In this document: positions 1-64,000 of the stretch, piece after piece
How the letters are laid out: the number at the start of each line of letters is the position of its first letter
Position numbering within the stretch: position 1 is the first letter of the stretch
Assembly: GCF_030651995.1 (NCBI RefSeq)
Contig: NZ_JAUSBN010000066.1
Coordinates: 1 to 64,000 of the forward strand
Length of the DNA: 64,000 nucleotides
Direction of reading: 5' to 3'
Source: Reyranella sp.
Lineage (GTDB): Bacteria > Pseudomonadota > Alphaproteobacteria > Reyranellales > Reyranellaceae
Made by a program: the position numbers and the translations under genes
Notes under the pieces: model-generated
Databases searched by the model: none
Told to the model about the DNA's origin: nothing
The model's input: only the letters and a program-made list of their open reading frames with translations

Positions 1-804
1 AGCGTTCGGATCGAGGCGCGGCACGCCAGCGGCGATCTTGCCCTCGCCTCACGCTATATCGATGAATTGGTGCAGCGCGGCACTGCCGTGTTCGTGGTGC
101 CGGGACCGGCGGCGGCGCGCCTGGTGGTGCAGCGCACGGCCATACCCGTGGTGGCGATCGGGCTGGTGCCCACGCCGGTGGCAGGGGATCCCTATGGAAG
201 CCTGGCGCGGCCAGGCGGCAGCGTCACCGGCTTCTCGACCATCGGAGAGGAACTGTCAGGAAAGCGTATCGAGCTGCTGCGCCGCGCTCTCCCGCACATA
301 ACCCTGCTGGGCATCCTGCACAATGTAGCCGATCCTGTTTTTCGCCACTGGGGGGAGGCAACCGAGTCGGCGGCACGCGCCCAAGGGTTGGCCACGCTTC
401 GGTTGGGATTGACTGTGAAATCCGACGCCGAACTAGTTCAGCGTCTGCGGCAACTGAAGGACGCCGACGGCAGCACGCTAATTGTCATTCGCGATTTTCT
501 CACCTCCTCGCTGATGCGGCCGATCTGCGAAAAGGGACTTGAGCTCGGCGTGGCCGTCGCGGCGGAGCCACTGGAATTTGCTGAAGCGGGCGCGCTCATG
601 AGCTACGGCCCCGACATACCCGACCTGTTCCGGCGCGCCGCGGGCTATGTTGACCGCATCATCAAGGGGGTAAAGCCCGCCGACTTGCCGATCCAGCTCC
701 CCACCAAGTTCGAACTCGCCGTTAATCTCGGCACGGCGCGGCGGCTTGGCATCACACTGCCGCCCGATGTGCTGGTCGCGGCCGACCAGGTGATCGAGGG
801 CTGA
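1..804 (+). CDS. ABC transporter substrate-binding protein, TrpX-like (5' truncated by window)
   Basis: The reading frame is open from base 1, so the N-terminus and any signal peptide lie outside the window; 267 residues are visible. The sequence resembles the ABC_sub_bind (TrpX/YtfQ-like) periplasmic receptor family. It contains a segment ending in PVVAIGLVPTPVAGDPYGSL and then GGSVTGFSTIGEELSGKRIE, the pattern in which a bound ligand loop is followed by 'G.VTG.S'. It ends with FELAVNLGTARRLGITLPPDVL..AD.VI, the characteristic C-terminus of this family, which is greatly expanded in Bradyrhizobium-like bacteria. The ligand cannot be predicted. The gene converges on the mnh operon across a 97-base gap in which no clear terminator is seen. 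Confidence 0.85.
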   Translation, partial: SVRIEARHASGDLALASRYIDELVQRGTAVFVVPGPAAARLVVQRTAIPVVAIGLVPTPVAGDPYGSLARPGGSVTGFSTIGEELSGKRIELLRRALPHITLLGILHNVADPVFRHWGEATESAARAQGLATLRLGLTVKSDAELVQRLRQLKDADGSTLIVIRDFLTSSLMRPICEKGLELGVAVAAEPLEFAEAGALMSYGPDIPDLFRRAAGYVDRIIKGVKPADLPIQLPTKFELAVNLGTARRLGITLPPDVLVAADQVIEG

Positions 805-901
805 GCGCTTGCCTTGCTCGGCATGAAGGCGGCCCTGCCGCAGCCAGAAGAGCAGAAGGAGGTCAAGACAGCGATCGGCACCTCGCGCGCCTGCGGCTAT
901 G

Positions 902-1282
902 TCAGATCGAATCGCCCGACCTGGTCTCCCCGTCGGTCCGGAGCGGCGGCGGAAGGTCGACGGCGTTCTCGCTGCGATCGCGATAGAGAGCGGCGCGGCC
1001 CAGCAGCATCAGCGTGACCGGCGTGGTCACCGTCAGGAACACCGCGATCAGCACCTCGTGCAGCACTGGGCGCGATTGCAGGACGGAAAAAAAGAGGATG
1101 GAACCGAGCAGGATGCCTGCGGCCCCCCAGGTGGCGCCGAGACTGGGGGCGTGCAGGCGATCGTAGAAGGTCTTGAGGCGCACCAGGCCGATGGCGCCGA
1201 CCAGCGTGAGGCTGGCTCCCAGCAGGACGAGGAAGGAGGCGAGGAGGGCGGCCCAGACCGGCAGATCGGCGGCGTGGTTCAT
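902..1282 (-). CDS. mnhG: Na+/H+ antiporter subunit G (MnhG/MrpG/PhaG)
   Basis: A 126-residue membrane protein with three predicted hydrophobic segments (about residues 8-30, 38-60 and 65-88). It carries the MnhG-type run GAIGLVRLKTFYDRLHAPSLGATWG. It is the last gene of a six-gene minus-strand operon for the multisubunit Mrp/Mnh/Pha monovalent cation:proton antiporter of the inner membrane. It overlaps mnhF by 4 bases (ATGA), implying translational coupling. The length is slightly above the usual 100-120 residues because of a polar C-terminal tail. Confidence 0.93.
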   Translation of the reverse strand: MNHAADLPVWAALLASFLVLLGASLTLVGAIGLVRLKTFYDRLHAPSLGATWGAAGILLGSILFFSVLQSRPVLHEVLIAVFLTVTTPVTLMLLGRAALYRDRSENAVDLPPPLRTDGETRSGDSI

Positions 1283-1560
1283 TCGATGATCTCCCCGCGC
1301 ATCAGGAACTTGGCGAGCGCCAGGGTCGCAATGAACCCCAGCAGGGCGATCACCAGCGCCGCCTCGAAGTAGAGCGTGCTGCCCGTCCGCATGCCGAAGA
1401 CCAGCAGGAGCAGCATCGCATTCACGTAGAAGGCGTCGAACGCCATGATGCGATCCTGCGCCCGGGGACCGCGCAGCATGCGGACCGCGGCGATCACCAT
1501 CGCGGCCCCGAGCAGGACCAGCGCGACCAGCAGGGACCAGGAGAGGATTGTTGCGCTCAT
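1279..1560 (-). CDS. mnhF: Na+/H+ antiporter subunit F (MnhF/MrpF/PhaF)
   Basis: A 93-residue protein with three hydrophobic segments. It contains the family core RMLRGPRAQDRIMAFD followed by a second and third helix, as in MrpF. The start at 1560 is chosen because its ATG overlaps the mnhE stop in an ATGA, the same arrangement used through the operon; longer in-frame extensions upstream are only the antisense-like reading of mnhE. It is a small structural subunit of the Mrp complex and its stop overlaps mnhG by 4 bases. Confidence 0.92.
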   Translation of the reverse strand: MSATILSWSLLVALVLLGAAMVIAAVRMLRGPRAQDRIMAFDAFYVNAMLLLLVFGMRTGSTLYFEAALVIALLGFIATLALAKFLMRGEIIE

Positions 1561-2042
1561 GCCAGTATCTCCAGCAGCAGCCGTTCGTAGCGGTTCGTGA
1601 TCAGGTCGATCCAGTGAGCCTCGTCCACCAGGTCGAAGACGTGGATCAGGAGTTTGTTGGCGGTCGAATCGTACTCGACCCAGGCCGTGCCTGGCGTGCA
1701 GGTCAGGATGCAGGCGAGGATCGCCAGCGCCGCCGGCTCGCGCAGCTCCAGCGGCACGATGACGAAACCCGAGACGCGCCGGTGCTGCCCGGGGAACAGG
1801 ATCAGCCGGGCCACGGCGACGTTCGAGCGCCAGACGTCGACCAGGACGATCGCCACCAGCTTGGGAATGAGATGCCAGCGCCTGATCCGCGACCTCGGCG
1901 GTTGCAGTGCGGCGGTCACGTTGGAGGCGGCAACGCCGATCACGCTGCCCAGCACGAGATGTCCCAGCGACAGGCCGTTCAGGAGCAGCCACATCGCGAG
2001 CAGCGACACGGCCAGCAACGGGTAGGGCAGAAGGCGGCTCAT
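1557..2042 (-). CDS. mnhE: Na+/H+ antiporter subunit E (MnhE/MrpE/PhaE)
   Basis: A 161-residue protein starting MSRLLPYPLLAVSLLAMWLL. It has two N-terminal membrane helices and a cytoplasmic C-terminal part containing LACILTCTPGTAWVEYDS, the conserved MnhE core 'T.TPGT', and then HVFDLVDEAHW. MrpE is the subunit considered helpful for assembly or stability of the antiporter rather than for ion conduction. The ATG overlaps the mnhD stop by 4 bases and the stop overlaps mnhF by 4 bases, which fixes both ends. Confidence 0.93.
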   Translation of the reverse strand: MSRLLPYPLLAVSLLAMWLLLNGLSLGHLVLGSVIGVAASNVTAALQPPRSRIRRWHLIPKLVAIVLVDVWRSNVAVARLILFPGQHRRVSGFVIVPLELREPAALAILACILTCTPGTAWVEYDSTANKLLIHVFDLVDEAHWIDLITNRYERLLLEILA

Positions 2043-3661
2043 TGGAGGCCTGCCTTCGCCGGCGGAACGCGCGGCGCCGACAGAACATCCTCGATGTAGG
2101 ATGAGGGTGTCAGCACGGAGCGCGCGGTCTCCTCCATGTAGCGCATCACCGGACCGCCCTTCACGGCGAGGACGAGCGTGAGCAGGAGAAGGGCTGCGAC
2201 CGGGGCCACTTCGACCGCGAGCACCCGGGGAGCGACAGCATCGACCGGGGCCCAGAAGGCGCGGATGCCGACGCGCGACAAGGTCATCAGGGTCGCGACA
2301 CCGGACAGGAGGAGCAGCACGATGAAGGCCCAGTTGGCGGCCGAGAGGCCGGCCGTCGCTCCCTCGCCGGCCGGCGCGAAGAGAGCCGCCAGCAACGCCA
2401 GCTTGGCCACGAATCCCGACATCGGCGGCAGGCCGATCAGCAGCAGGGCGCAGGCGATGAAGCAGGCGCCGAGGAGGACCATCGTGCCCGGAGAGCCCAT
2501 GCCACCCGCGCTCGCGGCATCTTCCTCGCCGGGCTCGGCGCCCATGGCTTCCGCCGTTACGGCGATCAGGTCGGCACCCGGGTTTTGGCCCCGCTCGATC
2601 AGTTCGATCAGAAGGAAGAAGGCGCTGATCGTGAGGGTCGAACTGGCGAGATAGAAGAGGGCGCCGCCGGTGACCTGGGGATCGGACAGGCCGATGGCGG
2701 CCAATACCGTTCCAGAGGAAATCATCAGGCTGAAGCTCGCGATGCGGGTCATCGCCTGCGAAGCGAGCACGCCCACCACGCCGAAGGCGATCGTCGCCAG
2801 GCCGCCCGCGAACAGCAGCGTGGTTCCATAGCCCGCGGCCTCGCCGGCCTCGCTTCCGAACAGCAGCGGCCGCCCGCGCAGCAGGACATAGAGGCCGACC
2901 TTGCTGAGGATTGCAAAAATCGCGGCGACGGGGGGCGCTGCCGCCGGATAGGCGCTCAGCAACCAGAAGCCCAACGGCCACATCGCCGCCTTCACGAGGA
3001 AGGCCATGGCGAGGATCGCCGCACCGACTTCGAGCAGGATCCGGTTCTCGCCGGTGAGAGCGGGAATGCGCGTTGCCAGATCGGCCATGTTCAGCGTTCC
3101 GGTGACGCCGTAGATCAGGGCGACGCCGACCAGGAAGAAGAACGCGGCGGTCAGGTTCACCACGACATAGTGCAGGCTCGCCTGCACGCGCCGCGGACCC
3201 GATCCGTGCAGCAGCAGGCCATAGGAGGAGGCCAGCATCACCTCGAAGAAGACGAACAGATTGAACAGGTCGCCGGTGAGGAAGGCGCCGTTCACGCCCA
3301 TGACCAGGAACTGAAACAGCGTATGGAAGTGGTGGCCGACCGTATGCCAGCGGGCCATCGAGAAGATCAGCGATGCCGTCGCGAGGACAGCCGTCAGGAG
3401 GATCATCATCGCCGACAGGCGATCGAGCACCAGAACGATGCCGAACGGCGCCGGCCAGTTTCCCAGCAGGTAGACGCCGGGCGTGTCCGTATCGGCGGCC
3501 TGCAGGAGAAGGATGGCGATCGCCAGGTTCGCCAGCGTGGAGAACAGGTTGATCAGTCCCTTCAGGAACTGCCGACGCTCGTCGTAGACCGCCAGCAGCG
3601 CTCCCGCCACCAGCGGCAGCACGACGGGCGCGATGATCAGGTGATGTGCCCAGCCCGCCAT
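2039..3661 (-). CDS. mnhD: Na+/H+ antiporter subunit D (MnhD/MrpD/PhaD)
   Basis: A 540-residue polytopic protein of the NuoL/M/N-MrpA/D family, the proton-translocating antiporter-like subunits. The functionally essential TM5 glutamate is visible at about residue 140 in NLFVFFEVMLASSYGLLL. The conserved TM7 lysine is at about 224 in FLVKAAMWPLGFWL. The ATG at 3661 forms TGATG with the mnhC stop; a GTG one codon earlier (3664) is an alternative that would add one residue. It acts in the inner membrane together with MnhA to exchange cytoplasmic Na+ (or K+) for external protons. Confidence 0.94.
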   Translation of the reverse strand: MAGWAHHLIIAPVVLPLVAGALLAVYDERRQFLKGLINLFSTLANLAIAILLLQAADTDTPGVYLLGNWPAPFGIVLVLDRLSAMMILLTAVLATASLIFSMARWHTVGHHFHTLFQFLVMGVNGAFLTGDLFNLFVFFEVMLASSYGLLLHGSGPRRVQASLHYVVVNLTAAFFFLVGVALIYGVTGTLNMADLATRIPALTGENRILLEVGAAILAMAFLVKAAMWPLGFWLLSAYPAAAPPVAAIFAILSKVGLYVLLRGRPLLFGSEAGEAAGYGTTLLFAGGLATIAFGVVGVLASQAMTRIASFSLMISSGTVLAAIGLSDPQVTGGALFYLASSTLTISAFFLLIELIERGQNPGADLIAVTAEAMGAEPGEEDAASAGGMGSPGTMVLLGACFIACALLLIGLPPMSGFVAKLALLAALFAPAGEGATAGLSAANWAFIVLLLLSGVATLMTLSRVGIRAFWAPVDAVAPRVLAVEVAPVAALLLLTLVLAVKGGPVMRYMEETARSVLTPSSYIEDVLSAPRVPPAKAGLQ

Positions 3662-3996
3662 CACCGCTCCTGACCGTCGACATGGTCGGTGCCCGTGAGG
3701 CCACGGGCTGCCAGCAGCACCACGAGCAACAGCGCGGTCGTCGCGAAGCCGATGACGATCGCCGTCAGGACCAGCGCCTGCGGCACGGGATCGGCATAGT
3801 CCGCAAGGGTGCCCGTGGTCGACCCGAGAACCGGTGGTGCGCCGGAGCGCAGCCGCCCCATGCTGAAGATGAACAGGTTGACCGCCAGGGCGCAGAGCGA
3901 GAGGCCGATGACGACCTGATAGGTGCGCGGCCGCAGGAGCAGCCAGACGCCCGAACCGGCCAGGATGCCGATGCAGGCCGCAAGGAGCAGCGCCAT
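3661..3996 (-). CDS. mnhC: Na+/H+ antiporter subunit C (MnhC/MrpC/PhaC)
   Basis: A 111-residue homologue of NuoK. It has three membrane segments and the family stretch RPRTYQVVIGLSLCALAVNLFIF, where the NuoK-like family has 'G..L..NA.NL'. The C-terminal half contains DPVPQALVLTAIVIGFATTA, which is diagnostic of MrpC/NuoK. The start forms TAATG with the stop of the preceding mnhAB gene. It is part of the membrane domain of the Mrp complex. Confidence 0.94.
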   Translation of the reverse strand: MALLLAACIGILAGSGVWLLLRPRTYQVVIGLSLCALAVNLFIFSMGRLRSGAPPVLGSTTGTLADYADPVPQALVLTAIVIGFATTALLLVVLLAARGLTGTDHVDGQER

Positions 3997-6917
3997 TACG
4001 CTTCCTCCCGCGCGGCCTGCGCCGTCGTCGTGCGCGAGGCGCGCAGCTTGCGCACCGATTGGTGAGCGAGCGCGATCAGCATCAGCACCGTCGCCCCCAC
4101 GACCAGGCCGAAGACGCCAAGGTCGAAGAAAAGGGCGGTGGCGCCGGGTACGCTCCCGATCAGCGGAATGTCGACATACTGCGAATACGAGGTCAGGAAG
4201 GGGTAGCCGAACAGCCACGAGGCCATTCCGGTGATCGCGGCCAGGAGCAGACTCAGCCCGATCCAGTTGACCGGCAGGATGCGGAGCCTGTCCTCCACCC
4301 AGATCGTGCCGGAGGCCAGGTATTGCAGGATGAAGGCGGTCGCGAGCGTGATGCCCCCGGCAAACCCGCCCCCGGGCAGGTCGTGGCCGCGCAGGAACAG
4401 ATAAATCGCCAGCACGATGATCACCGGGAACAGCCACTTCATGATGACCGAAGGCACCACAAGATAGTCGCCGAGCGTGTCGCCCGCCTTGCGGTCGGGT
4501 TCGGCCTCGTCGAAGGCGTTCTGCCGGCGCTGCTGCAGGGGCGAGCCGATATTGTCGGGCGCCGGCCGGAAACGGCGCAGCAAGGCGAAGATCGTGAGGG
4601 CGACGATGGCGAGCACGGTGATCTCGCCCAGGGTGTCGAAGCCGCGGAAGTCCACGAGGATCACGTTCACGACGTTGCGACCGCCGCCTTCCGTATAGGA
4701 GCGTTCCAGGAAGTAGCTCCCGATCGTCTCGGGCATCGGCAGCATCATCACGGCATAGGCAAGCGTCGCCATGCCGGCACCCACGACGAAGGCGATGCCG
4801 AGGTCGCGTGAGCGCCGCAGCCGTCGCCGCCAGGGTTCCTCCGCGGTCTCAATCTCCTCGAAGCGCTTGGGCAGCCAGCGCAGCCCCAGCAGGATCAGGA
4901 TCGTGGTCACGATTTCGACCAGAAGCTGCGTCAGCGCCAGGTCGGGCGCGGAGAACCAGGCGAAGGTGATGCAGGTGGCGAGGCCCGCCCCGCCCAGCAG
5001 GACGAGCGCGACCAGCCGATGATACTTGGCCTGGTGTGCGGCGCCGATCGCGCAGCCGGCCCCGGCCAACCAGACCAGTGCGAGCGCGGGGTCGAGGTCG
5101 CTCCAATCGGGTCCTTGCAGGCCGAGGCTGCCCATCGAGATCGGCACAAACGCCGCGAGGGCGGCCGCCAGCAGCAGGATCCGCAGCTGGGGCTGCAGGC
5201 GGCGCGTGCTGAAGACCAATTCGGCGGCCCGCGACCATTTCAGGGACAGGACGATCACGCCCCGTTCGAACAGATGGCGGCCATTCAGGTGCCTCAGCAC
5301 GGGCGGCCCCACCGGGCTGTGCCGCAGGTAGTTTTTGAGCGCGAGGTAGAGCAGCGCCCCGGCGACAAGAGCCACGGCGCTCATGATCAGGGGCAGGTTG
5401 AAGCCGTGCCAGATCGCGAGACTGAAGACCGGCGTGCGGGGACCCAGCACCGACTGCACGGCCGTGAGCAGGTAGGGGCCTACGGTCGCCGCCGGAAAGA
5501 TGCCAACCACGAGGCAGGCCAGCACCAGGAACATGCTGGGGACGCGCATCCAGAACGGCGGCTCGTGCGGCTCGCGCGGCAGGTCGTGGGGCTTGGCGCC
5601 GAAGAAAACGGAATGGATGAAGCGCAGCGAATAGGTCACGGCAAAGGTGCTGGCCAGCACTGCGACGTAGGGCTGGGAGGTGTCGAGCAGCGAGTGGACA
5701 TGGGTCTCGATCGCCTCGGCGAAGAACATTTCCTTCGACAGGAACCCGTTGAGGAGCGGCACGCCCGCCATGGCGGCGCTCGCCACCATGGCCAGGGTGG
5801 CAGTGACCGGCAGGTAGTGGAACAGGCCCCCCAGCTTGCGCATGTCGCGCGTGCCGGTCTCGTGGTCGATGATCCCGGCCGCCATGAACAGCGAGGCCTT
5901 GAAGGTCGCGTGGTTCATCATGTGGAAGATGGCGGCAACGGCGCCCAGCGGGCTGCCGAGACTGAGCAGCATGGTGATCAGGCCGAGGTGGCTGATCGTC
6001 GAATAGGCGAGGAGCCCCTTCAGGTCGTGTTGGAAGATGGCGAAGAAGGCGCCCAGCAGGAGCGCCGCCATGCCGGCGAGTCCCAGGAGCCAGAACCATT
6101 CGGGCGTCCCGGCCATGACCGGCCACAGGCGCGTCAGCAGGAAGACGCCGGCCTTCACCATGGTCGCCGAATGGAGCAGCGCCGAGACCGGCGTCGGCGC
6201 CGCCATGGCATTGGGCAGCCAGAAGTGGAACGGGAACTGCGCGCTCTTGGTCAGCGTGCCGAGCAGAATGAGAACGAGGGCCGGCAGATAGAGAACGTGC
6301 GAGCGGATGGCCTCGCCGGACGCCAGCACCTGGTCGAGATCGTAGCTGCCCACGATCTGCCCGATCAGGACGACGCCGGCCAGAAGCGCCACGCCGCCGA
6401 AGCCCGTGACGACGAGGGCCATGCGCGCGCCGTCGCGCGCGCCCGCCGTGTGATGCCAGTATCCGATCAGCAGGAACGAGAAGATGCTGGTCAGTTCCCA
6501 GAAGAACAGGAGGATGATCAGGTTACCGGCGATGACGATCCCGAGCATGCTGCCCATGAAGGCGAGCAGGAACGAGAAGAAGCGCGGCACCGGATCGTTC
6601 GGCGACATGTAATAGCGGGCATAGAGAACGACCAGGAAGCCGATGCCCGTCACCAGCAGGGCGAACATCCAGGCGAAACCATCGAGGCGCAGGGAAAAGC
6701 TGAGGCCGAGAGCGGGAATCCATTCTGCTTCGCTGCGCAGCACCCCGCGCTCGACGATCGCAGGATAGGCGAAAACCAGCAGAAAAAGGCAGATGAGTGC
6801 GACGCCGCCGGCCAGCCACGCTTCCGAATTACGCGCGTTCGGGCGGAACGTCGCAGCGAGGAGGCTGCCTACGAAGGGCAGAACGATCAGGATTGTCAGC
6901 AGTACGTCGTCGGTCAT
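3996..6917 (-). CDS. mnhA: Na+/H+ antiporter fused subunits A and B (MnhAB/PhaAB)
   Basis: A 973-residue first gene of the antiporter operon. Residues 1 to about 790 match MrpA: a NuoL-like domain with the TM5 glutamate at about residue 141 (NLIILLFFWELTSIFSFLLIG), then the extra MrpA C-terminal domain containing APDLALTQLLVEIVTTILILL. The last 160 or so residues match MrpB (LFLRGHDLPGGGFAGGI). This fusion is typical of the alphaproteobacterial 'group 2' mrp operons, so the six genes encode all seven subunits. Upstream (6918-7131) is a divergent intergenic region shared with the hydrolase gene. The ribosome binding site is weak (AGGG close to the ATG). Confidence 0.94.
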   Translation of the reverse strand: MTDDVLLTILIVLPFVGSLLAATFRPNARNSEAWLAGGVALICLFLLVFAYPAIVERGVLRSEAEWIPALGLSFSLRLDGFAWMFALLVTGIGFLVVLYARYYMSPNDPVPRFFSFLLAFMGSMLGIVIAGNLIILLFFWELTSIFSFLLIGYWHHTAGARDGARMALVVTGFGGVALLAGVVLIGQIVGSYDLDQVLASGEAIRSHVLYLPALVLILLGTLTKSAQFPFHFWLPNAMAAPTPVSALLHSATMVKAGVFLLTRLWPVMAGTPEWFWLLGLAGMAALLLGAFFAIFQHDLKGLLAYSTISHLGLITMLLSLGSPLGAVAAIFHMMNHATFKASLFMAAGIIDHETGTRDMRKLGGLFHYLPVTATLAMVASAAMAGVPLLNGFLSKEMFFAEAIETHVHSLLDTSQPYVAVLASTFAVTYSLRFIHSVFFGAKPHDLPREPHEPPFWMRVPSMFLVLACLVVGIFPAATVGPYLLTAVQSVLGPRTPVFSLAIWHGFNLPLIMSAVALVAGALLYLALKNYLRHSPVGPPVLRHLNGRHLFERGVIVLSLKWSRAAELVFSTRRLQPQLRILLLAAALAAFVPISMGSLGLQGPDWSDLDPALALVWLAGAGCAIGAAHQAKYHRLVALVLLGGAGLATCITFAWFSAPDLALTQLLVEIVTTILILLGLRWLPKRFEEIETAEEPWRRRLRRSRDLGIAFVVGAGMATLAYAVMMLPMPETIGSYFLERSYTEGGGRNVVNVILVDFRGFDTLGEITVLAIVALTIFALLRRFRPAPDNIGSPLQQRRQNAFDEAEPDRKAGDTLGDYLVVPSVIMKWLFPVIIVLAIYLFLRGHDLPGGGFAGGITLATAFILQYLASGTIWVEDRLRILPVNWIGLSLLLAAITGMASWLFGYPFLTSYSQYVDIPLIGSVPGATALFFDLGVFGLVVGATVLMLIALAHQSVRKLRASRTTTAQAAREEA

Positions 6918-7131
6918 GAGCCCTGGCGATGCGTATCTGGGTGGACTGTCGGGCTGACTCTAACACTTTTGATCCAAATAGTTCCCTCTGCGCCGCGTCT
7001 CTGCGTTCGATCGTGCCGGACGCGTGAGAATTGTACTTTGGTATAGGGCGCTGCCTGCTCATGTACGATGGCGGTGAGCGGCTTTCTGGGACATCGTTGC
7101 CTCGTGTTCACTCTCGCGAAGGAGACATGAC

Positions 7132-7962
7132 ATGGCATTCATCACGACGAATGACGGAACCCAGATTTTCTACAAGGACTGGGGTCGCAAGGATGCGCAG
7201 CCCATCGTGTTCCATCATGGCTGGCCGCTGAGCGCCGACGACTGGGACGCCCAGATGCTCTTCTTCCTGGGCAAGGGCTTCCGGGTGATCGCCCATGATC
7301 GCCGTGGCCATGGCCGCTCGACGCAGACCGACACCGGCAACGAGATGGACACCTATGCCGCCGACGTCATCGAGCTCACCGACCATCTCGACCTGAAGAA
7401 CGCCGTCCATATCGGTCATTCGACCGGCGGCGGCGAGGTGGCTCGCTATGTCGCGCGCGCCAGGCCGGGCCGTGTCGCCAAGGCGGTCCTGGTGAGCGCC
7501 GTGCCGCCGATCATGGTGAAGTCCGACAAGAACCCGAAGGGCCTGCCCATCGAGGTCTTCGACGGCTTCCGCACCGCCCTCGCGGCCAACCGCGCGCAGT
7601 TCTATCTCGATGTCGCCAGCGGCCCGTTCTACGGCTTCAACCGCGAAGGCGCGAAGGTGCTGCCGGGCACCATCCAGAACTGGTGGCGGCAGGGCATGAT
7701 CGGCGGCGCCAAGGCGCAGTACGATTGCATCGCGGCCTTCTCGGAGACCGATTTCACGGCCGATCTGAAGGCAATCACGGTGCCGACGCTCGTGATGCAC
7801 GGTGACGACGACCAGGTGGTTCCGATCGCCGACGCAGCCGAGCTTTCGATCAAGCTCCTGAAGCACGGCACGCTCAAGGTCTACAAGGGCTATCCGCACG
7901 GCATGCTGACTGTCCATGCCGACGTGCTCAATCCCGACCTGCTCGCCTTCATCAAGGCCTGA
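7132..7962 (+). CDS. alpha/beta hydrolase, non-heme chloroperoxidase / arylesterase type
   Basis: A 276-residue protein of the cofactor-free haloperoxidase branch of the alpha/beta hydrolases. The oxyanion-hole HGW is at residues 29-31. The nucleophile elbow GHSTGGGE puts the catalytic Ser at 97. The acid is at about 226 ([10 protein letters not shown]) and the His at about 256 (GYPHGML). The arrangement is complete, so the enzyme should be active, most likely as an esterase or perhydrolase of the cytoplasm; there is no signal peptide. A good Shine-Dalgarno (AAGGAGA) precedes the ATG. It is divergent from the antiporter operon and convergent with the carbonic anhydrase gene. Confidence 0.93.
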
Positions 7963-7992
7963 GCAGGAGGACGAGCCGGCTCTGCGCAGATC

Positions 7993-8019
7993 GTCCCGCG
8001 GCAATAAATGCCGCGGGAC
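7993..8019. terminator. bidirectional terminator hairpin between convergent genes
   Basis: A perfect 11-bp inverted repeat (7993-8003 with 8009-8019) encloses the 5-base loop ATAAA. It lies between the convergent stops of the hydrolase (7962) and the carbonic anhydrase (8033). There is no long U tract on either side, so intrinsic termination strength is uncertain, but position and symmetry fit a shared terminator. Confidence 0.7.
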
Positions 8020-8032
8020 AGCCGCTCGGTCG

Positions 8033-8737
8033 TCAGACCATCATCACCTTGCCGGTGGGCAGGTCGTAATAGGCGCCGACGACCTTGAGCTTGCCGGCCG
8101 CGACCATGTCGCCCAGGATCGGCTTCTCGGTCTGCAGGCGACGGACGTTGGCCTGGACGTTGGCGATCATCGCGCGCTGCTGCAGATCGGCGCCCGGCGT
8201 CTTGAGGACTGGCTCGATGCCGGGTTTCATGGCGCGTACGAGGTCGGCGATGTGGCCGGGCAGGGTGTTGCCCTTCTGTAGCGCATCGACCGTGGCGTTG
8301 ACCGCGCCGCAGCTCGTGTGGCCCAGCACCAAGATCACCTTCGTGCCCAGCACGGCGGCGCCGTACTCGAGGCTGCCCAGCCCGTCGGGCGTGACGAAGT
8401 TGCCGGCGACCCGGACGATGAAAAGTTCACCCGGTGCCTGGTCGAACGCCAGCTCGGGCGCCACGCGGGAGTCGGCGCAGCCGAGGATGGCCGCGAAGGG
8501 CGCCTGGCCCTGGGAGCGGGCAACCCGGCCGACGGAGTAGTCGCGCTCCGACATCTTGCCGGACGCGTAGCGTGCGTTGCCTTCCATCAGGCGCGCAAGC
8601 GCGGCATCGGGCGTTTCGGCCGAACGAGCGGGCTGCGCACTGGCCGGGGCCGCGGTCATGGCACCGATCGCCGTCATGGCGGCGAGACCGCCCATTCCCG
8701 AGAACAAGCGACGACGTGAAAGGCAAACGTTGCACAT
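8033..8737 (-). CDS. beta-class carbonic anhydrase, Tat-exported
   Basis: A 234-residue beta-carbonic anhydrase that interconverts CO2 and bicarbonate. The zinc ligands and catalytic dyad are all visible: Cys87, Asp89 and Arg91 in GCADSRVAPE, and His140 and Cys143 in LGHTSCGAV. The N-terminus carries a twin-arginine pattern (SRRRLFSG, residues 7-14), a hydrophobic stretch, and a likely Ala-X-Ala cleavage (APASA, about 34). The mature enzyme is therefore predicted to be periplasmic, whereas many beta-CAs are cytoplasmic. Two Cys residues sit in the first five positions (MCNVC), an unusual start. The gene follows the TPR and GMC genes on the same strand but has 98 bases of spacing, so it may have its own promoter. 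Confidence 0.95.
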   Translation of the reverse strand: MCNVCLSRRRLFSGMGGLAAMTAIGAMTAAPASAQPARSAETPDAALARLMEGNARYASGKMSERDYSVGRVARSQGQAPFAAILGCADSRVAPELAFDQAPGELFIVRVAGNFVTPDGLGSLEYGAAVLGTKVILVLGHTSCGAVNATVDALQKGNTLPGHIADLVRAMKPGIEPVLKTPGADLQQRAMIANVQANVRRLQTEKPILGDMVAAGKLKVVGAYYDLPTGKVMMV

Positions 8738-8835
8738 GGGATCCTCCTCAGGGAAAGCGCCACCTTAACTACACAAAAATCCTGAGCAATGAAACGCGAG
8801 GCATAACTGAGAGCAGGAATCGGCCAGGCCTTGTG

Positions 8836-10143
8836 TCAGGCGACTGTCCGTTCGCCCCCTGTGACGGGCAGGCGCGCCGGACCTGAGCGACGCGCCGCCG
8901 CCAGACGTCGAGCCTCGGCATCGCGGCCGGAGGCCAGGTAGGCCTGCAGCAGCGTCGCTTCCACCAGGTCGCCCTGCGCGCGGCTGCCGCCGATACGTTC
9001 GCGCTCGGGCAGCATCGGCTCGATCAGGTCGATCGTGGCCGCATAATCGCCGCGCCGGTAGGCCGCGAAGGCGCGGGCCACCGCGGGGATGACCGATCCG
9101 GACGGATAGCGTCCGGCGCTCGCCAGCTCCTCGATGGCCCCGATCCATCCTTCGAGCGCGGCGTCGTCGCCTGTGGCGGCGTAGGTCAGCGCGACATGCC
9201 AGTCGGCCAGGGACATGCCGGGGCGCGGCAGCTTCTCGTGCGCATAGTCCTTGAGCTTCGCCCAGCGCGCCGGATCGCGCGGATGGCCCGCGAGCTCCGA
9301 TCGCCAGAGGAAGGCCGCTGAATCGGAGAGCTTCTGGTGAATGGCGCCGCGATGATCGTCGGCGCAGAAGGCCTCGTTGTAGAGGCGCAGTCCGCCTTCG
9401 AGATTGCCGGCGTGCAGCTCGAACAGGCCGAGATGCCAGCTGAGATGGCCGAACAATCCGCCGCCGCGATCGTAGACCGGCAGCCAGTCCCGCAGGAACT
9501 CGATGCCGGCATCCTGTTCCCCGGTCTCGTAGCAGAGATGGGCGAAGGCATGGGCGCCATAGGCGTTGCGCCGGTATTGCGCGAGGGAGCGCTCGATCAT
9601 CGGGCGCGCCTCGTCGTGCCGCCCGATCTCCGACAAAGCCATCCCGCGATGCGCCTCGAACCACCAATCCTCGCCGTAGTGCGAGGCGAGGCCATCGAGA
9701 AAGTCGGTGAGGTCCTGTTCGCGGCCGGACAGGCCGGACATCCCGATCAGTCCGCCCTGGTTGGCGGCGAGGCTCAGTACCAGCGCATCGCGCGGCCATG
9801 TCTGCACATGGGTGCGCAGCGCCGCCAGGGCGGCGACCGACTGACCGGCGAACAGCGACCGAAAGACCTCGATCTGGCTCCGCTCACGCGCCGAGACTTC
9901 TTCAGCGCGGGACGAAGCCATCGCAAGGTCCGCGCGCATCGCCTCCGTCTTGCCAGCGAGCTGGGCCGCGCGGGCCCGGCCGATATAGGCCAAGGCGAAA
10001 GCCGGATCGGCCGCGATGGCCCGCTCGAACGAGGCGGCCGCGCCGGGATAGACCGTCAGCAGGAGATCGACGCCCTCGACATAGGCATCGCGCGCCGCAG
10101 CGCTCGTCGTGGAGAGGGGAAGGCCGTAGCGGTCCGTCAGCAT
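8836..10143 (-). CDS. tetratricopeptide repeat protein (TTC38-like)
   Basis: A 435-residue, largely helical cytoplasmic protein. Pairs of TPR-like helices begin near the N-terminus (AASFERAIAADPAFALAYIG). The overall pattern, with DALVLSLAANQGGLIGMSG, HLSWHLGLFELHAGN and then YNEAF, resembles the TTC38 family of soluble TPR proteins, whose function is unknown. The ATG at 10143 is chosen because GGAGG lies 5-6 bases upstream and homologous length is about 430-470 residues. It starts 35 bases after the GMC oxidoreductase stop, so the two are probably co-transcribed. Confidence 0.85.
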   Translation of the reverse strand: MLTDRYGLPLSTTSAAARDAYVEGVDLLLTVYPGAAASFERAIAADPAFALAYIGRARAAQLAGKTEAMRADLAMASSRAEEVSARERSQIEVFRSLFAGQSVAALAALRTHVQTWPRDALVLSLAANQGGLIGMSGLSGREQDLTDFLDGLASHYGEDWWFEAHRGMALSEIGRHDEARPMIERSLAQYRRNAYGAHAFAHLCYETGEQDAGIEFLRDWLPVYDRGGGLFGHLSWHLGLFELHAGNLEGGLRLYNEAFCADDHRGAIHQKLSDSAAFLWRSELAGHPRDPARWAKLKDYAHEKLPRPGMSLADWHVALTYAATGDDAALEGWIGAIEELASAGRYPSGSVIPAVARAFAAYRRGDYAATIDLIEPMLPERERIGGSRAQGDLVEATLLQAYLASGRDAEARRLAAARRSGPARLPVTGGERTVA

Positions 10144-10178
10144 GTGACCTCCAGAAGATCGATTGTCACCACGCCCCG

Positions 10179-11810
10179 TCACGCAGCCCGCGCCACTTCG
10201 GCCGCTGCCAGCACCATCGAAGCACACTTCTCGCCGATCATGATGGCAGGGGCATTGGTGTTGCCGCTGGTGAGGGTCGGCATGATCGAGGCGTCGGCGA
10301 CCCGGAGGCCGGCGATGCCGTGGACCCTGAGCTCCGGATCGACCACGGCGCGCGGGTCGTTGCCCATCTTGCAGGTGCCGACCGGGTGATAGGTCGTCTC
10401 GGCATTGTTGCGCACCCATTCGAGCAGATCGGCATCGCTCTGGAGATGGGCGCCGGGGGCGATCTCCTGGCCGGTGACCTCCTTGAGCGGTGAGGTCGCC
10501 ATCAGCTCGCGGCCCTTGCGCAGCACGGTCACGATGCCGGTGCGGTCGTGCTCGGTGGACAGGAAGTTGAAGCGGATCGCCGGCGGCTCGGCGGGGTCGG
10601 CCGACTTGATGTGGACGGAACCGGTGCTTTCGGAGCGCAGCACGTTCACGTTCATGGTGATGCCCTTCTGCGCCGACACGCGCCGCTCCTTGCCGACCAT
10701 CTCGTAGAGGAAGGGCGCGATCGAGATGGTGGCGTCGGGCGAGTCGAGGCCCACGCGCGTGCGGAAGTAGAGCCGGATCGGCACCGCCGTCGACGCGAGA
10801 AAGCCTTCACGGAACATCGCGTATTTCAGCGCCTCGCGGGCCAGTCGCCAGCCGCGCGCATTGTCGTTGAAGGTGAGGTTCTTGCCCGTGATCTCGAACT
10901 TCATGCGCGGCGAGTAGTGGTCGCGCAGGTTCTCTCCGACACCTTGCAGCTCATGGACCGGCGTGATGCCGAGCGCGCGCAAGCGGTCTGCCTGGCCGAT
11001 GCCGGACAGCTCGAGCAGCTTCGGCGAATTGATCGAGCCGCCGGAGACGATGACCTCGCGCGTCGCCCGCGCCTCGCGCTTCTGGCCATTGACGGAATAG
11101 CGAACGCCAACGCAGCGCTTGCCTTCGAGGATGAGGGATTCTGCGATCGCACCCTGGTCGATCTGCAGGTTGGTGCGCGAACGCGCCGGGTCGAGGTAGC
11201 AGAAGGCGGTGCTCTGGCGGCGTCCCTTGGTGATCGTCACCTGCGACATGCCAATGCCTTCCTGGGAGGCGCCGTTCTGGTCGGGATTGTAGGGCAGGCC
11301 CATCTTCTCGGCCGCCTCGATCATCTTCTCGAGCAGGGGCACCTTGTGGCGCGGCGTGTGGGTGACGGGGAGGATGCCGTTGCGGCCACGGAATTCGTCG
11401 GAGCCGCCCTCGAACCGCTCTATGCGCTTGAAGATCGGCAGCACGTCCTGGAAGCTCCAGCCGCGATTGCCGAGTTGGGCCCAGTGGTCGTAGTCCTGCG
11501 CCTGGCCGCGGATGTAGACCATGCCGTTGATCGAGCTGGAGCCACCCAGCATGCGGCCGCGCGGCACGGCGATGCGCCGCCCGCCCGAGCCTTCGTCAGG
11601 CTCCGAGGAGTAACACCAGTTGACCGCCGGATCGTCGATCATCTTGGAGACGCCGACCGGGACCTTCGACCAGAAGAAGTTCGAGCCCTGGGTGCCGGCT
11701 TCGAGCAGCAGGACGCGATGCTTGCCGCTCTCGGTCAGCCGGCTGGCGACGACTGCGCCCGCGGACCCGGCACCGACGACGATGTAGTCATAGGTCGAGT
11801 CGTTCTTCAT
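10179..11810 (-). CDS. GMC family FAD oxidoreductase (choline/alcohol dehydrogenase type)
   Basis: A 543-residue flavoprotein. The N-terminal dinucleotide-binding motif is YIVVGAGSAGAVVASRL (about residues 9-25) with ELLEAG-like strand LLLEAGTQG. GMC signature 1 is visible as GRMLGGSSSINGMVYIRG, and signature 2 as SGGSINSPKLLELSGIG. The C-terminal catalytic region reads TTYHPVGTCKMGNDPRAVVDPELRVHG, giving the conserved active-site His. These enzymes oxidise primary alcohols such as choline or aliphatic alcohols; the substrate here is not predictable. The start at 11810 has GGGAGA 8 bases upstream. Upstream in-frame codons run into the divergent promoter region shared with the SDR gene. Confidence 0.93.
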   Translation of the reverse strand: MKNDSTYDYIVVGAGSAGAVVASRLTESGKHRVLLLEAGTQGSNFFWSKVPVGVSKMIDDPAVNWCYSSEPDEGSGGRRIAVPRGRMLGGSSSINGMVYIRGQAQDYDHWAQLGNRGWSFQDVLPIFKRIERFEGGSDEFRGRNGILPVTHTPRHKVPLLEKMIEAAEKMGLPYNPDQNGASQEGIGMSQVTITKGRRQSTAFCYLDPARSRTNLQIDQGAIAESLILEGKRCVGVRYSVNGQKREARATREVIVSGGSINSPKLLELSGIGQADRLRALGITPVHELQGVGENLRDHYSPRMKFEITGKNLTFNDNARGWRLAREALKYAMFREGFLASTAVPIRLYFRTRVGLDSPDATISIAPFLYEMVGKERRVSAQKGITMNVNVLRSESTGSVHIKSADPAEPPAIRFNFLSTEHDRTGIVTVLRKGRELMATSPLKEVTGQEIAPGAHLQSDADLLEWVRNNAETTYHPVGTCKMGNDPRAVVDPELRVHGIAGLRVADASIMPTLTSGNTNAPAIMIGEKCASMVLAAAEVARAA

Positions 11811-11937
11811 TTCCGTTCTCCCTCGGGCGCAAGGGGAGCAGCCCTCGCGCGCGCTGACAAGCCTCGACGGGTGCGAACCGCGCTCCGGTTTCGCCCACGG
11901 GAATACCCTGCCATGCTGGTGGCCTTCCGGAGTCCTC

Positions 11938-12714
11938 ATGCCGCAAAACGTGCTCGATCTCTTTCGCCTGACCGGCCGCACCGCTCTGGTCACCGGTGCC
12001 CGCCGCGAAATCGGCCGGGCGATTGCTCTGGCGCTCGCCGGCGTGGGCGCGAAGCTGGCGATCCACCATGCCGACACGGAGCAGGAGAGAGCCGACGCCG
12101 CCGCGGTCGTGCGCGAGATCGAACAGGCGGGTGGAAAGGCGCGGGCCTTCGGACAGGATTTCGCCGTGGCCGATGCGGGGCGTCATCTGGCGGCGGCGGT
12201 CTCGGCCTGGTCGCCGGTCGATATCCTGGTGCTCAACGCGTCGATCGAACTGCCGGAACCCTTCGACGAAATCACGCGCGAGCGGTTCGACCGGCAGATC
12301 GCGGTCAACCTGCGCAGCCCGCTGGAACTGTTGCAGGATCTCGTCCCGCCCATGGGCGGACGCGGCTGGGGCAGGGTCGTCACCATCGGCAGCGTCCAGC
12401 AGGTCCGGCCGCATCCGCAGATGATGGTCTATGCCGGCACCAAGGCGGCGCAGCTGAACTGGTCGTGGAATCTCGCCCGCCAGTTCGGCGGACAGGGCGT
12501 CACGGTGAACAATCTGGCGCCCGGCGCCATCCTGACGGCGCGCAACCGCGATCAGATGGCCACCGAGGGCGAGGCGCTCGTCCAGCGCATCCCGACCGGC
12601 CGGCTCGGCCAACCCGGAGACCTCGTCGGTGCCGCCCTGCTGCTGTGCTCGGACGCCGGCGCCTACATCAACGGCGTTAATCTTTACGTCGATGGGGGCC
12701 GCGCGATCGCCTAG
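11938..12714 (+). CDS. SDR family NAD(P)-dependent oxidoreductase
   Basis: A 258-residue classical short-chain dehydrogenase. The Rossmann glycine motif reads TGARREIG (residues 19-26), where the family usually has TGxxxGIG, so the middle Gly is replaced by Arg-Glu. The NNAG position reads NAS (100-102). The catalytic Ser is near 152, Tyr165 and Lys169 sit in YAGTK, and the C-terminus ends GVNLYVDGGRAIA. Cytoplasmic. It lies divergent from the first GMC gene and directly upstream of the subunit 3/GMC pair (29-base gap), which suggests a joint sugar or alcohol oxidation pathway; that role is inference. Confidence 0.92.
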   Translation: MPQNVLDLFRLTGRTALVTGARREIGRAIALALAGVGAKLAIHHADTEQERADAAAVVREIEQAGGKARAFGQDFAVADAGRHLAAAVSAWSPVDILVLNASIELPEPFDEITRERFDRQIAVNLRSPLELLQDLVPPMGGRGWGRVVTIGSVQQVRPHPQMMVYAGTKAAQLNWSWNLARQFGGQGVTVNNLAPGAILTARNRDQMATEGEALVQRIPTGRLGQPGDLVGAALLLCSDAGAYINGVNLYVDGGRAIA

Positions 12715-12743
12715 GATTGCCCCTGCACGTCAGTAGGATTCAA

Positions 12744-13220
12744 ATGGCCGCCGCTTCCGAAACTCGACTTTCCGCCGCTGAAACCGACGCCCTCCGGAAG
12801 ATCGCCGGAACGATGGTTCCGGCAGATGCCGTCCTCGGCATGCCGGGCGCCGACGATCCGGCCATCCTCGACGACATCGTGAGATCGGTGGGCCGGGACC
12901 TTCCTCTCGTTCGCGAAGCGCTGACCGCGATCGCGACAAAGTCGTCCGGGGTGTTCGCCGAGATGGACCAGGCCGCGAGAGAAGGCCTGATCAACGATTG
13001 GTACGCGAGCGGCGGCGCGCCGGCGGTTGCCCTCGGGCGGGCGATCCTGGGCGCCTACTACCGCGACGATCGCGTGCTGTTGGCCCTCGGGCATGAAGCC
13101 CGCGCGCCCTTCCCCAAGGGCTACGTGCTGGAGCAGGGCGACTGGTCGCTGCTCGACGTCGTACGCGGCCGGCAACCCTTCTGGCGCGACGATCGGGTCG
13201 TCCCGATTGAGGATCGCTGA
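12744..13220 (+). CDS. gluconate 2-dehydrogenase subunit 3-like protein
   Basis: A 158-residue protein. Its beginning (LSAAETDALRKIAGTMVPAD) is the family's usual opening, 'L...E...L..L...I.P.D..PGA'. Members are small gamma subunits that accompany GMC-type catalytic subunits. The next gene, starting 1 base after its stop, is such a catalytic subunit. Most known gamma subunits carry a Tat signal that exports the folded heterodimer; none is visible here, so this pair is probably cytoplasmic. The ATG at 12744 is preferred over an upstream in-frame codon because homologous residues begin just after it. Confidence 0.8.
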   Translation: MAAASETRLSAAETDALRKIAGTMVPADAVLGMPGADDPAILDDIVRSVGRDLPLVREALTAIATKSSGVFAEMDQAAREGLINDWYASGGAPAVALGRAILGAYYRDDRVLLALGHEARAPFPKGYVLEQGDWSLLDVVRGRQPFWRDDRVVPIEDR

Positions 13221-13221
13221 C

Positions 13222-14826
13222 ATGGCCGGCAACCAAAAGGTCGATGTCCTGATCATCGGGTCGGGCGCGTCGGGCGCCGCCGTGGCGTGGAGCCTGGCCG
13301 AGACGAAGATGCGCATCCTCTGCCTGGAACAGGGAGACTGGATGAAGCCGACCGACTTCCCCAGCAATGGCCGCGATTGGGAGGCTCGGCGCTACACGGA
13401 TTTCGAGATCAGTCCGAACCGTCGCGGGCGGGACACCGACTATCCGGTCAACGACGACAATTCGCTGATGAAGATCGCCAACTTCAACGGTGTCGGCGGC
13501 GGCACGATCATCTACACGGCCCACTGGCCGCGCATGCATCCCTCCGACTTCAAGGTGAAGTCGCTGGACGGCGTGGCCGACGACTGGCCCGTCGACTACT
13601 GGGCGCTGGAAAAGTTCTACGAAGAGAACGACCGGATGATGGGCGTCTCCGGCCTCGCGGGCGACCCCGGCGTGCCGCCGCGCCATCCGCCGATGCCGCC
13701 CATTGCGCTCGGCAAGACGGGCACGCGCTACGCCCAGGCGATGAACCGGCTGGGCTGGCACTGGTGGCCCTCCGACAGCAGCATCGCCACCACCGATTAT
13801 GAGGGTCGCGCCCGCTGCATCAATCTCGGTCACTGCACGCCGGGTTGCGCGCAGGGCGCCAAGGCCAGCACCGACATCACCTACTGGCCACTCGCGCTGC
13901 GATCCGGCGTCGAGCTGCGCACGCGCTGTCGGGTGCGCGAGATCACCACTGACGAGCACGGCATGGCGGCCGGTGCGATCTATTATGACGCCGACGGTGT
14001 CGAGCAGTTCCAGCCGGCCGAAGTCGTCATCCTGGCCTGCAACGGGGTCGGCACGCCGCGCCTGCTGCTGAACTCGGCCTCCGCGAGGTTTCCGAACGGA
14101 CTTGCCAATTCGTCGGGCCTCGTCGGCAGGAACCTGATGCTGCATCCGTGGCCCATCGTCTCCGGTTATGTCGACGAGCCGCTAGACGGCGGGCGCGGGC
14201 CGATCAACACCATCTGGAGCAAGCAGTTCTACGAGACCGATCCGTCGCGTGACTTCGTGCGCGGCTACACCTTGCAGTTCGGCCGCGGCACCGGCCCGGC
14301 CAACCAGGCGATCGTCGGGGCCGCCTCGGGGCTGCTGCCCTGGGGTCGCGACCATCATCGCCGGTACCGGCGGATGCTCGATCACCGGCTGAGCATCGGC
14401 GTCGCCTGCGAGGATCTGCCCGAGGAGCACAACAGGGTCACCCTCGATCCCGTGCTGAAGGACAGCAACGGCATTCCGGCACCGAGGATCGACTACACGA
14501 TCAGCGACAACACGCGCCGCATGATGGAGCACGGCATTGCCCGCGCCGAGGAGATCCTCACCGAGGCCGGCGCCACCGATCTCTATGCATCCCGAACCGC
14601 GTTGAACTATCCGGGCCATTTACTCGGGACGGCGCGCATGGGTACGGACCCGGAGCGCTCGGTGGTGAACCAATGGGGTCGGGCTCACGACGTGAAGAAC
14701 CTGTTCATCGTCGACGGCAGCATCTGGGTCACCTCGGGCGGCGTAAATCCGACCTCCACCATCCAGGCCCTGGCGCTCTACGTCGCCGATCAGATGAAGC
14801 AACGGCTGGCGGCGCTGTTCGACTGA
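13222..14826 (+). CDS. GMC family oxidoreductase with Cys cluster (gluconate/glucose dehydrogenase large-subunit type)
   Basis: A 534-residue FAD enzyme. The FAD motif LIIGSGASGAAVAWSLA starts near residue 10, and NFNGVGGGTIIYTAHWPR (88-104) is the substrate-side loop typical of gluconate-dehydrogenase-like GMC enzymes. Cys199, Cys205 and Cys209 form C-x5-C-x3-C, a spacing like that described for the [3Fe-4S] ligands of heterotrimeric FAD-glucose dehydrogenase. The C-terminus has HLLGTARMGTDPERSVVNQWGRAHDVKNLF and then the GGVNPTSTIQAL active-site segment. No signal peptide and no adjacent cytochrome subunit are seen, so the electron acceptor is unknown. It is co-transcribed with the subunit 3 gene. 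Confidence 0.92.
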   Translation: MAGNQKVDVLIIGSGASGAAVAWSLAETKMRILCLEQGDWMKPTDFPSNGRDWEARRYTDFEISPNRRGRDTDYPVNDDNSLMKIANFNGVGGGTIIYTAHWPRMHPSDFKVKSLDGVADDWPVDYWALEKFYEENDRMMGVSGLAGDPGVPPRHPPMPPIALGKTGTRYAQAMNRLGWHWWPSDSSIATTDYEGRARCINLGHCTPGCAQGAKASTDITYWPLALRSGVELRTRCRVREITTDEHGMAAGAIYYDADGVEQFQPAEVVILACNGVGTPRLLLNSASARFPNGLANSSGLVGRNLMLHPWPIVSGYVDEPLDGGRGPINTIWSKQFYETDPSRDFVRGYTLQFGRGTGPANQAIVGAASGLLPWGRDHHRRYRRMLDHRLSIGVACEDLPEEHNRVTLDPVLKDSNGIPAPRIDYTISDNTRRMMEHGIARAEEILTEAGATDLYASRTALNYPGHLLGTARMGTDPERSVVNQWGRAHDVKNLFIVDGSIWVTSGGVNPTSTIQALALYVADQMKQRLAALFD

Positions 14827-14875
14827 AGGCCAGACCGGGAAGCCAGCGTGAGGATTTTCGGCTAGTCTCTCCGCC

Positions 14876-15766
14876 ATGATCGACAAACTGGAATTCCTGC
14901 TTGCGCTCTCCCAGGAGCGGAATTTCAGCAAGGCGGCCGAGCTGTGTGGCGTCACACAGCCCACTTTCTCCGCCGGCATCAAGAGCCTCGAGGACATGCT
15001 CGGCGTCATGCTGGTGCAGCGCACCTCGCGCTTCATCGGCTTCACCGCCGAGGGCGAGCGTGTGCTCGACTGGGCGCGCGGCATCGTGGCCGATACGCGT
15101 GCAATGCGGCAGGAGGTGAGCTCGCTGCGCAAGGGGCTCAGCGGCCGGCTGCGGATCGCCGCCATCCCGACGGCGCTCGCCATGGTCTCGGCGCTCACCA
15201 CGCCGTTTCGCGCCCGGCATCCCAACGTGAAGTTCACCATCCTGTCGCGGACCTCGATCGAGATCCTGTCGATGCTGGAGAACCTCGAAGTCGATGCCGG
15301 CCTGACCTACATCGACAACGAGCCGCTCGGCCGGCTGCGCGCGGTGCCGCTCTATACCGAGCAGTACCGGCTGCTGACCTCGGAAAGCAGTCCGCTCGGC
15401 GAACGCGAGAGTGTCACCTGGGCCGAGGTGGGCAGGATTCCGCTGTGCCTGCTGACGCCGGACATGCAGAACCGGCGCATCATCGACCAGCTCCTGAACG
15501 AGGCCGGCGGCCAGGCCGATCCGACGCTCGAGTCGAATTCGATGATCGTGCTGTTCTCCCATGTCCGCACCGGTCGCTGGGCCAGCGTCATGCCGCAGAA
15601 GCTGGCCGACACGCTCGGCCTGACCGAGCACCTGCGCTCGATCCCGATCGTCGAGCCGGACGCCACCCACTCGATCGGCCTCGTCGTGCCCCGGCGCGAG
15701 CCCATGACACCCCTGGCGACGGCCCTGGTTGCCGAAGCAACCCAGTTGGCGGCGACCCTGGCCTGA
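14876..15766 (+). CDS. LysR-type regulator, probable regulator of the fds operon
   Basis: A 296-residue LysR protein. The winged helix-turn-helix occupies the N-terminus (FLLALSQERNFSKAAELCGVTQPTFSAGIKSLEDMLG), and a periplasmic-binding-protein-like effector domain begins near residue 90. It lies immediately upstream of and in the same direction as fdsGBAD. Known fds operons often have a LysR gene in this position, so control of formate dehydrogenase is likely. The gap to fdsG contains an ATAG-N7-CTAT dyad, a plausible binding site. Confidence 0.9.
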   Translation: MIDKLEFLLALSQERNFSKAAELCGVTQPTFSAGIKSLEDMLGVMLVQRTSRFIGFTAEGERVLDWARGIVADTRAMRQEVSSLRKGLSGRLRIAAIPTALAMVSALTTPFRARHPNVKFTILSRTSIEILSMLENLEVDAGLTYIDNEPLGRLRAVPLYTEQYRLLTSESSPLGERESVTWAEVGRIPLCLLTPDMQNRRIIDQLLNEAGGQADPTLESNSMIVLFSHVRTGRWASVMPQKLADTLGLTEHLRSIPIVEPDATHSIGLVVPRREPMTPLATALVAEATQLAATLA

Positions 15767-15800
15767 CGATTGTTTGCACCCGCCCAAGAGAGCGGCTTTG

Positions 15801-15815
15801 ATAGGTTTGTTCTAT
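15801..15815. promoter_or_regulatory. candidate LysR operator upstream of fdsG
   Basis: ATAG and CTAT arms separated by 7 bases form a perfect dyad of the T-N11-A type used by LysR proteins. It lies in the only sizeable gap between the LysR gene and fdsG, about 93 bases before the fdsG ATG. The assignment to this regulator is by position only. Confidence 0.5.
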
Positions 15816-15907
15816 TGCACCACTGAACAGCTTTATTGAGGCCAGGCACGCGGTCGCGGAATATTCATCAACCAGAGCCGGCGAAAAGAGCCTGCCGGCC
15901 GCTTTGG

Positions 15908-16387
15908 ATGGAGTGCACGGTGTCGTCGCGTTGGAACGAGGCCGAGGCCACGGAAATCGTCCGCCGCCATGATGTGCGGGAGGGAGCGCTGCTGCCGATC
16001 CTGCACGATCTGCAGGCGGCTTTCGGGTATGTCCCGGAGCCGGCAATCCCGTTCCTGGCGCACGCTCTGAACATCACGCGCGCCGAAGTTCATGGCGTCG
16101 TCTCCTTCTATCACGACTTCCGTCGCGAGCCGGCGGGCCGCCACGTGCTGAAGCTCTGCCGCGCCGAGGCCTGCCAGTCGATGGACGGCGAGGCCTTGGC
16201 CAGGCGCCTGCTCGACCGGTTCGTCCTCGACTGGGGCGGAACCACGCCCGATGGGAGGGTCACGATCGAGGCGACCTATTGCCTGGGCCTCTGCGCCTCC
16301 GCTCCCTCGGCGATGCTCGACGGCGAGCCGATGGCGCGGCTGAATGACGAGTCGATCGACGAGATCGCCCGCGAGGTCTCGCGATGA
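15908..16387 (+). CDS. fdsG: NAD-dependent formate dehydrogenase gamma subunit
   Basis: A 159-residue NuoE-like subunit holding one [2Fe-2S] cluster. The four ligands are visible as Cys84 and Cys89 (LCRAEACQS) and Cys125 and Cys129 (TYCLGLCAS). FdsG passes electrons between the diaphorase FdsB and the molybdenum subunit FdsA in the soluble cytoplasmic complex. The ATG at 15908 gives the usual family length (about 160); a longer in-frame extension upstream has no family similarity. Its stop overlaps the fdsB ATG by 4 bases. Confidence 0.95.
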   Translation: MECTVSSRWNEAEATEIVRRHDVREGALLPILHDLQAAFGYVPEPAIPFLAHALNITRAEVHGVVSFYHDFRREPAGRHVLKLCRAEACQSMDGEALARRLLDRFVLDWGGTTPDGRVTIEATYCLGLCASAPSAMLDGEPMARLNDESIDEIAREVSR

Positions 16388-17925
16388 CGACACGCTTCTT
16401 CGTGCCGCGCGATGCCGCCGCCCGCGCGGTAGGCGCCGACAAGGTCGCCATCGCCTTGCGCGAAGAGGCCGGGCGGCGCGGCATCGAAATCGAGATCGTG
16501 CGCACCGGGTCGCGCGGCCTGTTCTGGCTCGAGCCCATGGTGGAAGTCGAGACGCCGGCCGGGCGTATTGCCTTCGGGCCTGTCGCAGCACGCGATGTGC
16601 CGGGCCTGTTGGCGGGCGGCCTGCCGATCGGCCTCCGTCATCCGCTGTGCCTCGGTCGGCCCGAAGACATTCCCTTCCTGAAGCGTCAGACACGGATCAC
16701 CTTCGCGCGCTGCGGCGTCGTCGATCCGCTGTCGCTTGCCGACTGGCGGGCCCAGGGCGGCGGTCGTGGTCTCGACCGCGCCCGCAGCCTCGGGCCGGCG
16801 AAGACGCTGGCGGAGGTGACCCGGTCTGGCCTGCGCGGTCGCGGCGGCGCGGGCTTCCCGACCGGCATCAAGTGGCAGACGGTTGCCGACGCTTCGGCGG
16901 ACCGGAAGTACATCGTCTGCAACGCCGACGAAGGCGATTCGGGCACCTTTGCCGACCGTATGCTGCTGGAGGGAGATCCCTTCGCGCTGATCGAGGGGAT
17001 GGCGATCGCCGGCTTCGCCGTCGGTGCAGCCAAGGGCTTCGTCTACATCCGTTCCGAATATCCCGATGCGATACGAATCTTCGGGCGTGCCGTGCACCTT
17101 GCCGAGGGCGACGGGCTGCTCGGCGCCGGGGCCGGGTTCGACATCGAGGTTCGCGTCGGCGCCGGCGCGTATGTCTGCGGCGAGGAAACCGCGCTGCTCG
17201 AGAGTATCGAGGGCAGGCGCGGCCAGGTGCGCGCCAAGCCACCGCTGCCCGCGCACAGGGGCCTGTTCGGCCGGCCGACGATCATCAACAACCTGGTCTC
17301 GCTGACCACCGTGCCGTGGATCCTGGCCGAGGGTGCCGAGGCCTACGCCTCCTTCGGTATGGGACGCTCGCGCGGCACCATGCCGATCCAGCTCGCGGGC
17401 AACATCCGGCAGGGCGGCCTGTTCGAGGCGGCGTTCGGCGTGACTCTGGGCGAGCTGGTCGACGAGATCGGCGGCGGCACACGGAGCGGGCGGCCTGTGC
17501 GGGCGGTACAGGTCGGCGGCCCTCTGGGCGCGTACTTCCCGCGTGCCCTGTTCGATACGCCGTTCGACTACGAGGCCTTTACGGCGCGCGACGGGCTGAT
17601 CGGTCATGGCGGCATCGTCGTTTTCGACGACACGGTCGACATGGCGCGCCAAGCCCGCTTCGCCATGGAGTTCTGCGCGATCGAGTCCTGTGGGAAGTGC
17701 ACGCCCTGCCGCATTGGTTCGACACGCGGCGTGGAGACCATCGACAAGATCATCCGCGGCGAGCGGAGCGCCGCCAACCTCGAGCTCGTCGAGGATCTCT
17801 GCCAGACGATGAAGTTCGGCTCGCTCTGCGCCCTGGGCGGCTTCACGCCCTATCCGGTGATGAGCGCGATCAGGCATTTCCCCGAGGATTTCCTCCGCTC
17901 GCCCGTGAACGTGGCTGCGCAATAG
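16384..17925 (+). CDS. fdsB: NAD-dependent formate dehydrogenase beta subunit (diaphorase)
   Basis: A 513-residue NuoF-like flavoprotein. The N-terminal 120 residues form a thioredoxin-like/NuoE-like extension. The NADH-binding glycine loop is GRGGAGFPTGIKW (about 152-164), the FMN-site segment NADEGDSGTFADRMLLEGDP follows, and the [4Fe-4S] motif ESCGKCTPCRIGSTRG has its Cys at about 436, 439 and 442, with a fourth in SLCALGG near 481. It reduces NAD+ with electrons from formate. It is translationally coupled to fdsG and 10 bases upstream of fdsA. Confidence 0.96.
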   Translation: MTTRFFVPRDAAARAVGADKVAIALREEAGRRGIEIEIVRTGSRGLFWLEPMVEVETPAGRIAFGPVAARDVPGLLAGGLPIGLRHPLCLGRPEDIPFLKRQTRITFARCGVVDPLSLADWRAQGGGRGLDRARSLGPAKTLAEVTRSGLRGRGGAGFPTGIKWQTVADASADRKYIVCNADEGDSGTFADRMLLEGDPFALIEGMAIAGFAVGAAKGFVYIRSEYPDAIRIFGRAVHLAEGDGLLGAGAGFDIEVRVGAGAYVCGEETALLESIEGRRGQVRAKPPLPAHRGLFGRPTIINNLVSLTTVPWILAEGAEAYASFGMGRSRGTMPIQLAGNIRQGGLFEAAFGVTLGELVDEIGGGTRSGRPVRAVQVGGPLGAYFPRALFDTPFDYEAFTARDGLIGHGGIVVFDDTVDMARQARFAMEFCAIESCGKCTPCRIGSTRGVETIDKIIRGERSAANLELVEDLCQTMKFGSLCALGGFTPYPVMSAIRHFPEDFLRSPVNVAAQ

Positions 17926-17935
17926 AGGACCTGTC

Positions 17936-20770
17936 ATGTCACTCGTTCCCGAAATCGACTTCGGCACCCCGGCCAGCCGCGCGACGGAGCAGGTCGCCCT
18001 CACCATCGACGGCCAGACGGTCACGGTGCCGGCGGGCACGTCGATCATGCGCGCAGCGATGGATGCCGGCATTCAGGTTCCCAAGCTCTGCGCCACCGAC
18101 TCTGTCGAGGCCTTCGGCTCCTGCCGGCTCTGCCTCGTGGAGATTTCGGGCCGCGCCGGTACGCCGGCCTCGTGCACGACGCCGGTGGCGGCCGACATGG
18201 TCGTGTCGACCCAGACCGAGAAGCTGAAGAAGATCCGCAAGGGCGTGATGGAGCTCTACATCTCCGATCATCCGCTCGACTGCCTGACCTGCGCGGCCAA
18301 TGGCGACTGCGGACTGCAGGACATGGCGGGAGCGGTCGGCCTGCGCGAGGTCCGCTACGGCTACGAGGGCGAGAGCCATACGAAGCAGGAGAAGGACGAG
18401 AGCAACCCGTACTTCACCTTCGACCCCGCGAAGTGCATCGTCTGCTCGCGCTGCGTCCGCGCCTGCGAGGAAGTTCAGGGTACCTTCGCACTCACCATCC
18501 AGGGCCGCGGCTTCGATTCGAAGGTCTCGCCCGGCGCATCGTCCGACGATTTCCTGAGTTCCGAATGCGTGTCCTGCGGCGCCTGCGTGCAAGCCTGCCC
18601 GACGGCGACGCTCTCGGAGAAGAGCCTGATCGAGATCGGGCAGCCCGAGCACTCGGTGGTGACGACCTGCGGCTATTGCGGTGTCGGCTGCAGCTTCAAG
18701 GCCGAGATGCGCGGCGAGGAACTCGTGCGCATGGTGCCGTGGAAGGAGGGCAAGGCCAATCGCGGGCACTCCTGCGTCAAGGGGCGCTTCGCCTGGGGGT
18801 ACGCCCATCATCGGGAGCGGGTCCTGAAGCCGATGATTCGCGACAGCATCGACCAGCCGTGGCGCGAGGTGAGCTGGGACGAGGCGATCGGTCGGGTCGC
18901 GTCGGAGTTCCGGCGACTGCAGGAGAAGCATGGCCGTCTCGCCATCGGCGGCATCACCTCGTCGCGCTGCACCAACGAAGAAACCTACGTGATGCAGAAG
19001 CTGATCCGCGGCGGCTTCGGCAACAACAATGTCGACACCTGCGCGCGTGTCTGCCATTCGCCGACCGGCTTCGGCCTCAGCCAGGCTTTCGGCACCTCGG
19101 CGGGCACGCAGGACTTCGACTCGGTCGAGCAGAGCGACGTGATCCTGGTGATCGGCGCCAACCCGACCGATGCGCATCCCGTCTTCGCCTCGCGCCTGAA
19201 GAAGCGCCTGCGCCAGGGGGCAAGGCTGATCGTGATCGATCCGCGCCGCATCGACCTCGTGCGCATGCCGCACGTCGAGGCCGACTATCACCTGCCGCTG
19301 CGGCCCGGCACCAATGCCGCGGTGATGAATGCGCTCGCGTACACGATCGTCACCGAAGGCCTGGCCAACGAGCGGTTCGTGCGAGAGTTCTGCGATCGCG
19401 ACGCTTTCGAATACTGGGCGGCCTTCGTGTCGGAGCCGCAGAACAGCCCCGAGGCGGTCGGGCTGATGGCCGGTGTCGATCCCGAGACGATTCGCGGTGC
19501 CGCGCGGCTCTATGCCACCGGCGGCAACGCCGCGATCTACTATGGCCTCGGCGTCACCGAGCACAGCCAGGGCACCACGACGGTCATGGCAATCGCCAAT
19601 CTCGCCATGGTGACCGGCAATCTCGGACGGCCGGGCGTCGGCGTGAACCCGCTGCGCGGCCAGAACAACGTCCAGGGCGCCTGTGACATGGGCTCGTTCC
19701 CGCACGAGCTGACGGGCTATCGCCACATCTCCGATGATGCGACGCGCGAGATGTTCGAGAAGATGTGGGGCCGCTCGCTCGATGCCGAGCCGGGCCTGCG
19801 CATTCCCAACATGTTCGATGCGGCGATCGAGGGCACCTTCAAGGGGCTCTATGTCCAGGGCGAGGACATCCTCCAGTCCGATCCGAATACGGCCCACGTC
19901 GTGCAGGCGCTGTCGGCGATGGAGTGCGTCGTGGTGCAGGACCTGTTCCTGAACGAGACGGCGAACTACGCCCACGTGTTCCTGCCGGGCTCGTCCTTCC
20001 TCGAGAAGGACGGCACCTTCACCAACGCCGAACGTCGCATCAATCGCGTGCGCCGGGTGATGACGCCCAGGAGCGGCATGGCCGACTGGGAGATCACCCT
20101 GGCGATCGCCAGGGCCATGGGCTTCGAGATGCTGTACCGGCATCCGTCGGAGATCATGGACGAGATCGCGGCGCTGACGCCGACCTTCGCCGGCGTGTCC
20201 TACGATCTCCTGGACAGGGTCGGTTCGGTCCAGTGGCCCTGCAACGGAAAGGCGCCGCTCGGTACGCCGGTCATGCATGTCGGCGGCTTTGCCCGCGGCA
20301 AGGGGAACTTCCTGATCACCGAATACGTGCCGACCGACGAACGGACCGGCCCGCGCTTCCCGCTGCTGCTCACCACCGGCCGCATCCTCAGCCAGTACAA
20401 TGTCGGCGCCCAGACGCGACGGACCGGCAATGTCGTGTGGCACGACCAGGACCTGCTGGAGATCCATCCGCACGATGCCGAGCAGCGCGGCGTGCGCGAC
20501 GGCGACTGGGTCAAGCTCGACAGCCGCACCGGCAGTACCAGCCTGCGCGCCAGGATCACCGACCGGGTGGCGCCCGGCGTCGTCTACACGACGTTCCACC
20601 ATCCCGAGACGCAGGCCAACGTGGTCACGACGGAGTTCTCGGACTGGGCGACCAATTGCCCCGAGTACAAGGTCACCGCCGTGCAGGTGTCGCCGTCCAA
20701 TGGCCCCGGCGACTGGCAGAAGGAATATGCCGAGCAGGCACGGCACAGCCGGCGCGTCGCGGCGGAGTAG
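17936..20770 (+). CDS. fdsA: NAD-dependent formate dehydrogenase alpha subunit (Mo-bis-MGD catalytic)
   Basis: A 944-residue catalytic subunit that oxidises formate to CO2. From the N-terminus: a [2Fe-2S] ferredoxin domain (Cys52, 63, 66, 80), a His-Cys [4Fe-4S] site (His112, Cys116, 119, 125), two ferredoxin-type [4Fe-4S] clusters (Cys167-177 and 211-221), and a further [4Fe-4S] at Cys245, 248, 252 and 280. The molybdenum ligand is Cys373 followed by the conserved His374 (ARVCHSPTG). The enzyme therefore uses Cys, not selenocysteine. A GAGG Shine-Dalgarno precedes the ATG. The length and full cofactor set indicate an intact enzyme. In the Cupriavidus/Rhodobacter arrangement an fdhD-type sulfurtransferase gene follows; here the next gene is fdsD. 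Confidence 0.96.
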   Translation: MSLVPEIDFGTPASRATEQVALTIDGQTVTVPAGTSIMRAAMDAGIQVPKLCATDSVEAFGSCRLCLVEISGRAGTPASCTTPVAADMVVSTQTEKLKKIRKGVMELYISDHPLDCLTCAANGDCGLQDMAGAVGLREVRYGYEGESHTKQEKDESNPYFTFDPAKCIVCSRCVRACEEVQGTFALTIQGRGFDSKVSPGASSDDFLSSECVSCGACVQACPTATLSEKSLIEIGQPEHSVVTTCGYCGVGCSFKAEMRGEELVRMVPWKEGKANRGHSCVKGRFAWGYAHHRERVLKPMIRDSIDQPWREVSWDEAIGRVASEFRRLQEKHGRLAIGGITSSRCTNEETYVMQKLIRGGFGNNNVDTCARVCHSPTGFGLSQAFGTSAGTQDFDSVEQSDVILVIGANPTDAHPVFASRLKKRLRQGARLIVIDPRRIDLVRMPHVEADYHLPLRPGTNAAVMNALAYTIVTEGLANERFVREFCDRDAFEYWAAFVSEPQNSPEAVGLMAGVDPETIRGAARLYATGGNAAIYYGLGVTEHSQGTTTVMAIANLAMVTGNLGRPGVGVNPLRGQNNVQGACDMGSFPHELTGYRHISDDATREMFEKMWGRSLDAEPGLRIPNMFDAAIEGTFKGLYVQGEDILQSDPNTAHVVQALSAMECVVVQDLFLNETANYAHVFLPGSSFLEKDGTFTNAERRINRVRRVMTPRSGMADWEITLAIARAMGFEMLYRHPSEIMDEIAALTPTFAGVSYDLLDRVGSVQWPCNGKAPLGTPVMHVGGFARGKGNFLITEYVPTDERTGPRFPLLLTTGRILSQYNVGAQTRRTGNVVWHDQDLLEIHPHDAEQRGVRDGDWVKLDSRTGSTSLRARITDRVAPGVVYTTFHHPETQANVVTTEFSDWATNCPEYKVTAVQVSPSNGPGDWQKEYAEQARHSRRVAAE

Positions 20771-20775
20771 GCGGC

Positions 20776-20994
20776 ATGTCGTCGGAGAAGCTCGTGATGA
20801 TGGCGAACCAGATCGGCCGGTTCTTCGTGCCGCAGCGGGGCGTCGATCCCGCAGCCGCCATTGCCACGCACCTCCGGAAGTTCTGGGATCCCCGCATGCG
20901 CGCCGCCATCGTCGCGCATCTGGAGAAGGGCGGGGAGGGGCTGGACGAGCCCGTCCGCCAGGCCGTCCTCCGCCTCAAGGAAGACCGGGCGTAG
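20776..20994 (+). CDS. fdsD: formate dehydrogenase delta subunit
   Basis: A 72-residue protein with the family features LVMMANQIGRFFVPQ at the N-terminus, HLRKFWDPRMRAAIVAHL in the middle and LSEPVR-like DEPVRQAVLRL at the end. FdsD is a small subunit that stabilises the FdsGBAD complex. It starts 5 bases after the fdsA stop, so it belongs to the operon. No terminator is obvious after it. Confidence 0.92.
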   Translation: MSSEKLVMMANQIGRFFVPQRGVDPAAAIATHLRKFWDPRMRAAIVAHLEKGGEGLDEPVRQAVLRLKEDRA

Positions 20995-21012
20995 TTTCTC
21001 GGAGAATTGGCG

Positions 21013-21477
21013 CATCACGAACGGCTTGGGGGGGCCCGCATGTCGGGACGGACGTCGACCAAGATCGTCGGCTCGACTTCCTCCGCAAATTGACCGGACT
21101 TTCGCGTGGCGGGATCGAATAAGTCGCCCTAGTATCAACCAGTGCGGGATAAGCTGTCGCGGCGTCGACGAAGGCTTTCCGTTTTGCCGTCTACACAATG
21201 AGCGACCTGATCAATGACACGTTTGACTTTTCTGATCCCGCTATCCGTCCTCCTGACCAGCGAGGCGTTGGCGCAAAGCGACGACGCGGCCTATTGCCGG
21301 AAGCTGAGTGACTACGCGACGCGATACACGGGCGACACCAGCTTCAATGGTGGAGCGCGTCCCGACTTCGACATCCTGGACGGAGTCGACAAGTGCAACA
21401 AGGGTAACACCGCAGCCGGCATCGCCGTCCTCGAGAAGAAGATCCGCAGCAAGGGCTTCACACCACCCCCTCGCTGA
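21013..21477 (+). repeat. tandem duplication, copy A (upstream region plus small secreted protein gene)
   Basis: This segment is homologous to 21571-21958. Both copies begin with CATCACGAACGG-TTGG, share GGATCGAAT a little further on, then GGCGGCGTCGAC-like and TGATC-ATGACACG sequence just before the ATG, and continue through the whole gene. Copy A carries about 77 extra bases between the TTGG and GGATCGAAT blocks. Confidence 0.8.
21214..21477 (+). CDS. small secreted protein, tandem paralogue A
   Basis: An 87-residue protein with a Sec signal peptide (hydrophobic residues 4-14, cleavage after ALA at about 20). The mature part is about 67 residues with two Cys (28 and 61) that could form one disulfide, and the conserved block DKCNKGNTAAGIA-LEKKIRSKGFTPP. 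About 69 of 87 residues are identical to the second copy 481 bases downstream. I do not recognise a named family; it looks like the short periplasmic hypothetical proteins common in Bradyrhizobium and relatives. No catalytic motif is visible. Confidence 0.8.
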   Translation: MTRLTFLIPLSVLLTSEALAQSDDAAYCRKLSDYATRYTGDTSFNGGARPDFDILDGVDKCNKGNTAAGIAVLEKKIRSKGFTPPPR

Positions 21478-21570
21478 ATGCAGCCGGGCGCGAATGTGCC
21501 GATTTCCGTGGGTCGCCAGCATCGATCGACATCGCATAAGCGGCCGGGCGTGGTTCCTCGCGGCTCGACG

Positions 21571-21958
21571 CATCACGAACGGATTGGCAGGATCGAATCA
21601 GCCCGCGTATGGTGCGCGTGAGCATACAAAGCATGTGGCGGCGTCGACCGATGCTCTCGGTTCGGCCGCCCATATCCGGTGAGCATCCTGATCCATGACA
21701 CGGCTGACTTTTCTGGTTCTACTATCCGCCCTGCTGGCTGGAGAGGCGATGGCCCAAAGCGACGACGCGGCCTATTGCAAGAAACTCGGCGACTACGCGA
21801 CCCGATACCTGGGTGATCCCGGCGGCAACGGCGGCACGCGTCCCGACTTCGACATCATGGAAGGCATCGACAAGTGCAACAAGGGTAACACCGCCGCCGG
21901 CATCGCCATCCTGGAGAAGAAGATCCGCAGCAAGGGGTTTACTCCGCCCGCGCGGTAG
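21571..21958 (+). repeat. tandem duplication, copy B
   Basis: The second copy of the unit starting at 21013. The upstream 120 or so bases and the full gene are similar. It lacks the 77-base segment present in copy A. The two genes are offset by 481 bases. Confidence 0.8.
21695..21958 (+). CDS. small secreted protein, tandem paralogue B
   Basis: An 87-residue paralogue of the gene at 21214 with the same signal peptide layout and both Cys (28, 61) kept. Most of the 18 differences are conservative (Ile/Val, Leu/Met, Arg/Lys, Asp/Glu), which suggests that both copies are under purifying selection rather than decaying. The function is unknown. There is no gene between the copies. Confidence 0.8.
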   Translation: MTRLTFLVLLSALLAGEAMAQSDDAAYCKKLGDYATRYLGDPGGNGGTRPDFDIMEGIDKCNKGNTAAGIAILEKKIRSKGFTPPAR

Positions 21959-22128
21959 AGCGGCATGGCAAGGGCCGGGAAGAGTCCGTCCACATCAAAA
22001 AACGGCACTTTCAAGGCAACTCCAGATTGAGAAACGGGGCCATGGACAGGCGATGGTCAGACGGGGTGAAATATTGATATCGTAACGACGGTGCTGCTTG
22101 CGCGCCGGAAATTAGGGACACTCATGCT

Positions 22129-22329
22129 ATGGCTTCAGGTACCGTCAAGTGGTTCAACGCCACCAAAGGCTACGGATTCATCCAGCCCGATTCGGGCGGC
22201 AAGGATGTCTTCGTCCACATCAGCGCGGTCGAGCGGGCCGGACTGAACGGCCTGAATGAAGGCCAGAAGGTCAGCTACGACGTACAGGTCGAGCGGGGCA
22301 AGGAAGCCGCGGTCAACCTCAAGGCCTGA
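22129..22329 (+). CDS. cspA: cold shock protein (CspA family)
   Basis: A 66-residue single-stranded nucleic-acid binding protein with the RNP1 motif KGYGFIQ (residues 13-19) and RNP2 DVFVHIS (26-32). The beginning [16 protein letters not shown] is typical of alphaproteobacterial Csps. The leader upstream (about 21959-22128) is free of genes, as expected for a regulated 5' UTR. A rho-independent terminator lies about 110 bases downstream of the stop. Confidence 0.97.
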
Positions 22330-22663
22330 GGCGGAGGCATCCGTACTCGTCGCTTTGTGCAGGTGAGCGTACGCAGTCCGGGAAACGAACGACACGATCG
22401 CACGCTCGTCCACCAACGGGCAGGGTGCTAGCTTCAAGGGCTTCGGGATGCCGCCCACGCGGGTTCCGGAGCCCTTTTACTGTCGGCTTGCTATCGGCGG
22501 GGCGACGCCCCGCATGCTTTTTGCTTTGAATGACCCAGGCTGGCGTGGCGCCGGCAGCATTAATCGTTTGACTCCAATTGCCGCCACAAAAAGTATTGTC
22601 TCCCCTGTGTAGGGTCGGAAGCGCCCGTCACAGGGGCGTGATTGCTGCAGGCAGGATTTGAGT
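22330..22663. other. intergenic region after cspA
   Basis: There is no convincing gene in these 334 bases. It contains two hairpins. One is at 22438-22474 followed by TTTT. The second is a GC-rich palindrome at 22497-22513 (arms GCGGGG and CCCCGC) followed by ATGCTTTTT. The remainder leads to the next gene's ribosome binding site (GCAGGA). Confidence 0.6.
22438..22478 (+). terminator. rho-independent terminator of cspA
   Basis: The stem GGGCTTCGG (22438-22446) pairs with CCGGAGCCC (22466-22474), nine pairs including one G-U. It has an inner CCC/GGG pairing and is directly followed by four T. The position 109 bases past the cspA stop fits transcription termination of that gene. Confidence 0.75.
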
Positions 22664-23953
22664 ATGTGGAGCTTCTCGGCCCTTCTCGGTTTCGCGCTGG
22701 CGTTTATTGCAACTGCCTTGAACGCAGGGGAGCTGCATGCTTCGACCATCGTCTCCCTGCCGTCCTCCGGACCTCAAGGTTATTTCCTGCGAACCGATGC
22801 TCCGGAAAGTCCGAGGCTGCGGCTGACAGGCATGATCGAGGCCGGTGACGCCGAGAAGCTGCGGGAGCAGTTGATCAAACTCCAGGCCTCCTCGCCGGCG
22901 AAACCCGGGATGCCGCTCGCCACGATCGAACTGAGCAGCCTGGGCGGCGACCTGTCCGAGGGCATCCGGATCGGCGAGTTGCTGCGGAGCTTCAAGGTCG
23001 TCGCTGTGGTGCGCAAGCAGGACGTCTGCCTGTCGGCCTGCGCACTGGCCCTTCTCGGTGGCAACGCGGTTCGCACCGCGGCGGCGTATCCGTCGGATTG
23101 CAACATCGAGATCGGCAGCAAGGTCGCCTTCCACAATTTCTTCCTCGATCGCAGCGCGCTGCGCAGCGGGACCCCTGACGACCCCGTGGCGAGCCGCCTC
23201 CAGGGTTTCGCGGATGCGCGCGGGGGTGCGGCGATGCTGATCCGATACGCCGCCGACATGGGGCTTCCGCCAAACTTCGTGGCGAACCTGATGGCGAGGC
23301 CGGTCGAGGAATTCCAGTACGTCGAGACCATCGGCGAACTCCTGGCGCTCAACCTCTGCCTGGTCGGTCTGGAACGTCCGGCGCTGCCGATGTCCCACCA
23401 GGCCGTCAATGTCTGCAACAATTCGCTGGCCGCGCCGGCGCCCCTGTCCGCCTTCATCGTCGGGCCGATCGCCGCGCCACAGGCTCGCCAGTACATGCTG
23501 GAGCGCGTGCAAGCCGGGATGAACGCCGCCAGGGCAAAGGGCAAGCTCGCGGACCAGTTCGCCACCTGGTCGGTGATGCGCGTCAAGGATGAAGTCGACA
23601 AGCTTTATGACGATCTTCGCGCGGCGGGTGTTGCCTTGCCCGAGCTGGTGGGCCCGACCTTCGAGGTCTCCCTCAACCAGTCGGGCCGCGTCCGACCAGC
23701 CTGCTATGTGAGCTTGTCGGCGACCGATCCGGACAGGTACGAGGTCGTCCTCCAGGGCGAGCGGGGGCTCACGGAGGCGATCCGGAAGCCCCTCGCCAAT
23801 GCAAGGCGCATGTTCCTGTTCGATCGCCTTACGGTGGTGAACCAGCGCCCATCGTCGGGCCTGCGCGATATCGTGCTTCCCGATCTCGAAGGGCGGCAGG
23901 CGGCGCCGCTCAGCTCCGGCGTGGTGCCCGGGCGCGTCGGAGCAAGCAAGTAG
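22664..23953 (+). CDS. periplasmic ClpP/crotonase-fold protein (COG3904-like)
   Basis: A 429-residue secreted protein. The signal peptide covers roughly residues 1-22, ending ALNAG. Residues 50-170 look like the ClpP-type fold seen in predicted periplasmic proteins of COG3904: a strand then SSLGGDLSEGIRIGELLR (91-108), then DVCLSACALALLGG with a candidate nucleophile Ser124, and AFHNFF with His157. Paired Cys residues (122, 126, 146) could form disulfides. The C-terminal 250 residues are unassigned. The ATG at 22664 is preferred over TTG 22658 because GCAGGA lies 9 bases upstream. No operon partner. Peptidase activity is inference from the fold. Confidence 0.75.
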   Translation: MWSFSALLGFALAFIATALNAGELHASTIVSLPSSGPQGYFLRTDAPESPRLRLTGMIEAGDAEKLREQLIKLQASSPAKPGMPLATIELSSLGGDLSEGIRIGELLRSFKVVAVVRKQDVCLSACALALLGGNAVRTAAAYPSDCNIEIGSKVAFHNFFLDRSALRSGTPDDPVASRLQGFADARGGAAMLIRYAADMGLPPNFVANLMARPVEEFQYVETIGELLALNLCLVGLERPALPMSHQAVNVCNNSLAAPAPLSAFIVGPIAAPQARQYMLERVQAGMNAARAKGKLADQFATWSVMRVKDEVDKLYDDLRAAGVALPELVGPTFEVSLNQSGRVRPACYVSLSATDPDRYEVVLQGERGLTEAIRKPLANARRMFLFDRLTVVNQRPSSGLRDIVLPDLEGRQAAPLSSGVVPGRVGASK

Positions 23954-23968
23954 AGTGGCCGGCCGGGA

Positions 23969-24943
23969 TCAGCGCCCGCCGACCACCCAGCCCGTCTCCT
24001 TCGCGAAAGCCTCGAAGAACTCCGTCTCGTACGCCCGCTCGGGCGTCTCGCGCACGAGCTTGTCGATGCGCTCGGCATCGTGCCCCACCAGGATGCGCCA
24101 GCGTTCGTTGCGCACGCCATCGAGAATGATCGTCGCCGCCTCGGCTGCCGTGGTCGGCGCTTCCTCGAGGAAGCGCCGCGCGCGCTCCGCGATCATCCGC
24201 CGGACGTCGTCGTCCGAAAGCCTGGTGGCGTCGATGCCCATCGAGGCGATGCGGGCCCGCGCCAGCCCGACCTCGTGCGCCGTGATCTCGTCGGTCTGGT
24301 TGCCGCTCTGCAGCTTGCGCGAGTTGGCGATGATCGACGTGCCGATATGGCCGGGCATCACCACCGAGCACTTGATGTGCGGGGCATTGAGGCGCAGGTC
24401 GGTGATCAGCGCCTCGGTGAAGCCCTTCACGGCGAACTTGGCGGCGGCATAGGCGGTCTGCGGAATGTTCGGGGCGATGTAGGCCCAGAAGCCGTTCACG
24501 CTCGACGTGTTGACGATATGGCCCGCGTCGGCGCGCAGCAGCAGCGGCATGAACGTCCGCGTGCACAGATAGACGCCACCCCAGCAGATGTTGAACGTGC
24601 GCTCCCATTCGTCGCGCGAATTGACCAGGAAGCTGCCGCCGCCGCCGATGCCGGCATTGTTGAACAGGAGATGGATGCGATCGGTTTCGTGCTGCTCGGC
24701 CAACTCGTCCCGGAAGCGCTGAACCTGCGGCTCGTCGGCCACGTCGGCGACATGCGTGGTGATGCGCTGGCCCTGGCTGAGGCCGGCCGCCTCGCAAAGC
24801 CGCTTGGTTTCCGTCATCGCGCCGGCGGACACGTCGCCCAGCGCGATGCTGCAGCCCTCGGCCGCGAGCTGCCGCGCCAACTCGCGACCCATGCCCGTGC
24901 CGCCGCCGGTGATGACGGCAATCCTGCCCGCGAAATCCTTCAT
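23969..24943 (-). CDS. SDR family oxidoreductase
   Basis: A 324-residue short-chain dehydrogenase with an NAD(P)-binding TGGGTGMGRELAR (residues 12-24), NNAG at 95-98, Ser148, and Tyr165/Lys169 in YAAAK. It is longer than classical SDRs by about 70 residues at the C-terminus, where it contains RARRFLEEAPTTAAEAATIILDGVRNERWRILVG. This tail is typical of SDRs annotated near cyclohexanol or hydroxy-fatty-acid metabolism. The start is supported by AGAGGAAAC before the ATG. It is followed at a 15-base convergent gap by the ClpP-like gene and preceded on the same strand by a small membrane protein gene (22-base gap). Confidence 0.92.
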   Translation of the reverse strand: MKDFAGRIAVITGGGTGMGRELARQLAAEGCSIALGDVSAGAMTETKRLCEAAGLSQGQRITTHVADVADEPQVQRFRDELAEQHETDRIHLLFNNAGIGGGGSFLVNSRDEWERTFNICWGGVYLCTRTFMPLLLRADAGHIVNTSSVNGFWAYIAPNIPQTAYAAAKFAVKGFTEALITDLRLNAPHIKCSVVMPGHIGTSIIANSRKLQSGNQTDEITAHEVGLARARIASMGIDATRLSDDDVRRMIAERARRFLEEAPTTAAEAATIILDGVRNERWRILVGHDAERIDKLVRETPERAYETEFFEAFAKETGWVVGGR

Positions 24944-24965
24944 GATCGTTTCCTCTGTTTTTCTT

Positions 24966-25451
24966 CTAGGCCGAACGAAAGCGCCTGAGGGCCAGGAAGC
25001 CCAGCAGGATGAAGCCAAGCAACACGATGCCCTGCACCACCGCGAACGGCGGCTCGGAGCCGGTCGGTGCAAACCTGTTCAGGATGCCGATCTTCTGGAA
25101 CGACTGCACGACCAGGACGAACACATTGAGATAGAAGGCGAACAGGGCGCTCGCGACGTAGATCCAGCGCCATGCACCCGCGAGGCGGCCGACATGGAGC
25201 GCGGCCAGCGCAAGTGCGAGCGCGACAGCCGAGACGATCCCGACGCCGATCGCCGGTGTGAAGACGGTGATGGGAAACAGGAAGCCGGTCACCGTCGTCA
25301 GCACCGTGAAGAGCAGGAACACCGAGTTCCACGTAGCCAGAGGGCGGCCCTCCAGCATGCGAGCGCACGCGATGGCGCCGGCGGCGATGGTGATCAGGCT
25401 GATGACCACGTGCACGACCGTGAAGGTCGTGATGGACATTCCGAGAATCAC
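24966..25451 (-). CDS. conserved integral membrane protein
   Basis: A 161-residue protein with four to five hydrophobic helices (about residues 5-30, 42-62, 66-86, 92-118, 138-156) and a short basic tail ALRRFRSA. It looks like the small DUF2306-like or hypothetical membrane proteins found next to oxidoreductases; I do not recognise a specific family. The GTG start at 25451 has AGGAG 7 bases upstream; an ATG at codon 5 is the alternative. It probably forms an operon with the downstream SDR gene. Confidence 0.8.
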   Translation of the reverse strand: MILGMSITTFTVVHVVISLITIAAGAIACARMLEGRPLATWNSVFLLFTVLTTVTGFLFPITVFTPAIGVGIVSAVALALALAALHVGRLAGAWRWIYVASALFAFYLNVFVLVVQSFQKIGILNRFAPTGSEPPFAVVQGIVLLGFILLGFLALRRFRSA

Positions 25452-25601
25452 ATTCCGTCTCCTGGGCGTCGCGGCAGCATGCGCAGATACATGATTCTCC
25501 GTTGAAGAAACCGGTCAGCAGTCTAGCGCAACCACGCAGGGGCGACAGGCCGGTTCCTGCCATATTCGGCCCTTAGGCACGCGGGCTTTCAGGAGAAGCC
25601 C

Positions 25602-26200
25602 ATGTCCGTCTCGATCGCCCGCCGCGCGTTACTGGCCGCGCCGCTGCTTTCCCTGCCGACCTTTGCCGACGATGCGGTGTCGTCGCTTCGCGATCTGCGC
25701 GGCGGCCGTGACCCTGAGCGACAACACCGCCGGTAACCTGATGCTCGCGAGCTTCGGCGGGCCTGCGGGCTTGACGGCCTTCGCGCGTGGACTGGGCGAT
25801 ACGGTGACCCGCCTCGACCGCATCGAGACCGAGCTGAACGAGGGCACGCCGGGCGATCCGCGCGACACCACCTCACCGCTGGCCATGCTCGGCACGATGC
25901 AGAAGCTTGTTGCCGGCGACGTCCTGTCAGCCGCGTCGCGCGAACGCCTGATCGGCTGGTTGGTGGCGAACAAGACAGGTGACAAACGGCTGAGGGCCGG
26001 CCTGCCGGCGTCCTGGCGGATCGGCGACAAGACGGGCACGGGTGGCAACGGCAGCGCCAACGACATTGCCGTCGCCTTGGCCCCCAGGCCGCGCGCCGGT
26101 CTTCGTCACCGCCTACTACACGGGGTCCACGATCTCCGACGAGGCCCGCAGTGCGGTGATCGCCGAGGCCGGACGGATTGCGGCGGCGGGGCTCGCCTGA
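25602..26200 (+). pseudogene. class A beta-lactamase remnant
   Basis: The ATG at 25602 opens a Tat-like signal peptide ([19 protein letters not shown]), but the reading frame then stops at 25737. In a second frame, from about 25690, class A beta-lactamase sequence resumes in its middle: the SDN loop ([11 protein letters not shown]), the omega-loop Glu ([18 protein letters not shown]) and KTG (GDKTGTGG). Near 26085 a second frameshift occurs, and the true C-terminus ([19 protein letters not shown]) continues in another frame to TGA at 26200. About 90-100 codons, including the nucleophile SxxK motif, are missing. The enzyme cannot be functional. It sits upstream of an antibiotic-efflux-type MFS gene. 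Confidence 0.9.
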
Positions 26201-26210
26201 TCAGGCAAGA

Positions 26211-27479
26211 TCAGGCCGGCAGCTTGGGCGTGCTGGGGTGCTTGGGCAGGAAAGCGGTGAGAAGGCCCAGCAGCAGCAGGAAGGGCGTCACCTTGTAGAC
26301 GGCTTCGATGCCGGCATGGTCGGCGATCTCGCCCAGCGCCGCGGCGCCGAGGCCGCCCAGGCCGAACGAGACGCCGAAGAACATGCCGGCCACCAGCCCG
26401 ACCCGGCCGGGCAGGAGGTCCTGCGCATAGACCAGGATCGCGGAGAAGGCCGACGCCATGATGATCGCCACCGTGACCGCCAGGATACCGGTCCAGAACA
26501 GGTTGGCGTAGGGCAGCATCAGCGCGAAAGGCAGGGCGCCGACGATCGAGAACCACATGACCGGGATGCGGCCGACCCTGTCGCCCACGATGCCGCCCAG
26601 GATCGTGCCGGCGACGATGCCGACCAGGAAGGCGAACAGGAAGAGCTGCGCGGTCTGCACTTCCACCCCGAACTTCTCGATCAGGTAGAAGGTGAAGTAG
26701 GAGCCGAGGCTGGCGCTGTAGACGTTCTTGGAGAAGAGCAGCGCCACCAGGATCGCGACGGCGACCCCGACCTTGGCCTTCGACAGGGTCACGTGACCGG
26801 CGGCCGCGGCGGTCTTCCGCGCCGCCGGCTTCTGGCTGGCGCGGTTGGCCTTGTACCAGTGGCCAATCTGGAAGAGCACGATCATGGCGACCAATGCGGC
26901 GGCCGAGAACCACACGATGCTGCGCTGGCCGGCCGGCACGACGATGAAGGCTGCCAGCAGCGGACCTGCGGCAGAGCCCATGTTGCCGCCGACCTGGAAC
27001 AGGGACTGGGCGAGACCGTAGCGCCCGCCGGCGGCCATGCGAGCGACCCGCGATGCCTCGGGATGGAAGACCGAGGAACCCATGCCGATCAGCGCTGCTG
27101 CGAACAGGATCAGAGGATAGGTACTCGCCTGCGACATCAGCAGGAGGCCCACCAGGGTGAAACCCATGCCGACCATCAGGGAATAAGGCTGGGGCTTCCT
27201 GTCGGTGTACATGCCGACGACCGGCTGCAGCATCGACGCCGTGCACTGGAAGGCCAGCGTGATGAATCCGATCTGGCCGAATGACAGTGCGTATGAATCC
27301 TTGAGGATCGGATACAGCGCCGGCACCAGCGACTGCATCATGTCGTTGAGCAGGTGGCAGAAGCTGAGCGACAGGATGACGGCGAAGGTCGTGTTGTTGG
27401 CGGACGCGGCGCCGGAAAGGGCCGGGGCCGCGGGGGCAGAGACGGGCGCTGCGCCGGCTGCCATCGTGTTGTCGGTCAT
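26211..27479 (-). CDS. MFS transporter, fosmidomycin-resistance (Fsr) type
   Basis: A 422-residue 12-helix major facilitator. The first helix region [24 protein letters not shown] and the loop [16 protein letters not shown] match the Fsr family. [35 protein letters not shown] (TM4-5) is especially characteristic. Fsr proteins export fosmidomycin and related drugs by proton antiport; the natural substrate is unknown. A hydrophilic Ala-rich N-terminal tail precedes TM1. The gene converges on the beta-lactamase remnant and is divergent from the next MFS gene. Confidence 0.92.
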
Positions 27480-27598
27480 TCTCGAACTTTAGGCGCCGGC
27501 ACTCTCCGTCGCCAGCACCACCCCGGCAGACCAGCCTTGCGGCGGCGGTGGTGCCCGACTGGGTTGAACTTTCGCGGCACCGATGCGTTGCATCGCTT

Positions 27599-29020
27599 GT
27601 GCGCACCGACGTTCCCGCCCGACTCGACCGACTCCCGTGGAGCCGATTCCATCGGCTGGTCGTGATCGCGCTCGGCATCACCTGGATCCTCGACGGTCTG
27701 GAAGTCACCTTGGCGGGTTCCGTGGCGGCGGCCCTGCAGACCAGCCCGCGCCTGCAGCTCACGGCCGAACAGGTCGGCCTGACGGGCAGCGCCTATCTCG
27801 CAGGTGCGGTGCTGGGGGCGCTGTTCTTCGGGCATCTCACCGACCGGCTGGGCCGCAAGAAGCTGTTCAACATCACCCTGGGCGTCTACCTGGTCGCCAC
27901 GGCGGCGACGGCCTTCTCATGGGACTTCTACAGTTTCCTGCTGTTCCGCTTCCTGACTGGCGCGGGAATCGGCGGCGAGTATTCGGCGATCAATTCGGCG
28001 ATCCAGGAATTGATTCCGGCGCGCCTGCGCGGCCGCATCGATCTCGCCATCAATGGCAGCTTCTGGCTCGGTGCGGCCGGCGGCGCGGTGCTATCGGTCT
28101 GGCTGCTCGATCCCAACGTTCTCGACCCCGACATGGGCTGGCGGGTCGCCTTCGGCAGCGGCGCCGTGCTGGGCCTCGTCATCCTCTACCTGCGTCGCTA
28201 CCTGCCGGAGAGCCCGCGCTGGCTGATGATCCATGGCAAGCCCCGCGAGGCCGAGGGTGTCGTCGAGGAGATCGAGGCGCGGGTGGAGGCTGACACGGGC
28301 AAGAAGCTGGAGCCGGTGACGCGGTGGCTGACGCTCGGCGATCCGCACAAGACGACGATGCTCTCCGTGGCGCGAACCCTGCTCAAGTACGATCGCAGCC
28401 GCACGATCCTCGGACTGGTGCTGATGGCCTCGCAGGCCTTCGTCTACAACGCGATCTTCTTCACCTACGCGCTGATCCTGACCAAATTCTACAATGTGCC
28501 GGGCGACAAGGTCGGCCTCTACATCCTGCCTTTCGCCATCGGCAACTTCCTGGGCCCGCTGCTGCTGGGGCCATTGTTCGACACGCTCGGGCGCCGGCAG
28601 ATGATCACGGCCACCTACGCGATCTCGGGCGTGCTGCTGGCCGTGACGGGCTGGATGTTCGATGCCGGCCATCTCGACGCCACGACCCAGACGGCGATGT
28701 GGAGCGTCGTCTTCTTCTTTGCCTCGGCGGCGGCGAGTGCGGCCTATCTCACGGTCGGCGAGTGTTTCCCGCTCGAGATCCGGGCGCTCACCATCGCCCT
28801 ATTCTATGCCTTCGGCACGCTGATCGGCGGGGTCGGTGGGCCGTGGCTGTTCGGGGTGCTGATCGCGGGCGGCCGCTCGACCGAAATCATGTGGGGCTAC
28901 CTGCTGGGCGCCGCGCTGATGATCGCGGCCGCCTTGGTCACCCTGAAGCTCGGCGTTGCCGCAGAGGGCAAGTCGCTGGAGGAGGTGGCGCCGCCTCTCT
29001 CCAGCGAGCACCGTGCGTAG
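27599..29020 (+). CDS. MFS transporter, sugar-porter-like
   Basis: An MFS permease with 12 helices (473 residues from the GTG at 27599). The motif GHLTDRLGRKKLF lies in the TM2-3 loop, with RFLTGAGIGGEYSAINSAIQELIP at TM4-5, PESPRWL at the end of TM6, and the TM8-9 equivalent FDTLGRRQM. These are the signatures of the sugar/aromatic-acid porter branch. No ATG is available near the N-terminus. GTG 27548 would add 17 residues with no family similarity, so GTG 27599 is preferred, although neither has a clear Shine-Dalgarno. The substrate is unknown. Confidence 0.88.
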   Translation: MRTDVPARLDRLPWSRFHRLVVIALGITWILDGLEVTLAGSVAAALQTSPRLQLTAEQVGLTGSAYLAGAVLGALFFGHLTDRLGRKKLFNITLGVYLVATAATAFSWDFYSFLLFRFLTGAGIGGEYSAINSAIQELIPARLRGRIDLAINGSFWLGAAGGAVLSVWLLDPNVLDPDMGWRVAFGSGAVLGLVILYLRRYLPESPRWLMIHGKPREAEGVVEEIEARVEADTGKKLEPVTRWLTLGDPHKTTMLSVARTLLKYDRSRTILGLVLMASQAFVYNAIFFTYALILTKFYNVPGDKVGLYILPFAIGNFLGPLLLGPLFDTLGRRQMITATYAISGVLLAVTGWMFDAGHLDATTQTAMWSVVFFFASAAASAAYLTVGECFPLEIRALTIALFYAFGTLIGGVGGPWLFGVLIAGGRSTEIMWGYLLGAALMIAAALVTLKLGVAAEGKSLEEVAPPLSSEHRA

Positions 29021-29024
29021 CGGG

Positions 29025-29753
29025 CTACGCCACGCGAACGGGGCGGGCGCGCTGGTTATAGAGCAGCTTGCGGATGCGCTCCTGCTCCTCGGGCGGCAGC
29101 TTCTCGCGATCGACCGAGAAGTCGGCGCCGACCGCCATGCCCTTCTGGACGGCGGGACGCGCCCCCAGCTCCTCGAACCAGCGCTTGAAGTAGGGGAACT
29201 CCTCGATGTCCTGGCCCTGGAACTTCCAGTTCACCGTCCACGGGTAACAGATCATGTCGGCGATCGTGTACTGGTCGCCCGCGAGGTACCGGTGCTTGTA
29301 GAGGCGGTTGTTCAGCACGCCGTACAGCCGGTTCACCTCGTCGGTGAAGCGCCGGATCGCATAGCTCTGGTCGCCTTCCTTGGCCTGGTCGACGCGGCGG
29401 AAGTGGCCGCACTCGCCGCTCTTCGGTCCCTGGTTGGCCATCTGCCAGATCAGCCATTCGTTCACTTCGTGCTTTGTCCGGAGATCCTGCGGGTAGTACT
29501 TCCCAGCCTTCTCGGCGATGTACATCATGATGGCGCCGGACTCGAAGACAACCAGCGGCTTGCCGCCGTCGGCCGGCGCGTTGTCGACCATCACCGGCAT
29601 GCGGTGATTGGGGTTCATCTCCAGGAAGGCATCGGTGAACTGGTCGCCCTGTCCGATGTTCACCGGCACGACCTTGTAGGGCAGGCCGCATTCCTCGAGC
29701 AGGATGGTGACCTTCTTGCCGTTGGGCGTCGGCCAGTAGTGCAGATCGATCAT
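29025..29753 (-). CDS. glutathione S-transferase, nu class (YfcG/YghU-like)
   Basis: A 242-residue GST. The thioredoxin-fold N-terminal domain begins YWPTPNGKKVTILLEE, with the Asn-Gly rather than Cys or Ser at the active site, typical of the YfcG/Ure2p-like nu class. cis-Pro is in NHRMPVMVD, followed by FESGAIMMYIAEKAG, the glutathione-binding Glu-Ser pair. The helical C-terminal domain includes AGDQYTIADMICYPW. Such enzymes have disulfide reductase activity with glutathione. GGAGG precedes the ATG. It is convergent with the MFS gene (4-base gap). Confidence 0.93.
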   Translation of the reverse strand: MIDLHYWPTPNGKKVTILLEECGLPYKVVPVNIGQGDQFTDAFLEMNPNHRMPVMVDNAPADGGKPLVVFESGAIMMYIAEKAGKYYPQDLRTKHEVNEWLIWQMANQGPKSGECGHFRRVDQAKEGDQSYAIRRFTDEVNRLYGVLNNRLYKHRYLAGDQYTIADMICYPWTVNWKFQGQDIEEFPYFKRWFEELGARPAVQKGMAVGADFSVDREKLPPEEQERIRKLLYNQRARPVRVA

Positions 29754-29865
29754 GTGCTTCCTCCGAAGAGCGGTATTTGGGCGGGAGGCCGGCAGCCTCC
29801 GCCGGTCATCGCGGCCCGTCAATGGTGTATGTTCGTTGCCAATCAACGAGCCGGGAGAACACCAG

Positions 29866-32175
29866 GTGGCGGACACAAATCAGGATCCGAGATCGATTCG
29901 CCGGCTGGAGGATTCGCGCTTCCTGACCGGGCACGGCCGTTATGTCGAGGACATTGCCGAGCCCGGGGCGCTGCACGGCTACGTTCTGCGTTCGCCGCAT
30001 GCCCATGCCCTGATCCGTTCGCTCGACGTGTCGTCTGCGGCATCGATGCCGGGCGTTCATCTGACTGCCACGGCCGACGATCTCGCCGCGGACGGGCTGG
30101 GCTTCATGCCGTGCCTGGCGGCAGTCAAGCCGTTGATCGTGCCGCCCCGCCCGGCGCTGGCGGCGGGCCGCGTCCGCCATGTCGGCGATCCGGTCTGCTT
30201 CGTGGTGGCCGACAGCGTCGAGATCGCACGCGAGGCGGCGGAGCGGATCGAGATCGACTACGAGCCGCTGCCGTCGGTGATCAACGGTCGCACGGCGCTG
30301 GCGGAAGGCGCCCCCGCATTATGGGACGAGGCGGCAGGCAACCTCGTCTATCACGTGCAGCGCGGCGACCATTCAGCCGTGGCCGCGGCGATGAAGGATG
30401 CCGCGCACATCGTCGAGGTCGACGTGACGAACAATCGTGTCATCGTCGTGCCGCTGGAGCCGCGCGCGGGCATCGCGCGCTACGATTCGGCAACGGACGC
30501 GATGGATCTCGAACTGACGGGGCAGGGGCTGCACGGCATCCGCCGCCAGCTCGCGGAGTTCATCTTCAAGGTTGCTCCCGAGCGGATCCAGCTCCACGCG
30601 CCCGATGTCGGTGGCGGCTTCGGGATGAAGAACTTCCTCTATCCCGAATGGATCCTGCTTCTGTGGGCCGCGCGCCGTCTGAAGCGCCCGGTCCGCTGGC
30701 TCGCCGACCGCGCCGAGGATTTCGTGATGGGGGCTCAGGGCCGCGATATCGAGGCGACGGCGCGCATGGCACTCGACGCGGCGGGCCGCATCCTGGCGCT
30801 CGACGTGGCGATGGTCGCCAATCTCGGCGCCTATCTCTCGGGCAACGGGCCCGGCGCCTCGGTCGTTGCCGCCTCGACGGCGCAGGGCGGCGTCTACGAC
30901 ATTCCCGCGATCGCCGTCGACGTGCGCGGCGCGGTCACGAATACGACGCCGGTCGACGCCTATCGTGGTGCGGGCAAGCCCGAGGCCAACTACATCGTCG
31001 AACGTGCCATCGAGGCGGCGGCGCGTGTCCTGGGCCGCGATCCGGCGGACCTGCGGCGGCAGAACCTGATCTCGTCGTTTCCTCACCGGACGGCGATGGG
31101 CATGGCGATCGACTCCGGCGGCTTCGTCGCCAATCTCGACGCCGCCGTGGCGCGCATGCCCGGCTTCGAGGAGCGGCGTGCGGCGGCGAAGGCGCGGGGC
31201 CGCCTGCGCGGCTTGGGCGTCGCCTGCTTCCTCGAGACGTCGCGCGGCGCGCCCAATGAAGGAGCGGAGGTGCGGTTCGAGCCGGATGGCAGCGTCATGA
31301 TCGCCGTCGGTACCGAATCGAACGGGCAGGGGCATGAGACGTCGTTCGCCCAGATCGCCTCGAAGCATCTTGGCCTGCCCCTCGAAACCTTCCGCTACAT
31401 CCAGGCCGACACGCGGATCGTGCGCAGCGGGGCAGGTCACGGCGGCGCGCGCTCGATGCACATGGGGGGTGCGGCGCTGGTCAAGGCGATGGACGCAGCC
31501 CTGTCGAAAGCACGACGGCTGGCGGCCCATCTCTTGCAAGCCAGCGAGCATGAGCTCGAGTACGACCAGGGGCGCTTTACGGTGCGCGGCAGCGATCACG
31601 GCATGTCGCTTGCTGCCCTTGCCGCCAGCGCTCAGGACGCGTCGAACCTGCCGGACGGCATGTCACCCGGGCTCGGCGAGCACGTCTTGAACATCACCGA
31701 CGTTTTCACTTTCCCCAGCGGCTGCCACGTCGCCGAGGTCGAGATCGATCCCGAGACCGGTGCCATCGACCTGCTGCGCTACACCGCGGTCGACGATTAC
31801 GGTCGCCTGATCAATCCGATGCTGACCGAGGGCCAGGTGCAGGGCGGCCTTGCCCAGGGTATCGGCCAGGCCCTGCTCGAGCATACGGTCTACGATTCGC
31901 AATCCGGTCAGCTCCTCAGCGGCTCGCTGATGGACTACGCGCTGCCGCGCGCGACCGACTTGCCCTTCTTCGACATCGAGCTGATCGAGCGGCCGACCGA
32001 GGCCAATCCGCTCGGCGTCAAGGGCTCCGGCCAGGCGGGCTGCATCGGCGCGCCCCAGACGGTGATGGCCGCCGTACTCGACGCGCTGCGCCCGGCCGGA
32101 GTCGAGCGTCTGGAAATGCCGGCCACGCCGGTGCGCGTCTGGGAGGCGCTGCGAGCCGCGAAGCCCGGGCGTTGA
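29866..32175 (+). CDS. xanthine dehydrogenase family molybdopterin-binding subunit (stand-alone)
   Basis: A 769-residue protein aligned with the large (CoxL/XdhB-type) subunits of molybdenum hydroxylases. It opens with SIRRLEDSRFLTGHGRYVEDI, has PDVGGGFGMKNFLYPE and AYRGAGKPEANYIVERAIE, and ends near GVKGSGQAGCIGAPQTV. The last motif normally reads GVKGxGExG, and its Glu is the catalytic base; here Gln723 (codon 32032-32034) takes its place. No FAD or [2Fe-2S] subunit gene is adjacent, so electron partners must lie elsewhere or be absent. The AYXCSFR motif of true CO dehydrogenase is absent. The GTG start has GGGAGA upstream. Divergent from the GST gene. Confidence 0.9.
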   Translation: MADTNQDPRSIRRLEDSRFLTGHGRYVEDIAEPGALHGYVLRSPHAHALIRSLDVSSAASMPGVHLTATADDLAADGLGFMPCLAAVKPLIVPPRPALAAGRVRHVGDPVCFVVADSVEIAREAAERIEIDYEPLPSVINGRTALAEGAPALWDEAAGNLVYHVQRGDHSAVAAAMKDAAHIVEVDVTNNRVIVVPLEPRAGIARYDSATDAMDLELTGQGLHGIRRQLAEFIFKVAPERIQLHAPDVGGGFGMKNFLYPEWILLLWAARRLKRPVRWLADRAEDFVMGAQGRDIEATARMALDAAGRILALDVAMVANLGAYLSGNGPGASVVAASTAQGGVYDIPAIAVDVRGAVTNTTPVDAYRGAGKPEANYIVERAIEAAARVLGRDPADLRRQNLISSFPHRTAMGMAIDSGGFVANLDAAVARMPGFEERRAAAKARGRLRGLGVACFLETSRGAPNEGAEVRFEPDGSVMIAVGTESNGQGHETSFAQIASKHLGLPLETFRYIQADTRIVRSGAGHGGARSMHMGGAALVKAMDAALSKARRLAAHLLQASEHELEYDQGRFTVRGSDHGMSLAALAASAQDASNLPDGMSPGLGEHVLNITDVFTFPSGCHVAEVEIDPETGAIDLLRYTAVDDYGRLINPMLTEGQVQGGLAQGIGQALLEHTVYDSQSGQLLSGSLMDYALPRATDLPFFDIELIERPTEANPLGVKGSGQAGCIGAPQTVMAAVLDALRPAGVERLEMPATPVRVWEALRAAKPGR

Positions 32176-33065
32176 CGCCCAAGCCCGCGCCTCACCCCGC
32201 ACCCGCCGGCCAGCGCATCCTGGCCGGCATTCTCTTCATGTGCGGCGCCGGGCTGTTGTTTCCCGTCATGAGCGGCTTCGCGAAATTTCTCGGCGCCGAC
32301 TACAACACGCTTCAGATCTCGTGGGCGCGGGCGTTCGGCCACATCGTGTTCATGCTGATCTTCTTCGTCCCGAAGTTCGGGCTGGGCATGCTGCGCACGC
32401 GCCGGCTCGGCACGCAGCTCATGCGCTCGCTGATGCTGTTCACGTCGAACGTCGCGAGCTTCCTCGCCATCGTCTACATCCCGCTCGGTCAGGCGGCTGC
32501 GATCACCATGATGGCGCCGCTGCTCGTGCTGCCGCTTGCCTGGCTGGTTCTGGGCGAACGCGCCGCGCGGGCCCATATCGGCGCGTTGTTGGTCGGCTTC
32601 GTGGGCGTGCTGATCCTGATCCAGCCGGGCAGCGCGGTCTTCCAGTGGGCGGCGCTGCTGCCGCTGCTGAGCGCGGCCTGCTACGCCATCTATCAGGTCC
32701 TGACGCGACTCATCTCGGCCATCGACACGCCGGAGACCTCGACGATCTACAGCTCGATCGTGGGCGGCTTCGGCATGCTGCTGGTCCTGCCGTTCGTCTG
32801 GAAGACGCCGCACGGTGCTCGCGACATCATCTTCTTCTGCAGCCTCGGCGTGCTCGGTGCCATGGGCCACTATTTCGTGGCGCGGGCGCTTACCTATGCA
32901 CCGGCCAACATCGTGGCGCCGTTCCAGTACATGCAGCTCATCGGCTCGGTGGTCGTGGGCTATTTCTTCTTCGGCGATTTCCCGGATTTCCTGGGCTGGG
33001 TCGGTGCCGCCATCATCGTCGGCGCCGGCCTCTATATCGGCTGGTCGCAGCGAAAGCCGGGTTAG
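32172..33065 (+). CDS. EamA/DMT family transporter
   Basis: A 297-residue protein with ten hydrophobic helices in two EamA repeats. The first contains ADYNTLQISWARAFGHIVFML and the loop YIPLGQAAAITMMAPLLVLPLAWLVLGE, the second APANIVAPFQYMQLIGSVVVGYFFFGDFPD. Drug/metabolite exporters of this family move amino acids or other small metabolites; the substrate is unknown. The start is taken as TTG 32172, which overlaps the previous stop (TTGA), because the only downstream ATG lies inside TM1. Its TAG overlaps the convergent receptor gene's TAA by 2 bases. Confidence 0.87.
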   Translation: MTPKPAPHPAPAGQRILAGILFMCGAGLLFPVMSGFAKFLGADYNTLQISWARAFGHIVFMLIFFVPKFGLGMLRTRRLGTQLMRSLMLFTSNVASFLAIVYIPLGQAAAITMMAPLLVLPLAWLVLGERAARAHIGALLVGFVGVLILIQPGSAVFQWAALLPLLSAACYAIYQVLTRLISAIDTPETSTIYSSIVGGFGMLLVLPFVWKTPHGARDIIFFCSLGVLGAMGHYFVARALTYAPANIVAPFQYMQLIGSVVVGYFFFGDFPDFLGWVGAAIIVGAGLYIGWSQRKPG

Positions 33066-34666
33066 CCCACCGTCACCGGTGAGAAGTCGACGTACCAGCT
33101 CTTGGGATGGACGTAGCCCTTCACCTTGGACGAGATCGCGTTCGGCCAGACGTCGTGGACGAACCACACGAACACCGCCTGGTCGACCATGCGGGTGTTG
33201 ATCCTGGCCAATACCTTGTCGAGTTCCCCCGGGTCGGACGTGGTGCGCGCCTCGGCGGCCAGCTTGTCGAACTCCGGATCGTTGATGTAGCCCCAGTTCG
33301 AGCCCTTGGGCGGGACCTGCTGGCTGTCGACGAAGCGCATGAAGGCGTTGTGCGGGTCCATCGTGTTCCAGCTCACGTTGATGGCGCTGAACGAAGCCGC
33401 TTCCGGCGCCTTGGCGCCCTGGCGCATGAAGTTCAGCAGCGCGTTCCAGTCCATCACCTGGAACTCGAGGTCGACGCCGACTTCGGCGAATTGCTGCTGG
33501 ATGAACTCGTTCATGATCAGCGGATACATCTGGCCAGAGCCGGAGGTCGAGATCGCGACCTTCATCTTGAGCTTCTTCTGCGGACCGTAGCCCGCCTCGG
33601 CCAGCAGCTTCTTCGCCTCCGCCGGATCATAGCGGATCTTGAAGCTCGGATTGCCGAACCAGGGATGGTCGGTCGGCACGCAGCCCACGGCCGGGGCGGC
33701 GAGGCCGTTCAGCAGCTTCACCATCGCGTCGCGGTCGACCGCGAGGTTCAGCGCCTTGCGCACCCGAATGTCGGCGGTCGGCGCGCCCGGCAGCATGCTC
33801 AGCGTATAGGGCCACATATGCGGGATCGCGTTCGTCTCGATATTGCAGCCGGCGGCGCGCAGCCTGTCGAGCGAATCGGGCGCGGGCGCCTCGATCCAGT
33901 CGACCCGGCCCGACAGGAGGGCCGCGGTACGCGTGGAGACGTCGGGGATCGGCAGCAGCACCATGCGCTCGCTCTTGGGCACGCGCGCCTTGTCCCAGTA
34001 ATCGTTGTTGCGCTCCAGCTCGGCGCGCTCGCGCGGCGTCCACGACTTCATCTTCCACGGGCCGGTGCCTGACGGCGACTTGCGATAGGCCTGCCAGTCC
34101 CGGCCGACCTTGTCGAAATTGGCCGGACTCGAGATCGGGAAGCGGTTGAGCAGAGACGGCATGATCGTGTCGACGCCCTTGGTCTGCAGCTCGACCTTGT
34201 AGTCGTCGATCTTCCGGTAGCCGACCAGCGGCCAGAGAGCCGCCAGCAGCACGCTGCGTCCTACGCGGTCGAAGACCGGCGACTTGTCGTTCAGGGCGCG
34301 GTCGATGCTGAAGATCACCGCGTCGGCGTTGAAGTCCGAGCCGTCATGGAACTTCACGCCCTGGCGCAGCTCGAAGATCCATTTCGTCGGATCGGCCGGG
34401 TCCTGGTACCACTTGGTCGCGAGCCCGGGCACCAGCTTCGCCGGGGCGGTCGCGGACGACAGGTCCCAGGCGACCAGCGGGTCGTACATCGTATAGCCCA
34501 TGAAGCGGATGCCTTCGGTGCCCTGGTCCGGCGCGCCGTCGGTTGCCGGAATGTCGGCAAGCGTCATGGCGATTCGAAGCGTCGAAGGCTGCTGTGCCTT
34601 GGCCGAGCTCGAGCCGATGAAGGGAAGGGCGGTGCCGGCGAGTAGAGCGGCGCGACGGGTGAGCAT
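33062..34666 (-). CDS. ABC transporter substrate-binding protein, family 5 (peptide/nickel/opine type)
   Basis: A 534-residue periplasmic receptor of the SBP_bac_5 family. The signal peptide MLTRRAALLAGTALPFIGSS has a twin-Arg. The mature protein carries FELRQGVKFHDGSDFNADAVIFSIDRALN, GTGPWKMKSWTPRERAELERNNDYW and the C-terminal VFVWFVHDVWPNAISSKVKGY. The ATG at 34666 has GGAGG 7 bases upstream. No permease or ATPase genes follow in this window, so it is an orphan receptor. It is divergent from two amidase genes and an amidohydrolase, which suggests uptake of an amide or short peptide (inference). Confidence 0.92.
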   Translation of the reverse strand: MLTRRAALLAGTALPFIGSSSAKAQQPSTLRIAMTLADIPATDGAPDQGTEGIRFMGYTMYDPLVAWDLSSATAPAKLVPGLATKWYQDPADPTKWIFELRQGVKFHDGSDFNADAVIFSIDRALNDKSPVFDRVGRSVLLAALWPLVGYRKIDDYKVELQTKGVDTIMPSLLNRFPISSPANFDKVGRDWQAYRKSPSGTGPWKMKSWTPRERAELERNNDYWDKARVPKSERMVLLPIPDVSTRTAALLSGRVDWIEAPAPDSLDRLRAAGCNIETNAIPHMWPYTLSMLPGAPTADIRVRKALNLAVDRDAMVKLLNGLAAPAVGCVPTDHPWFGNPSFKIRYDPAEAKKLLAEAGYGPQKKLKMKVAISTSGSGQMYPLIMNEFIQQQFAEVGVDLEFQVMDWNALLNFMRQGAKAPEAASFSAINVSWNTMDPHNAFMRFVDSQQVPPKGSNWGYINDPEFDKLAAEARTTSDPGELDKVLARINTRMVDQAVFVWFVHDVWPNAISSKVKGYVHPKSWYVDFSPVTVG

Positions 34667-34760
34667 GCGAAACCTCCGTGGTTCCGTTGCACGAAGCACG
34701 AAACGAGCCACTGCACGGCATGGTGGACGCGGCATGCTTCTTGCTGTTTTGCTGTCGATC

Positions 34761-36041
34761 ATGGCCGCCCTGAATACGCTCACTGCCACCGAACTGGCGC
34801 AAAGACTGGACGCTGGAGCGGCAACCGCCGAGGCGATCGTGCGCGATCATCTCGAACGCATCGACCAGCGCGACGCCGACGTGCTCGCCTGGTCGCATCT
34901 CGCGCGCGAGGCTGCCCTGGAAACCGCCAGGATGCTCGATCGCGGACCACGCCGGGGCCTGCTGCACGGCATCCCGATGGGCGTGAAGGACATCATCGAT
35001 TCGTTCGACCAGCCGACGACCTACGGCTCGCCGATCTATCGCACGCACCAGCCGCTCGCCGATGCCGCCACCGTGGCGCTGGCGCGCCAGGCCGGCGCCA
35101 TCCTGCTCGGCAAGACGGTGACCACGGAGTTCGCCAACCGCCATCCCGGCCCGACGAAGAACCCGCACAATCCCGCGCATACGCCCGGCGGCTCCTCGTC
35201 CGGCTCGGCGGCGGCCGTCGCGGACTTCCAGAGCGTGCTCGGCACCGGCACGCAGACCGGCGGCTCGGTGATCCGTCCCGCCGCTTTTTGCGGCATCGTC
35301 GGCTACAAACCGAGCTACGGGCATTTCGCGCCGGCCGGCATGAAAGCCAATACGGAGTGGCTCGACACGATTGGTGCCTATGCGCGCAGCGTCGAGGACA
35401 TTGCCCTGTTCCGGGCAGCACTCATGGCGATCCCTTACGCGCCGATCGCCAGGCTCGACCGGCCGCCTCGGATCGCCGTCGCCTTCACGCATCATCGCGA
35501 CGAGCTGTCGCCCGAGGGCACCAAGGCCGTGAACGACGCGGCGGCGGCCTTCGCCAAGGCGGGTGCCCAGGTGAAGGAGATCGAGCTGCCCACGCCGGTA
35601 CGCGACATGACCCAGGGCCAGAAGACGCTGTCGGCCTTCGACGGGCCGCGCGCCCATGCCGACGAGGCGCGGCGCTTTCCCGGGCTGCTGAGCGAGAGCC
35701 TGAAGAAGGACAAGCTCGAGGCCGGCTCGAAGATCGACTATGCGACCTGGGTCGACGCCCGCAAGCTCGGCGAGACCGGACGCGCCGCCGTCGACGCGCT
35801 GTTCGAAGAGATCGACGTCATCCTGACGGCGCCGGCCAAGGGCGAAGCGCCGCTCGGCCTCGAACGCACCGGCGACGCCACCTTCAACCTGCTCTGGACC
35901 TATCTCTGGATGCCCTGCGTGACCCTGCCGCTGACAAAGGGACCGACGGGCTTGCCGGTCGGCGTGCAACTGGTCGGTCGCCAGCACGAGGATGCAGGCC
36001 TGCTCGACATCGCCGCCTGGGCGCGGGGTGTGCTGTCATGA
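34761..36041 (+). CDS. amidase signature family enzyme, paralogue 1
   Basis: A 426-residue amidase. The Ser-cisSer-Lys triad is complete: Lys76 in MGVKDII, the Gly/Ser-rich loop TPGGSSSGSAAAVA (141-154), and nucleophile Ser169 in TQTGGSVIRPAAFCG. It hydrolyses carboxylic amides to acid plus ammonia. It is somewhat shorter than the 450-490 residues common in the family. The ATG at 34761 fits homologues; ATG 34734 would add nine residues. Its stop overlaps the second amidase by 4 bases. The two proteins are clearly paralogous. Confidence 0.9.
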   Translation: MAALNTLTATELAQRLDAGAATAEAIVRDHLERIDQRDADVLAWSHLAREAALETARMLDRGPRRGLLHGIPMGVKDIIDSFDQPTTYGSPIYRTHQPLADAATVALARQAGAILLGKTVTTEFANRHPGPTKNPHNPAHTPGGSSSGSAAAVADFQSVLGTGTQTGGSVIRPAAFCGIVGYKPSYGHFAPAGMKANTEWLDTIGAYARSVEDIALFRAALMAIPYAPIARLDRPPRIAVAFTHHRDELSPEGTKAVNDAAAAFAKAGAQVKEIELPTPVRDMTQGQKTLSAFDGPRAHADEARRFPGLLSESLKKDKLEAGSKIDYATWVDARKLGETGRAAVDALFEEIDVILTAPAKGEAPLGLERTGDATFNLLWTYLWMPCVTLPLTKGPTGLPVGVQLVGRQHEDAGLLDIAAWARGVLS

Positions 36042-37306
36042 AGGAGATCACAGCCCTCGAAGCCGTTGCCGCCATCGAAGCCGGCACGCTGACCTCCGAG
36101 AGACTGGTGCGCGGCTGTCTCGACCGCATCGCCGAACGCGACGGTGTCGTGAAGGCCTGGGCCCATCTCGATCCCGACCAGGCCATCGCCCAGGCCCGGG
36201 CGGCCGACGCTGCAAGTGGCGGACTGCTGCGCGGCATCCCGGTCGGTGTGAAAGACATCATCGACACCTACGACATGCCGACCGGCCACAACTCGCCGAT
36301 CTTCGAGGGCAAGGTGCCGTTCGGCGATGCCGCCTGCGTGGCGCTGTGCCGGACCGCCAATGCCGTCATCATGGGCAAGACGGTGACGACGGAGTTCGCC
36401 AACCGTCACGCCGGCGCGACCACGAACCCGCACAACGCCGCCTACACGCCGGGTGGCTCGTCCTCCGGGTCAGCCGCCGCGGTGGCCGACGGCCACGTGC
36501 CGCTGGCCTTCGGTACGCAGACCGGCGGCTCGGTGATCCGCCCCGCCGCCTACTGCGGCGTGGTGGGCTACAAGCCGACTTTCGGCGACTTCTCCCGCGT
36601 CGGTATCAAGATGCAGTGCCATTCGGTCGACACGCTGGGCCTGATGGCGCGAACGCTCGACGATATCGCGCTGTTCCGTGCCGCCGTGCTGAAGCTGCCG
36701 CCGGTCCGCATCGACCGGGACATCGGCCGGCCGCGCATCGGCGTCTGCCGGTCACCGGTCTGGGACAAGGCCGAGCCCGAAACCAAGGCGCTGATCGAGC
36801 AGACCGCGACCAGGCTCTCCGACAAGGGGGCGTCGGTGATCGACGTGGCCTTTGCCGCCCCGTTCGCCGACATCATCGACGACCATGCCGCGATCACCGG
36901 CTTCGAGAGCGTGCGCAACTATGCCGACGAGCGGGTGCGCAATCCCGACAAGCTCAGCGACGAGCTGATGAACGGCCCGATGAAGCGCGGCCTCGCCGTC
37001 TCCTTCGAGCGTTACGTCGCAGCCCAGCGCAAGGCCACGGCCTTCAAGGCGCATGTCGATTCGCTGTTCGACAGGGTGGACCTGCTTCTGACACCAAGCG
37101 CGCCCGGCGAGGCACCGCAGGGGATCGCCTTCACCGGCGATCCGGTCTTCAATTCGATCTGGACGCTGGCGGGCACGCCGTGCGTGACCCTGCCGGCCGG
37201 CACCGGTCCACGGGGCCTGCCGCTCGGCGTCCAGCTCGTCGGCCTGCGTCATGCCGACGACCGGCTGCTTTCCCTTGCCGCCTGGGTGGCGGCGCATCTC
37301 AATTGA
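36038..37306 (+). CDS. amidase signature family enzyme, paralogue 2
   Basis: A 422-residue tandem paralogue of the preceding gene, coupled to it by an ATGA overlap. Lys72 (VGVKDII), the GGSSSGSAAAVA loop and TQTGGSVIRPAAYCG (nucleophile Ser) are present, so it should be active. Strings such as GKTVTTEFANRH and GGSVIRPAA are identical in both copies while the substrate-facing C-terminal halves differ, suggesting different specificities or a heteromeric enzyme (inference). A composite palindromic repeat follows directly after its stop. Confidence 0.9.
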   Translation: MKEITALEAVAAIEAGTLTSERLVRGCLDRIAERDGVVKAWAHLDPDQAIAQARAADAASGGLLRGIPVGVKDIIDTYDMPTGHNSPIFEGKVPFGDAACVALCRTANAVIMGKTVTTEFANRHAGATTNPHNAAYTPGGSSSGSAAAVADGHVPLAFGTQTGGSVIRPAAYCGVVGYKPTFGDFSRVGIKMQCHSVDTLGLMARTLDDIALFRAAVLKLPPVRIDRDIGRPRIGVCRSPVWDKAEPETKALIEQTATRLSDKGASVIDVAFAAPFADIIDDHAAITGFESVRNYADERVRNPDKLSDELMNGPMKRGLAVSFERYVAAQRKATAFKAHVDSLFDRVDLLLTPSAPGEAPQGIAFTGDPVFNSIWTLAGTPCVTLPAGTGPRGLPLGVQLVGLRHADDRLLSLAAWVAAHLN

Positions 37307-37319
37307 TGAACACACAAAC

Positions 37320-37431
37320 CCTCATCCTGAGGAGCGGCCCTCAGGGCCGCGTCTCGAAGGATGGGATCCCGCACCACGTCTGTTGCCCATCCTTCGAGAC
37401 GCATCGCTGCGCGATGCTCCTCAGGATGAGG
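37320..37431. repeat. composite palindromic repeat (REP/BIME-like)
   Basis: A 112-base element with nested symmetry. The outer arms are CCTCATCCTGAGGAGC (37320-37335) and its exact complement (37416-37431). The inner arms are CGTCTCGAAGGATGGG (37350-37365) and its complement (37386-37401). Between outer and inner arms each side has its own small hairpin (37334-37350 and 37401-37417), so the folded form is cloverleaf-like with a 20-base central loop. Elements with this CCTCATCCTGAGGAGC/CTCGAAGGATG wording are widespread between genes in Bradyrhizobium and other alphaproteobacteria. It lies between the amidase and M20 genes, where it may limit read-through. Confidence 0.88.
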
Positions 37432-37446
37432 AAGGGGAGATAGCAA

Positions 37447-38673
37447 ATGCCCACGATCAACGGTGAACGACTGCTCGCCGACCTTCGGCGCATTGCCGAT
37501 TTCGGCCGCTACCAGACCGGCGTGCACCGGCCGCATCTGTCACCCCAGGATGTGGAGAGCCGGCACTGGCTCGCGGCGCGTATGAAGGAAGCGGGCCTCG
37601 AGCCGGTGATCGACGGCATCGGCACGGTGATCGGCAAGAGTCCGAAGACCGGCCCGCGGATCCTGATCGGCTCGCACTCCGACACCCAGCCGCGCGGCGG
37701 CTGGCTCGATGGCGTCATGGGCGTGATCTACGGGCTCGAAGTGGCGCGGGCGCTGGCGGAAGATCCCGAAACGGCGCATCTCGCCGTCGACGTCGCCTCC
37801 TGGGCCGACGAGGAGGGCCATTGGGGCCAGATGACCGGCAGCCGCTCTTTCATCGGCATCTTCTCCGAGGCCGATATCGACAAGGCCAGGCACCGCGACG
37901 AGGGCACGCCGATGCGCGAGGCCCTGAAGGCGGCCGGTCTCGAAGGCGTGCCGCGCGAGCACCTGGAGGAGGGACGGTATCGCGGCTATCTCGAAGCCCA
38001 TATCGAGCAGGGCGGCCTGCTGGAAGCGGGTGAGAAGCACATCGGCATCGTCACGGCGATCGTCGGAATCATGCAGTTCCGCCTGACCTTCAGCGGCATC
38101 CAGAACCATGCGGGCACGACCCCCATGCCGATCCGCAAGGATGCCGGTGTCGCCATGATGCGGCTCTACAACGACGTGATGGACAAGTTCCCCGCCGTCG
38201 CGGGCCCGCGCAGCGTGTGGACGGTCGGCAAGATGGTGCTGGAGCCGGGTGCGCCGGCGATCGTTCCCGGCCGGGCCGAGATGATTCTCCAGTTCCGTGA
38301 CGCCGACCAGAAGATCCTGCAGGCTTTCGAGGCGAAGCTTATGGAGATCGTGGCGGACCACCAGAAGAACAGTCCCTGCACCGTCGAATGCGTGAACCTC
38401 TCACGCACCCAGCCATTGCTGATGGACGAGCGCTTCCTCGAGGCGATCGAGGAGTCGGCGGCGGTCCATGCGCCGGACAAACACGTTCGCATGCCGTCGG
38501 GCGCGGGCCACGATGCGCAGGTGATCGGGCTGAAGATGCCGGCAGCCATGATGTTCGTGCCCTCGATCGGCGGGATCTCGCATCACTTCACCGAGAACAC
38601 CCATGACGCCGACATCGTGCTGGGATGCCAGGTCTTCGCCGACGCCACGGCGAAAATTCTGAAGGGAAACTGA
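37447..38673 (+). CDS. M20 family Zn-dependent amidohydrolase (carbamoylase/allantoate amidohydrolase type)
   Basis: A 408-residue enzyme of the hydantoinase/carbamoylase branch of M20. Metal ligands are visible: His77 (GSHSDT), Asp88 (GWLDGVMG), Glu122-123 (ADEEGHWGQMTGSRSF), His185 (EAHIEQG) and a C-terminal His in ISHHFTENT. The dimerisation lid carries IQNHAGTTPMPIRKDA. It cleaves N-carbamoyl or ureido amides such as allantoate, ureidoglycolate or N-carbamoyl amino acids. With the two amidases and the divergent receptor it suggests an amide/ureide nitrogen scavenging cluster. GGGGAGA precedes the ATG. Confidence 0.9.
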   Translation: MPTINGERLLADLRRIADFGRYQTGVHRPHLSPQDVESRHWLAARMKEAGLEPVIDGIGTVIGKSPKTGPRILIGSHSDTQPRGGWLDGVMGVIYGLEVARALAEDPETAHLAVDVASWADEEGHWGQMTGSRSFIGIFSEADIDKARHRDEGTPMREALKAAGLEGVPREHLEEGRYRGYLEAHIEQGGLLEAGEKHIGIVTAIVGIMQFRLTFSGIQNHAGTTPMPIRKDAGVAMMRLYNDVMDKFPAVAGPRSVWTVGKMVLEPGAPAIVPGRAEMILQFRDADQKILQAFEAKLMEIVADHQKNSPCTVECVNLSRTQPLLMDERFLEAIEESAAVHAPDKHVRMPSGAGHDAQVIGLKMPAAMMFVPSIGGISHHFTENTHDADIVLGCQVFADATAKILKGN

Positions 38674-38717
38674 CGGGCGACGACGCTATCCTGCTCCTCG
38701 TCGAGCGAGGAGCCGGG

Positions 38718-39191
38718 ATGTCGAAGGTCACGCGCGCCACCAAGGCGCTGGAGCAGGCGAAGGTCGCCTTCACAGTCCACACCTACGACTATGATCCCGA
38801 TGCCGACAAGGTCGGCCTGCAGGCGGCCGAGGCGCTGGGCGAGGCGCCGGCGCGCGTGCTCAAGACCCTGATGACCCTGGTCGACGGCAAGCCCGCCTGC
38901 GTGATCGTACCCTCCGATCGCGAGGTCTCGATGAAGAAGCTGGCCGCGTCCTTCAAGGGGAAGTCGGCCGAGATGATGAAGCCCGCCGACGCCGAGCGGA
39001 TGACCGGCTACAAGGTCGGCGGCATCAGCCCGTTCGGCCAGATGCGGCCCGTGCGGACAGCCCTCGAGGCCTAGGCGATGGCGCACGAACTCGTCTTCCT
39101 CAACGGCGGCCAGCGCGGCCTGCAGGTGCGGATGTCCCCGCAGGACGTCGCGATGGTGCTGAAAGCCGTCGTGGCGCCTCTGGTGGCGTAG
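38718..39191 (+). pseudogene. ybaK: Cys-tRNA(Pro) deacylase YbaK, interrupted by in-frame TAG
   Basis: Residues 1-118 are a normal YbaK/EbsC domain (TRATKALEQAKVAFTVHTYDYDP, ARVLKTLMTLVDGKPACVIVPSD, KVGGISPFGQ). A TAG at 39072-39074 follows ALEA, yet the same frame then continues with AMAHELVFLNGGQRGLQVRMSPQDV to a TAG at 39189-39191. That continuation is precisely the usual YbaK C-terminus (SGGRRGLDV-like), and the total of 157 codons equals the family length. One base change (for example GAG or CAG to TAG) therefore truncates an otherwise intact gene. YbaK hydrolyses mischarged Cys-tRNA(Pro). Either the gene is newly dead, the truncated form is kept, or the base is a sequencing error. Confidence 0.88.
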
Positions 39192-39200
39192 CGCCTTCGC

Positions 39201-40010
39201 CTACTGCGCCGCCGCCAGATAGCGGGCGAGGCCACCCGCCTTGTCGGGTGGCAGCCTGGAGGGGGTGCCGTTCAGGCGAATGCCCAGTTCGCAGGCTTCC
39301 TCGCCCGAGAGCTTCGCGAGGTTCTGCAGCTTTTCGAAGTCGTCGGGCGTCAGGCCTGCCTCGACGAGCAGGCCTCGCGCTTCGGTGTCATTCGGCACCG
39401 GCGGCGGCGCGGCGGCGCCCGGCTTCAGCGCCATGCGGCCCGAGCGATAGGCCTTCTCCATGGCCGTGAGCATGTTGCGCATCAATTGCTGGCCTTGCGG
39501 GTCGAGCCGGTCGGCATGCTGGATGCCGATCAGCGCAAGCTCGCGACAGGCCTGGACGTTGGTGCCGCGCAGGTGCCGCATCAACGCGATGCGCGCCGCC
39601 AGCACGCTCTCGGCATCGGCGGCGTCGGCCGCCTTCAAGGCCGGCACGATGTGGGTGGCGCGCAACTCGCTCATCAGCACCAGGGGACGCGGTGCGCCCT
39701 GGGTCGTCGGATTGCGCAGCTCCTCCTTCAGCGAGGCGCGCAGCCGTGGCTCGGCGTCGGGCACGTCTGCCAGCACCAGGCCGACGAGAGGCAGAGTGCG
39801 CGCTTCCACCATGGCATTGTCGACCATCTGGGTGTCGTCGCCGGTCAGGGCCTCGAGCCCGTAGACCGCGCCGGCGGCGGCCAGCGCCCCGGCGATTGCC
39901 GCCGCCACCGACCGCGTCAGACGCTGCCGGGAGGAGGCCGTGCGGCCAAACAGATAGAGGGCGGCACCGGCCGCCACGGCCACGACGACGACGACGGCGA
40001 TCTTCTCCAC
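39201..40010 (-). CDS. hypothetical membrane-anchored protein
   Basis: A 269-residue protein with two hydrophobic segments near the N-terminus (about residues 3-22 and 33-53) and an otherwise soluble, helical part. The C-terminal third includes a Pro-rich linker (PGAAAPPPVPND) and then a small helical domain (LLVEAGLTPDDFEKLQNLAKLSGEEACELGIRL). I do not recognise a family. It reads convergently against ybaK with a 9-base gap. Its strand bias and lack of interruption over 270 codons support a real gene. Confidence 0.65.
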   Translation of the reverse strand: MEKIAVVVVVAVAAGAALYLFGRTASSRQRLTRSVAAAIAGALAAAGAVYGLEALTGDDTQMVDNAMVEARTLPLVGLVLADVPDAEPRLRASLKEELRNPTTQGAPRPLVLMSELRATHIVPALKAADAADAESVLAARIALMRHLRGTNVQACRELALIGIQHADRLDPQGQQLMRNMLTAMEKAYRSGRMALKPGAAAPPPVPNDTEARGLLVEAGLTPDDFEKLQNLAKLSGEEACELGIRLNGTPSRLPPDKAGGLARYLAAAQ

Positions 40011-40104
40011 CAGCTACTCCTGTTTGCACGCACGGCCGAACATGGTAATCGCGCTACCCTGCCGCCTGGATGCGGTAGAATGTGAGCAACGCAGACCGCA
40101 AACC

Positions 40105-40476
40105 ATGCCGATCCATGTCGATGTCTTCCATCCCGGCCGGCTGATCATCGCCGTCGTTCGAGGCGCGTTCACGGCAGACGATGTCCGCGAAGCCGTGCAG
40201 CAGGTGCTCGCAAGCGACGTCCTGCACTATGGCAAGATCATCGACATTGCCTCGCCCACCGCTCCGGTGGACAAGGCAGCCGTCGAGGCGATCGCCGCTC
40301 TCGTTTCCCGGAACGGCGACAAGCCGCGAGGGCCGCTGGCTTTCGTCGTCAGTCCCGGCCAGGCGGCCGACAATGCCGAAACCTTCGCCCGTCTCACCGC
40401 TGGTCTGCGCCCGGTGAAGGTGTTTCAGAGCCTTCACGAGGCGCGAAAGTGGCTCGCCGAGAACTCCCGGTCGTAG
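40105..40476 (+). CDS. hypothetical protein, STAS/SpoIIAA-like
   Basis: A 123-residue cytoplasmic protein. The pattern (HVDVFHPGRLIIAVVRGAFTADDVREAVQQVL, then YGKIIDIASPTAPVD, and a final GLRPVKVFQSLHEARKWLAE) resembles the alternating strand-helix order of SpoIIAA-like/STAS domains, which often serve as small regulatory or binding modules in alphaproteobacteria. The similarity is by eye and weak. The ATG at 40105 was chosen because homology-like sequence starts there. It is divergent from the membrane protein gene at 39201. Confidence 0.6.
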   Translation: MPIHVDVFHPGRLIIAVVRGAFTADDVREAVQQVLASDVLHYGKIIDIASPTAPVDKAAVEAIAALVSRNGDKPRGPLAFVVSPGQAADNAETFARLTAGLRPVKVFQSLHEARKWLAENSRS

Positions 40477-40510
40477 CGGCGGCCGGCAGCAATCCGTCCC
40501 TGGCGCAAGC

Positions 40511-40747
40511 CTATTCGAAGCAGCGGGCGCTGCGGATGGTGCAGGAATTGCTGGGCACCCGCGCATTGCATTCGTTCCAGGCGGATTGTTCGGCCGCCTC
40601 GCGCGTCGCCATGCCGGCCGACACGCCGAACAGGCGTTCGTTGTCGGTCGCGACGGCCCCCCAGACGTCCTGGGCCTGGGCTGTCGCCACGAGTGCCGCG
40701 GTCATCGCGAGCAAGGTGGTGAGCAGGATCGTCGGTCTCTTCATCAT
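40511..40747 (-). CDS. small secreted protein, DUF4189-like
   Basis: A 78-residue protein with a clear Sec signal peptide (ILLTTLLAMTAALVATAQAQ). The mature part of about 50 residues reads DVWGAVATDNERLFGVSAGMATREAAEQSAWNECN, resembling the WGA...A...S..AAE..A...C repeat of DUF4189, with three Cys. The function is unknown. The start ATG overlaps the stop of the upstream hydrolase gene, so the two are translationally coupled; an ATG one codon later is equally possible. Confidence 0.7.
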   Translation of the reverse strand: MMKRPTILLTTLLAMTAALVATAQAQDVWGAVATDNERLFGVSAGMATREAAEQSAWNECNARVPSNSCTIRSARCFE

Positions 40748-41484
40748 CGTGCGTGCTTCTCGAGGAAAGTGCGGACGCGCGTGATCGATTCCTGCAGGAA
40801 CTGCGGCCCGCGCCAATCCTTCTGCACTTCGATGTAGGGCGCGAGCGCCGCAATCTCGTCGCTGGTATGGGCGGGGTGCGGCTTGTCGGTACCCGGCTGC
40901 AGCAGCAACGGTGTCCTGCAGTTTCTCACGAAGTCGCGCGTGACCGAGAAGACGAAGTCCTGGCCGAACATGTTCCGGCCGAAGCTCTGGATCGTGGCCT
41001 CGGAGATCGAGGCATCGCGCGCCCGCACGGTCTCGCTGTAGCCTTGTACGGCCGCATCCCAGGTGTCGCGGTTCTCCCACAGGCCGATCGGATTCTGCAG
41101 CACGGCGGCGGCAACGCGGTCCGGTGCCTGTTCGATCGCCTCGAAGCAGTAGCTGCCGCCGATGCAGCCACCCATCACCGAGAAGCGCCCGAAGCCCAGA
41201 TGGTCGATCAGCGCGAGATGGTCGGCGGCAAACGTGTGCCAGCCATGGTCTGCCTTCACGTCGGCCACCGATCTGCCCGCGTTCCGCTGGTCCATCGAGA
41301 TGACGGTGAACCTGTCGGCGAGTGCGACACGGGGATCCATCCAGGAACGCCGCGCGCCATCGGCGCCGGGCCCCCAGAACTCGATCGCCGAACGCAGGCC
41401 GCCCGGTGCGTAGAGCAGCAGCGGAAAGCCTTTGCCGTGGACCTCGTAGTGGATCTCGGCATCGGGCCGCTTCAGGATCGGCAT
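40744..41484 (-). CDS. alpha/beta hydrolase with Cys nucleophile
   Basis: A 246-residue cytoplasmic alpha/beta hydrolase. The nucleophile elbow reads VMGGCIGGSYC, putting Cys107 where most family members have Ser, as in dienelactone hydrolase-like enzymes. SMDQRNAGRS is the usual strand-4 region. An acid is possible in LLLQPGTDKPHP, but the position of the catalytic His is not clear from sequence alone. It sits in a minus-strand run after a Bug-type receptor gene (18-base gap), and its stop overlaps the next gene. The substrate is unknown. Confidence 0.85.
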   Translation of the reverse strand: MPILKRPDAEIHYEVHGKGFPLLLYAPGGLRSAIEFWGPGADGARRSWMDPRVALADRFTVISMDQRNAGRSVADVKADHGWHTFAADHLALIDHLGFGRFSVMGGCIGGSYCFEAIEQAPDRVAAAVLQNPIGLWENRDTWDAAVQGYSETVRARDASISEATIQSFGRNMFGQDFVFSVTRDFVRNCRTPLLLQPGTDKPHPAHTSDEIAALAPYIEVQKDWRGPQFLQESITRVRTFLEKHAR

Positions 41485-41502
41485 GCACTCGCCTCCGTTC
41501 GA

Positions 41503-42498
41503 TCAACCCTGCGGCTTATAGCCGATCGAATCGATGATCGTCTTCCAGCGTGCGAGGTCCGCCGTCATCCGCTCCGTGACCTGGGCGGGCGTCGAAGTCT
41601 CGACGTCCAGACCCAGCCCGACCAGTCTGCTCTGGATTTCGGGAATCGCCAGGACCGCCTTCAATTCCTTGCCCCACGCATCGATCAGCGGGGCCGGGGT
41701 CTTGGGCGGTGCGAAGAAGACGTACCAGCCGAGGATCGAGAGCTGCGGATAGCCCAGCTGGGTGATGGTGGGAATCTCGGGCGCCGACGTCGTTGGCTTC
41801 ACGCCGGACGTGAAGATCACCTTCACCTTGCCGGCGCGGTGATGCTCCAGGAAGTCGGTGATGCCGCCGCAGCCGGCCGCGATATGGCCACCCTGCAGGT
41901 CGGCGACCAGCGGCGCGGCGCCTCGATAAGGCACCGGCTCGAGCGGAATGCCGACCGCCTTGCCGGCCATGACGCCGAAGAAGTGCGTGAAGGAACCCAG
42001 GGCCGTCGTGCCGAACGAGGCGCGCGTCGGGTTCTTCTTCAGCCACTCGACGTATTCCTTGAGGTTGCTGACACCGATGGTCGGCGACACGCAGAAGGCG
42101 GTCTGAACCGTTCCGGCGAGCGTGATCGGGGCGAGGTCGGTCAGCGGGTCGAACGGCACGCCGGGCATGGTGAGCTTCTGCACGATGGTCGCTGACGGCA
42201 CGTAGGCGATGGTCGTGCCGTCGGTGGGTGCGTTCTTGAGGTCTGCCGCCGCGATCGTGCCGGAGGCGCCGGCCTTGTTTTCGATGATGACGTTGCGGCC
42301 GGTGCGCTGCTTCAGCGGTTCGGCGAGCAGGCGCGCCATCACGTCGGTGCCGCCGCCGGCGGGGAATCCGACGAGGATCTTCAGCGGCTTGTCGGGCAGG
42401 CCGGTCTGCTGGGCGCGCACGCTCGCCGCAAGCGGTGCAGTCAGTGCCGCGCCGGTCATCAGGATCGAAGTGCGCCGGCCGATCTTCCTCATTGTCAT
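41503..42498 (-). CDS. Bug-family tripartite tricarboxylate transporter substrate-binding protein
   Basis: A 331-residue periplasmic receptor of the TctC/Bug family. A twin-Arg-like signal peptide (RKIGRRTSILMTGAAL...ASVRAQ) is followed by the family opening PDKPLKILVGFPAGGGTDVMARLLAEPL and RNVIIENKAGASGTIAA. TctA/TctB permease genes are not adjacent, as is usual for the very numerous orphan Bug receptors. GGAGGAAAC precedes the ATG. It probably heads an operon with the hydrolase and small secreted protein genes. Confidence 0.93.
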   Translation of the reverse strand: MTMRKIGRRTSILMTGAALTAPLAASVRAQQTGLPDKPLKILVGFPAGGGTDVMARLLAEPLKQRTGRNVIIENKAGASGTIAAADLKNAPTDGTTIAYVPSATIVQKLTMPGVPFDPLTDLAPITLAGTVQTAFCVSPTIGVSNLKEYVEWLKKNPTRASFGTTALGSFTHFFGVMAGKAVGIPLEPVPYRGAAPLVADLQGGHIAAGCGGITDFLEHHRAGKVKVIFTSGVKPTTSAPEIPTITQLGYPQLSILGWYVFFAPPKTPAPLIDAWGKELKAVLAIPEIQSRLVGLGLDVETSTPAQVTERMTADLARWKTIIDSIGYKPQG

Positions 42499-42524
42499 GC
42501 TCGTTTCCTCCAGGACGTTTCTTG

Positions 42525-43577
42525 TTAAGACACCAGACTCCATGCGAGCTCGGCCCGTTCTCGCGCGGACTTGCTCATCTTGATTGATTCGGGGTTGGAC
42601 GAGTTGCCCTGCAGGCCGCGGCGGTAGACGCCCTGCGCGATGGCGGCGAGGCGGAACAGGGAGAAGGCCAGGTAGTAGTTCCAGTTGGGAATCGACGTGC
42701 GCCCGGTCCGTCGGCAGTAGGCGGCGACATACTCCTGTTCGGTGGGAAGCCCCAGCGTCGCGAAGTCGACTGTGGCGAAACCGTGCGGCGGTTCCTTCAG
42801 GTGATAGCCGAGACAATTGTAGGCGACGTCGCACAAGGGGTGGCCGAGCGTCGACAGCTCCCAGTCGAGCACCGCCACCACGCGGGGTTCGGTCGGATGG
42901 ACGATCAGGTTGCCCAACCGATAGTCGCCGTGGACGATGGTGGTGGGATCGCCGTCGTCGGGGATGTTCTCCGGCAGCCAGGACGAGAGCTTGTCCATGG
43001 CCGGAATGTCCTCGGTCTTGAGCTCGGCATACTGCCGGCTCCAGCGCGAAATCTGGCGGGCGATGTACTGGCCGCTGCGGCCGTAATCGCCGAGCCCGAC
43101 CTTCACGGGATCGACCTTGTGCAGCCGGGCGAGCACGTCATTCATGGAATTGAAGATCGCGGTGCGTTCGGCCGGAGTCTGGTCGGGCATTGCCGCGTTC
43201 ACGAGGATGCGCCCGGGCACGGCTTCCATGACGTAGAACATCTGGCCGAGGACGGCGTCGTCGTCGCACAGCAGCCGGGCCGGGGCGACGGGCACGTCGG
43301 TCGCGGCGAGGGCGGAGATCACGCGGAACTCGCGGTCGACCTGATGCGCCGAGGCGACCAGCTGACCGGGCGGCTTCTTGCGCAGCACGAAGTCCCGGCG
43401 GCCATCTTCCATGTCGGCGGCGACGAAGAAGGTCGGATTGGAATGGCCGGAGTCGAACTGGCGGACCTCAAGCCCGCCGCGATAGCCTTCGAGCTTCTCG
43501 CGGAAGTAGCGATCGAGGGAGTCCACGTCGAAACGGTGGCGCTCCATCACGGGGACGGTGTCGGCGTATGTCGGCAT
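42525..43577 (-). CDS. APH/choline-kinase-fold phosphotransferase (ACAD10-like)
   Basis: A 350-residue protein of the aminoglycoside phosphotransferase fold. GHSNPTFFV is the glycine-rich strand and FVLRKKPPG carries the ATP-binding Lys. [15 protein letters not shown] contains the catalytic Asp-x-x-x-x-Asn, and [18 protein letters not shown] the Mg-binding Asp. The overall wording matches the phosphotransferases that accompany acyl-CoA dehydrogenases (ACAD10/11-like) and act on hydroxyacyl or related substrates, not drug resistance enzymes. Start 43577 has a weak ribosome binding site; a later ATG (MERHRF) is an alternative. Confidence 0.9.
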
Positions 43578-43690
43578 GTGGCGTCGAGCGTAATGTCGGC
43601 GTGCGCCGTTGCGCAAACACTGCATCCCGCAGGGAGGAACGTGCGGGAACTCTGTCTTCAAGGAGGCGTTACCGGCACCAGCGAGGTTCC

Positions 43691-44884
43691 GTGGTTCAAA
43701 AATCAATCGAGAGTGTACCGACCGTCCACGTCCAGGGCGGGTCGGCGATACGTCGTCCGTTGATCGTCCTGGCGGTCTGCGCGGTTGGTGTCGTGGCCTA
43801 TCTGGCGCGCGACTTCCTCATTCCCACCGCCGCCGCGATCGTCCTCGCCCTGATCATGACGCCGGTCGCCAAGAAGTTCGAACGCCTGCGACTTCCCCCG
43901 ACGGCCGCGGCAGGTGCCTCCGTCTCGCTGCTCGCCCTTGTGGTCGCAGGCGTGCTGGCGGTGTCTGCGCCGGCCCTGTCCGCATGGGCCGAACAGGCCC
44001 CCTACCTGACTTACACGCTCGAGCGGAAGCTCGAGGGGCTGCGCAAGTCGCTGGCCTTCGTGAAACAGGTTACCGACCGGGTAGAGCAGGCAACCCAGGC
44101 ACAGCCCGCGCAAGCCAACACGGAACGGAAGCCGCCCGAGACGGTCGTCGTCCGGGAGCAGTCCCTGCTCTCGGAGCTCATGAGCACGACGCCGGCGGTG
44201 CTCCTGCAGATCGGCTACGCAGCCGTCCTGTCGTTCATGATTCTCGCGCACCGTAACGACCACAAGAGGCAGATCCTCCGGGTGCCGATCAACTTCACGA
44301 CCCGCGTGCGGATTGCGCGGGTCATGCGGGACATCAACGACCGCGTCGGCACCTACCTGTTCGCCCTGGTGGTCATCTACTCGCTGGTGGCAGTGGTCTC
44401 GACCATCGTGCTGGCGTTGCTGGGATTTCCCAATCCGATCCTGTGGGGTGTGCTGGTGGGCCTCGCGTCCTTCGTGCCGTTCGTCGGACCGCCGGTGGCG
44501 ATCGGCCTGGTCGCCTTCGTTGCGCTCCTGACCTACGACGACTGGGTACACATGCTGGCGGCGCCCGCGATCCTCGCGGCCATTCATTTCGTGGAGTCCC
44601 AGCTCATCACGCCGGCCTTCGTCAGTCGGCGCTGCGCGCTCAACACGGTTGCGGTGTTTTCCGGCGTCGCTTTTCTCGGATGGATGTGGGGGGCGGTGGG
44701 CGCGATCGTGGCGGTGCCGCTGTTGATCCTCATCAGCACGGTCGCCGCGCATCTGCCGTCGCTGCGCTGGCTGGAAGTCCTGTTGTCGGAGGATCGCCCC
44801 GTGAGCGACCGGTTGGCGGTTAAGCCGCCGCTTGCGTCGGTGACGCCGGTTCAGGTGCGGCGTCGCCGGGTGGCTACGAAGTAG
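43691..44884 (+). CDS. AI-2E family transporter (PerM-like)
   Basis: A 397-residue permease with seven to eight helices. Features are [27 protein letters not shown] at TM1-2, a long hydrophilic loop (about 110-165), [32 protein letters not shown] and [33 protein letters not shown] near the C-terminus. The last is the most conserved segment of the family, where 'V.PRLMG..L.L.P'-type wording is usual. GTG 43691 is preferred; an upstream in-frame extension is basic and unlike the family. The 3' end overlaps the convergent gene by 34 bases. Confidence 0.88.
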
Positions 44885-45114
44885 CCGAGGCCCAGCAGGC
44901 CCCAGAAGGCACCGACGATCGCCGAGGCGCCGGCGGGATTGAGCTGGCTCTCCAATAGCGACAAGGCAGAAAACGTCAGGAAGATCGCGCCGACGGCAAC
45001 GGCGAGCGCGGCACCGACCGTGAGCAGGGCGCGGTTCACCGCGTCCTGCGCGGCGATGCGCAGCGAACGGGCCGCGGCAGAGCTTGCCGCGACCCGGAGC
45101 AGGGGGCCGATCAT
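44851..45114 (-). CDS. small membrane protein, YqjE/phage-holin-like
   Basis: An 87-residue protein with two hydrophobic helices (about residues 28-52 and 60-80) and a basic end (ATRRRRT). It follows the DUF883 gene at 43 bases, the position of yqjE in the yqjD-yqjE operons of other proteobacteria, and its two-helix layout agrees. Family similarity is by context and topology only. It overlaps the 3' end of the AI-2E transporter gene on the other strand. Confidence 0.65.
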   Translation of the reverse strand: MIGPLLRVAASSAAARSLRIAAQDAVNRALLTVGAALAVAVGAIFLTFSALSLLESQLNPAGASAIVGAFWGLLGLGYFVATRRRRT

Positions 45115-45157
45115 CGAGGGGCTCTTCTCCAGACGAGGCCGGACGGGGGTTGGCCGG

Positions 45158-45490
45158 CTATTGCCGGCGACAAAGCCAGCCTGCGAGGAAGCCGATCCCG
45201 ACCACGGCCGCGAGCGTCGTCAGCGGGTGTGCCTCGGTCTGCTCCACGAGTTTGTCGGTCGCCTTGTTCTTCAGGCTGATCGTGTCCTCGGCGATCGCCT
45301 TGGCGGTGTCACCGTACTTGGCGATCAGCTCGCGGGCCGAGTTGAGCGTCTCTTCGAGAGCTTCCTCCCCACGGGCTACCATCGACTGGCCGGTGCCGCT
45401 CATCGATTCCGTGAGTTCCTCGAGCTGGGCCTTGAGAAGGGCGATCTCCTTGGCGAGATCCTTGCCGTTGGCGTGGCTGGCAGCGCGCAT
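45158..45490 (-). CDS. DUF883 family protein (ElaB/YqjD-like)
   Basis: A 110-residue protein. The N-terminal two thirds form an amphipathic coiled coil (ALLKAQLEELTESM, then ALEETLNSARELIAKYGD). A single C-terminal membrane helix follows (HPLTTLAAVVGIGFLAGWLCRRQ), which is the DUF883 signature. E. coli YqjD and ElaB with this shape anchor ribosomes to the inner membrane in stationary phase. GGAGG lies before the ATG at 45490. It is upstream of the YqjE-like gene. Confidence 0.88.
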   Translation of the reverse strand: MRAASHANGKDLAKEIALLKAQLEELTESMSGTGQSMVARGEEALEETLNSARELIAKYGDTAKAIAEDTISLKNKATDKLVEQTEAHPLTTLAAVVGIGFLAGWLCRRQ

Positions 45491-45564
45491 GTGTGGTCCT
45501 CCGGTGAGATGCAAACAGGGTTGTCTGGGTGACGAAACGCCCTGCTAGGCCGGAGGTTGCGACC

Positions 45565-46317
45565 CTAGCCGTCCCAGACGTTGCGGGGCATGGGCAGCCG
45601 CTCGAAATCGGCCTCCCGCAGGGGTCTGTCGTGGCTCACGCCCTCCCGCTCCAGCAGCATCATCCACTGGCGGACGTGCTGGCCGGAATGCCAGGTCGTG
45701 CGCTCCAGCAACTCATGCAGGCTCTGCGCGCCGTAGTAGGTCGAAAGCATGCGTGCGGCGCCGGTATCCCCGTGGGCCCACCAGTTGCGGAAACGCTCCT
45801 GGACGGCGGCGCCATAGGCCGCCACCGAAGCCGTGTCGGCATCGGCCGCCGGCTCTTCGCGGAACGCCGCCTGCACCAGGGGCGTGCCCTGCTCGGCATC
45901 GAGGAAGGCTGTGACCACACGGAAGAGATGGAAGGCGAGCGCGCGATAGCTGCGAGGGCGGCCCGGTACGTGGACGTGTAGCTTCTCGTACGGCATGAGC
46001 GGCAGCAGCCCGATGGCGGCGCTCATGAACTTGTCGAGGCGTGCATAGAGTTCTGCGGGCGGGAGTTCGGGGCCCGATTTCTCCTGCAAGCCGAGAAAGG
46101 CCACGATCTCCCGCGTGCTCTGACCGAAGATGAAATCGGCACCGCGCGACAGCACAGGCACGGACCGTGCGCCGAGCGCCTGCAGCTCTGCGAGGCCGGC
46201 CGGATCTTCGCGGACATTGACGGAGACGAAGTCGATCCCACGGATCGATAGAAACTCTTTGAGTCTCAGGCAGCTCGTTCAACCGGGCTGCCAGAAGACC
46301 TTCAACGGCTCTGTCAT
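45565..46317 (-). CDS. glutaredoxin-DinB fusion protein with in-frame TGA at the first redox-Cys codon
   Basis: The frame from ATG 46317 to 45565 has 251 codons. AGGAG lies 7 bases before the ATG. Codons 1-75 form a glutaredoxin-like domain: MTEPLKVFWQPG, then TGA at codon 13 (46281-46279), then TSCLRLKEFLSIRGIDF and ARSVPVLSRGADFIFGQ with the cis-Pro. Related proteins have Cys-Thr-Ser-Cys at this place, so the TGA replaces exactly the first Cys of CxxC. The remainder is a DinB-like four-helix domain (YYGAQSLHELLERTTWHSGQHVRQ with metal-type His). Either selenocysteine is inserted (UxxC) or the gene is a one-base nonsense mutant. If TGA stops translation, only a fragment from an internal start such as GTG 46161 could be made. 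Confidence 0.75.
46232..46267 (-). promoter_or_regulatory. hairpins downstream of the in-frame TGA (possible SECIS)
   Basis: In the minus-strand mRNA, 11 bases after the TGA, GAGACUC-AAA-GAGUUUC can form a 7-pair stem (46251-46267). A second perfect 7-pair stem UCGAUCC-GUG-GGAUCGA follows (46232-46248), its loop starting with G 38 bases after the TGA. Bacterial SECIS elements need a loop about 16-37 bases after the UGA with a G among the first loop bases. The first hairpin has the right distance but no G; the second has the G but lies at the limit. Suggestive only. Confidence 0.3.
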
Positions 46318-46400
46318 GGCTTGCTCCTGAGGTCGCTCAATTGGCGGTCGGGATACCCGGCCTGTCAAGCGGCGTGCGCCACCTCGGAGGTCTGGAGCGG

Positions 46401-46784
46401 CTAGGCCTTGCGGTGGCAGACCACGCAGATCTTGTTGCCGTCGAGGTCGCGGAGATACGCACCGTAGTAGTTGGGATGATAGTGTGCGCGAAGGCCGGGT
46501 GCGCCCTCATCCTTGCCGCCCGCGGCCAAGGCCGCCTTGTGCGCGGCATCGACGGCGCCGCGGTCGGGCGCCTCGAGGCCGATCGTGATGCCGTTGCCGA
46601 CCGAGGCCGCTGCCTTGTCGATCGGACTGAGGATCCAGAGCTGGGGCCGCCCGCCCGCCGGCCCGTAGCCGACGGCGTGCGGATAATCCATATGACGCAC
46701 CAGGCCGAGCGGTTGCAGCAACGCGTCGTAGAAGGGCTTGGCCTTGCCCACATCGTTGCTGCCGATCGTCACGTGACTGAACAT
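46401..46784 (-). CDS. VOC family (glyoxalase/dioxygenase fold) protein
   Basis: A 127-residue single VOC domain: MFSHVTIGSNDVGKAKPFYDALLQPLGL at the first beta-alpha-beta module and HPNYYGAYLRDLDGNKICVVCH at the second, with candidate metal ligands His4, a central Glu/His and Asp near 115. It is most similar in style to the small glyoxalase/bleomycin-resistance-like proteins of unknown substrate. GGGGGAG stands 8 bases before the ATG. It follows the LLM monooxygenase gene at a 26-base gap, perhaps in one transcript. Confidence 0.9.
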   Translation of the reverse strand: MFSHVTIGSNDVGKAKPFYDALLQPLGLVRHMDYPHAVGYGPAGGRPQLWILSPIDKAAASVGNGITIGLEAPDRGAVDAAHKAALAAGGKDEGAPGLRAHYHPNYYGAYLRDLDGNKICVVCHRKA

Positions 46785-46810
46785 GGATGGTCTCCCCCGT
46801 ATCCGGCTCC

Positions 46811-48133
46811 TCAGGATGCCGCAGTCGCGGGACGCGGCAAGCCAAAATGATCGCGCAAGGTGGTGCCTTCGTAGGCGGTCCGGAACAGTCCGCGCTTCTG
46901 GAGGATGGGCACAACCTCGGCCACGAACACGTCGAGCATCGACGGTAGCAAAGGCGGCATGAGGTTGAAGCCGTCGGCCGCGCCGTCGTTGAACCAGTCT
47001 TCGATCAGGTCGGCGATCTGCTCAGGTGTGCCGGCGGTGGTGAAATGGCCGCGCGCACCAGCGAGATAGGCGAGCAGCTGGCGCAGGGTGAACTTCTCCC
47101 GCCGGACCAGTCCGACGATCACTTCGGTGCGGCTTCGCGCGGCCTGGACCGTGCCGGGATCGGGGAAATCCTCGGCCGTGAGAGGGCGGTCGAGCGGCAG
47201 GTGCGAGAAGTCGTGGCCGCCGAACCGGCCGCTCAGCCGTTTGCGCCCGACTTCCGGATCGGTGAGTTCGTTCAGCTCCTTCGCAAGCCGCTTCGCCTCC
47301 GTCTCGGTCGAGGCGATCACAGGACTGAGGCCGGGCAGGATCAGGACCTGCTCGGACGGACGGCCCTCCGCCGCCGCGAGCTTCTTGAGGTCGGCATAGA
47401 ATTCCTGGGCGGTGGTCTTTTCCATCTGGGCAGTGAAGACCGCCTCGGCATGGCGCGCGGCGAAGCGGCGGCCGGTGTCGGACGAGCCTGCCTGCACGAA
47501 CACCGGCCGACCCTGCGGTCCGCGCGGCATGTTGAGCGGCCCGGCGACGCGATAATATTTGCCCTCGTGATTGATCGGCCGGATGCGATCAGCGTGCGCA
47601 TAATGGCCGCTCGCGCGATCGTCGAGCACGGCATCGTCGGCCCAGCTGTCCCACAGCGCCTTGGCGACCTGCACGAACTCCTCGCCGCGCTCGTAGCGCT
47701 CGTCATGGCTCACCAGGCCCGTGCCGCCGAAGTTGCGCGCGGCCGGGGCCAACCAGGAGGTGACGATGTTCCAGCCGACCCGGCCGCCGCTGATATGGTC
47801 GAGGGAACCGAATTGCCGCGCGAGGTTGAACGGTTCGGAGTAGGTGGTCGACGCCGTGGCGATCAAGCCGATGCGTTGCGTCGAACCGGCGATGGCGGCA
47901 AGCGCCGTGATCGGCTCGAGCCAGGTGCTGGCGGCATGCGCTACCGTGTCGGCCAGGGCGAGCTGGTCGGCCAGGAAGATCGAATCGAAAAGGCCGGCCT
48001 CAGCACGTCGCGCGAGGTCGCGATAATACTCGATGTCGGTCAGCGCGAGCGGCGAGGAGTCGGGATGCCGCCACGAGGCTTCGTGGTGGCCGCGGCTCTG
48101 GATGAACAGGTTGAGGTGGAGCTGTCGCTTCAT
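46811..48133 (-). CDS. LLM-class flavin-dependent monooxygenase (NtaA/SnaA/DszA type)
   Basis: A 440-residue FMNH2-dependent monooxygenase. The NtaA/SnaA/DszA subfamily is recognised by LHLNLFIQSRGHHEASWRHPDSSPLALTDIEYYRDLARRAE at the N-terminus, SGGRVGWNIVTSW and GPLNMPRGPQGRPVFVQAGSS. These enzymes oxidise nitrilotriacetate, EDTA, sulfur heterocycles or streptogramins and need a partner flavin reductase, which is not adjacent. The start at 48133 lies just 4 bases after the stop of the ABC exporter gene, so they are probably one operon. Confidence 0.92.
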   Translation of the reverse strand: MKRQLHLNLFIQSRGHHEASWRHPDSSPLALTDIEYYRDLARRAEAGLFDSIFLADQLALADTVAHAASTWLEPITALAAIAGSTQRIGLIATASTTYSEPFNLARQFGSLDHISGGRVGWNIVTSWLAPAARNFGGTGLVSHDERYERGEEFVQVAKALWDSWADDAVLDDRASGHYAHADRIRPINHEGKYYRVAGPLNMPRGPQGRPVFVQAGSSDTGRRFAARHAEAVFTAQMEKTTAQEFYADLKKLAAAEGRPSEQVLILPGLSPVIASTETEAKRLAKELNELTDPEVGRKRLSGRFGGHDFSHLPLDRPLTAEDFPDPGTVQAARSRTEVIVGLVRREKFTLRQLLAYLAGARGHFTTAGTPEQIADLIEDWFNDGAADGFNLMPPLLPSMLDVFVAEVVPILQKRGLFRTAYEGTTLRDHFGLPRPATAAS

Positions 48134-48137
48134 CCTC

Positions 48138-51100
48138 TCACTGTGCAGCCGGCGCATAGACCGACGCAAGCTGGCGCGACACGAGTCGCGCATAGAGACC
48201 GCCGCGCGAAACCAGCGAGGCGTGCGTTCCACTTTCCGCAACGCGGCCCTCGTCGAGCACCATGATCAGGTCGGCATCGCGTACCGTCGACAGGCGATGC
48301 GCGATCACAATGGTCGTGCGGTCGGCCTTCAGCACGTCGAGGGCGCGCCGCACCGCCTGTTCGTTGACTGCGTCGAGATGCGACGTCGCCTCGTCGAGGA
48401 TCAGGATCGGGGCATCCTTAAGGAAGGCGCGGGCTATGGCCACCCGCTGGCGCTGGCCACCGCTCAGGCTGGTGCCGCGCTCACCCACGGGCGAGTCGAG
48501 ACCCTGCGGCAGCGTCGCGACCAGTTCGCCCAGCGACGCATGTTCTACTGCGGCCAGAAGTTCAGCCTCCTTGGCCCCGGGCCGCGCGATCAGGATGTTG
48601 GCCCGCAACGTGTCGTTGAACAGGTAGGTGTCCTGCGCCACGAGGGCCACGAGACCGCGCAGCTCGTCGAGCCTGTAGTCGCGGAGATCCGTGCCGTTCA
48701 GGGTGATGCGCCCGGCATCGGGATCCCAGAAGCGCATCAGGAGCTGAGCCGTCGTGGTCTTGCCCGCGCCCGACGTCCCGACCAGCGCCACCGTCTTGCC
48801 GGCGGGGATGGCGAAGGTGACGTCGCAGAGGGCGCGCCGCGTCTGCCCGGGATAGGTGAAGTTCACCTCTTCGAGGGCGAGTGCCGCCGCGCCGCGCGCC
48901 GGAGGCACGCCGGGCCCGTCGCGCACCGGGATCGGCTCGTTGGCCAGCGCATAGACGCGCCGCGTGGCGCCCAGCGTGTCGGCAAGCTGGCGGCCGATCT
49001 GCGCGACCTCGGAAACCGGCAGGAAGGCCGACATGGCGAGGATGGTCATCAGCGGCAGCAGGCCGGGATCGAGCGTACCCTGCGCGGCGAGGATCGCGCC
49101 GACGACGACGATGGCGAGGCCGCCCAGGCCCGTCAGCACTTCCAGGATGGCGTGCTGCATCGTGAGCTCTCTGAAGAAGGGCGGGCGCAGGGCGATGTGG
49201 CGGTCCGACAGCTCGTCGAGCTTGTCGCCGCGCGCGCGCTCCTGCTGGTTGGCGACGATCTCGCCCAGCCCCTGCACCGAGTCGACGGCGAAGGCGCCGA
49301 GTTCGCCGGCCGCCTCGCGCGCCTGGCTGCCGAGCCGGTCCACCCTCTTGCGCATCAGGAAGGGGCTCAGGCCCACGGCCAGCAGGAACGGCACCAGCGT
49401 GATCGCCAGCCAGCCGCTCGTCGTGGCGAGCGCGATCACCACGGCGGCGGGGATGAGGATGGCCACGAACGCCGGCGCCACCGTGTGGGCGAAGAAATAC
49501 TCGACCAGCTCGATGTCGTGCGTGGCCAGCGCCATCAGGTCGCCGGTGCGACGGCGCGTGAGATAGGCAGGCGCCAGCGCGTCGAGCTTGCGGAAGGCGT
49601 CGATGCGCATCTCGGCCAACAGGCGGAAAGCCATGTCGTGGGCCAGCCAGGATTCGAACCAGTGCAGGATTCCCGAGACGGGCGCCAGAATGGCGAGCGC
49701 GATGGCGAGGCCGCCATAGGGCTCGTGGTTCTTGAGCGCCAGCACGATCAGGGCGGAGAGCACCCCGATACCGATGAACGAGACGACACGGGCCACGCCC
49801 AGCAGGAAGGTGGCGGTGAGCTTGCCCTTCCACGGCATGATGACTTTCATCAGAGCCACAACGACCTGGTACCAGGTGAGGCCTTCGGCCTTGATGATGC
49901 CTTCGGTGACGGGCTTCACCGCGCCACCCGACGTGCTGGCGATCGTCTCGACGCGCTGCGGCGCGACGAGGGTGTCGAGCGTGACGCCGGCCTGCTGCTC
50001 GCGCGCCTGCTCGGCCATGAGCTGCGCATAGACGCCGCCCTGGCTCATCAGCGCGGCGTGCTTGCCCTGTTCGGCGACATGGCCGCGGTCGAGCACGAGG
50101 ATGCGGTCGCAGTCGATCACGCTGGACAGGCGGTGCGCCAGGATCAGTGTCGTGCGGCCCTGCATCAGCCGGTCGAGCGCTTCCTGGATCACCGCCTCGT
50201 TCTCGGCGTCGACGGCGGAGAGGGCTTCGTCGAGCACCAGGATCGGCGTGTCGCGCAGCAGTGCGCGGGCGATCGCCACCCGCTGGCGCTGGCCGCCGGA
50301 CAGCTTGATGCCCTTCTCGCCGATGATGGTCGCGTAGCCCTGCGGCAGGCTCTCGATGAAGTCATGGATGTTGGCGGCTCTTGCCGCATCCTCCATCTCT
50401 TCGCGCGAGGCGCCCGGCCGGCCGAGGCGGATATTCTCCTCGACCGTGCCATGGAACAGGAACGTGTCCTGGTTCACCACGGAGATCAGCGAGCGGATCT
50501 GCGCGAAGGACAGCGTGCGCAGGTCGTGGCCGCCCAGCAGGATGCGGCCGTGGTCGGGATCGTAGAAGCGCAGCAGCAGGCGCACGATCGACGACTTGCC
50601 GCCCCCCGACGAACCGACGAGGCCCAGCCGCTCGCCGGCGGCGGCCGTGAAGTTCAGCCGCTCGTGCACGGTGCGGCGCGTGCCGGGATAGGAGAAGCGC
50701 ACATCCTCGAAGGCGATGGTGGGGGCGAGAAGGCCGTCGAGCCGGGCCGGCGCCGGGTCGATCACCGACGGTGTGTCGTCGAGGATGCGGTAGATGCCCT
50801 GCGCCGCCGAGAGGCCGACCATGCCCTGGTGCAGCACCGAGCGCAGCTCGCGCATCGGCCGGAAGATCTCGATGCCGAGCATCAGGATGACGAGCAGCGA
50901 GGTGAGCGTCATGGCGCCGGCCTCGACCCGTGAGGCGCCGTAGATCAGTGCCGCCGCGGCGCCGCCCGCGATCGAGGTGTCGGTGATGCCGCGCGCCAGC
51001 GAGTTGGTGCCCAGCACCCACATGGTGCGCCGGAAGAGATCGCGGGCTTCCACTTCGAGCTTGTCGGCGCGCGCCTTGCCCTGGCCGAACGCCTTCAGGG

Positions 51101-51719
51101 TCGCCAGACCCTGGATCGAATCGAGGAACTCGGCGGCGAACGACTTGTAGGCGGTCATGCGCGCGATCGAGGCGCGCACGTCCCATTTGTGCCAGAGGGC
51201 CGGGGCGAACAGCGCGACCAGCGCGAAGCCCAGCATGACCAGCGCCACCGGCAGGTCGATGAAGGAGATGACGACGAAGATCAGCAGCGGCGTCAGCAGC
51301 GCGATCAGGAACTGCGGCAGGAACTGCCCGAAATAGGTTTCGAGCTGCTCGACGCCGTCGATCATGGAGAGGGTGAGACCGCCGGAGCGCTGCCGGCCGA
51401 CCGTTGCCGGGCCGAGGGAGGCGACCTTGTCGTAGAGCGTGCGGCGCAGCACCTTCTGGACCCGTGCGGCCGTCTCGTGCGCCAGCACGGCGCGCCAGTG
51501 CTCGGCCACGCCGCGCAGCACCATCACCCCGGCGATCAGCAGGATCGGAACCACGAGCTCCTGCAGCGGCCGTCCGACGAAGATCTGGCCGATCAGCCAG
51601 CCGAGAAGCCCGAGCCGCGCGATGCCGCAGCCCACGCCCAGGAGGCCGACGGCGACGGTGGCGGCGATGCGGGTACGCACGCCTTTGGTGAAGACGAGCA
51701 GGCGGGGTTCGATGTGCAT
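48138..51719 (-). CDS. fused two-module ABC exporter (CydDC-like arrangement)
   Basis: A 1193-residue protein with two complete TMD-NBD halves in tandem. The first half has about six helices (residues 15-300), Walker A GSSGGGKSS near 370, LSGGQRQRVAIARALL and Walker B ILVLDEALSAVD. The second has helices from about 640 to 900, Walker A GTSGAGKTT near 980, LSGGQRQRVAIARAFL and ILILDEATSHLD. Both H-loops (AHRLS) are present, so both ATP sites look catalytic. Most such exporters are two polypeptides (as in CydDC, which exports thiols). The substrate is unknown. Divergent from a LysR gene with 71 bases between the starts. Confidence 0.92.
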   Translation of the reverse strand: MHIEPRLLVFTKGVRTRIAATVAVGLLGVGCGIARLGLLGWLIGQIFVGRPLQELVVPILLIAGVMVLRGVAEHWRAVLAHETAARVQKVLRRTLYDKVASLGPATVGRQRSGGLTLSMIDGVEQLETYFGQFLPQFLIALLTPLLIFVVISFIDLPVALVMLGFALVALFAPALWHKWDVRASIARMTAYKSFAAEFLDSIQGLATLKAFGQGKARADKLEVEARDLFRRTMWVLGTNSLARGITDTSIAGGAAAALIYGASRVEAGAMTLTSLLVILMLGIEIFRPMRELRSVLHQGMVGLSAAQGIYRILDDTPSVIDPAPARLDGLLAPTIAFEDVRFSYPGTRRTVHERLNFTAAAGERLGLVGSSGGGKSSIVRLLLRFYDPDHGRILLGGHDLRTLSFAQIRSLISVVNQDTFLFHGTVEENIRLGRPGASREEMEDAARAANIHDFIESLPQGYATIIGEKGIKLSGGQRQRVAIARALLRDTPILVLDEALSAVDAENEAVIQEALDRLMQGRTTLILAHRLSSVIDCDRILVLDRGHVAEQGKHAALMSQGGVYAQLMAEQAREQQAGVTLDTLVAPQRVETIASTSGGAVKPVTEGIIKAEGLTWYQVVVALMKVIMPWKGKLTATFLLGVARVVSFIGIGVLSALIVLALKNHEPYGGLAIALAILAPVSGILHWFESWLAHDMAFRLLAEMRIDAFRKLDALAPAYLTRRRTGDLMALATHDIELVEYFFAHTVAPAFVAILIPAAVVIALATTSGWLAITLVPFLLAVGLSPFLMRKRVDRLGSQAREAAGELGAFAVDSVQGLGEIVANQQERARGDKLDELSDRHIALRPPFFRELTMQHAILEVLTGLGGLAIVVVGAILAAQGTLDPGLLPLMTILAMSAFLPVSEVAQIGRQLADTLGATRRVYALANEPIPVRDGPGVPPARGAAALALEEVNFTYPGQTRRALCDVTFAIPAGKTVALVGTSGAGKTTTAQLLMRFWDPDAGRITLNGTDLRDYRLDELRGLVALVAQDTYLFNDTLRANILIARPGAKEAELLAAVEHASLGELVATLPQGLDSPVGERGTSLSGGQRQRVAIARAFLKDAPILILDEATSHLDAVNEQAVRRALDVLKADRTTIVIAHRLSTVRDADLIMVLDEGRVAESGTHASLVSRGGLYARLVSRQLASVYAPAAQ

Positions 51720-51759
51720 GGTGCGATGCTAGGGCGAACATCCGTATACGTCAGTCCAC

Positions 51760-51785
51760 AAATTGGAAAACCACGTGTACAATTT
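51760..51785. promoter_or_regulatory. inverted repeat in the exporter/LysR divergent region
   Basis: AAATTG (51760-51765) and CAATTT (51780-51785) flank a segment containing the palindrome CACGTG (51772-51777). A further CGTATACG palindrome lies at 51743-51750. These lie in the 71-base gap between the divergent exporter and LysR starts and are AT-richer than the surroundings. They are plausible operator or promoter sites; this is inference from position. Confidence 0.35.
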
Positions 51786-51790
51786 TGAAC

Positions 51791-52699
51791 ATGGACACCA
51801 ACTGGGACGATCTTCGCGTTTTTCTGGCCCTGGCGCGTGGCGGCACGCTGACGACGGCGGCCAAGGCGCTCGGTGTCAGCCATCCCACGGTGGCGCGTCG
51901 TGTGCAGGCGCTGGAGCAGCAAATCGGCGCGCGGCTCTTCGAACGCCTGCCCGACCGATTTGTACCCACCAGCGCCGGCGAGGAGTTGCTGGCCGACACC
52001 GAGGCGATGGAGAAGGCTGCCCACTCCATCCATCGCCGCAGCGCCGGGCTCAGCGACACGGTGAGCGGCACGGTGCGCCTGTCGGCGGAGGAGGCGACCG
52101 CCGCCCTGATCGCACGTTATTCCGCCGAACTCAGAAGCAAGCTGCCGCAGATCGAGTTCGAGGTGATCTCGAGTCACACGCTGGCCAATCTGTCGCGCCG
52201 CGAGGCCGACCTCCTGATCCGCGAGCAGGTCCCCGAACTCGGCGACATCGTCGCGCGCAAGCTGGGACGCCTGGCCTATGCGGTCTATGCCGCGCGAGAT
52301 TTTCCGGTGAAGCGGTCCACGCCGGCGGCGCTGGCCGCGCTCTCGTGGGTCGGCTTCGACGACGACCATCTTCGCATGCAGGGGCAGAGCTGGCTGCTGG
52401 CCTTTCGCGGCGGACGCCGTCCGGAGATTCGCGGGAACAACTGGCTGGTGCTGCACGAGGCGGCCCGCACCGGCGCCGGCCTCGCCGTGCTGCCCTGCCA
52501 TCTCGGCGATCCCGACCCACTGCTGCGCCGGGTCTGCGGCGTCATCCCCGACGTCTTTGCCGACCAGTGGCTACTGGTCCATCGCGACCTGCGCGCCCTG
52601 CCGCGCGTGCGGGCCGTGATGGATGCGGTGATCGAGCTGTTCCAGCGCGAGCGGCCTTTGCTGGAGGGCCATCTGGCGGCGCGTCATGCCTTCAAGTGA
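51791..52699 (+). CDS. LysR family transcriptional regulator
   Basis: A 302-residue LysR protein. The helix-turn-helix is at residues 3-60 (LRVFLALARGGTLTTAAKALGVSHPTVARRVQALEQQIG). The effector domain continues with WVGFDDDHLR and GAGLAVLPCHLGDPDP, typical of the LysR branch without known ligand. ATG 51791 is preferred to the TTG two codons earlier. It is divergent from the fused ABC exporter, so the exporter operon is its likely target. Its last 14 bases overlap the start of a phage-type gene. Confidence 0.92.
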   Translation: MDTNWDDLRVFLALARGGTLTTAAKALGVSHPTVARRVQALEQQIGARLFERLPDRFVPTSAGEELLADTEAMEKAAHSIHRRSAGLSDTVSGTVRLSAEEATAALIARYSAELRSKLPQIEFEVISSHTLANLSRREADLLIREQVPELGDIVARKLGRLAYAVYAARDFPVKRSTPAALAALSWVGFDDDHLRMQGQSWLLAFRGGRRPEIRGNNWLVLHEAARTGAGLAVLPCHLGDPDPLLRRVCGVIPDVFADQWLLVHRDLRALPRVRAVMDAVIELFQRERPLLEGHLAARHAFK

Positions 52700-53420
52700 G
52701 GTGGTCGAGACCCGGCTCGACCTGATCACGATGCAGATGCAGCAGCTCGCCGAGATCGTCGGGCGCTACACCGTGAGCAGCATCAGCGACCCGGCGACGG
52801 AACAGAGCAATTACGCCCTGATCCAGGCGCTGCAGTCCGACCTCGGCGACTTCGACAAGCTGACCACGGCGGGGGACATCCTCACCCACAACGGCTCGGC
52901 CTATATCCGGCTCGCGCGCGGCGACTCCGACCAGTACCTTGGCGTTTCCGGAAGCGCGCTCACATGGAAGGACCTCGTGATCGACTTGGCTTCAAGCCAA
53001 GTGGCGGGAGTTCTGCCGCGCGCCAATGGTGGCTTCATGCCATCGCAGAATGCGGTTTCTCTGGCTGCTAACGTTGCTATTGGGGCGACGGGAACCTGGG
53101 TCACGGGACCCTCGTTCGCGCAAGGCTCCTCCGGGGTTTGGTTGGCATGGGGGACAGTCACCATCAATGCAGGCGCGTCCAGCGCGAGGGTGTCGGCGCG
53201 CCTGACTGATGGCACGAACGTCAAGGCCAGCACGACCACTACTTGGCCGAGCGCTGTCACACCCGCTGTCGTTTCTCTGAGCCTGAGTGGATTTTTTGCC
53301 AACCCGCCGGGCGACATCCGGATCCAGGGCCTGAATGCCGACAGCACGGGGGGTGGATTTATCTACAACCAGTCCGGTCAAGGGAAAGACTGCACCCTGA
53401 ACGTGATCAGGATCGCTTGA
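52686..53420 (+). CDS. phage tail-fibre-like protein
   Basis: A 244-residue protein. A helical N-terminus (residues 1-60) is followed by KLTTAGDILTHNGSAYIRLARGDSDQYLGVSGSALTWKDL, the repeat-like wording of phage tail-fibre or tail-spike linkers. The C-terminal 130 residues are beta-rich, Gly/Ser/Thr-rich and Cys-poor, ending DCTLNVIRIA, as in TNF/C1q-like receptor-binding heads. It has no signal peptide. It overlaps the LysR gene by 14 bases, and its stop overlaps the next phage gene (TGATG), so the three virion-like genes form a unit. Confidence 0.75.
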   Translation: MPSSEVVETRLDLITMQMQQLAEIVGRYTVSSISDPATEQSNYALIQALQSDLGDFDKLTTAGDILTHNGSAYIRLARGDSDQYLGVSGSALTWKDLVIDLASSQVAGVLPRANGGFMPSQNAVSLAANVAIGATGTWVTGPSFAQGSSGVWLAWGTVTINAGASSARVSARLTDGTNVKASTTTTWPSAVTPAVVSLSLSGFFANPPGDIRIQGLNADSTGGGFIYNQSGQGKDCTLNVIRIA

Positions 53421-53869
53421 TGATCACCATGCTCCCCGCCACCGAGGACGATGCCCACGAACTGGCGCCGCTTCTGCGCGCCGAGGATCGGGCGGAAGTG
53501 CTGGCGCTCGGCGTCGCGCCGGCCGACGGTCTGCTGCAGAGCCTCGCTGCCGCCCGCGAGGCCTGGACCTGGCGCGATGACGGCCGGATCATCTGCATGG
53601 CGGGGGTCGCGCCCTTCAGCCTGATCGGTGCGACGGGCGTTCCATGGCTGCTCGGCTCGCCGCTGGTCGCCAGCCATCGCCGGGCTTTCATGGTCGAGAC
53701 CCGCCGCACGGTGGCGCGCTGGCTCATGATGTTCGGTGTTCTGCGTAACGTGGTCGACGACCGCTATGCCGCCGCTCACCGCTGGCTGCGTTGGCTCGGC
53801 TTCGAGATCGGTGAGCCGTTCACTCTTGCCAATGGCCGGTTCCGCGTCGTTCACAAGGAGGCCTCATGA
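53420..53869 (+). CDS. phage internal virion protein A-like (T7 gp13/GNAT-fold)
   Basis: A 149-residue protein. LPATEDDAHELAPLLRAEDRAEVLALGVAP at the start and the later VVDDRYAAAHRWLRWLGFEIGEPFTLANGRFRVVHKE match the DUF2833 family. This includes phage T7-type internal virion protein gp13 and has an acetyltransferase-like (GNAT) outline. In podoviruses this gene directly precedes gp14, as here. No active-site claim is made. It is coupled to both neighbours by 1- and 4-base overlaps. Confidence 0.75.
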   Translation: MITMLPATEDDAHELAPLLRAEDRAEVLALGVAPADGLLQSLAAAREAWTWRDDGRIICMAGVAPFSLIGATGVPWLLGSPLVASHRRAFMVETRRTVARWLMMFGVLRNVVDDRYAAAHRWLRWLGFEIGEPFTLANGRFRVVHKEAS

Positions 53870-54462
53870 AGGGCTTTTATCATCGCAACAGCTTCGCGGC
53901 GGTCAGGATTCCGCAGCCCGTCTGGGGGCCGGCGGCGCTTGCCCTGACCGCGCTCAGCACGATCATGAGCGTGGTCGGCCAGGTCGGGCAGCAGAACGCG
54001 CAGGCGCAGGCTGCCAGCGCAAATGCCGCTCAGGCTCGCTATCAGGCGCAGGTCGCCGCGCAGAGCCAGGAGCTGATGCAGCGGCAGGCCGCCGATGCGA
54101 CCCAGCGCGGGCAGGTCGCGGAAGAGAACCGGCGGCGCCTGACCGCCCAGCAGATCGGCCGGCAACAGGCCGCTTTTGCGGCACAGGGCACCGACCTCGA
54201 AGGCAGTCCGACCGATATCGTGGGTGACACGGCCGCGGCCGGTGAAATGGAGGCCCTGACCCTGCGCTCACAGGCGGCGCGGCAGGCCTACGAACATCAT
54301 ATCGCCGGTGTGGGCTATGGCAACTCGGGCATTCTGTTGAGCAACCGAGCCCTCAACTCAGCTCACCAGCCGAACTATCTGGGCGTCGGCGCGTCGCTGC
54401 TGTCGAGTGCATCGACCCTCGCTGAGAAGTGGCGGAACTTTCAGTCGAGCAGCGGGCCGTAA
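53866..54462 (+). CDS. phage internal virion protein B-like (T7 gp14 family)
   Basis: A 198-residue protein, mostly a long Ala/Gln-rich helix (residues 30-110: QVGQQNAQAQAASANAAQAR, QELMQRQAADATQRG), then GTDLEGSPTDIVGDTAAAGEMEALTLR and a short Ser-rich end. This is the pattern of the gp14-like internal core proteins of short-tailed phages, which form part of the DNA-ejection channel. No capsid, terminase, portal or integrase gene is next to it. The start overlaps the preceding stop by 4 bases. Confidence 0.75.
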   Translation: MKGFYHRNSFAAVRIPQPVWGPAALALTALSTIMSVVGQVGQQNAQAQAASANAAQARYQAQVAAQSQELMQRQAADATQRGQVAEENRRRLTAQQIGRQQAAFAAQGTDLEGSPTDIVGDTAAAGEMEALTLRSQAARQAYEHHIAGVGYGNSGILLSNRALNSAHQPNYLGVGASLLSSASTLAEKWRNFQSSSGP

Positions 54463-54570
54463 CCATCGTCGCGTAGGCAATGAGTCTTGCGACCGTCCCG
54501 TTGTTCGCGACCATATTCAAGATGGGTCAAGCCCCTATCAACGTACCGGCCGCACTGCTAATTTCGCGCC

Positions 54571-55665
54571 ATGTCTGGTCTTCACATCAACTACTCGCCA
54601 AGAATGACGGCAGCTCTCGTCGAAGCTGGGGCATTCAAGGAACAGCCCTTTACGGTCGTGGATGTCGGCGCCCGCGGCGGGGTCGCCTCGTACTGGTCAG
54701 TCTTCGGCGATCATTTGCGCATCATCGGTTTCGATCTGGACCCTGACGAATGCGCGCGCCTCAATGCCATCGATCCCCGGACGCAGTACCTGCCCTACGC
54801 ACTCGATCGTCAGAGCCATCGCCGGACCGTATATGTCGCCAATTATTCCGCTTCGAGTTCGTTCTACCGAACTGATGCCGCCTATTTCGACCGCTACACA
54901 GCAGGTCAGAATGCCGTCGTGATGTCCGAGCCGACGCTGGAGACCACAACCCTTTCAGCCGCGCTGGCATCGATCGGGCTTTACTCTGCGGACTTCATCA
55001 AGGTCGATGCCGAAGGTGCGGAGCTCGAGATTCTGCAGGGAGCGCAGGAACTGTTGCCGAGTTTGCAGGGCATCCTGTCCGAAATGCGCTTCACGAAAAA
55101 ATTCTGCGGATGTCCTGAGTACTGGGAGGTCGAGAAGTATCTGAGAGAGCAGTCATTCGAGCTCTACGACCTGGATGTCTACCGGCTGAGCAAGAAGGCG
55201 CTGCCGTATCCGTATCTCTATTCCAACTACTTCGACGACGGTCGCCCCGCGGCCGGTCCGTCAACGCAGGGACAGGTACTTTGGGCAGATGCGCTCTACA
55301 TGCGGGACCTGCTTGGCACCGCTCCCACAGAACGGAACCTGATCGTTGCGGCCTGCCTCTTCGAAATTTTCGGATTGAGCGATTGTGCCGCGGAATTGAT
55401 CCTCGCGCACCGCGATACGTTCGGAGCGTTGGTGCCACCGGATCAGCTGCTCGATCTCCTGGTGCCGGAGGTCAAGGGTCAACGCCTGACCTACAGACAG
55501 TACATGGACCGCGATCTGGTGGGTGATTCCTTGCTGCGGCCTGCCGATGGCAGACGGTTCCCGGAAGCGGTGATCCCGCAATACGATGGCGAGTTTGTCG
55601 CGCCCTGGGAGCGGAAGCCGGAATCCATGTGGCAGCGCATACTTTCAAGGTTCCGTAAGGGATAG
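54571..55665 (+). CDS. FkbM family SAM-dependent methyltransferase
   Basis: A 364-residue protein. Motif I is TVVDVGARGGVASYW (about 28-42), with the acidic strand-2 end IIGFDLDPDE. The FkbM-typical ADFIKVDAEGAELEILQGA is near 142-160, and LSEMRF follows. FkbM enzymes methylate sugars or other hydroxyls of glycans and secondary metabolites. The C-terminal 170 residues form an unassigned extension. Base composition here is visibly lower in GC than the core genes. No Shine-Dalgarno is evident before the ATG. It stands alone after the virion-like genes. Confidence 0.88.
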   Translation: MSGLHINYSPRMTAALVEAGAFKEQPFTVVDVGARGGVASYWSVFGDHLRIIGFDLDPDECARLNAIDPRTQYLPYALDRQSHRRTVYVANYSASSSFYRTDAAYFDRYTAGQNAVVMSEPTLETTTLSAALASIGLYSADFIKVDAEGAELEILQGAQELLPSLQGILSEMRFTKKFCGCPEYWEVEKYLREQSFELYDLDVYRLSKKALPYPYLYSNYFDDGRPAAGPSTQGQVLWADALYMRDLLGTAPTERNLIVAACLFEIFGLSDCAAELILAHRDTFGALVPPDQLLDLLVPEVKGQRLTYRQYMDRDLVGDSLLRPADGRRFPEAVIPQYDGEFVAPWERKPESMWQRILSRFRKG

Positions 55666-55706
55666 CTGCTCTCGAGCGCAGCTATGCCGCGGCTGAAGGG
55701 TGCTGC

Positions 55707-56075
55707 TTACTCCAGTTTGCCAGGTCGCAGGTACTTGTGCGTCCACCGCAGTGTCCGTCTTGCCGACAGAGGAGGAGATTCTTGCTCTCCCATTTCGAAG
55801 TGGAGCCGCTCGATCTCTTCGTCAAAGCGCTTCAGATCGCATTTCCCTTGATCGTGTAGTGATCGAACGAGCGCCGAGAAAAGTGCGGCCAGGGCCAATC
55901 TCGTCTGATCATGCTCTGACAGTTCAGGCATCTGTTCCTTAGCGATTGTTGCGCTATCTGTGCTGTCAGCGGACGTTGACGACACGGTGCCGCTGGTACC
56001 TGGCGTTTGCATGCCTCTCTCCGGTTTGGCGTTCACGGCGGCGTGGTCTTTCGGCCCAGCCGGCTGCGGCGGCAA
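55707..56075 (-). CDS. hypothetical protein
   Basis: A 122-residue hydrophilic protein. The first 50 residues are low complexity (Ser/Thr/Asp-rich), followed by a probable helical part, ELSEHDQTRLALAALFSALVRSLHDQGKCDLKRFDEEIERL, and the end RTLRWTHKYLRPGKLE. No family is recognised. It converges on the FkbM gene. The helical part looks protein-like, but the N-terminal start is uncertain; ATGs closer to MPELSEHD are possible. Confidence 0.45.
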   Translation of the reverse strand: MPPQPAGPKDHAAVNAKPERGMQTPGTSGTVSSTSADSTDSATIAKEQMPELSEHDQTRLALAALFSALVRSLHDQGKCDLKRFDEEIERLHFEMGEQESPPLSARRTLRWTHKYLRPGKLE

Positions 56076-56498
56076 GGCTGCACCAGTATTCCGAGAAGGA
56101 CAACGCCGCGGGCCCTTCCGATATCGTGGCTGGCCGCCCTCAGCAAGAAGTCAACTGCGCTAACCGTCTCCTTTGAATGACAGCATTCGTCAGTTTGACA
56201 TCGAGCGAACGGAACGTTGCATGGTCAGGACAGCGGAATGGCACTCGTGCGCTCGTTCGTTCAGCGGGACGTACGGACCAGCATGCCCAGCGCAAGCAGC
56301 ATCGCGCGCGACTGGAACCGAAGTCGTAGGGGCGCCACCCCACGGCCGGTCGCCCGGCGGATGTAACGTTCTCGGTCTTCCGCACGAACACAGGGGAGAG
56401 GGACGGTAACGCCGGCCTCTCGATATCTTGGCTTGGATATGGAGACGGCCGGGCCTACATGCCGCAAGCCCTCACGGTACGTTGAGAGGAGGCCCGTC
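56076..56498. other. 423-base gap without a supported gene
   Basis: Short open frames occur on both strands, but none has protein-like composition, a ribosome binding site or family similarity. The last 40 bases carry the msrB ribosome binding site (GAGAGGAGG). The region is less GC-rich than the flanks and continues the accessory patch that begins at 52.7 kb. Confidence 0.6.
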
Positions 56499-57017
56499 AT
56501 GTCCAATTCCGTCCTGCCGAACAGAAGGAACGTCCTGAAGCTGGGAGCCGGCGTCGGAATCGCCGCCGGGGCGCTGCTCGCGGCCATGCCCTGGCGCGCG
56601 CGGCCGGCCGCTGCCGAAGCGGCCTTCAAGGTGACCCGCACGGATGCTGAATGGAAGAAGCTCCTGACGCCGCCGCAATACGCGGTGCTGAGGGGCAACG
56701 GGACCGAGCGGCCTTATTCGAGCCCGCTCAACGACGAGCACCGCAAGGGCATCTTTTCCTGCGCCGGCTGCCAGCTCGCCCTGTTTTCGTCGGCCACCAA
56801 GTTCGACAGCCGGACCGGCTGGCCGAGCTTCTGGGCGCCGCTCGACAAGGCGGTCGGCACCGAGACCGACACCACGTTCTTCATGAAGCGCACCTCGGTG
56901 CACTGCGCCCAGTGCGGCGGCCATCTCGGGCATGTCTTCGACGACGGGCCGAAGCCGACCGGCCTGCGCTACTGCATGAACGGCGTGGCCATGACCTTCG
57001 CCGTCGCGGCCACCTAG
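56499..57017 (+). CDS. msrB: peptide-methionine (R)-S-oxide reductase, Tat-exported
   Basis: A 172-residue MsrB preceded by a twin-arginine signal (LPNRRNVLKLGAGVGIAAGALLAA, cleavage near 40). The zinc ligands are Cys88/Cys91 (SCAGC) and Cys136/Cys139 (HCAQCGGHLGHVF). The catalytic Cys159 lies in LRYCMNG. It repairs methionine-R-sulfoxide in exported proteins. GAGAGGAGG precedes the ATG. Together with the following msrA it forms a two-gene periplasmic repair unit (29-base gap). Confidence 0.95.
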   Translation: MSNSVLPNRRNVLKLGAGVGIAAGALLAAMPWRARPAAAEAAFKVTRTDAEWKKLLTPPQYAVLRGNGTERPYSSPLNDEHRKGIFSCAGCQLALFSSATKFDSRTGWPSFWAPLDKAVGTETDTTFFMKRTSVHCAQCGGHLGHVFDDGPKPTGLRYCMNGVAMTFAVAAT

Positions 57018-57046
57018 CGTCAGGTCAGCAACATCAGGAGGGACCC

Positions 57047-57784
57047 ATGACCGGTATCCGCTTCGATCGAGGCCGCCGCGCGGCGCTCCGCCTTTCGGGA
57101 TTGGCGCTGGCGGGCGCGGCGCTGTACGGCGTCTTGCCGGCCGGGGCGCAGGAAGCGATGGTCGTGGTGCCCGCGCCGGCGCTCGACGAGCGCACGCCCG
57201 GGGCCGCGACGGAGACCGCGGTGCTGGCCGGCGGCTGCTTCTGGGGCGTGCAGGCCGTCTACCAGCATGTGAAGGGCGTAACCCGCGCGGTTTCAGGGTA
57301 TGCCGGCGGTCCCAAGGACAAGGCGGTCTACGGGATGGTGACGTCGGGCCGCACCGGCCATGCCGAGGCGGTCGAAGTGACGTTCGATCCAGGGGTCGTC
57401 AGCTACGGCCAGATCCTGCAGATCTTCTTCTCGGTGACCCACAATCCGACGCAGCTCAATCGCCAGGGGCCCGATGTCGGCACGCAATACCGCTCGGCCT
57501 TGTTCTTCATCGATCCAGAGCAGCGCCGGATCGCCGAAGCCTATATCGTCCAGCTCGACCAGGCCCGCGTCTTCCCGAAGAAGATCGTGACGCAGCTCAA
57601 CGACGCCACGCCCTTCTATGCCGCCGAAGCCTACCATCAGGACTACGCGACGCTGAATCCCAATAGTCCCTACATCCTTCGCCACGACCTGCCCAAGATC
57701 GAAGGGCTGAAGCGCCTGTTTCCGGCGGCGTGGCGCGCCGATCCCGTGCTGCTGCGCGTGTCCGGCGGCAAGGTCAGGCAATAA
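57047..57784 (+). CDS. msrA: peptide-methionine (S)-S-oxide reductase, Tat-exported
   Basis: A 245-residue MsrA with a twin-arginine N-terminus (DRGRRAALRLSGLALAGAAL, cleavage near GAQ). The catalytic motif GGCFWGVQAVY puts the nucleophile at Cys64, with GYAGG and HAEAVEVTFDP following. The C-terminal SPYILRHDLPKIEGLKRLFP lacks the extra resolving Cys found in some MsrAs, so the reductant is uncertain. CAGGAGG precedes the ATG. It reduces the S-epimer of methionine sulfoxide, complementing MsrB. Confidence 0.95.
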   Translation: MTGIRFDRGRRAALRLSGLALAGAALYGVLPAGAQEAMVVVPAPALDERTPGAATETAVLAGGCFWGVQAVYQHVKGVTRAVSGYAGGPKDKAVYGMVTSGRTGHAEAVEVTFDPGVVSYGQILQIFFSVTHNPTQLNRQGPDVGTQYRSALFFIDPEQRRIAEAYIVQLDQARVFPKKIVTQLNDATPFYAAEAYHQDYATLNPNSPYILRHDLPKIEGLKRLFPAAWRADPVLLRVSGGKVRQ

Positions 57785-57862
57785 ATCTGGCCTGCGAACG
57801 CGCGGCGGTGAAAGCTGCCGCGCGGTGAGGCATAGTGCGTCGAAACCTTTGGGAGACGACGC

Positions 57863-58393
57863 ATGGTCAAGCCGGTTCGCCGGATCGTGACGGGCCACGA
57901 CAGCGAGGGACGCTCGGTGTTTCTGGAGGATGGGCCCGCGCCGCATCCGTTCTCGCCGTCGCACTCGCCCAATGTCGGATTGACCAATCTGTGGCTGCTC
58001 GACGCAATTCCCGCGTCGAACGACGCGGGGCAGGACGACCCGACGGCGCGGCCGTTCCGGCTCGAGCCGCCGGCGGCCGGCAATGTCGTGCGTATCGTCG
58101 AGTTCCCGCCCGACCGGGAGCGCAACTACGGCAACCAGACCGAGGTTTTCCGCCAGTATGGCGCGGCGCAGGCGCACGACAGGGCCGCCCGTCATCCCGG
58201 CTTCCACAAGACCCACAGCGTGGACTACGCCATCGTCATCGAGGGCGAGATCTGGGCGCTGATGGATGTCGGCGAGACCCTGATGACGGTGGGCGACGTG
58301 CTGATCCAGCGTGGCACCAACCATGCCTGGGCCAACCGCACCGACCGGATCGCCCGCGTCCTGTTCGTCCTGAACGGCGCCGTGCCGGCCTGA
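57863..58393 (+). CDS. cupin domain protein
   Basis: A 176-residue cytoplasmic protein. The C-terminal cupin fold has motif 1 HKTHSVDYAIVIEGEIWALMD (metal-type His pair) and motif 2 GDVLIQRGTNHAWANRT. The N-terminal 100 residues (VTGHDSEGRSVFLEDG...SNVGLTNLWLLD) are shared with a subgroup of cupins near aromatic or sulfur metabolism. The substrate is unknown. Good GGGAGACGACG lies before the ATG. Its stop abuts the Ku gene's stop on the opposite strand. Confidence 0.88.
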   Translation: MVKPVRRIVTGHDSEGRSVFLEDGPAPHPFSPSHSPNVGLTNLWLLDAIPASNDAGQDDPTARPFRLEPPAAGNVVRIVEFPPDRERNYGNQTEVFRQYGAAQAHDRAARHPGFHKTHSVDYAIVIEGEIWALMDVGETLMTVGDVLIQRGTNHAWANRTDRIARVLFVLNGAVPA

Positions 58394-59083
58394 TCAGGCC
58401 GCTTTGCGCCCTCGCGGCGAGGGCTTCTTCCTGTTGGCGCGAGCGGCGGCGGTGAAGCGTTCCGCGCGCTCGCGTCCCGGGCCATCGCCCTGGAGGCTTT
58501 TCTTCAGGGCGGCCATCAGGTCGACGACGCCGGAATCGGCCTCCTCCCGCACCGGCTTGCTCTTCACCGGCTTGCCCTTCTTCTTCTCCTCGATGAGGGC
58601 GCGCAGCGCGTCCTCGTAGCGGTCGGTGAAGTCGGACGGGTCGAACCGGCCCGACTGCTGCGCCACGATCTTCTCGGCGATCTCGAGCATCTGAGCGTCG
58701 GGCCTGGGCAGGTCGGGATGGCCGATCTCGTCGAGGGTGCGCACCTCTTCGGCGGTGCGCAGCGTCGTCAGCACCAGACCGTCCTCCTCGATCTCGATGG
58801 CGCAGACCCTCTCGCGCGTGCTCATGACGAGCCGGCCGATCGCCACCATGCCTTTTCGCTTCATCGCCTCGCGGATCACCGCAAAGCCCTTCACCAGGTC
58901 GCCGCGCGACAGCTCCTCTCCGGTGCCGGCGTCGACTGTCTTCATGCGGATGCGGTTGTTGGTCTTCGGATTGATGAGGTTGAACCGGAGCGTCTCCGCC
59001 GTGGTCGTCGCCGACCACAGGGAGACAGGACAGGTCACCAGGGAAAGGCGCAGATGCCCCTCCCAGCTCGGTCGTGCAGCCAT
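58394..59083 (-). CDS. ku: Ku protein (NHEJ) with an internal in-frame deletion
   Basis: A 229-residue Ku homologue. The N-terminus is normal (MAARPSWEGHLRLSLVTCPVSLWSATTTAETLRFNLIN), and so is the C-terminal core (FAVIREAMKRKGMVAIGRLVMSTRERVCAIEIEEDGLVLTTLR; SGRFDPSDFTDRYEDALRALIEEKKKG). Between VDAGTGEELSRGDLVKG and FAVIREAM, however, about 60 residues found in other bacterial Ku proteins (the segment from 'KGYE.....Y' to 'SPYYL.P') are missing without a frameshift. That segment belongs to the beta-barrel that encircles DNA ends, so activity in non-homologous end joining is doubtful. No ligD gene is adjacent. Confidence 0.88.
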   Translation of the reverse strand: MAARPSWEGHLRLSLVTCPVSLWSATTTAETLRFNLINPKTNNRIRMKTVDAGTGEELSRGDLVKGFAVIREAMKRKGMVAIGRLVMSTRERVCAIEIEEDGLVLTTLRTAEEVRTLDEIGHPDLPRPDAQMLEIAEKIVAQQSGRFDPSDFTDRYEDALRALIEEKKKGKPVKSKPVREEADSGVVDLMAALKKSLQGDGPGRERAERFTAAARANRKKPSPRGRKAA

Positions 59084-59275
59084 TTCCAGATCCCCTCACG
59101 TACGGGCGATTCAACTGCTGCCGGTCTTCGTTGTTGCGGCGCGTGGCGGGCCTCCGCTCGATTTCTATGAGTGGCGGCCGTTCCGATTATGATCTCACCA
59201 CCGGTGGGGGGGCGTGGAACTCCTGGCCTGGAAATGCATTGCATTGGTTCTGCAATCCAGTCCGAGGGTTCTCAG

Positions 59276-59557
59276 ATGCGCTCGACTTTCACCGTGCCCG
59301 CCGTCCTTTTCCTCTCTGCCTGCCTCGCGTTCCCGGCGGCCGCCAACGACCGCCCCGTCACAGACCAGGAGCGGGCGAAGCTCGAGGCAGCCGTCAAGGC
59401 GGCGGGCTGCACGGGCGGGGAGATGGAGTTCGACGACGACAAGGCAACGGCGCATCCGGCCGGCAAGTTCGAGGTCGATGATGCGATGTGCGGCAACCAG
59501 AAGCACGACCTCGTCTTCGACACGGACTTCAAGATGCTGTCGAAGAAGGCCGACTGA
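59276..59557 (+). CDS. small secreted protein, PepSY-like
   Basis: A 93-residue protein. The signal peptide (STFTVPAVLFLSACLAFPAAA) is cleaved near residue 22. The mature 70 residues read DQERAKLEAAVKAAGCTGGEMEFDDDKATAHPAGKFEVDDAMC, followed by HDLVFDTDFKMLSKK. This helix-strand-strand layout resembles the PepSY_2 domain of small periplasmic proteins. Two Cys could form a disulfide. The ATG at 59276 is chosen for the signal peptide; a longer upstream reading has no support. It is convergent with the LysR gene. Confidence 0.75.
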   Translation: MRSTFTVPAVLFLSACLAFPAAANDRPVTDQERAKLEAAVKAAGCTGGEMEFDDDKATAHPAGKFEVDDAMCGNQKHDLVFDTDFKMLSKKAD

Positions 59558-59569
59558 CGGAGCCTTGCC

Positions 59570-60478
59570 TCAGCCCGGCTGTTCCGGAGGCCGCCACGCC
59601 GAGGCGGCCTCCCGGGCGATGCGATTGAAGTTGCGCACCAGGACGGAGGCGTTTCCGGTACGCCATACGGCCACCACCGGCAGCGGTGCGGGTTTGTCGG
59701 CGACGGCAAGGCAGCGTAGCCCCGACATGTTGTAACTGGTGACCGTCGAGGGCGAGAGGGCGACCCCCAGGCCCGCCCCGACGAAGCTCGCGACGGTATG
59801 GATCTGGTCGGCATACTGCGCAATGCGAGGCTCGAACCCGGCCCGCCGGCACATCTCCATCACGCGGGCGTGAATCAGCGGCGAGCCGGCGCGGGAGTAC
59901 ATCACGAACGGTTCTGCGGCGAGCTGCCGGATCGTGGTCGTCCGGCGCCGGGCGAGGGGATGGCCCGCCGGGACGAGTGCGAGGAACGGTTCGCGGATCA
60001 GCGTCACCATCTGCAGGGACCGACTGCTGATCGGCGGACGCAGCAGGCCGACATCGATGATGCCGTTCTCGAGGCATTTCACCTGATTCGGGTTGCTCAT
60101 CTCACGCAGGTCGAGTTCGACGTCGGGAAAGGCGGCGCGAAACCGGACGACGATGCCCGGGAGGATCGTGAAGGGGGTGGAGCGCACGAAGCCGATGACG
60201 AGCCTGCCGGTCTCTCCGGTTCCCAGGCGCCGGACGTCGGCTTCGGCCTGTTCGGCACCATCCAGAAGGCGCCGAGCGCGCTCGTAGAGCAGCAGTCCGG
60301 CCTCCGTGACCTCGAATTTCTTCTGGCTCCTGTGGAGCAGAACGACCCCCAGTTCGCGTTCCAGTTTCTGGATCTGACGGGTGAGGGGAGGTTGGGCGAT
60401 GCCCAGCGAAACCGCGGCGCGCCCGAAATGACCCTCGCGCACCACGGCGCTGAAATAGCGAAGCGTTCTGAGGTCCAT
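59570..60478 (-). CDS. LysR family transcriptional regulator
   Basis: A 302-residue LysR regulator with an N-terminal MDLRTLRYFSAVVREGHFGRAAVSLGIAQPPLTRQIQKLERELG. The effector domain contains LVIGFVRSTPFTILPGIVVRFRAAFPDVELDL and LVPAGHPLARR, the pattern of the CatR/BenM-like branch that controls aromatic catabolism. The ATG at 60478 is preceded on the coding strand, 5 bases away, by a perfect GATACCAT-A-ATGGTATC palindrome, a likely autoregulatory site. No divergent structural gene lies directly next to it (the XRE gene starts 217 bases away). Confidence 0.92.
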   Translation of the reverse strand: MDLRTLRYFSAVVREGHFGRAAVSLGIAQPPLTRQIQKLERELGVVLLHRSQKKFEVTEAGLLLYERARRLLDGAEQAEADVRRLGTGETGRLVIGFVRSTPFTILPGIVVRFRAAFPDVELDLREMSNPNQVKCLENGIIDVGLLRPPISSRSLQMVTLIREPFLALVPAGHPLARRRTTTIRQLAAEPFVMYSRAGSPLIHARVMEMCRRAGFEPRIAQYADQIHTVASFVGAGLGVALSPSTVTSYNMSGLRCLAVADKPAPLPVVAVWRTGNASVLVRNFNRIAREAASAWRPPEQPG

Positions 60479-60483
60479 GGGTT

Positions 60484-60500
60484 GATACCATAATGGTATC
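60484..60500. promoter_or_regulatory. perfect palindrome, probable LysR autoregulatory operator
   Basis: GATACCAT (60484-60491) and ATGGTATC (60493-60500) are exact complements around one base, and contain the ATAC-N7-GTAT wording of LysR operators. The site lies 5 bases upstream of the LysR start codon, where binding would cover the promoter or ribosome site. Confidence 0.65.
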
Positions 60501-60695
60501 AGTGCGAGCCGACAACGATATTGGACGTATTGTCCGGAACGGGGCAACGTCGGGTTGCAGTTCGCCTGAGTCAGCGAAACTCGCTTCGCGTGGTCCGCAA
60601 AGCGTTCCCAAGCGTACGAAAAGCCGGGGCAGGAGTTTTGCCGGGCGCCCGCCGGTCCGGCTCACGGGCTCGTGAACACTATGGAAGAGAGATAG

Positions 60696-61151
60696 ATGGC
60701 CAAATCACATCCCGTTGATGCGCATGTCGGTGTTCGTATGCGTCAGCGGCGCACGCTGCTGGGCATGAGCCAGACCAAGCTGGGGGAGGCCGTCGGCCTC
60801 ACCTTCCAGCAGGTCCAGAAGTACGAACGGGGCGCGAATCGGGTGGGTTCGAGCCGGCTCTACGAATTCTCCAGGGCCCTCGACGTTCCGGTTTCATACT
60901 TCTTCGACGAGATGCCGGGGAACGCCCTCTCGGGCCGCCCGATGGCAGCCAAGGTGAAAAGAGGCACTGGTTTCGGCGAGGCGGGAACCCCCTTCGCGAC
61001 CGAGAAGGACCCGCTGATCAAGCGCGAGACGCTGCAGCTCGTGCGGGCCTACTACAGGATCCAGGACGAGCCCGTGCGCCGGCGCATCTACGAGCTGGTC
61101 AAGAGCATGGGCGAGGCCAGCCACGCCAGCCGCCCCACGAAGAAGAAGTAG
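60696..61151 (+). CDS. XRE family helix-turn-helix regulator
   Basis: A 151-residue regulator. The HTH is in residues 10-65 (VGVRMRQRRTLLGMSQTKLGEAVGLTFQQVQKYERGANRVGSSRLYEFSRALDV), followed by PVSYFFDEMP. The C-terminal part has RETLQLVRAYYRIQDEPVRRRIYELVKSM and a Lys-rich end. This architecture is the common short XRE regulator of alphaproteobacteria. GGAAGAGAGATAG precedes the ATG. It is followed by a 15-bp inverted repeat terminator and converges on asd. Confidence 0.93.
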   Translation: MAKSHPVDAHVGVRMRQRRTLLGMSQTKLGEAVGLTFQQVQKYERGANRVGSSRLYEFSRALDVPVSYFFDEMPGNALSGRPMAAKVKRGTGFGEAGTPFATEKDPLIKRETLQLVRAYYRIQDEPVRRRIYELVKSMGEASHASRPTKKK

Positions 61152-61158
61152 GTCGGTC

Positions 61159-61207
61159 CGTCGTCTCGACCGCAGCCTCGCGGAAGCAGGCCGCGGTCGA
61201 GACGACG
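61159..61207. terminator. bidirectional terminator between XRE gene and asd
   Basis: A perfect 15-bp inverted repeat (61159-61173 with 61193-61207) with a 19-base loop lies between the convergent stops at 61151 and 61213. It lacks a U tract, so rho may assist. The length and exactness of the stem are much beyond chance. Confidence 0.75.
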
Positions 61208-61212
61208 CCGTA

Positions 61213-62232
61213 CTAGGCCGCGAGCAGGTGTTCGGCGATCTGCACGGCGTTCAGTGCGGCCCCTTTCAGGAGCTGGTCGCCGGCCACGAACAACGAGATC
61301 GAGTGGCCCGTCGGATCGCCCAGGTCCTGGCGAATACGGCCAACCAGGATGTCGTCCTGCTGGCTGGCATCGCGCGGCATCGGGAACAGGTTGCGTTCGC
61401 GATCATCGACGATGCGCACGCCCGGTGCGCTGGCAAGCAGCGCCCTCACGCGCGCCTCGTCGATCGGCCGTTCGCACTCGAAGGTGACGGCGGCGGCGTG
61501 GGCCCTCAGAACCGGGACGCGCACGCAGGTCGCTGACAGCCGAAGCTCCTCGTCGCCGTAGATCTTGCGGGTCTCGCGCATGACCTTGGTCTCTTCGTCG
61601 TTGTAGCCGGTCGCAGGATCGATCGCGGTGTTGTGGCTGAACAGGTTGAAGGCGTAGGGATGCGGCAGCACCTTCGGCTTGAAGGCGCGGCCGTCGAGAT
61701 AGGCGCGGGTCGAATCGGCCAGCTCGTCCATTGCCGCCGCACCGGCGCCCGACGCGGCCTGGTAGGTGGCGATGTTCATGCGCCTGATGCGATTGTGCTG
61801 GTGGATCGGCCACAGCGGCGTAATGGCGATGATCGCCGCGCAGTTGGGATTGGCGACGATGCCCCTGTGGTTGGCGATCGCGCCGGCATTGATCTCGGGA
61901 ATCACCAGCGGAACCTCGGGATCCATCCGGAAGGCCGAGGAATTGTCGACCACGATGGCGCCGGCCGCGACGGCGATGGGGGCGTAGCGCTTCGAGATTC
62001 CGCCACCGGCCGAGAACAGGGCAATGTCGACGCCTTCGAAGCTCTTCTCCGTCAGTTCCTGGACCACGAGGGCCTTTCCGTCGAACGACAGCTCGCGGCC
62101 TGCCGAGCGGGCGGAGGCGAGCAGGCGCAGCTCCTTCACCGGGAAGCGGCGCTCGGCCAGGCAGCGCAGGAACTCGATGCCGACGGCGCCGGTCGCGCCG
62201 ACGATCGCCACTGTGAGAGGTCTAGAACCCAT
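61213..62232 (-). CDS. asd: aspartate-semialdehyde dehydrogenase
   Basis: A 339-residue cytoplasmic enzyme that reduces aspartyl phosphate to aspartate semialdehyde, the common precursor of threonine, methionine, lysine and diaminopimelate. The NADP motif VAIVGATGAVGIEFLRCL is at residues 8-25, the catalytic Cys131 is in IVANPNCAAI, and the substrate-binding Gln/Ser are in YQAASGAGAAAMDEL. The basic catalytic His lies in RVPVLRAHAAAVTFE. AAGGAGA precedes the ATG by 7 bases. The 180 bases upstream hold a leader ORF and terminator that form a threonine-responsive attenuator. Confidence 0.96.
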   Translation of the reverse strand: MGSRPLTVAIVGATGAVGIEFLRCLAERRFPVKELRLLASARSAGRELSFDGKALVVQELTEKSFEGVDIALFSAGGGISKRYAPIAVAAGAIVVDNSSAFRMDPEVPLVIPEINAGAIANHRGIVANPNCAAIIAITPLWPIHQHNRIRRMNIATYQAASGAGAAAMDELADSTRAYLDGRAFKPKVLPHPYAFNLFSHNTAIDPATGYNDEETKVMRETRKIYGDEELRLSATCVRVPVLRAHAAAVTFECERPIDEARVRALLASAPGVRIVDDRERNLFPMPRDASQQDDILVGRIRQDLGDPTGHSISLFVAGDQLLKGAALNAVQIAEHLLAA

Positions 62233-62281
62233 GTCTGTCTCCTTCGTTGAAGCCGGAGAGACGGACGCCTGGAAAGACAAA

Positions 62282-62304
62282 GCCCCGTCCGAAACCGGCG
62301 GGGC
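62282..62304 (-). terminator. attenuator terminator upstream of asd
   Basis: On the minus strand GCCCCGCCG-GTTT-CGG(A)CGGGGC forms a 9-pair stem with one bulged base, followed by TTTGTCTTT (62281-62273). It lies 31 bases after the leader ORF stop and 50 bases before the asd ATG. Its 5' arm (CCCCGCCGG, 62303-62295) is also complementary, with one mismatch, to CCGGCGAGG in the leader ORF (62355-62347). That alternative pairing would act as antiterminator. Confidence 0.85.
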
Positions 62305-62334
62305 CTGTGAGGTTGTCCTATGTCACGTTCGACT

Positions 62335-62412
62335 TTACGCGCACGTCCTCGCCGGCCCACCGAAGGTGGTCGTTTTGGTAGTCGTGGTCGTTTTGGTCGC
62401 GAAACGCAGCAT
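62335..62412 (-). CDS. threonine-rich leader peptide of the asd attenuator
   Basis: A 25-codon ORF (ATG at 62412, TAA at 62337-62335). Codons 6-16 are Thr except for Lys at 7 and 13; in all there are ten Thr and two Lys. Every type of Thr codon but ACA is used. Immediately after the Thr run, CCACC-TTC-GGTGG forms the 1:2 hairpin (62369-62357). The sequence of codons 19-22 can pair with the terminator's 5' arm. Ribosome stalling for want of threonyl-tRNA would free that segment and let asd be transcribed; with threonine plentiful, the ribosome reaches the stop and the terminator forms. The design equals the E. coli thr leader, though this peptide is unrelated in detail. Confidence 0.85.
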   Translation of the reverse strand: MLRFATKTTTTTKTTTFGGPARTCA

Positions 62413-62421
62413 GGTGTCAGG

Positions 62422-62451
62422 GATATAGGTCGAAGGCCGGGCGGCTGTAAA
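62422..62451 (-). promoter_or_regulatory. candidate promoter of the asd leader transcript
   Basis: On the minus strand TTTACA (62451-62446) and TATATC (62427-62422) are separated by 18 bases, close to the sigma-70-type consensus. Only 9 bases separate the -10 box from the leader ATG, so transcription would start at or within 3 bases of the ATG, making the leader ORF leaderless or nearly so. No Shine-Dalgarno is present, in agreement. Confidence 0.6.
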
Positions 62452-62468
62452 GGCCGCCCCGCCCCACG

Positions 62469-63308
62469 TCAGTTCACGCGCAGGAAAGGCCTGTCGCCGC
62501 AGACCGTTACGCGGTGGCCGTACCGGCGGTGCGGGAAGTAGTCGAACATCGCGTGGTGCTGGACGCAGCGATTGTCCCAGAAGGCCACCGAGTTTGGCTG
62601 CCACTTGAAGCGGCACTGGAATTCCGGCGTCTCGATGTGGCGGTAGAGCATTTCGAGCAGCGCGTCGCTCTCGGGGCGCTTGAGCTGCGGGATGCGCAGG
62701 GTGAAGCCGCGATTGACGTAGAGGCTCTGCCTGCCGGTCACCGGGTGCGTTCGCACGATCGGGTGCTCGGCGTTGGGGAACTTGATGTCGTTGCGATCCG
62801 TGGCCTTGACGCGATAGTAGTGCGCCTTGGAGCTGTCGTGCAGCGCGGTCAGCCCCTGCAGCATCCGCTTCATCGGCTCGGAGAGCGTGTCGTAGGCGCG
62901 GTACATGTTGGCGAACAGCGTGTCGCCGCCGCCCTCCGGCGGCACCTCGGTGAGATGGAGGATCGAGCCCATCGGCGGCTCGAGGTCGCACGACACGTCG
63001 GTGTGCCATTCCTCGCCCGCGACATGCTTCGAATTCTCATCGGCCTTGATCACCAGGATCTCGGGATGCTCGGGGAAGGTGATGGGAGCGTTGGGATGGA
63101 CATGCAGCGGCCCGAAACGCCGGCCGAACTCCTTGTGCTGTTCCATCGACATCTTCTGGTCGCGGAAGAAGATCACCAGGTTCTCCATCAGCGCATCGTG
63201 CACCTCCTGGAACTGCTGGTTGCCGAGCGGCTTTCCGAGATCGACACCGAATATCTCCGCTCCGATGGACGGCGTCAGTTTGCGCACTTCGATCGACTGA
63301 TAGGCCAT
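62469..63308 (-). CDS. TauD/TfdA family Fe(II)/2-oxoglutarate dioxygenase
   Basis: A 279-residue dioxygenase. The iron ligands are His102 and Asp104 (EEWHTDVSCDLEPPMGSIL) and a distal His near 256 (CVQHHAMFDYFPHRRYGHRVTV), followed by the 2-oxoglutarate-binding Arg. DTLFANMYRAYDTLSEPMK and GRQSLYVNRGFT are also family features. Members hydroxylate taurine, 2,4-D, alkyl sulfates or similar compounds; the substrate here is unknown. GGAGGAAAC precedes the ATG at 63308. Its stop is only 18 bases from the asd leader promoter. Confidence 0.93.
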   Translation of the reverse strand: MAYQSIEVRKLTPSIGAEIFGVDLGKPLGNQQFQEVHDALMENLVIFFRDQKMSMEQHKEFGRRFGPLHVHPNAPITFPEHPEILVIKADENSKHVAGEEWHTDVSCDLEPPMGSILHLTEVPPEGGGDTLFANMYRAYDTLSEPMKRMLQGLTALHDSSKAHYYRVKATDRNDIKFPNAEHPIVRTHPVTGRQSLYVNRGFTLRIPQLKRPESDALLEMLYRHIETPEFQCRFKWQPNSVAFWDNRCVQHHAMFDYFPHRRYGHRVTVCGDRPFLRVN

Positions 63309-63425
63309 TGGTGTTTCCTCCGTTTTCGGGAGGATATGCCGGGGAAGGCTGCCCGTCCCCCGCAAAAACATTCAATGCGCGAAATCCGGGCCGCCGGCGG
63401 CGGAATCCGGTAGACTGACGGGGCG

Positions 63426-64000
63426 ATGAGGATCGACGTCGATCATTACCTGGTGCTGGGCGTGCCGAGAACGGCTGACGCGGCAACGATCCGTGCCGCC
63501 TACGTGGCACTGGCCAAGCGTTATCATCCCGACGTGGCGGCCGGAAATCCCGAACTCGCTGCGTTCAATTTCCGCCAGATCACCGACGCCTACCAGACGC
63601 TCTCCGATCCGGACGCGCGCGCGCGGTACGATTCAAGGGTGCAGGCGGCGCTCGATGCCGAGCGGACCCGGCGCGAACAGGCCGCCGCGGCCGCGTGGGC
63701 GGCGAAGGCGGCCCCGAAAGCGACGATCGCGGAGAAACTGTTCGGCAAGACCACCTCCAAAGCCGTCACGAGACCCGCCGCTGGTCCGCCGGCAAGAAGG
63801 CGTCCGTTCAGACCGTTGCTCCCGCCCAGGCCCGCGCAGCCGACGGCCTACCTGCCGCACGCCGCCGCGATGGCGCGGCGGCGTTCGATCATGGTCGTCG
63901 CCATCGTGCTGATGACCTTCATCGGGGTCGGCGGCTATCTTGCCACGCGCGCGGTGAAGGGGCCGGGTCTGCAGGTCATGGCGGCCGAGACTGCGCGGCC
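63426..64000 (+). CDS. DnaJ-domain protein, membrane-anchored (3' truncated by window)
   Basis: 191 codons are visible and the frame is open at the window end. Residues 6-70 form a J domain (YLVLGVPRTADAATIRAAYVALAKRYHPDV, HPD at 34-36, then FRQITDAYQTLSDPDARARYD). An Ala/Pro/Arg-rich linker follows and then one membrane helix (RRRSIMVVAIVLMTFIGVGGYLATRAV, about 157-182). The J domain should stimulate a DnaK-type Hsp70 at the inner membrane. It lacks the Gly/Phe and zinc-finger regions of true DnaJ. It is divergent from the dioxygenase gene. Confidence 0.88.
   Translation, partial: MRIDVDHYLVLGVPRTADAATIRAAYVALAKRYHPDVAAGNPELAAFNFRQITDAYQTLSDPDARARYDSRVQAALDAERTRREQAAAAAWAAKAAPKATIAEKLFGKTTSKAVTRPAAGPPARRRPFRPLLPPRPAQPTAYLPHAAAMARRRSIMVVAIVLMTFIGVGGYLATRAVKGPGLQVMAAETAR

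Follow-up and report, generated by a model that had tools for sequence, protein, structure and literature searches.

Introduction

The question raised by this locus is how a Reyranella genome controls a second copy of asd, the gene for aspartate-semialdehyde dehydrogenase. The enzyme makes a precursor shared by Lys, Thr, Met, and diaminopimelate, and Thr and Lys both derive from its product. Threonine attenuators classically precede thrABC, and to our knowledge amino-acid attenuators mostly precede pathways that lead to a single product or to a few closely related products. In the stretch of 64,000 nucleotides analyzed here (the window), part of a 5.5-Mb genome, a threonine attenuator was originally predicted to lie before asd. 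Our analysis indicates that this prediction was right in substance: the leader very probably acts as a ribosome-mediated attenuator of the second of two asd genes, with charged tRNA-Thr and tRNA-Lys as the signals sensed. At the level of sequence, this reading is supported by promoter-like elements, a leader open reading frame (ORF), five complementary arm pairs, a terminator-like hairpin, a ribosome-binding-site hairpin, and their co-variation.

Results

Layout of the asd2 locus. The gene lies on contig C80 at 61213 to 62232 on the minus strand, as do all elements of the locus described below, and encodes a 339-amino-acid protein that scored 395.8 bits against TIGR01296 (cut-off, 324.2), with its closest named relatives in Reyranella (97 and 95% identity). 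The genome carries another asd gene, asd1, on contig C72 (G000:C72:33641-34630), which is also above the TIGR01296 cut-off and is 48% identical, so that the target originally named is indeed asd but has to be corrected to the second of two copies (asd2). The asd2 start is likely the ATG at 62232, preceded by GGAGAC. The longest asd2 reading frame opens at a TTG at 62280, inside the terminator tail, and automatic annotation may thus set the start too far upstream.

Read along the minus strand, the order is a gene of the taurine-dioxygenase kind (292 bits to NF007104, below its cut-off of 313), a promoter-like TTTACA-18-TATATC, the leader ORF, a hairpin with a U-rich tail (62304-62273), a Shine-Dalgarno hairpin, and asd2. 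The dioxygenase-kind gene stops at 62469, which leaves about 57 bases to the leader ATG. The -35 element (TTTACA, 62446 to 62451) matches TTGACA at five of six positions and recurs in 10 other Reyranella-type leaders (L003-L011 and L070), and the -10 element (TATATC, 62422 to 62427) follows after an 18-base spacer and ends 9 bases 5' of the leader ATG. A simple promoter scan, which requires T at the final -10 position, found no promoter in the window; a looser scan anchored on the leader start recovered this pair with a score of 9/12, compared with mostly 5 to 6 for shuffles. Across 58 leaders, promoter scores also peaked at 9/12 (shuffles, mostly 5 to 6), and the -10 element ended 4 to 14 bases (mode, 8) 5' of the chosen leader start, a distance toward which the procedure is biased since promoter score contributed to the choice of start codons and the scan window spanned 3 to 14 bases. 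With its -10 element ending 9 bases before the ATG, the leader mRNA of the window is probably almost leaderless. A GGGCGGC/GCCGCCC inverted repeat (62460-62439) just 3' of the dioxygenase gene, perhaps the terminator of that gene, encloses the -35 element in its loop.

A Thr/Lys run in the leader ORF. The leader ORF (62335 to 62412; MLRFATKTTTTTKTTTFGGPARTCA*) has 25 codons, including 10 for Thr and 2 for Lys, with the Thr/Lys run ACC AAA ACG ACC ACG ACT ACC AAA ACG ACC ACC at 62365 to 62397. We scored such runs as the densest 12-residue Thr-plus-Lys window within a short ATG-started ORF. By this measure, the leader scored 11/12 and the 420 bases upstream, dinucleotide-shuffled 5,000 times, never exceeded 6, which bears out the original prediction of a 25-codon leader with ten Thr and two Lys codons. 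The best score in the 420 bases 5' of the start was 11 for asd2, compared with 2 for asd1, 2 for hom, and 1 for lysC of the same genome, and no Thr/Lys leader was found in this interval before any of these last three genes. A genome pattern search for AAR-ACN-ACN-ACN returned 61 sites and the reversed control 56, so that this pattern did not single out the leaders. A short ORF with a codon run for products of the controlled pathway is characteristic of ribosome-mediated amino-acid attenuators, and such an ORF is what precedes asd2. The end of the dioxygenase gene so close to the leader ATG might suggest a Thr-rich junk ORF that lies by chance near the terminator of that gene; with 0 of 5,000 shuffles coming near the observed run, and with its conservation across many families, we find this explanation hardly credible.

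Conservation of the leader. Within the family, this asd type (91 to 100% identity) was found in 11 of 75 genomes, and the leader preceded it in all 11. Some asd was present in 271/288 genomes of the class, and 19 class genomes outside Reyranella carried an asd 62 to 74% identical to that of the window. One of these was cut by a contig end; among the 18 assessable genomes, 11 had leaders scoring at least 7, 3 had weaker runs in the same layout (L104, 6; L108, 6; L107, 4), and 4 had none. Over the 59 rows of this asd type, a score of at least 7/12 was reached before 47 rows and a score below 7 before 12, compared with at least 7/12 in 0.06% of 1,770 shuffles; these rows include many close relatives (11 Reyranella and numerous Bradyrhizobium) and count one metagenome-assembled genome (MAG) through two of its contigs (L033 and L034), and they omit loci duplicating named contigs (L068, L069, and L071-L077) as well as L111 at a contig end. 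Scores of at least 7 preceded 0/19 rows of type B, the second Reyranella asd type, sampled as the best 19 rows by E-value; 5/64 other alphaproteobacterial rows ("type C"), among which G185 is counted twice (L121 and L142) and L118 later fell in another clade; and 0/25 distant rows. The original prediction had staked itself on conservation of the Thr run and the arms, and it survived, with the run in 47/59 rows and arms that co-evolve (see below).

Further leaders were found in family f46 (L239-L245, L247-L251, and L253-L255), which is at a guess Azospirillum-like, and in families f35 (L256 and L257) and f114 (L201 and L202); L252 scored 6 and was set aside. This asd type also occurs without any Thr/Lys leader in L099, L102, family f51 (L191-L193), and f46 (L229-L238). 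In a tree of 79 proteins, one clade of 38 rows (support, 99/93) had the leader in 36, and the fewest changes required were 5, compared with 26 for shuffled labels, where L023 and L107 had been labeled by judgement as with a leader and L033 as without. Ten neighboring rows of the same asd type lacked the leader, which was also present on seven f46 rows that carry another asd type and form a clade of their own, and on one canonical asd (L124). The simplest reading of these sequences would be a single gain of the leader within this asd type followed by few losses, with the leader either spreading to other asd types or gained there anew.

Several loci depart from the common pattern. L118, L247-L251, and L253-L255 carry the same leader and arms before an asd type only about 50% identical to that of the window, as though the switch had been transferred to a different gene. 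Short Thr/Lys-rich ORFs with other hairpins precede canonical asd in L124, L173, L180, L182, and L274 and are possibly independent inventions and counterparts of the SEP5 ORF discussed below. In L033 and L034, from an Acetobacteraceae MAG, the place of the leader and the terminator are kept and the peptide, MSGLMIKRTWNHKPSDG..., has few Thr residues; the run scores of L023, L033, and L034 are 0 to 3, and the amino acids sensed by the L033/L034 leader may have changed. The asd genes and attenuators of L012, L013, and L022, which are labeled Candidatus Marinimicrobia, group with alphaproteobacterial ones, and these bins may be mislabeled.

Lys alongside Thr in the control codons. In 38 control windows chosen by Thr plus Lys, Thr made up 50% and Lys 21% of residues, with Lys present in 38/38 and at least two Lys in 36. 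When control windows were chosen by Thr alone, Lys was still present in 37/38. AAA accounted for 48/97 Lys codons in the control windows versus 31/414 in the accompanying asd genes. Met (4% of control-window residues) and Ile (3%) are present in some leaders, as in TTTTMTKKTT of L114. The persistence of Lys alongside Thr makes it likely that the leader senses both amino acids, and the dual sensing originally suggested is thus a reasonable reading of the codons.

Arms 1 to 4 and the terminator. Arm 1 (CCACC, 62365 to 62369) lies inside the last Thr codons and faces GGTGG at 62361-62357, forming the 1:2 hairpin originally predicted. Arm 2 (GGTGGGCCGGCGAGG, 62347 to 62361) is within the leader ORF, arm 3 (CCTCACAGGCCCCGCC, 62297 to 62312) is the 5' side of the terminator and also the partner of arm 2, and arm 4 (GGACGGGGC, 62290-62282) is the 3' side of the terminator hairpin (GCCCCGCCGG-UUUC-GGACGGGGC, 62282 to 62304). 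The U-rich tail, TTTGTCTTT (UUUGUCUUU, 62273 to 62281), is interrupted and contains no pure U run. Judged from sequence only, a terminator hairpin with a U-rich tail, as predicted, stands between leader and asd2 in the manner of an attenuator. The interval first proposed, 62282-62412, covers the leader and the hairpin but leaves out the promoter, the U-rich tail, and the ribosome-binding-site hairpin. On folding, the segment that runs from where arm 2 ends to the tail was more stable than shuffles (z, -2.49; equaled by 5/200), and the full leader was not (z, -0.46).

In an alignment of 14 sequences, window included, 3:4 was paired in 99.2% of cells, and the five 1:2 pairs were kept in 74%, with a covariation score matched by 18/500 column shuffles. 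The 2:3 register of the original prediction, CCGGCGAGG/CCCCGCCGG, was paired in 66% of cells with zero two-sided changes, and an alternative register, GGUGGGCC...GAGG with CCUC...GGCCCCGCC, was paired in 81%; neither register exceeded column shuffles in this fixed alignment. When the end of the leader ORF was searched for duplexes with the 5' side of the terminator, with L023, L033, and L034 left out, the arm 2:arm 3 duplex was stronger than composition shuffles (P < 0.05) in 29/55 leaders (mean z, -1.75). The duplex was not above composition shuffles at 0.05 in 26/55, including most Bradyrhizobium rows and L109, L112, L115, L124, L173, L180, and L182.

We also performed swap tests, in which arms are exchanged between genomes. 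These tests cover group II leaders (groups are described below), 24 of 34 being hand-picked to thin relatives, and L242 was omitted from both swap and ribosome-position tests because its 4:5 hairpin had been taken for the terminator by our script. With 24 leaders, the z scores were -4.9 for 2:3, -7.9 for 3:4, -3.9 for 4:5, and -4.6 for 5:6, and those of the control pairs were +0.3 for 2:4, -0.8 for 2:6, -1.6 for 3:5, +2.6 for 3:6, -1.5 for 4:6, and -2.8 for 2:5. With 15 leaders, one per clade, among which kinship partly remains, we obtained -4.4 for 1:2, -4.4 for 2:3, -5.3 for 3:4, -3.2 for 4:5, and -3.4 for 5:6, with controls of -1.7 for 2:5 (P = 0.048), -1.6 for 2:6 (P = 0.053), and -1.0 to +2.3 for the rest. 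The control pair 2:5 scores in these tests because arm 5 resembles arm 3. These results uphold the predicted 1:2 and 3:4 pairings; for the predicted 2:3 antiterminator, arms 2 and 3 do co-evolve, but the exact register proposed is less kept than the alternative one.

The position of arm 2 also bears on what the leader peptide might do. Attenuator peptides can act in trans, as reported for peTrpL of Sinorhizobium (PMC7298713), and the 25-residue peptide could likewise be trans-acting, or a functional small protein, with the run serving as protein sequence. We judge this very unlikely, since peptide length, order, and non-Thr/Lys residues differ by lineage as Thr/Lys content and arm pairing persist, and since the location of arm 2 inside the leader ORF ties the C-terminal residues to RNA pairing. 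The peptide may still act in trans alongside a role in attenuation.

A motif, GACATA(A/G), lies at 62324-62318 between the leader stop and the terminator, outside all proposed arms, and the pattern [AGC]CATA[AG] occurs in the spacers of 12/34 leaders. Such a recurrent motif could bind something, as might be expected if the leader were a riboswitch, a T-box, or a protein-bound RNA and its ORF fortuitous. Searches of both strands of the window with Rfam models at gathering scores gave 0 matches, including to the thr leader (Thr_leader, RF00506), the lysine riboswitch, the T-box, and the SAM riboswitch, and the most constant feature of the leaders is their Thr/Lys coding content, so that we consider these alternatives extremely improbable.

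Ribosome position and the 2:3 pairing. We modeled ribosome position on transcripts truncated upstream of arm 4, folding them with the bases under the ribosome blocked. The mean probability of 2:3 was 0.75 with the ribosome at the Thr/Lys codons versus 0.12 with the ribosome past the run, in the expected direction in 24/24 leaders (window, 0.75 versus 0.00), a contrast that is partly inherent in the model, in which a ribosome beyond the run sits on arm 2. Shuffling arm 2 is a fairer control, and the probability of 2:3 was higher with the real arm 2 in 22/24 leaders (means, 0.82 versus 0.64). For the window, the values were 0.80 with the real and 0.74 with the shuffled arm 2, and 0.80 without any ribosome, so that window-level values discriminate little and 1:2 alone does not keep the switch off. 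Folding before arm 4 reproduced switching, but equilibrium folding with arm 4 present did not, as hairpin 3:4 won at all ribosome positions in the window (probability, 0.70 to 0.98). Because 3:4 wins at equilibrium whenever arm 4 is present, switching has to be a kinetic race, as in known attenuators. The mutually exclusive set of arms originally proposed is thus supported by computation, through the swap tests and the ribosome-position model, and more weakly for the window alone.

A hairpin at the asd2 ribosome-binding site. Downstream of the terminator, we found a 5:6 hairpin that was absent from the original description. Arm 5 (GGCGTCCGTCTCTCC, 62255 to 62269) has two potential partners, arm 4 and the ribosome-binding site, pairings that were covered by the 4:5 and 5:6 swap tests, and arm 6 (GGAGACAGAC, 62233 to 62242) holds the asd Shine-Dalgarno sequence. 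A ribosome-binding site held in a hairpin is characteristic of translational attenuators, and by computation 5:6 co-varies. In the 14-sequence alignment, 4:5 was paired in 94.0% of cells, with C-G changed to U-A in 2/14 sequences and a covariation score reached by 17/500 column shuffles. The fixed-column counts for 2:3 (81%) and 5:6 (69% of cells) were not above column shuffles, which may reflect register shifts.

As a descriptive contrast between groups that were set by eye on the very features compared, with most Bradyrhizobium rows dropped as near copies, the ten bases after GGGG contained a mean of 7.4 U in group I (Bradyrhizobium type; n = 9) and 3.3 in group II (n = 31), with 7 in the window, and the last 55 bases folded at a mean of -3.6 kcal/mol in the 9 group I leaders and -16.1 kcal/mol in the 31 group II leaders, with -15.0 in the window. 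The f35 and most f46 rows had 0 to 4 U in these ten bases. As evidence, we use only the correlation over all 40 leaders, in which a weak U-tail goes with a strong 5:6 hairpin (Spearman, 0.61; P = 2e-5; relatedness uncorrected). Among these relatives, control appears to have passed from termination to translation with the sensor kept.

With arm 3 blocked, the ribosome-binding site was on average more exposed (0.42, compared with 0.29 otherwise), with a rise of more than 0.1 in 14/24 leaders and a fall of more than 0.1 in 1. The exposure of L251 ran opposite, from 0.57 to 0.13. The real arm 4 exposed the ribosome-binding site more than shuffled arm 4 in 19/24 leaders (P = 0.002). In the window, exposure went from 0.24 to 0.35, compared with 0.30 when arm 4 was shuffled, and 5:6 persisted in the minimum-energy fold. 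These folding models lend some support to a relay from 2:3 through 4:5 to an open arm 6 in the group, and only weakly so in the window.

Two other readings of the downstream hairpin have to be weighed here. The leader may be a classical four-arm transcription attenuator only, with 5:6 uncoupled and just setting low translation and with 4:5 a by-product of the resemblance between arms 5 and 3. This would agree with the Bradyrhizobium-type leaders, which lack a strong 5:6 hairpin, with the unaltered minimum-energy 5:6 fold and small exposure rise of the window when arm 3 is blocked, and with some cognate preference shown by 2:5 too. It sits less well with the two-sided changes that keep 4:5 (C-G to U-A in 2/14; GGTCGGGG/CCCCGACC in L245), with the one-per-clade swap test that 4:5 passes (P = 0.0016), with the advantage of real over shuffled arm 4 for exposure in 19/24, and with the strong hairpins found where the U-tail is weak (the correlation above, over 40 leaders and uncorrected for relatedness). 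On balance, we regard this simpler switch as a real possibility that falls somewhat short of an even chance. Control might instead be purely translational, with 3:4 of Reyranella terminating poorly, in keeping with the interrupted tail TTTGTCTTT and with the scarcity of U in some relatives of the same layout; we think this unlikely, as the window has 7/10 U after GGGG, near the Bradyrhizobium type (mean, 7.4), and its modeled translational switch is weak.

A bolder reading, to which we give close to but just under an even chance, is a six-arm relay in which a single ribosome on the Thr/Lys leader would set the whole series of pairings (1:2, 2:3, 3:4, 4:5, and 5:6) and starvation would both let polymerase pass and free the asd ribosome-binding site. 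Under such a relay, the alphaproteobacterial sensor would have gone from pure termination (Bradyrhizobium type) to both outputs (Reyranella) to mainly translation (f35 and f46), in part of f46 before a different asd type.

Discussion

We propose that RNA polymerase would initiate a few bases 5' of the leader ATG and that a ribosome would load with nearly no 5' leader. When both Thr and Lys are ample, the ribosome would proceed and cover arm 2, 3:4 would form, and transcription would mostly end before asd2. When either Thr or Lys is scarce, the ribosome would stall on the run and mask arm 1, 2:3 would pair before arm 4 is made, and transcription would continue. In the Reyranella group, a possible extra step is that occupancy of arm 3 would let 4:5 pair and loosen 5:6, exposing the asd ribosome-binding site. 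A leader that counts Thr and Lys before a spare copy of asd suggests a reserve enzyme summoned by starvation, and the comparative series offers a rare view of an attenuator apparently switching its output from transcription to translation with its sensor retained.

SEP5 of Sinorhizobium meliloti is, in our view, partial prior art for a Thr/Lys leader before asd. In the available portion of its report, SEP5 is a translated ORF, detected by Ribo-seq and Western blotting, that includes 6 Thr and 3 Lys codons and lies in the 5' UTR of an "aspartate dehydrogenase" gene; it is proposed as a leader peptide, and its conservation is given as Sinorhizobium only (PMC10117765). SEP5 is thus like the window leader a short Thr/Lys ORF 5' of a gene named for aspartate and a suggested leader peptide, but its account, in that portion, comes without terminator, arms, or relatives (PMC10117765). 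In family f63, Thr/Lys leaders precede canonical asd in L182 and L274 (2/5 upstream regions), and these may be SEP5 counterparts.

In the available portions of the literature searched, mostly outside subscription journals, we found no description of an alphaproteobacterial asd attenuator besides SEP5. Those portions of PMC4117421 (in which "asd" denotes the anti-Shine-Dalgarno sequence), PMC2965389, PMC2864571, PMC8632094, and PMC1262725 do not describe one, and the words threonine, asd, aspartate, and lysine are absent from the main text of the premature-terminator analysis, as available (PMC2965389). The asd motif of Lactobacillales, as presented in the available portion of its source, belongs to other bacteria than that of the window (PMC2864571). 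Relative to this literature, the breadth of the leader, its second-copy target, the steady pairing of Thr with Lys, and the change of readout seem to be new.

Among known systems, the thr leader of E. coli has Ile codons along with Thr codons and precedes thrA. The window leader resembles thrL in its Thr-codon-rich leader peptide, its exclusive antiterminator and terminator, and its use of the ribosome as a sensor. It differs from thrL in that its target is asd rather than thrABC, its second amino acid is Lys rather than Ile (the window leader has no Ile), its start is nearly leaderless, its arm 2 lies within the leader ORF, and it has an extra ribosome-binding-site hairpin. According to the available portions of the respective reports, trpL of S. 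meliloti is likewise an alphaproteobacterial attenuator with a leaderless leader ORF, but it responds to Trp and targets trpE (PMC10117765), and the uORFC-8-2 motif of Rhodobacterales is likewise an alphaproteobacterial ribosome-mediated attenuator candidate that came from comparison, but with Cys codons and before cysS (PMC8632094). Within the same limits, vmlR of Bacillus subtilis offers a parallel for one gene under both transcription and translation attenuation, in other bacteria and with another target, an antibiotic resistance factor (PMC9226507).
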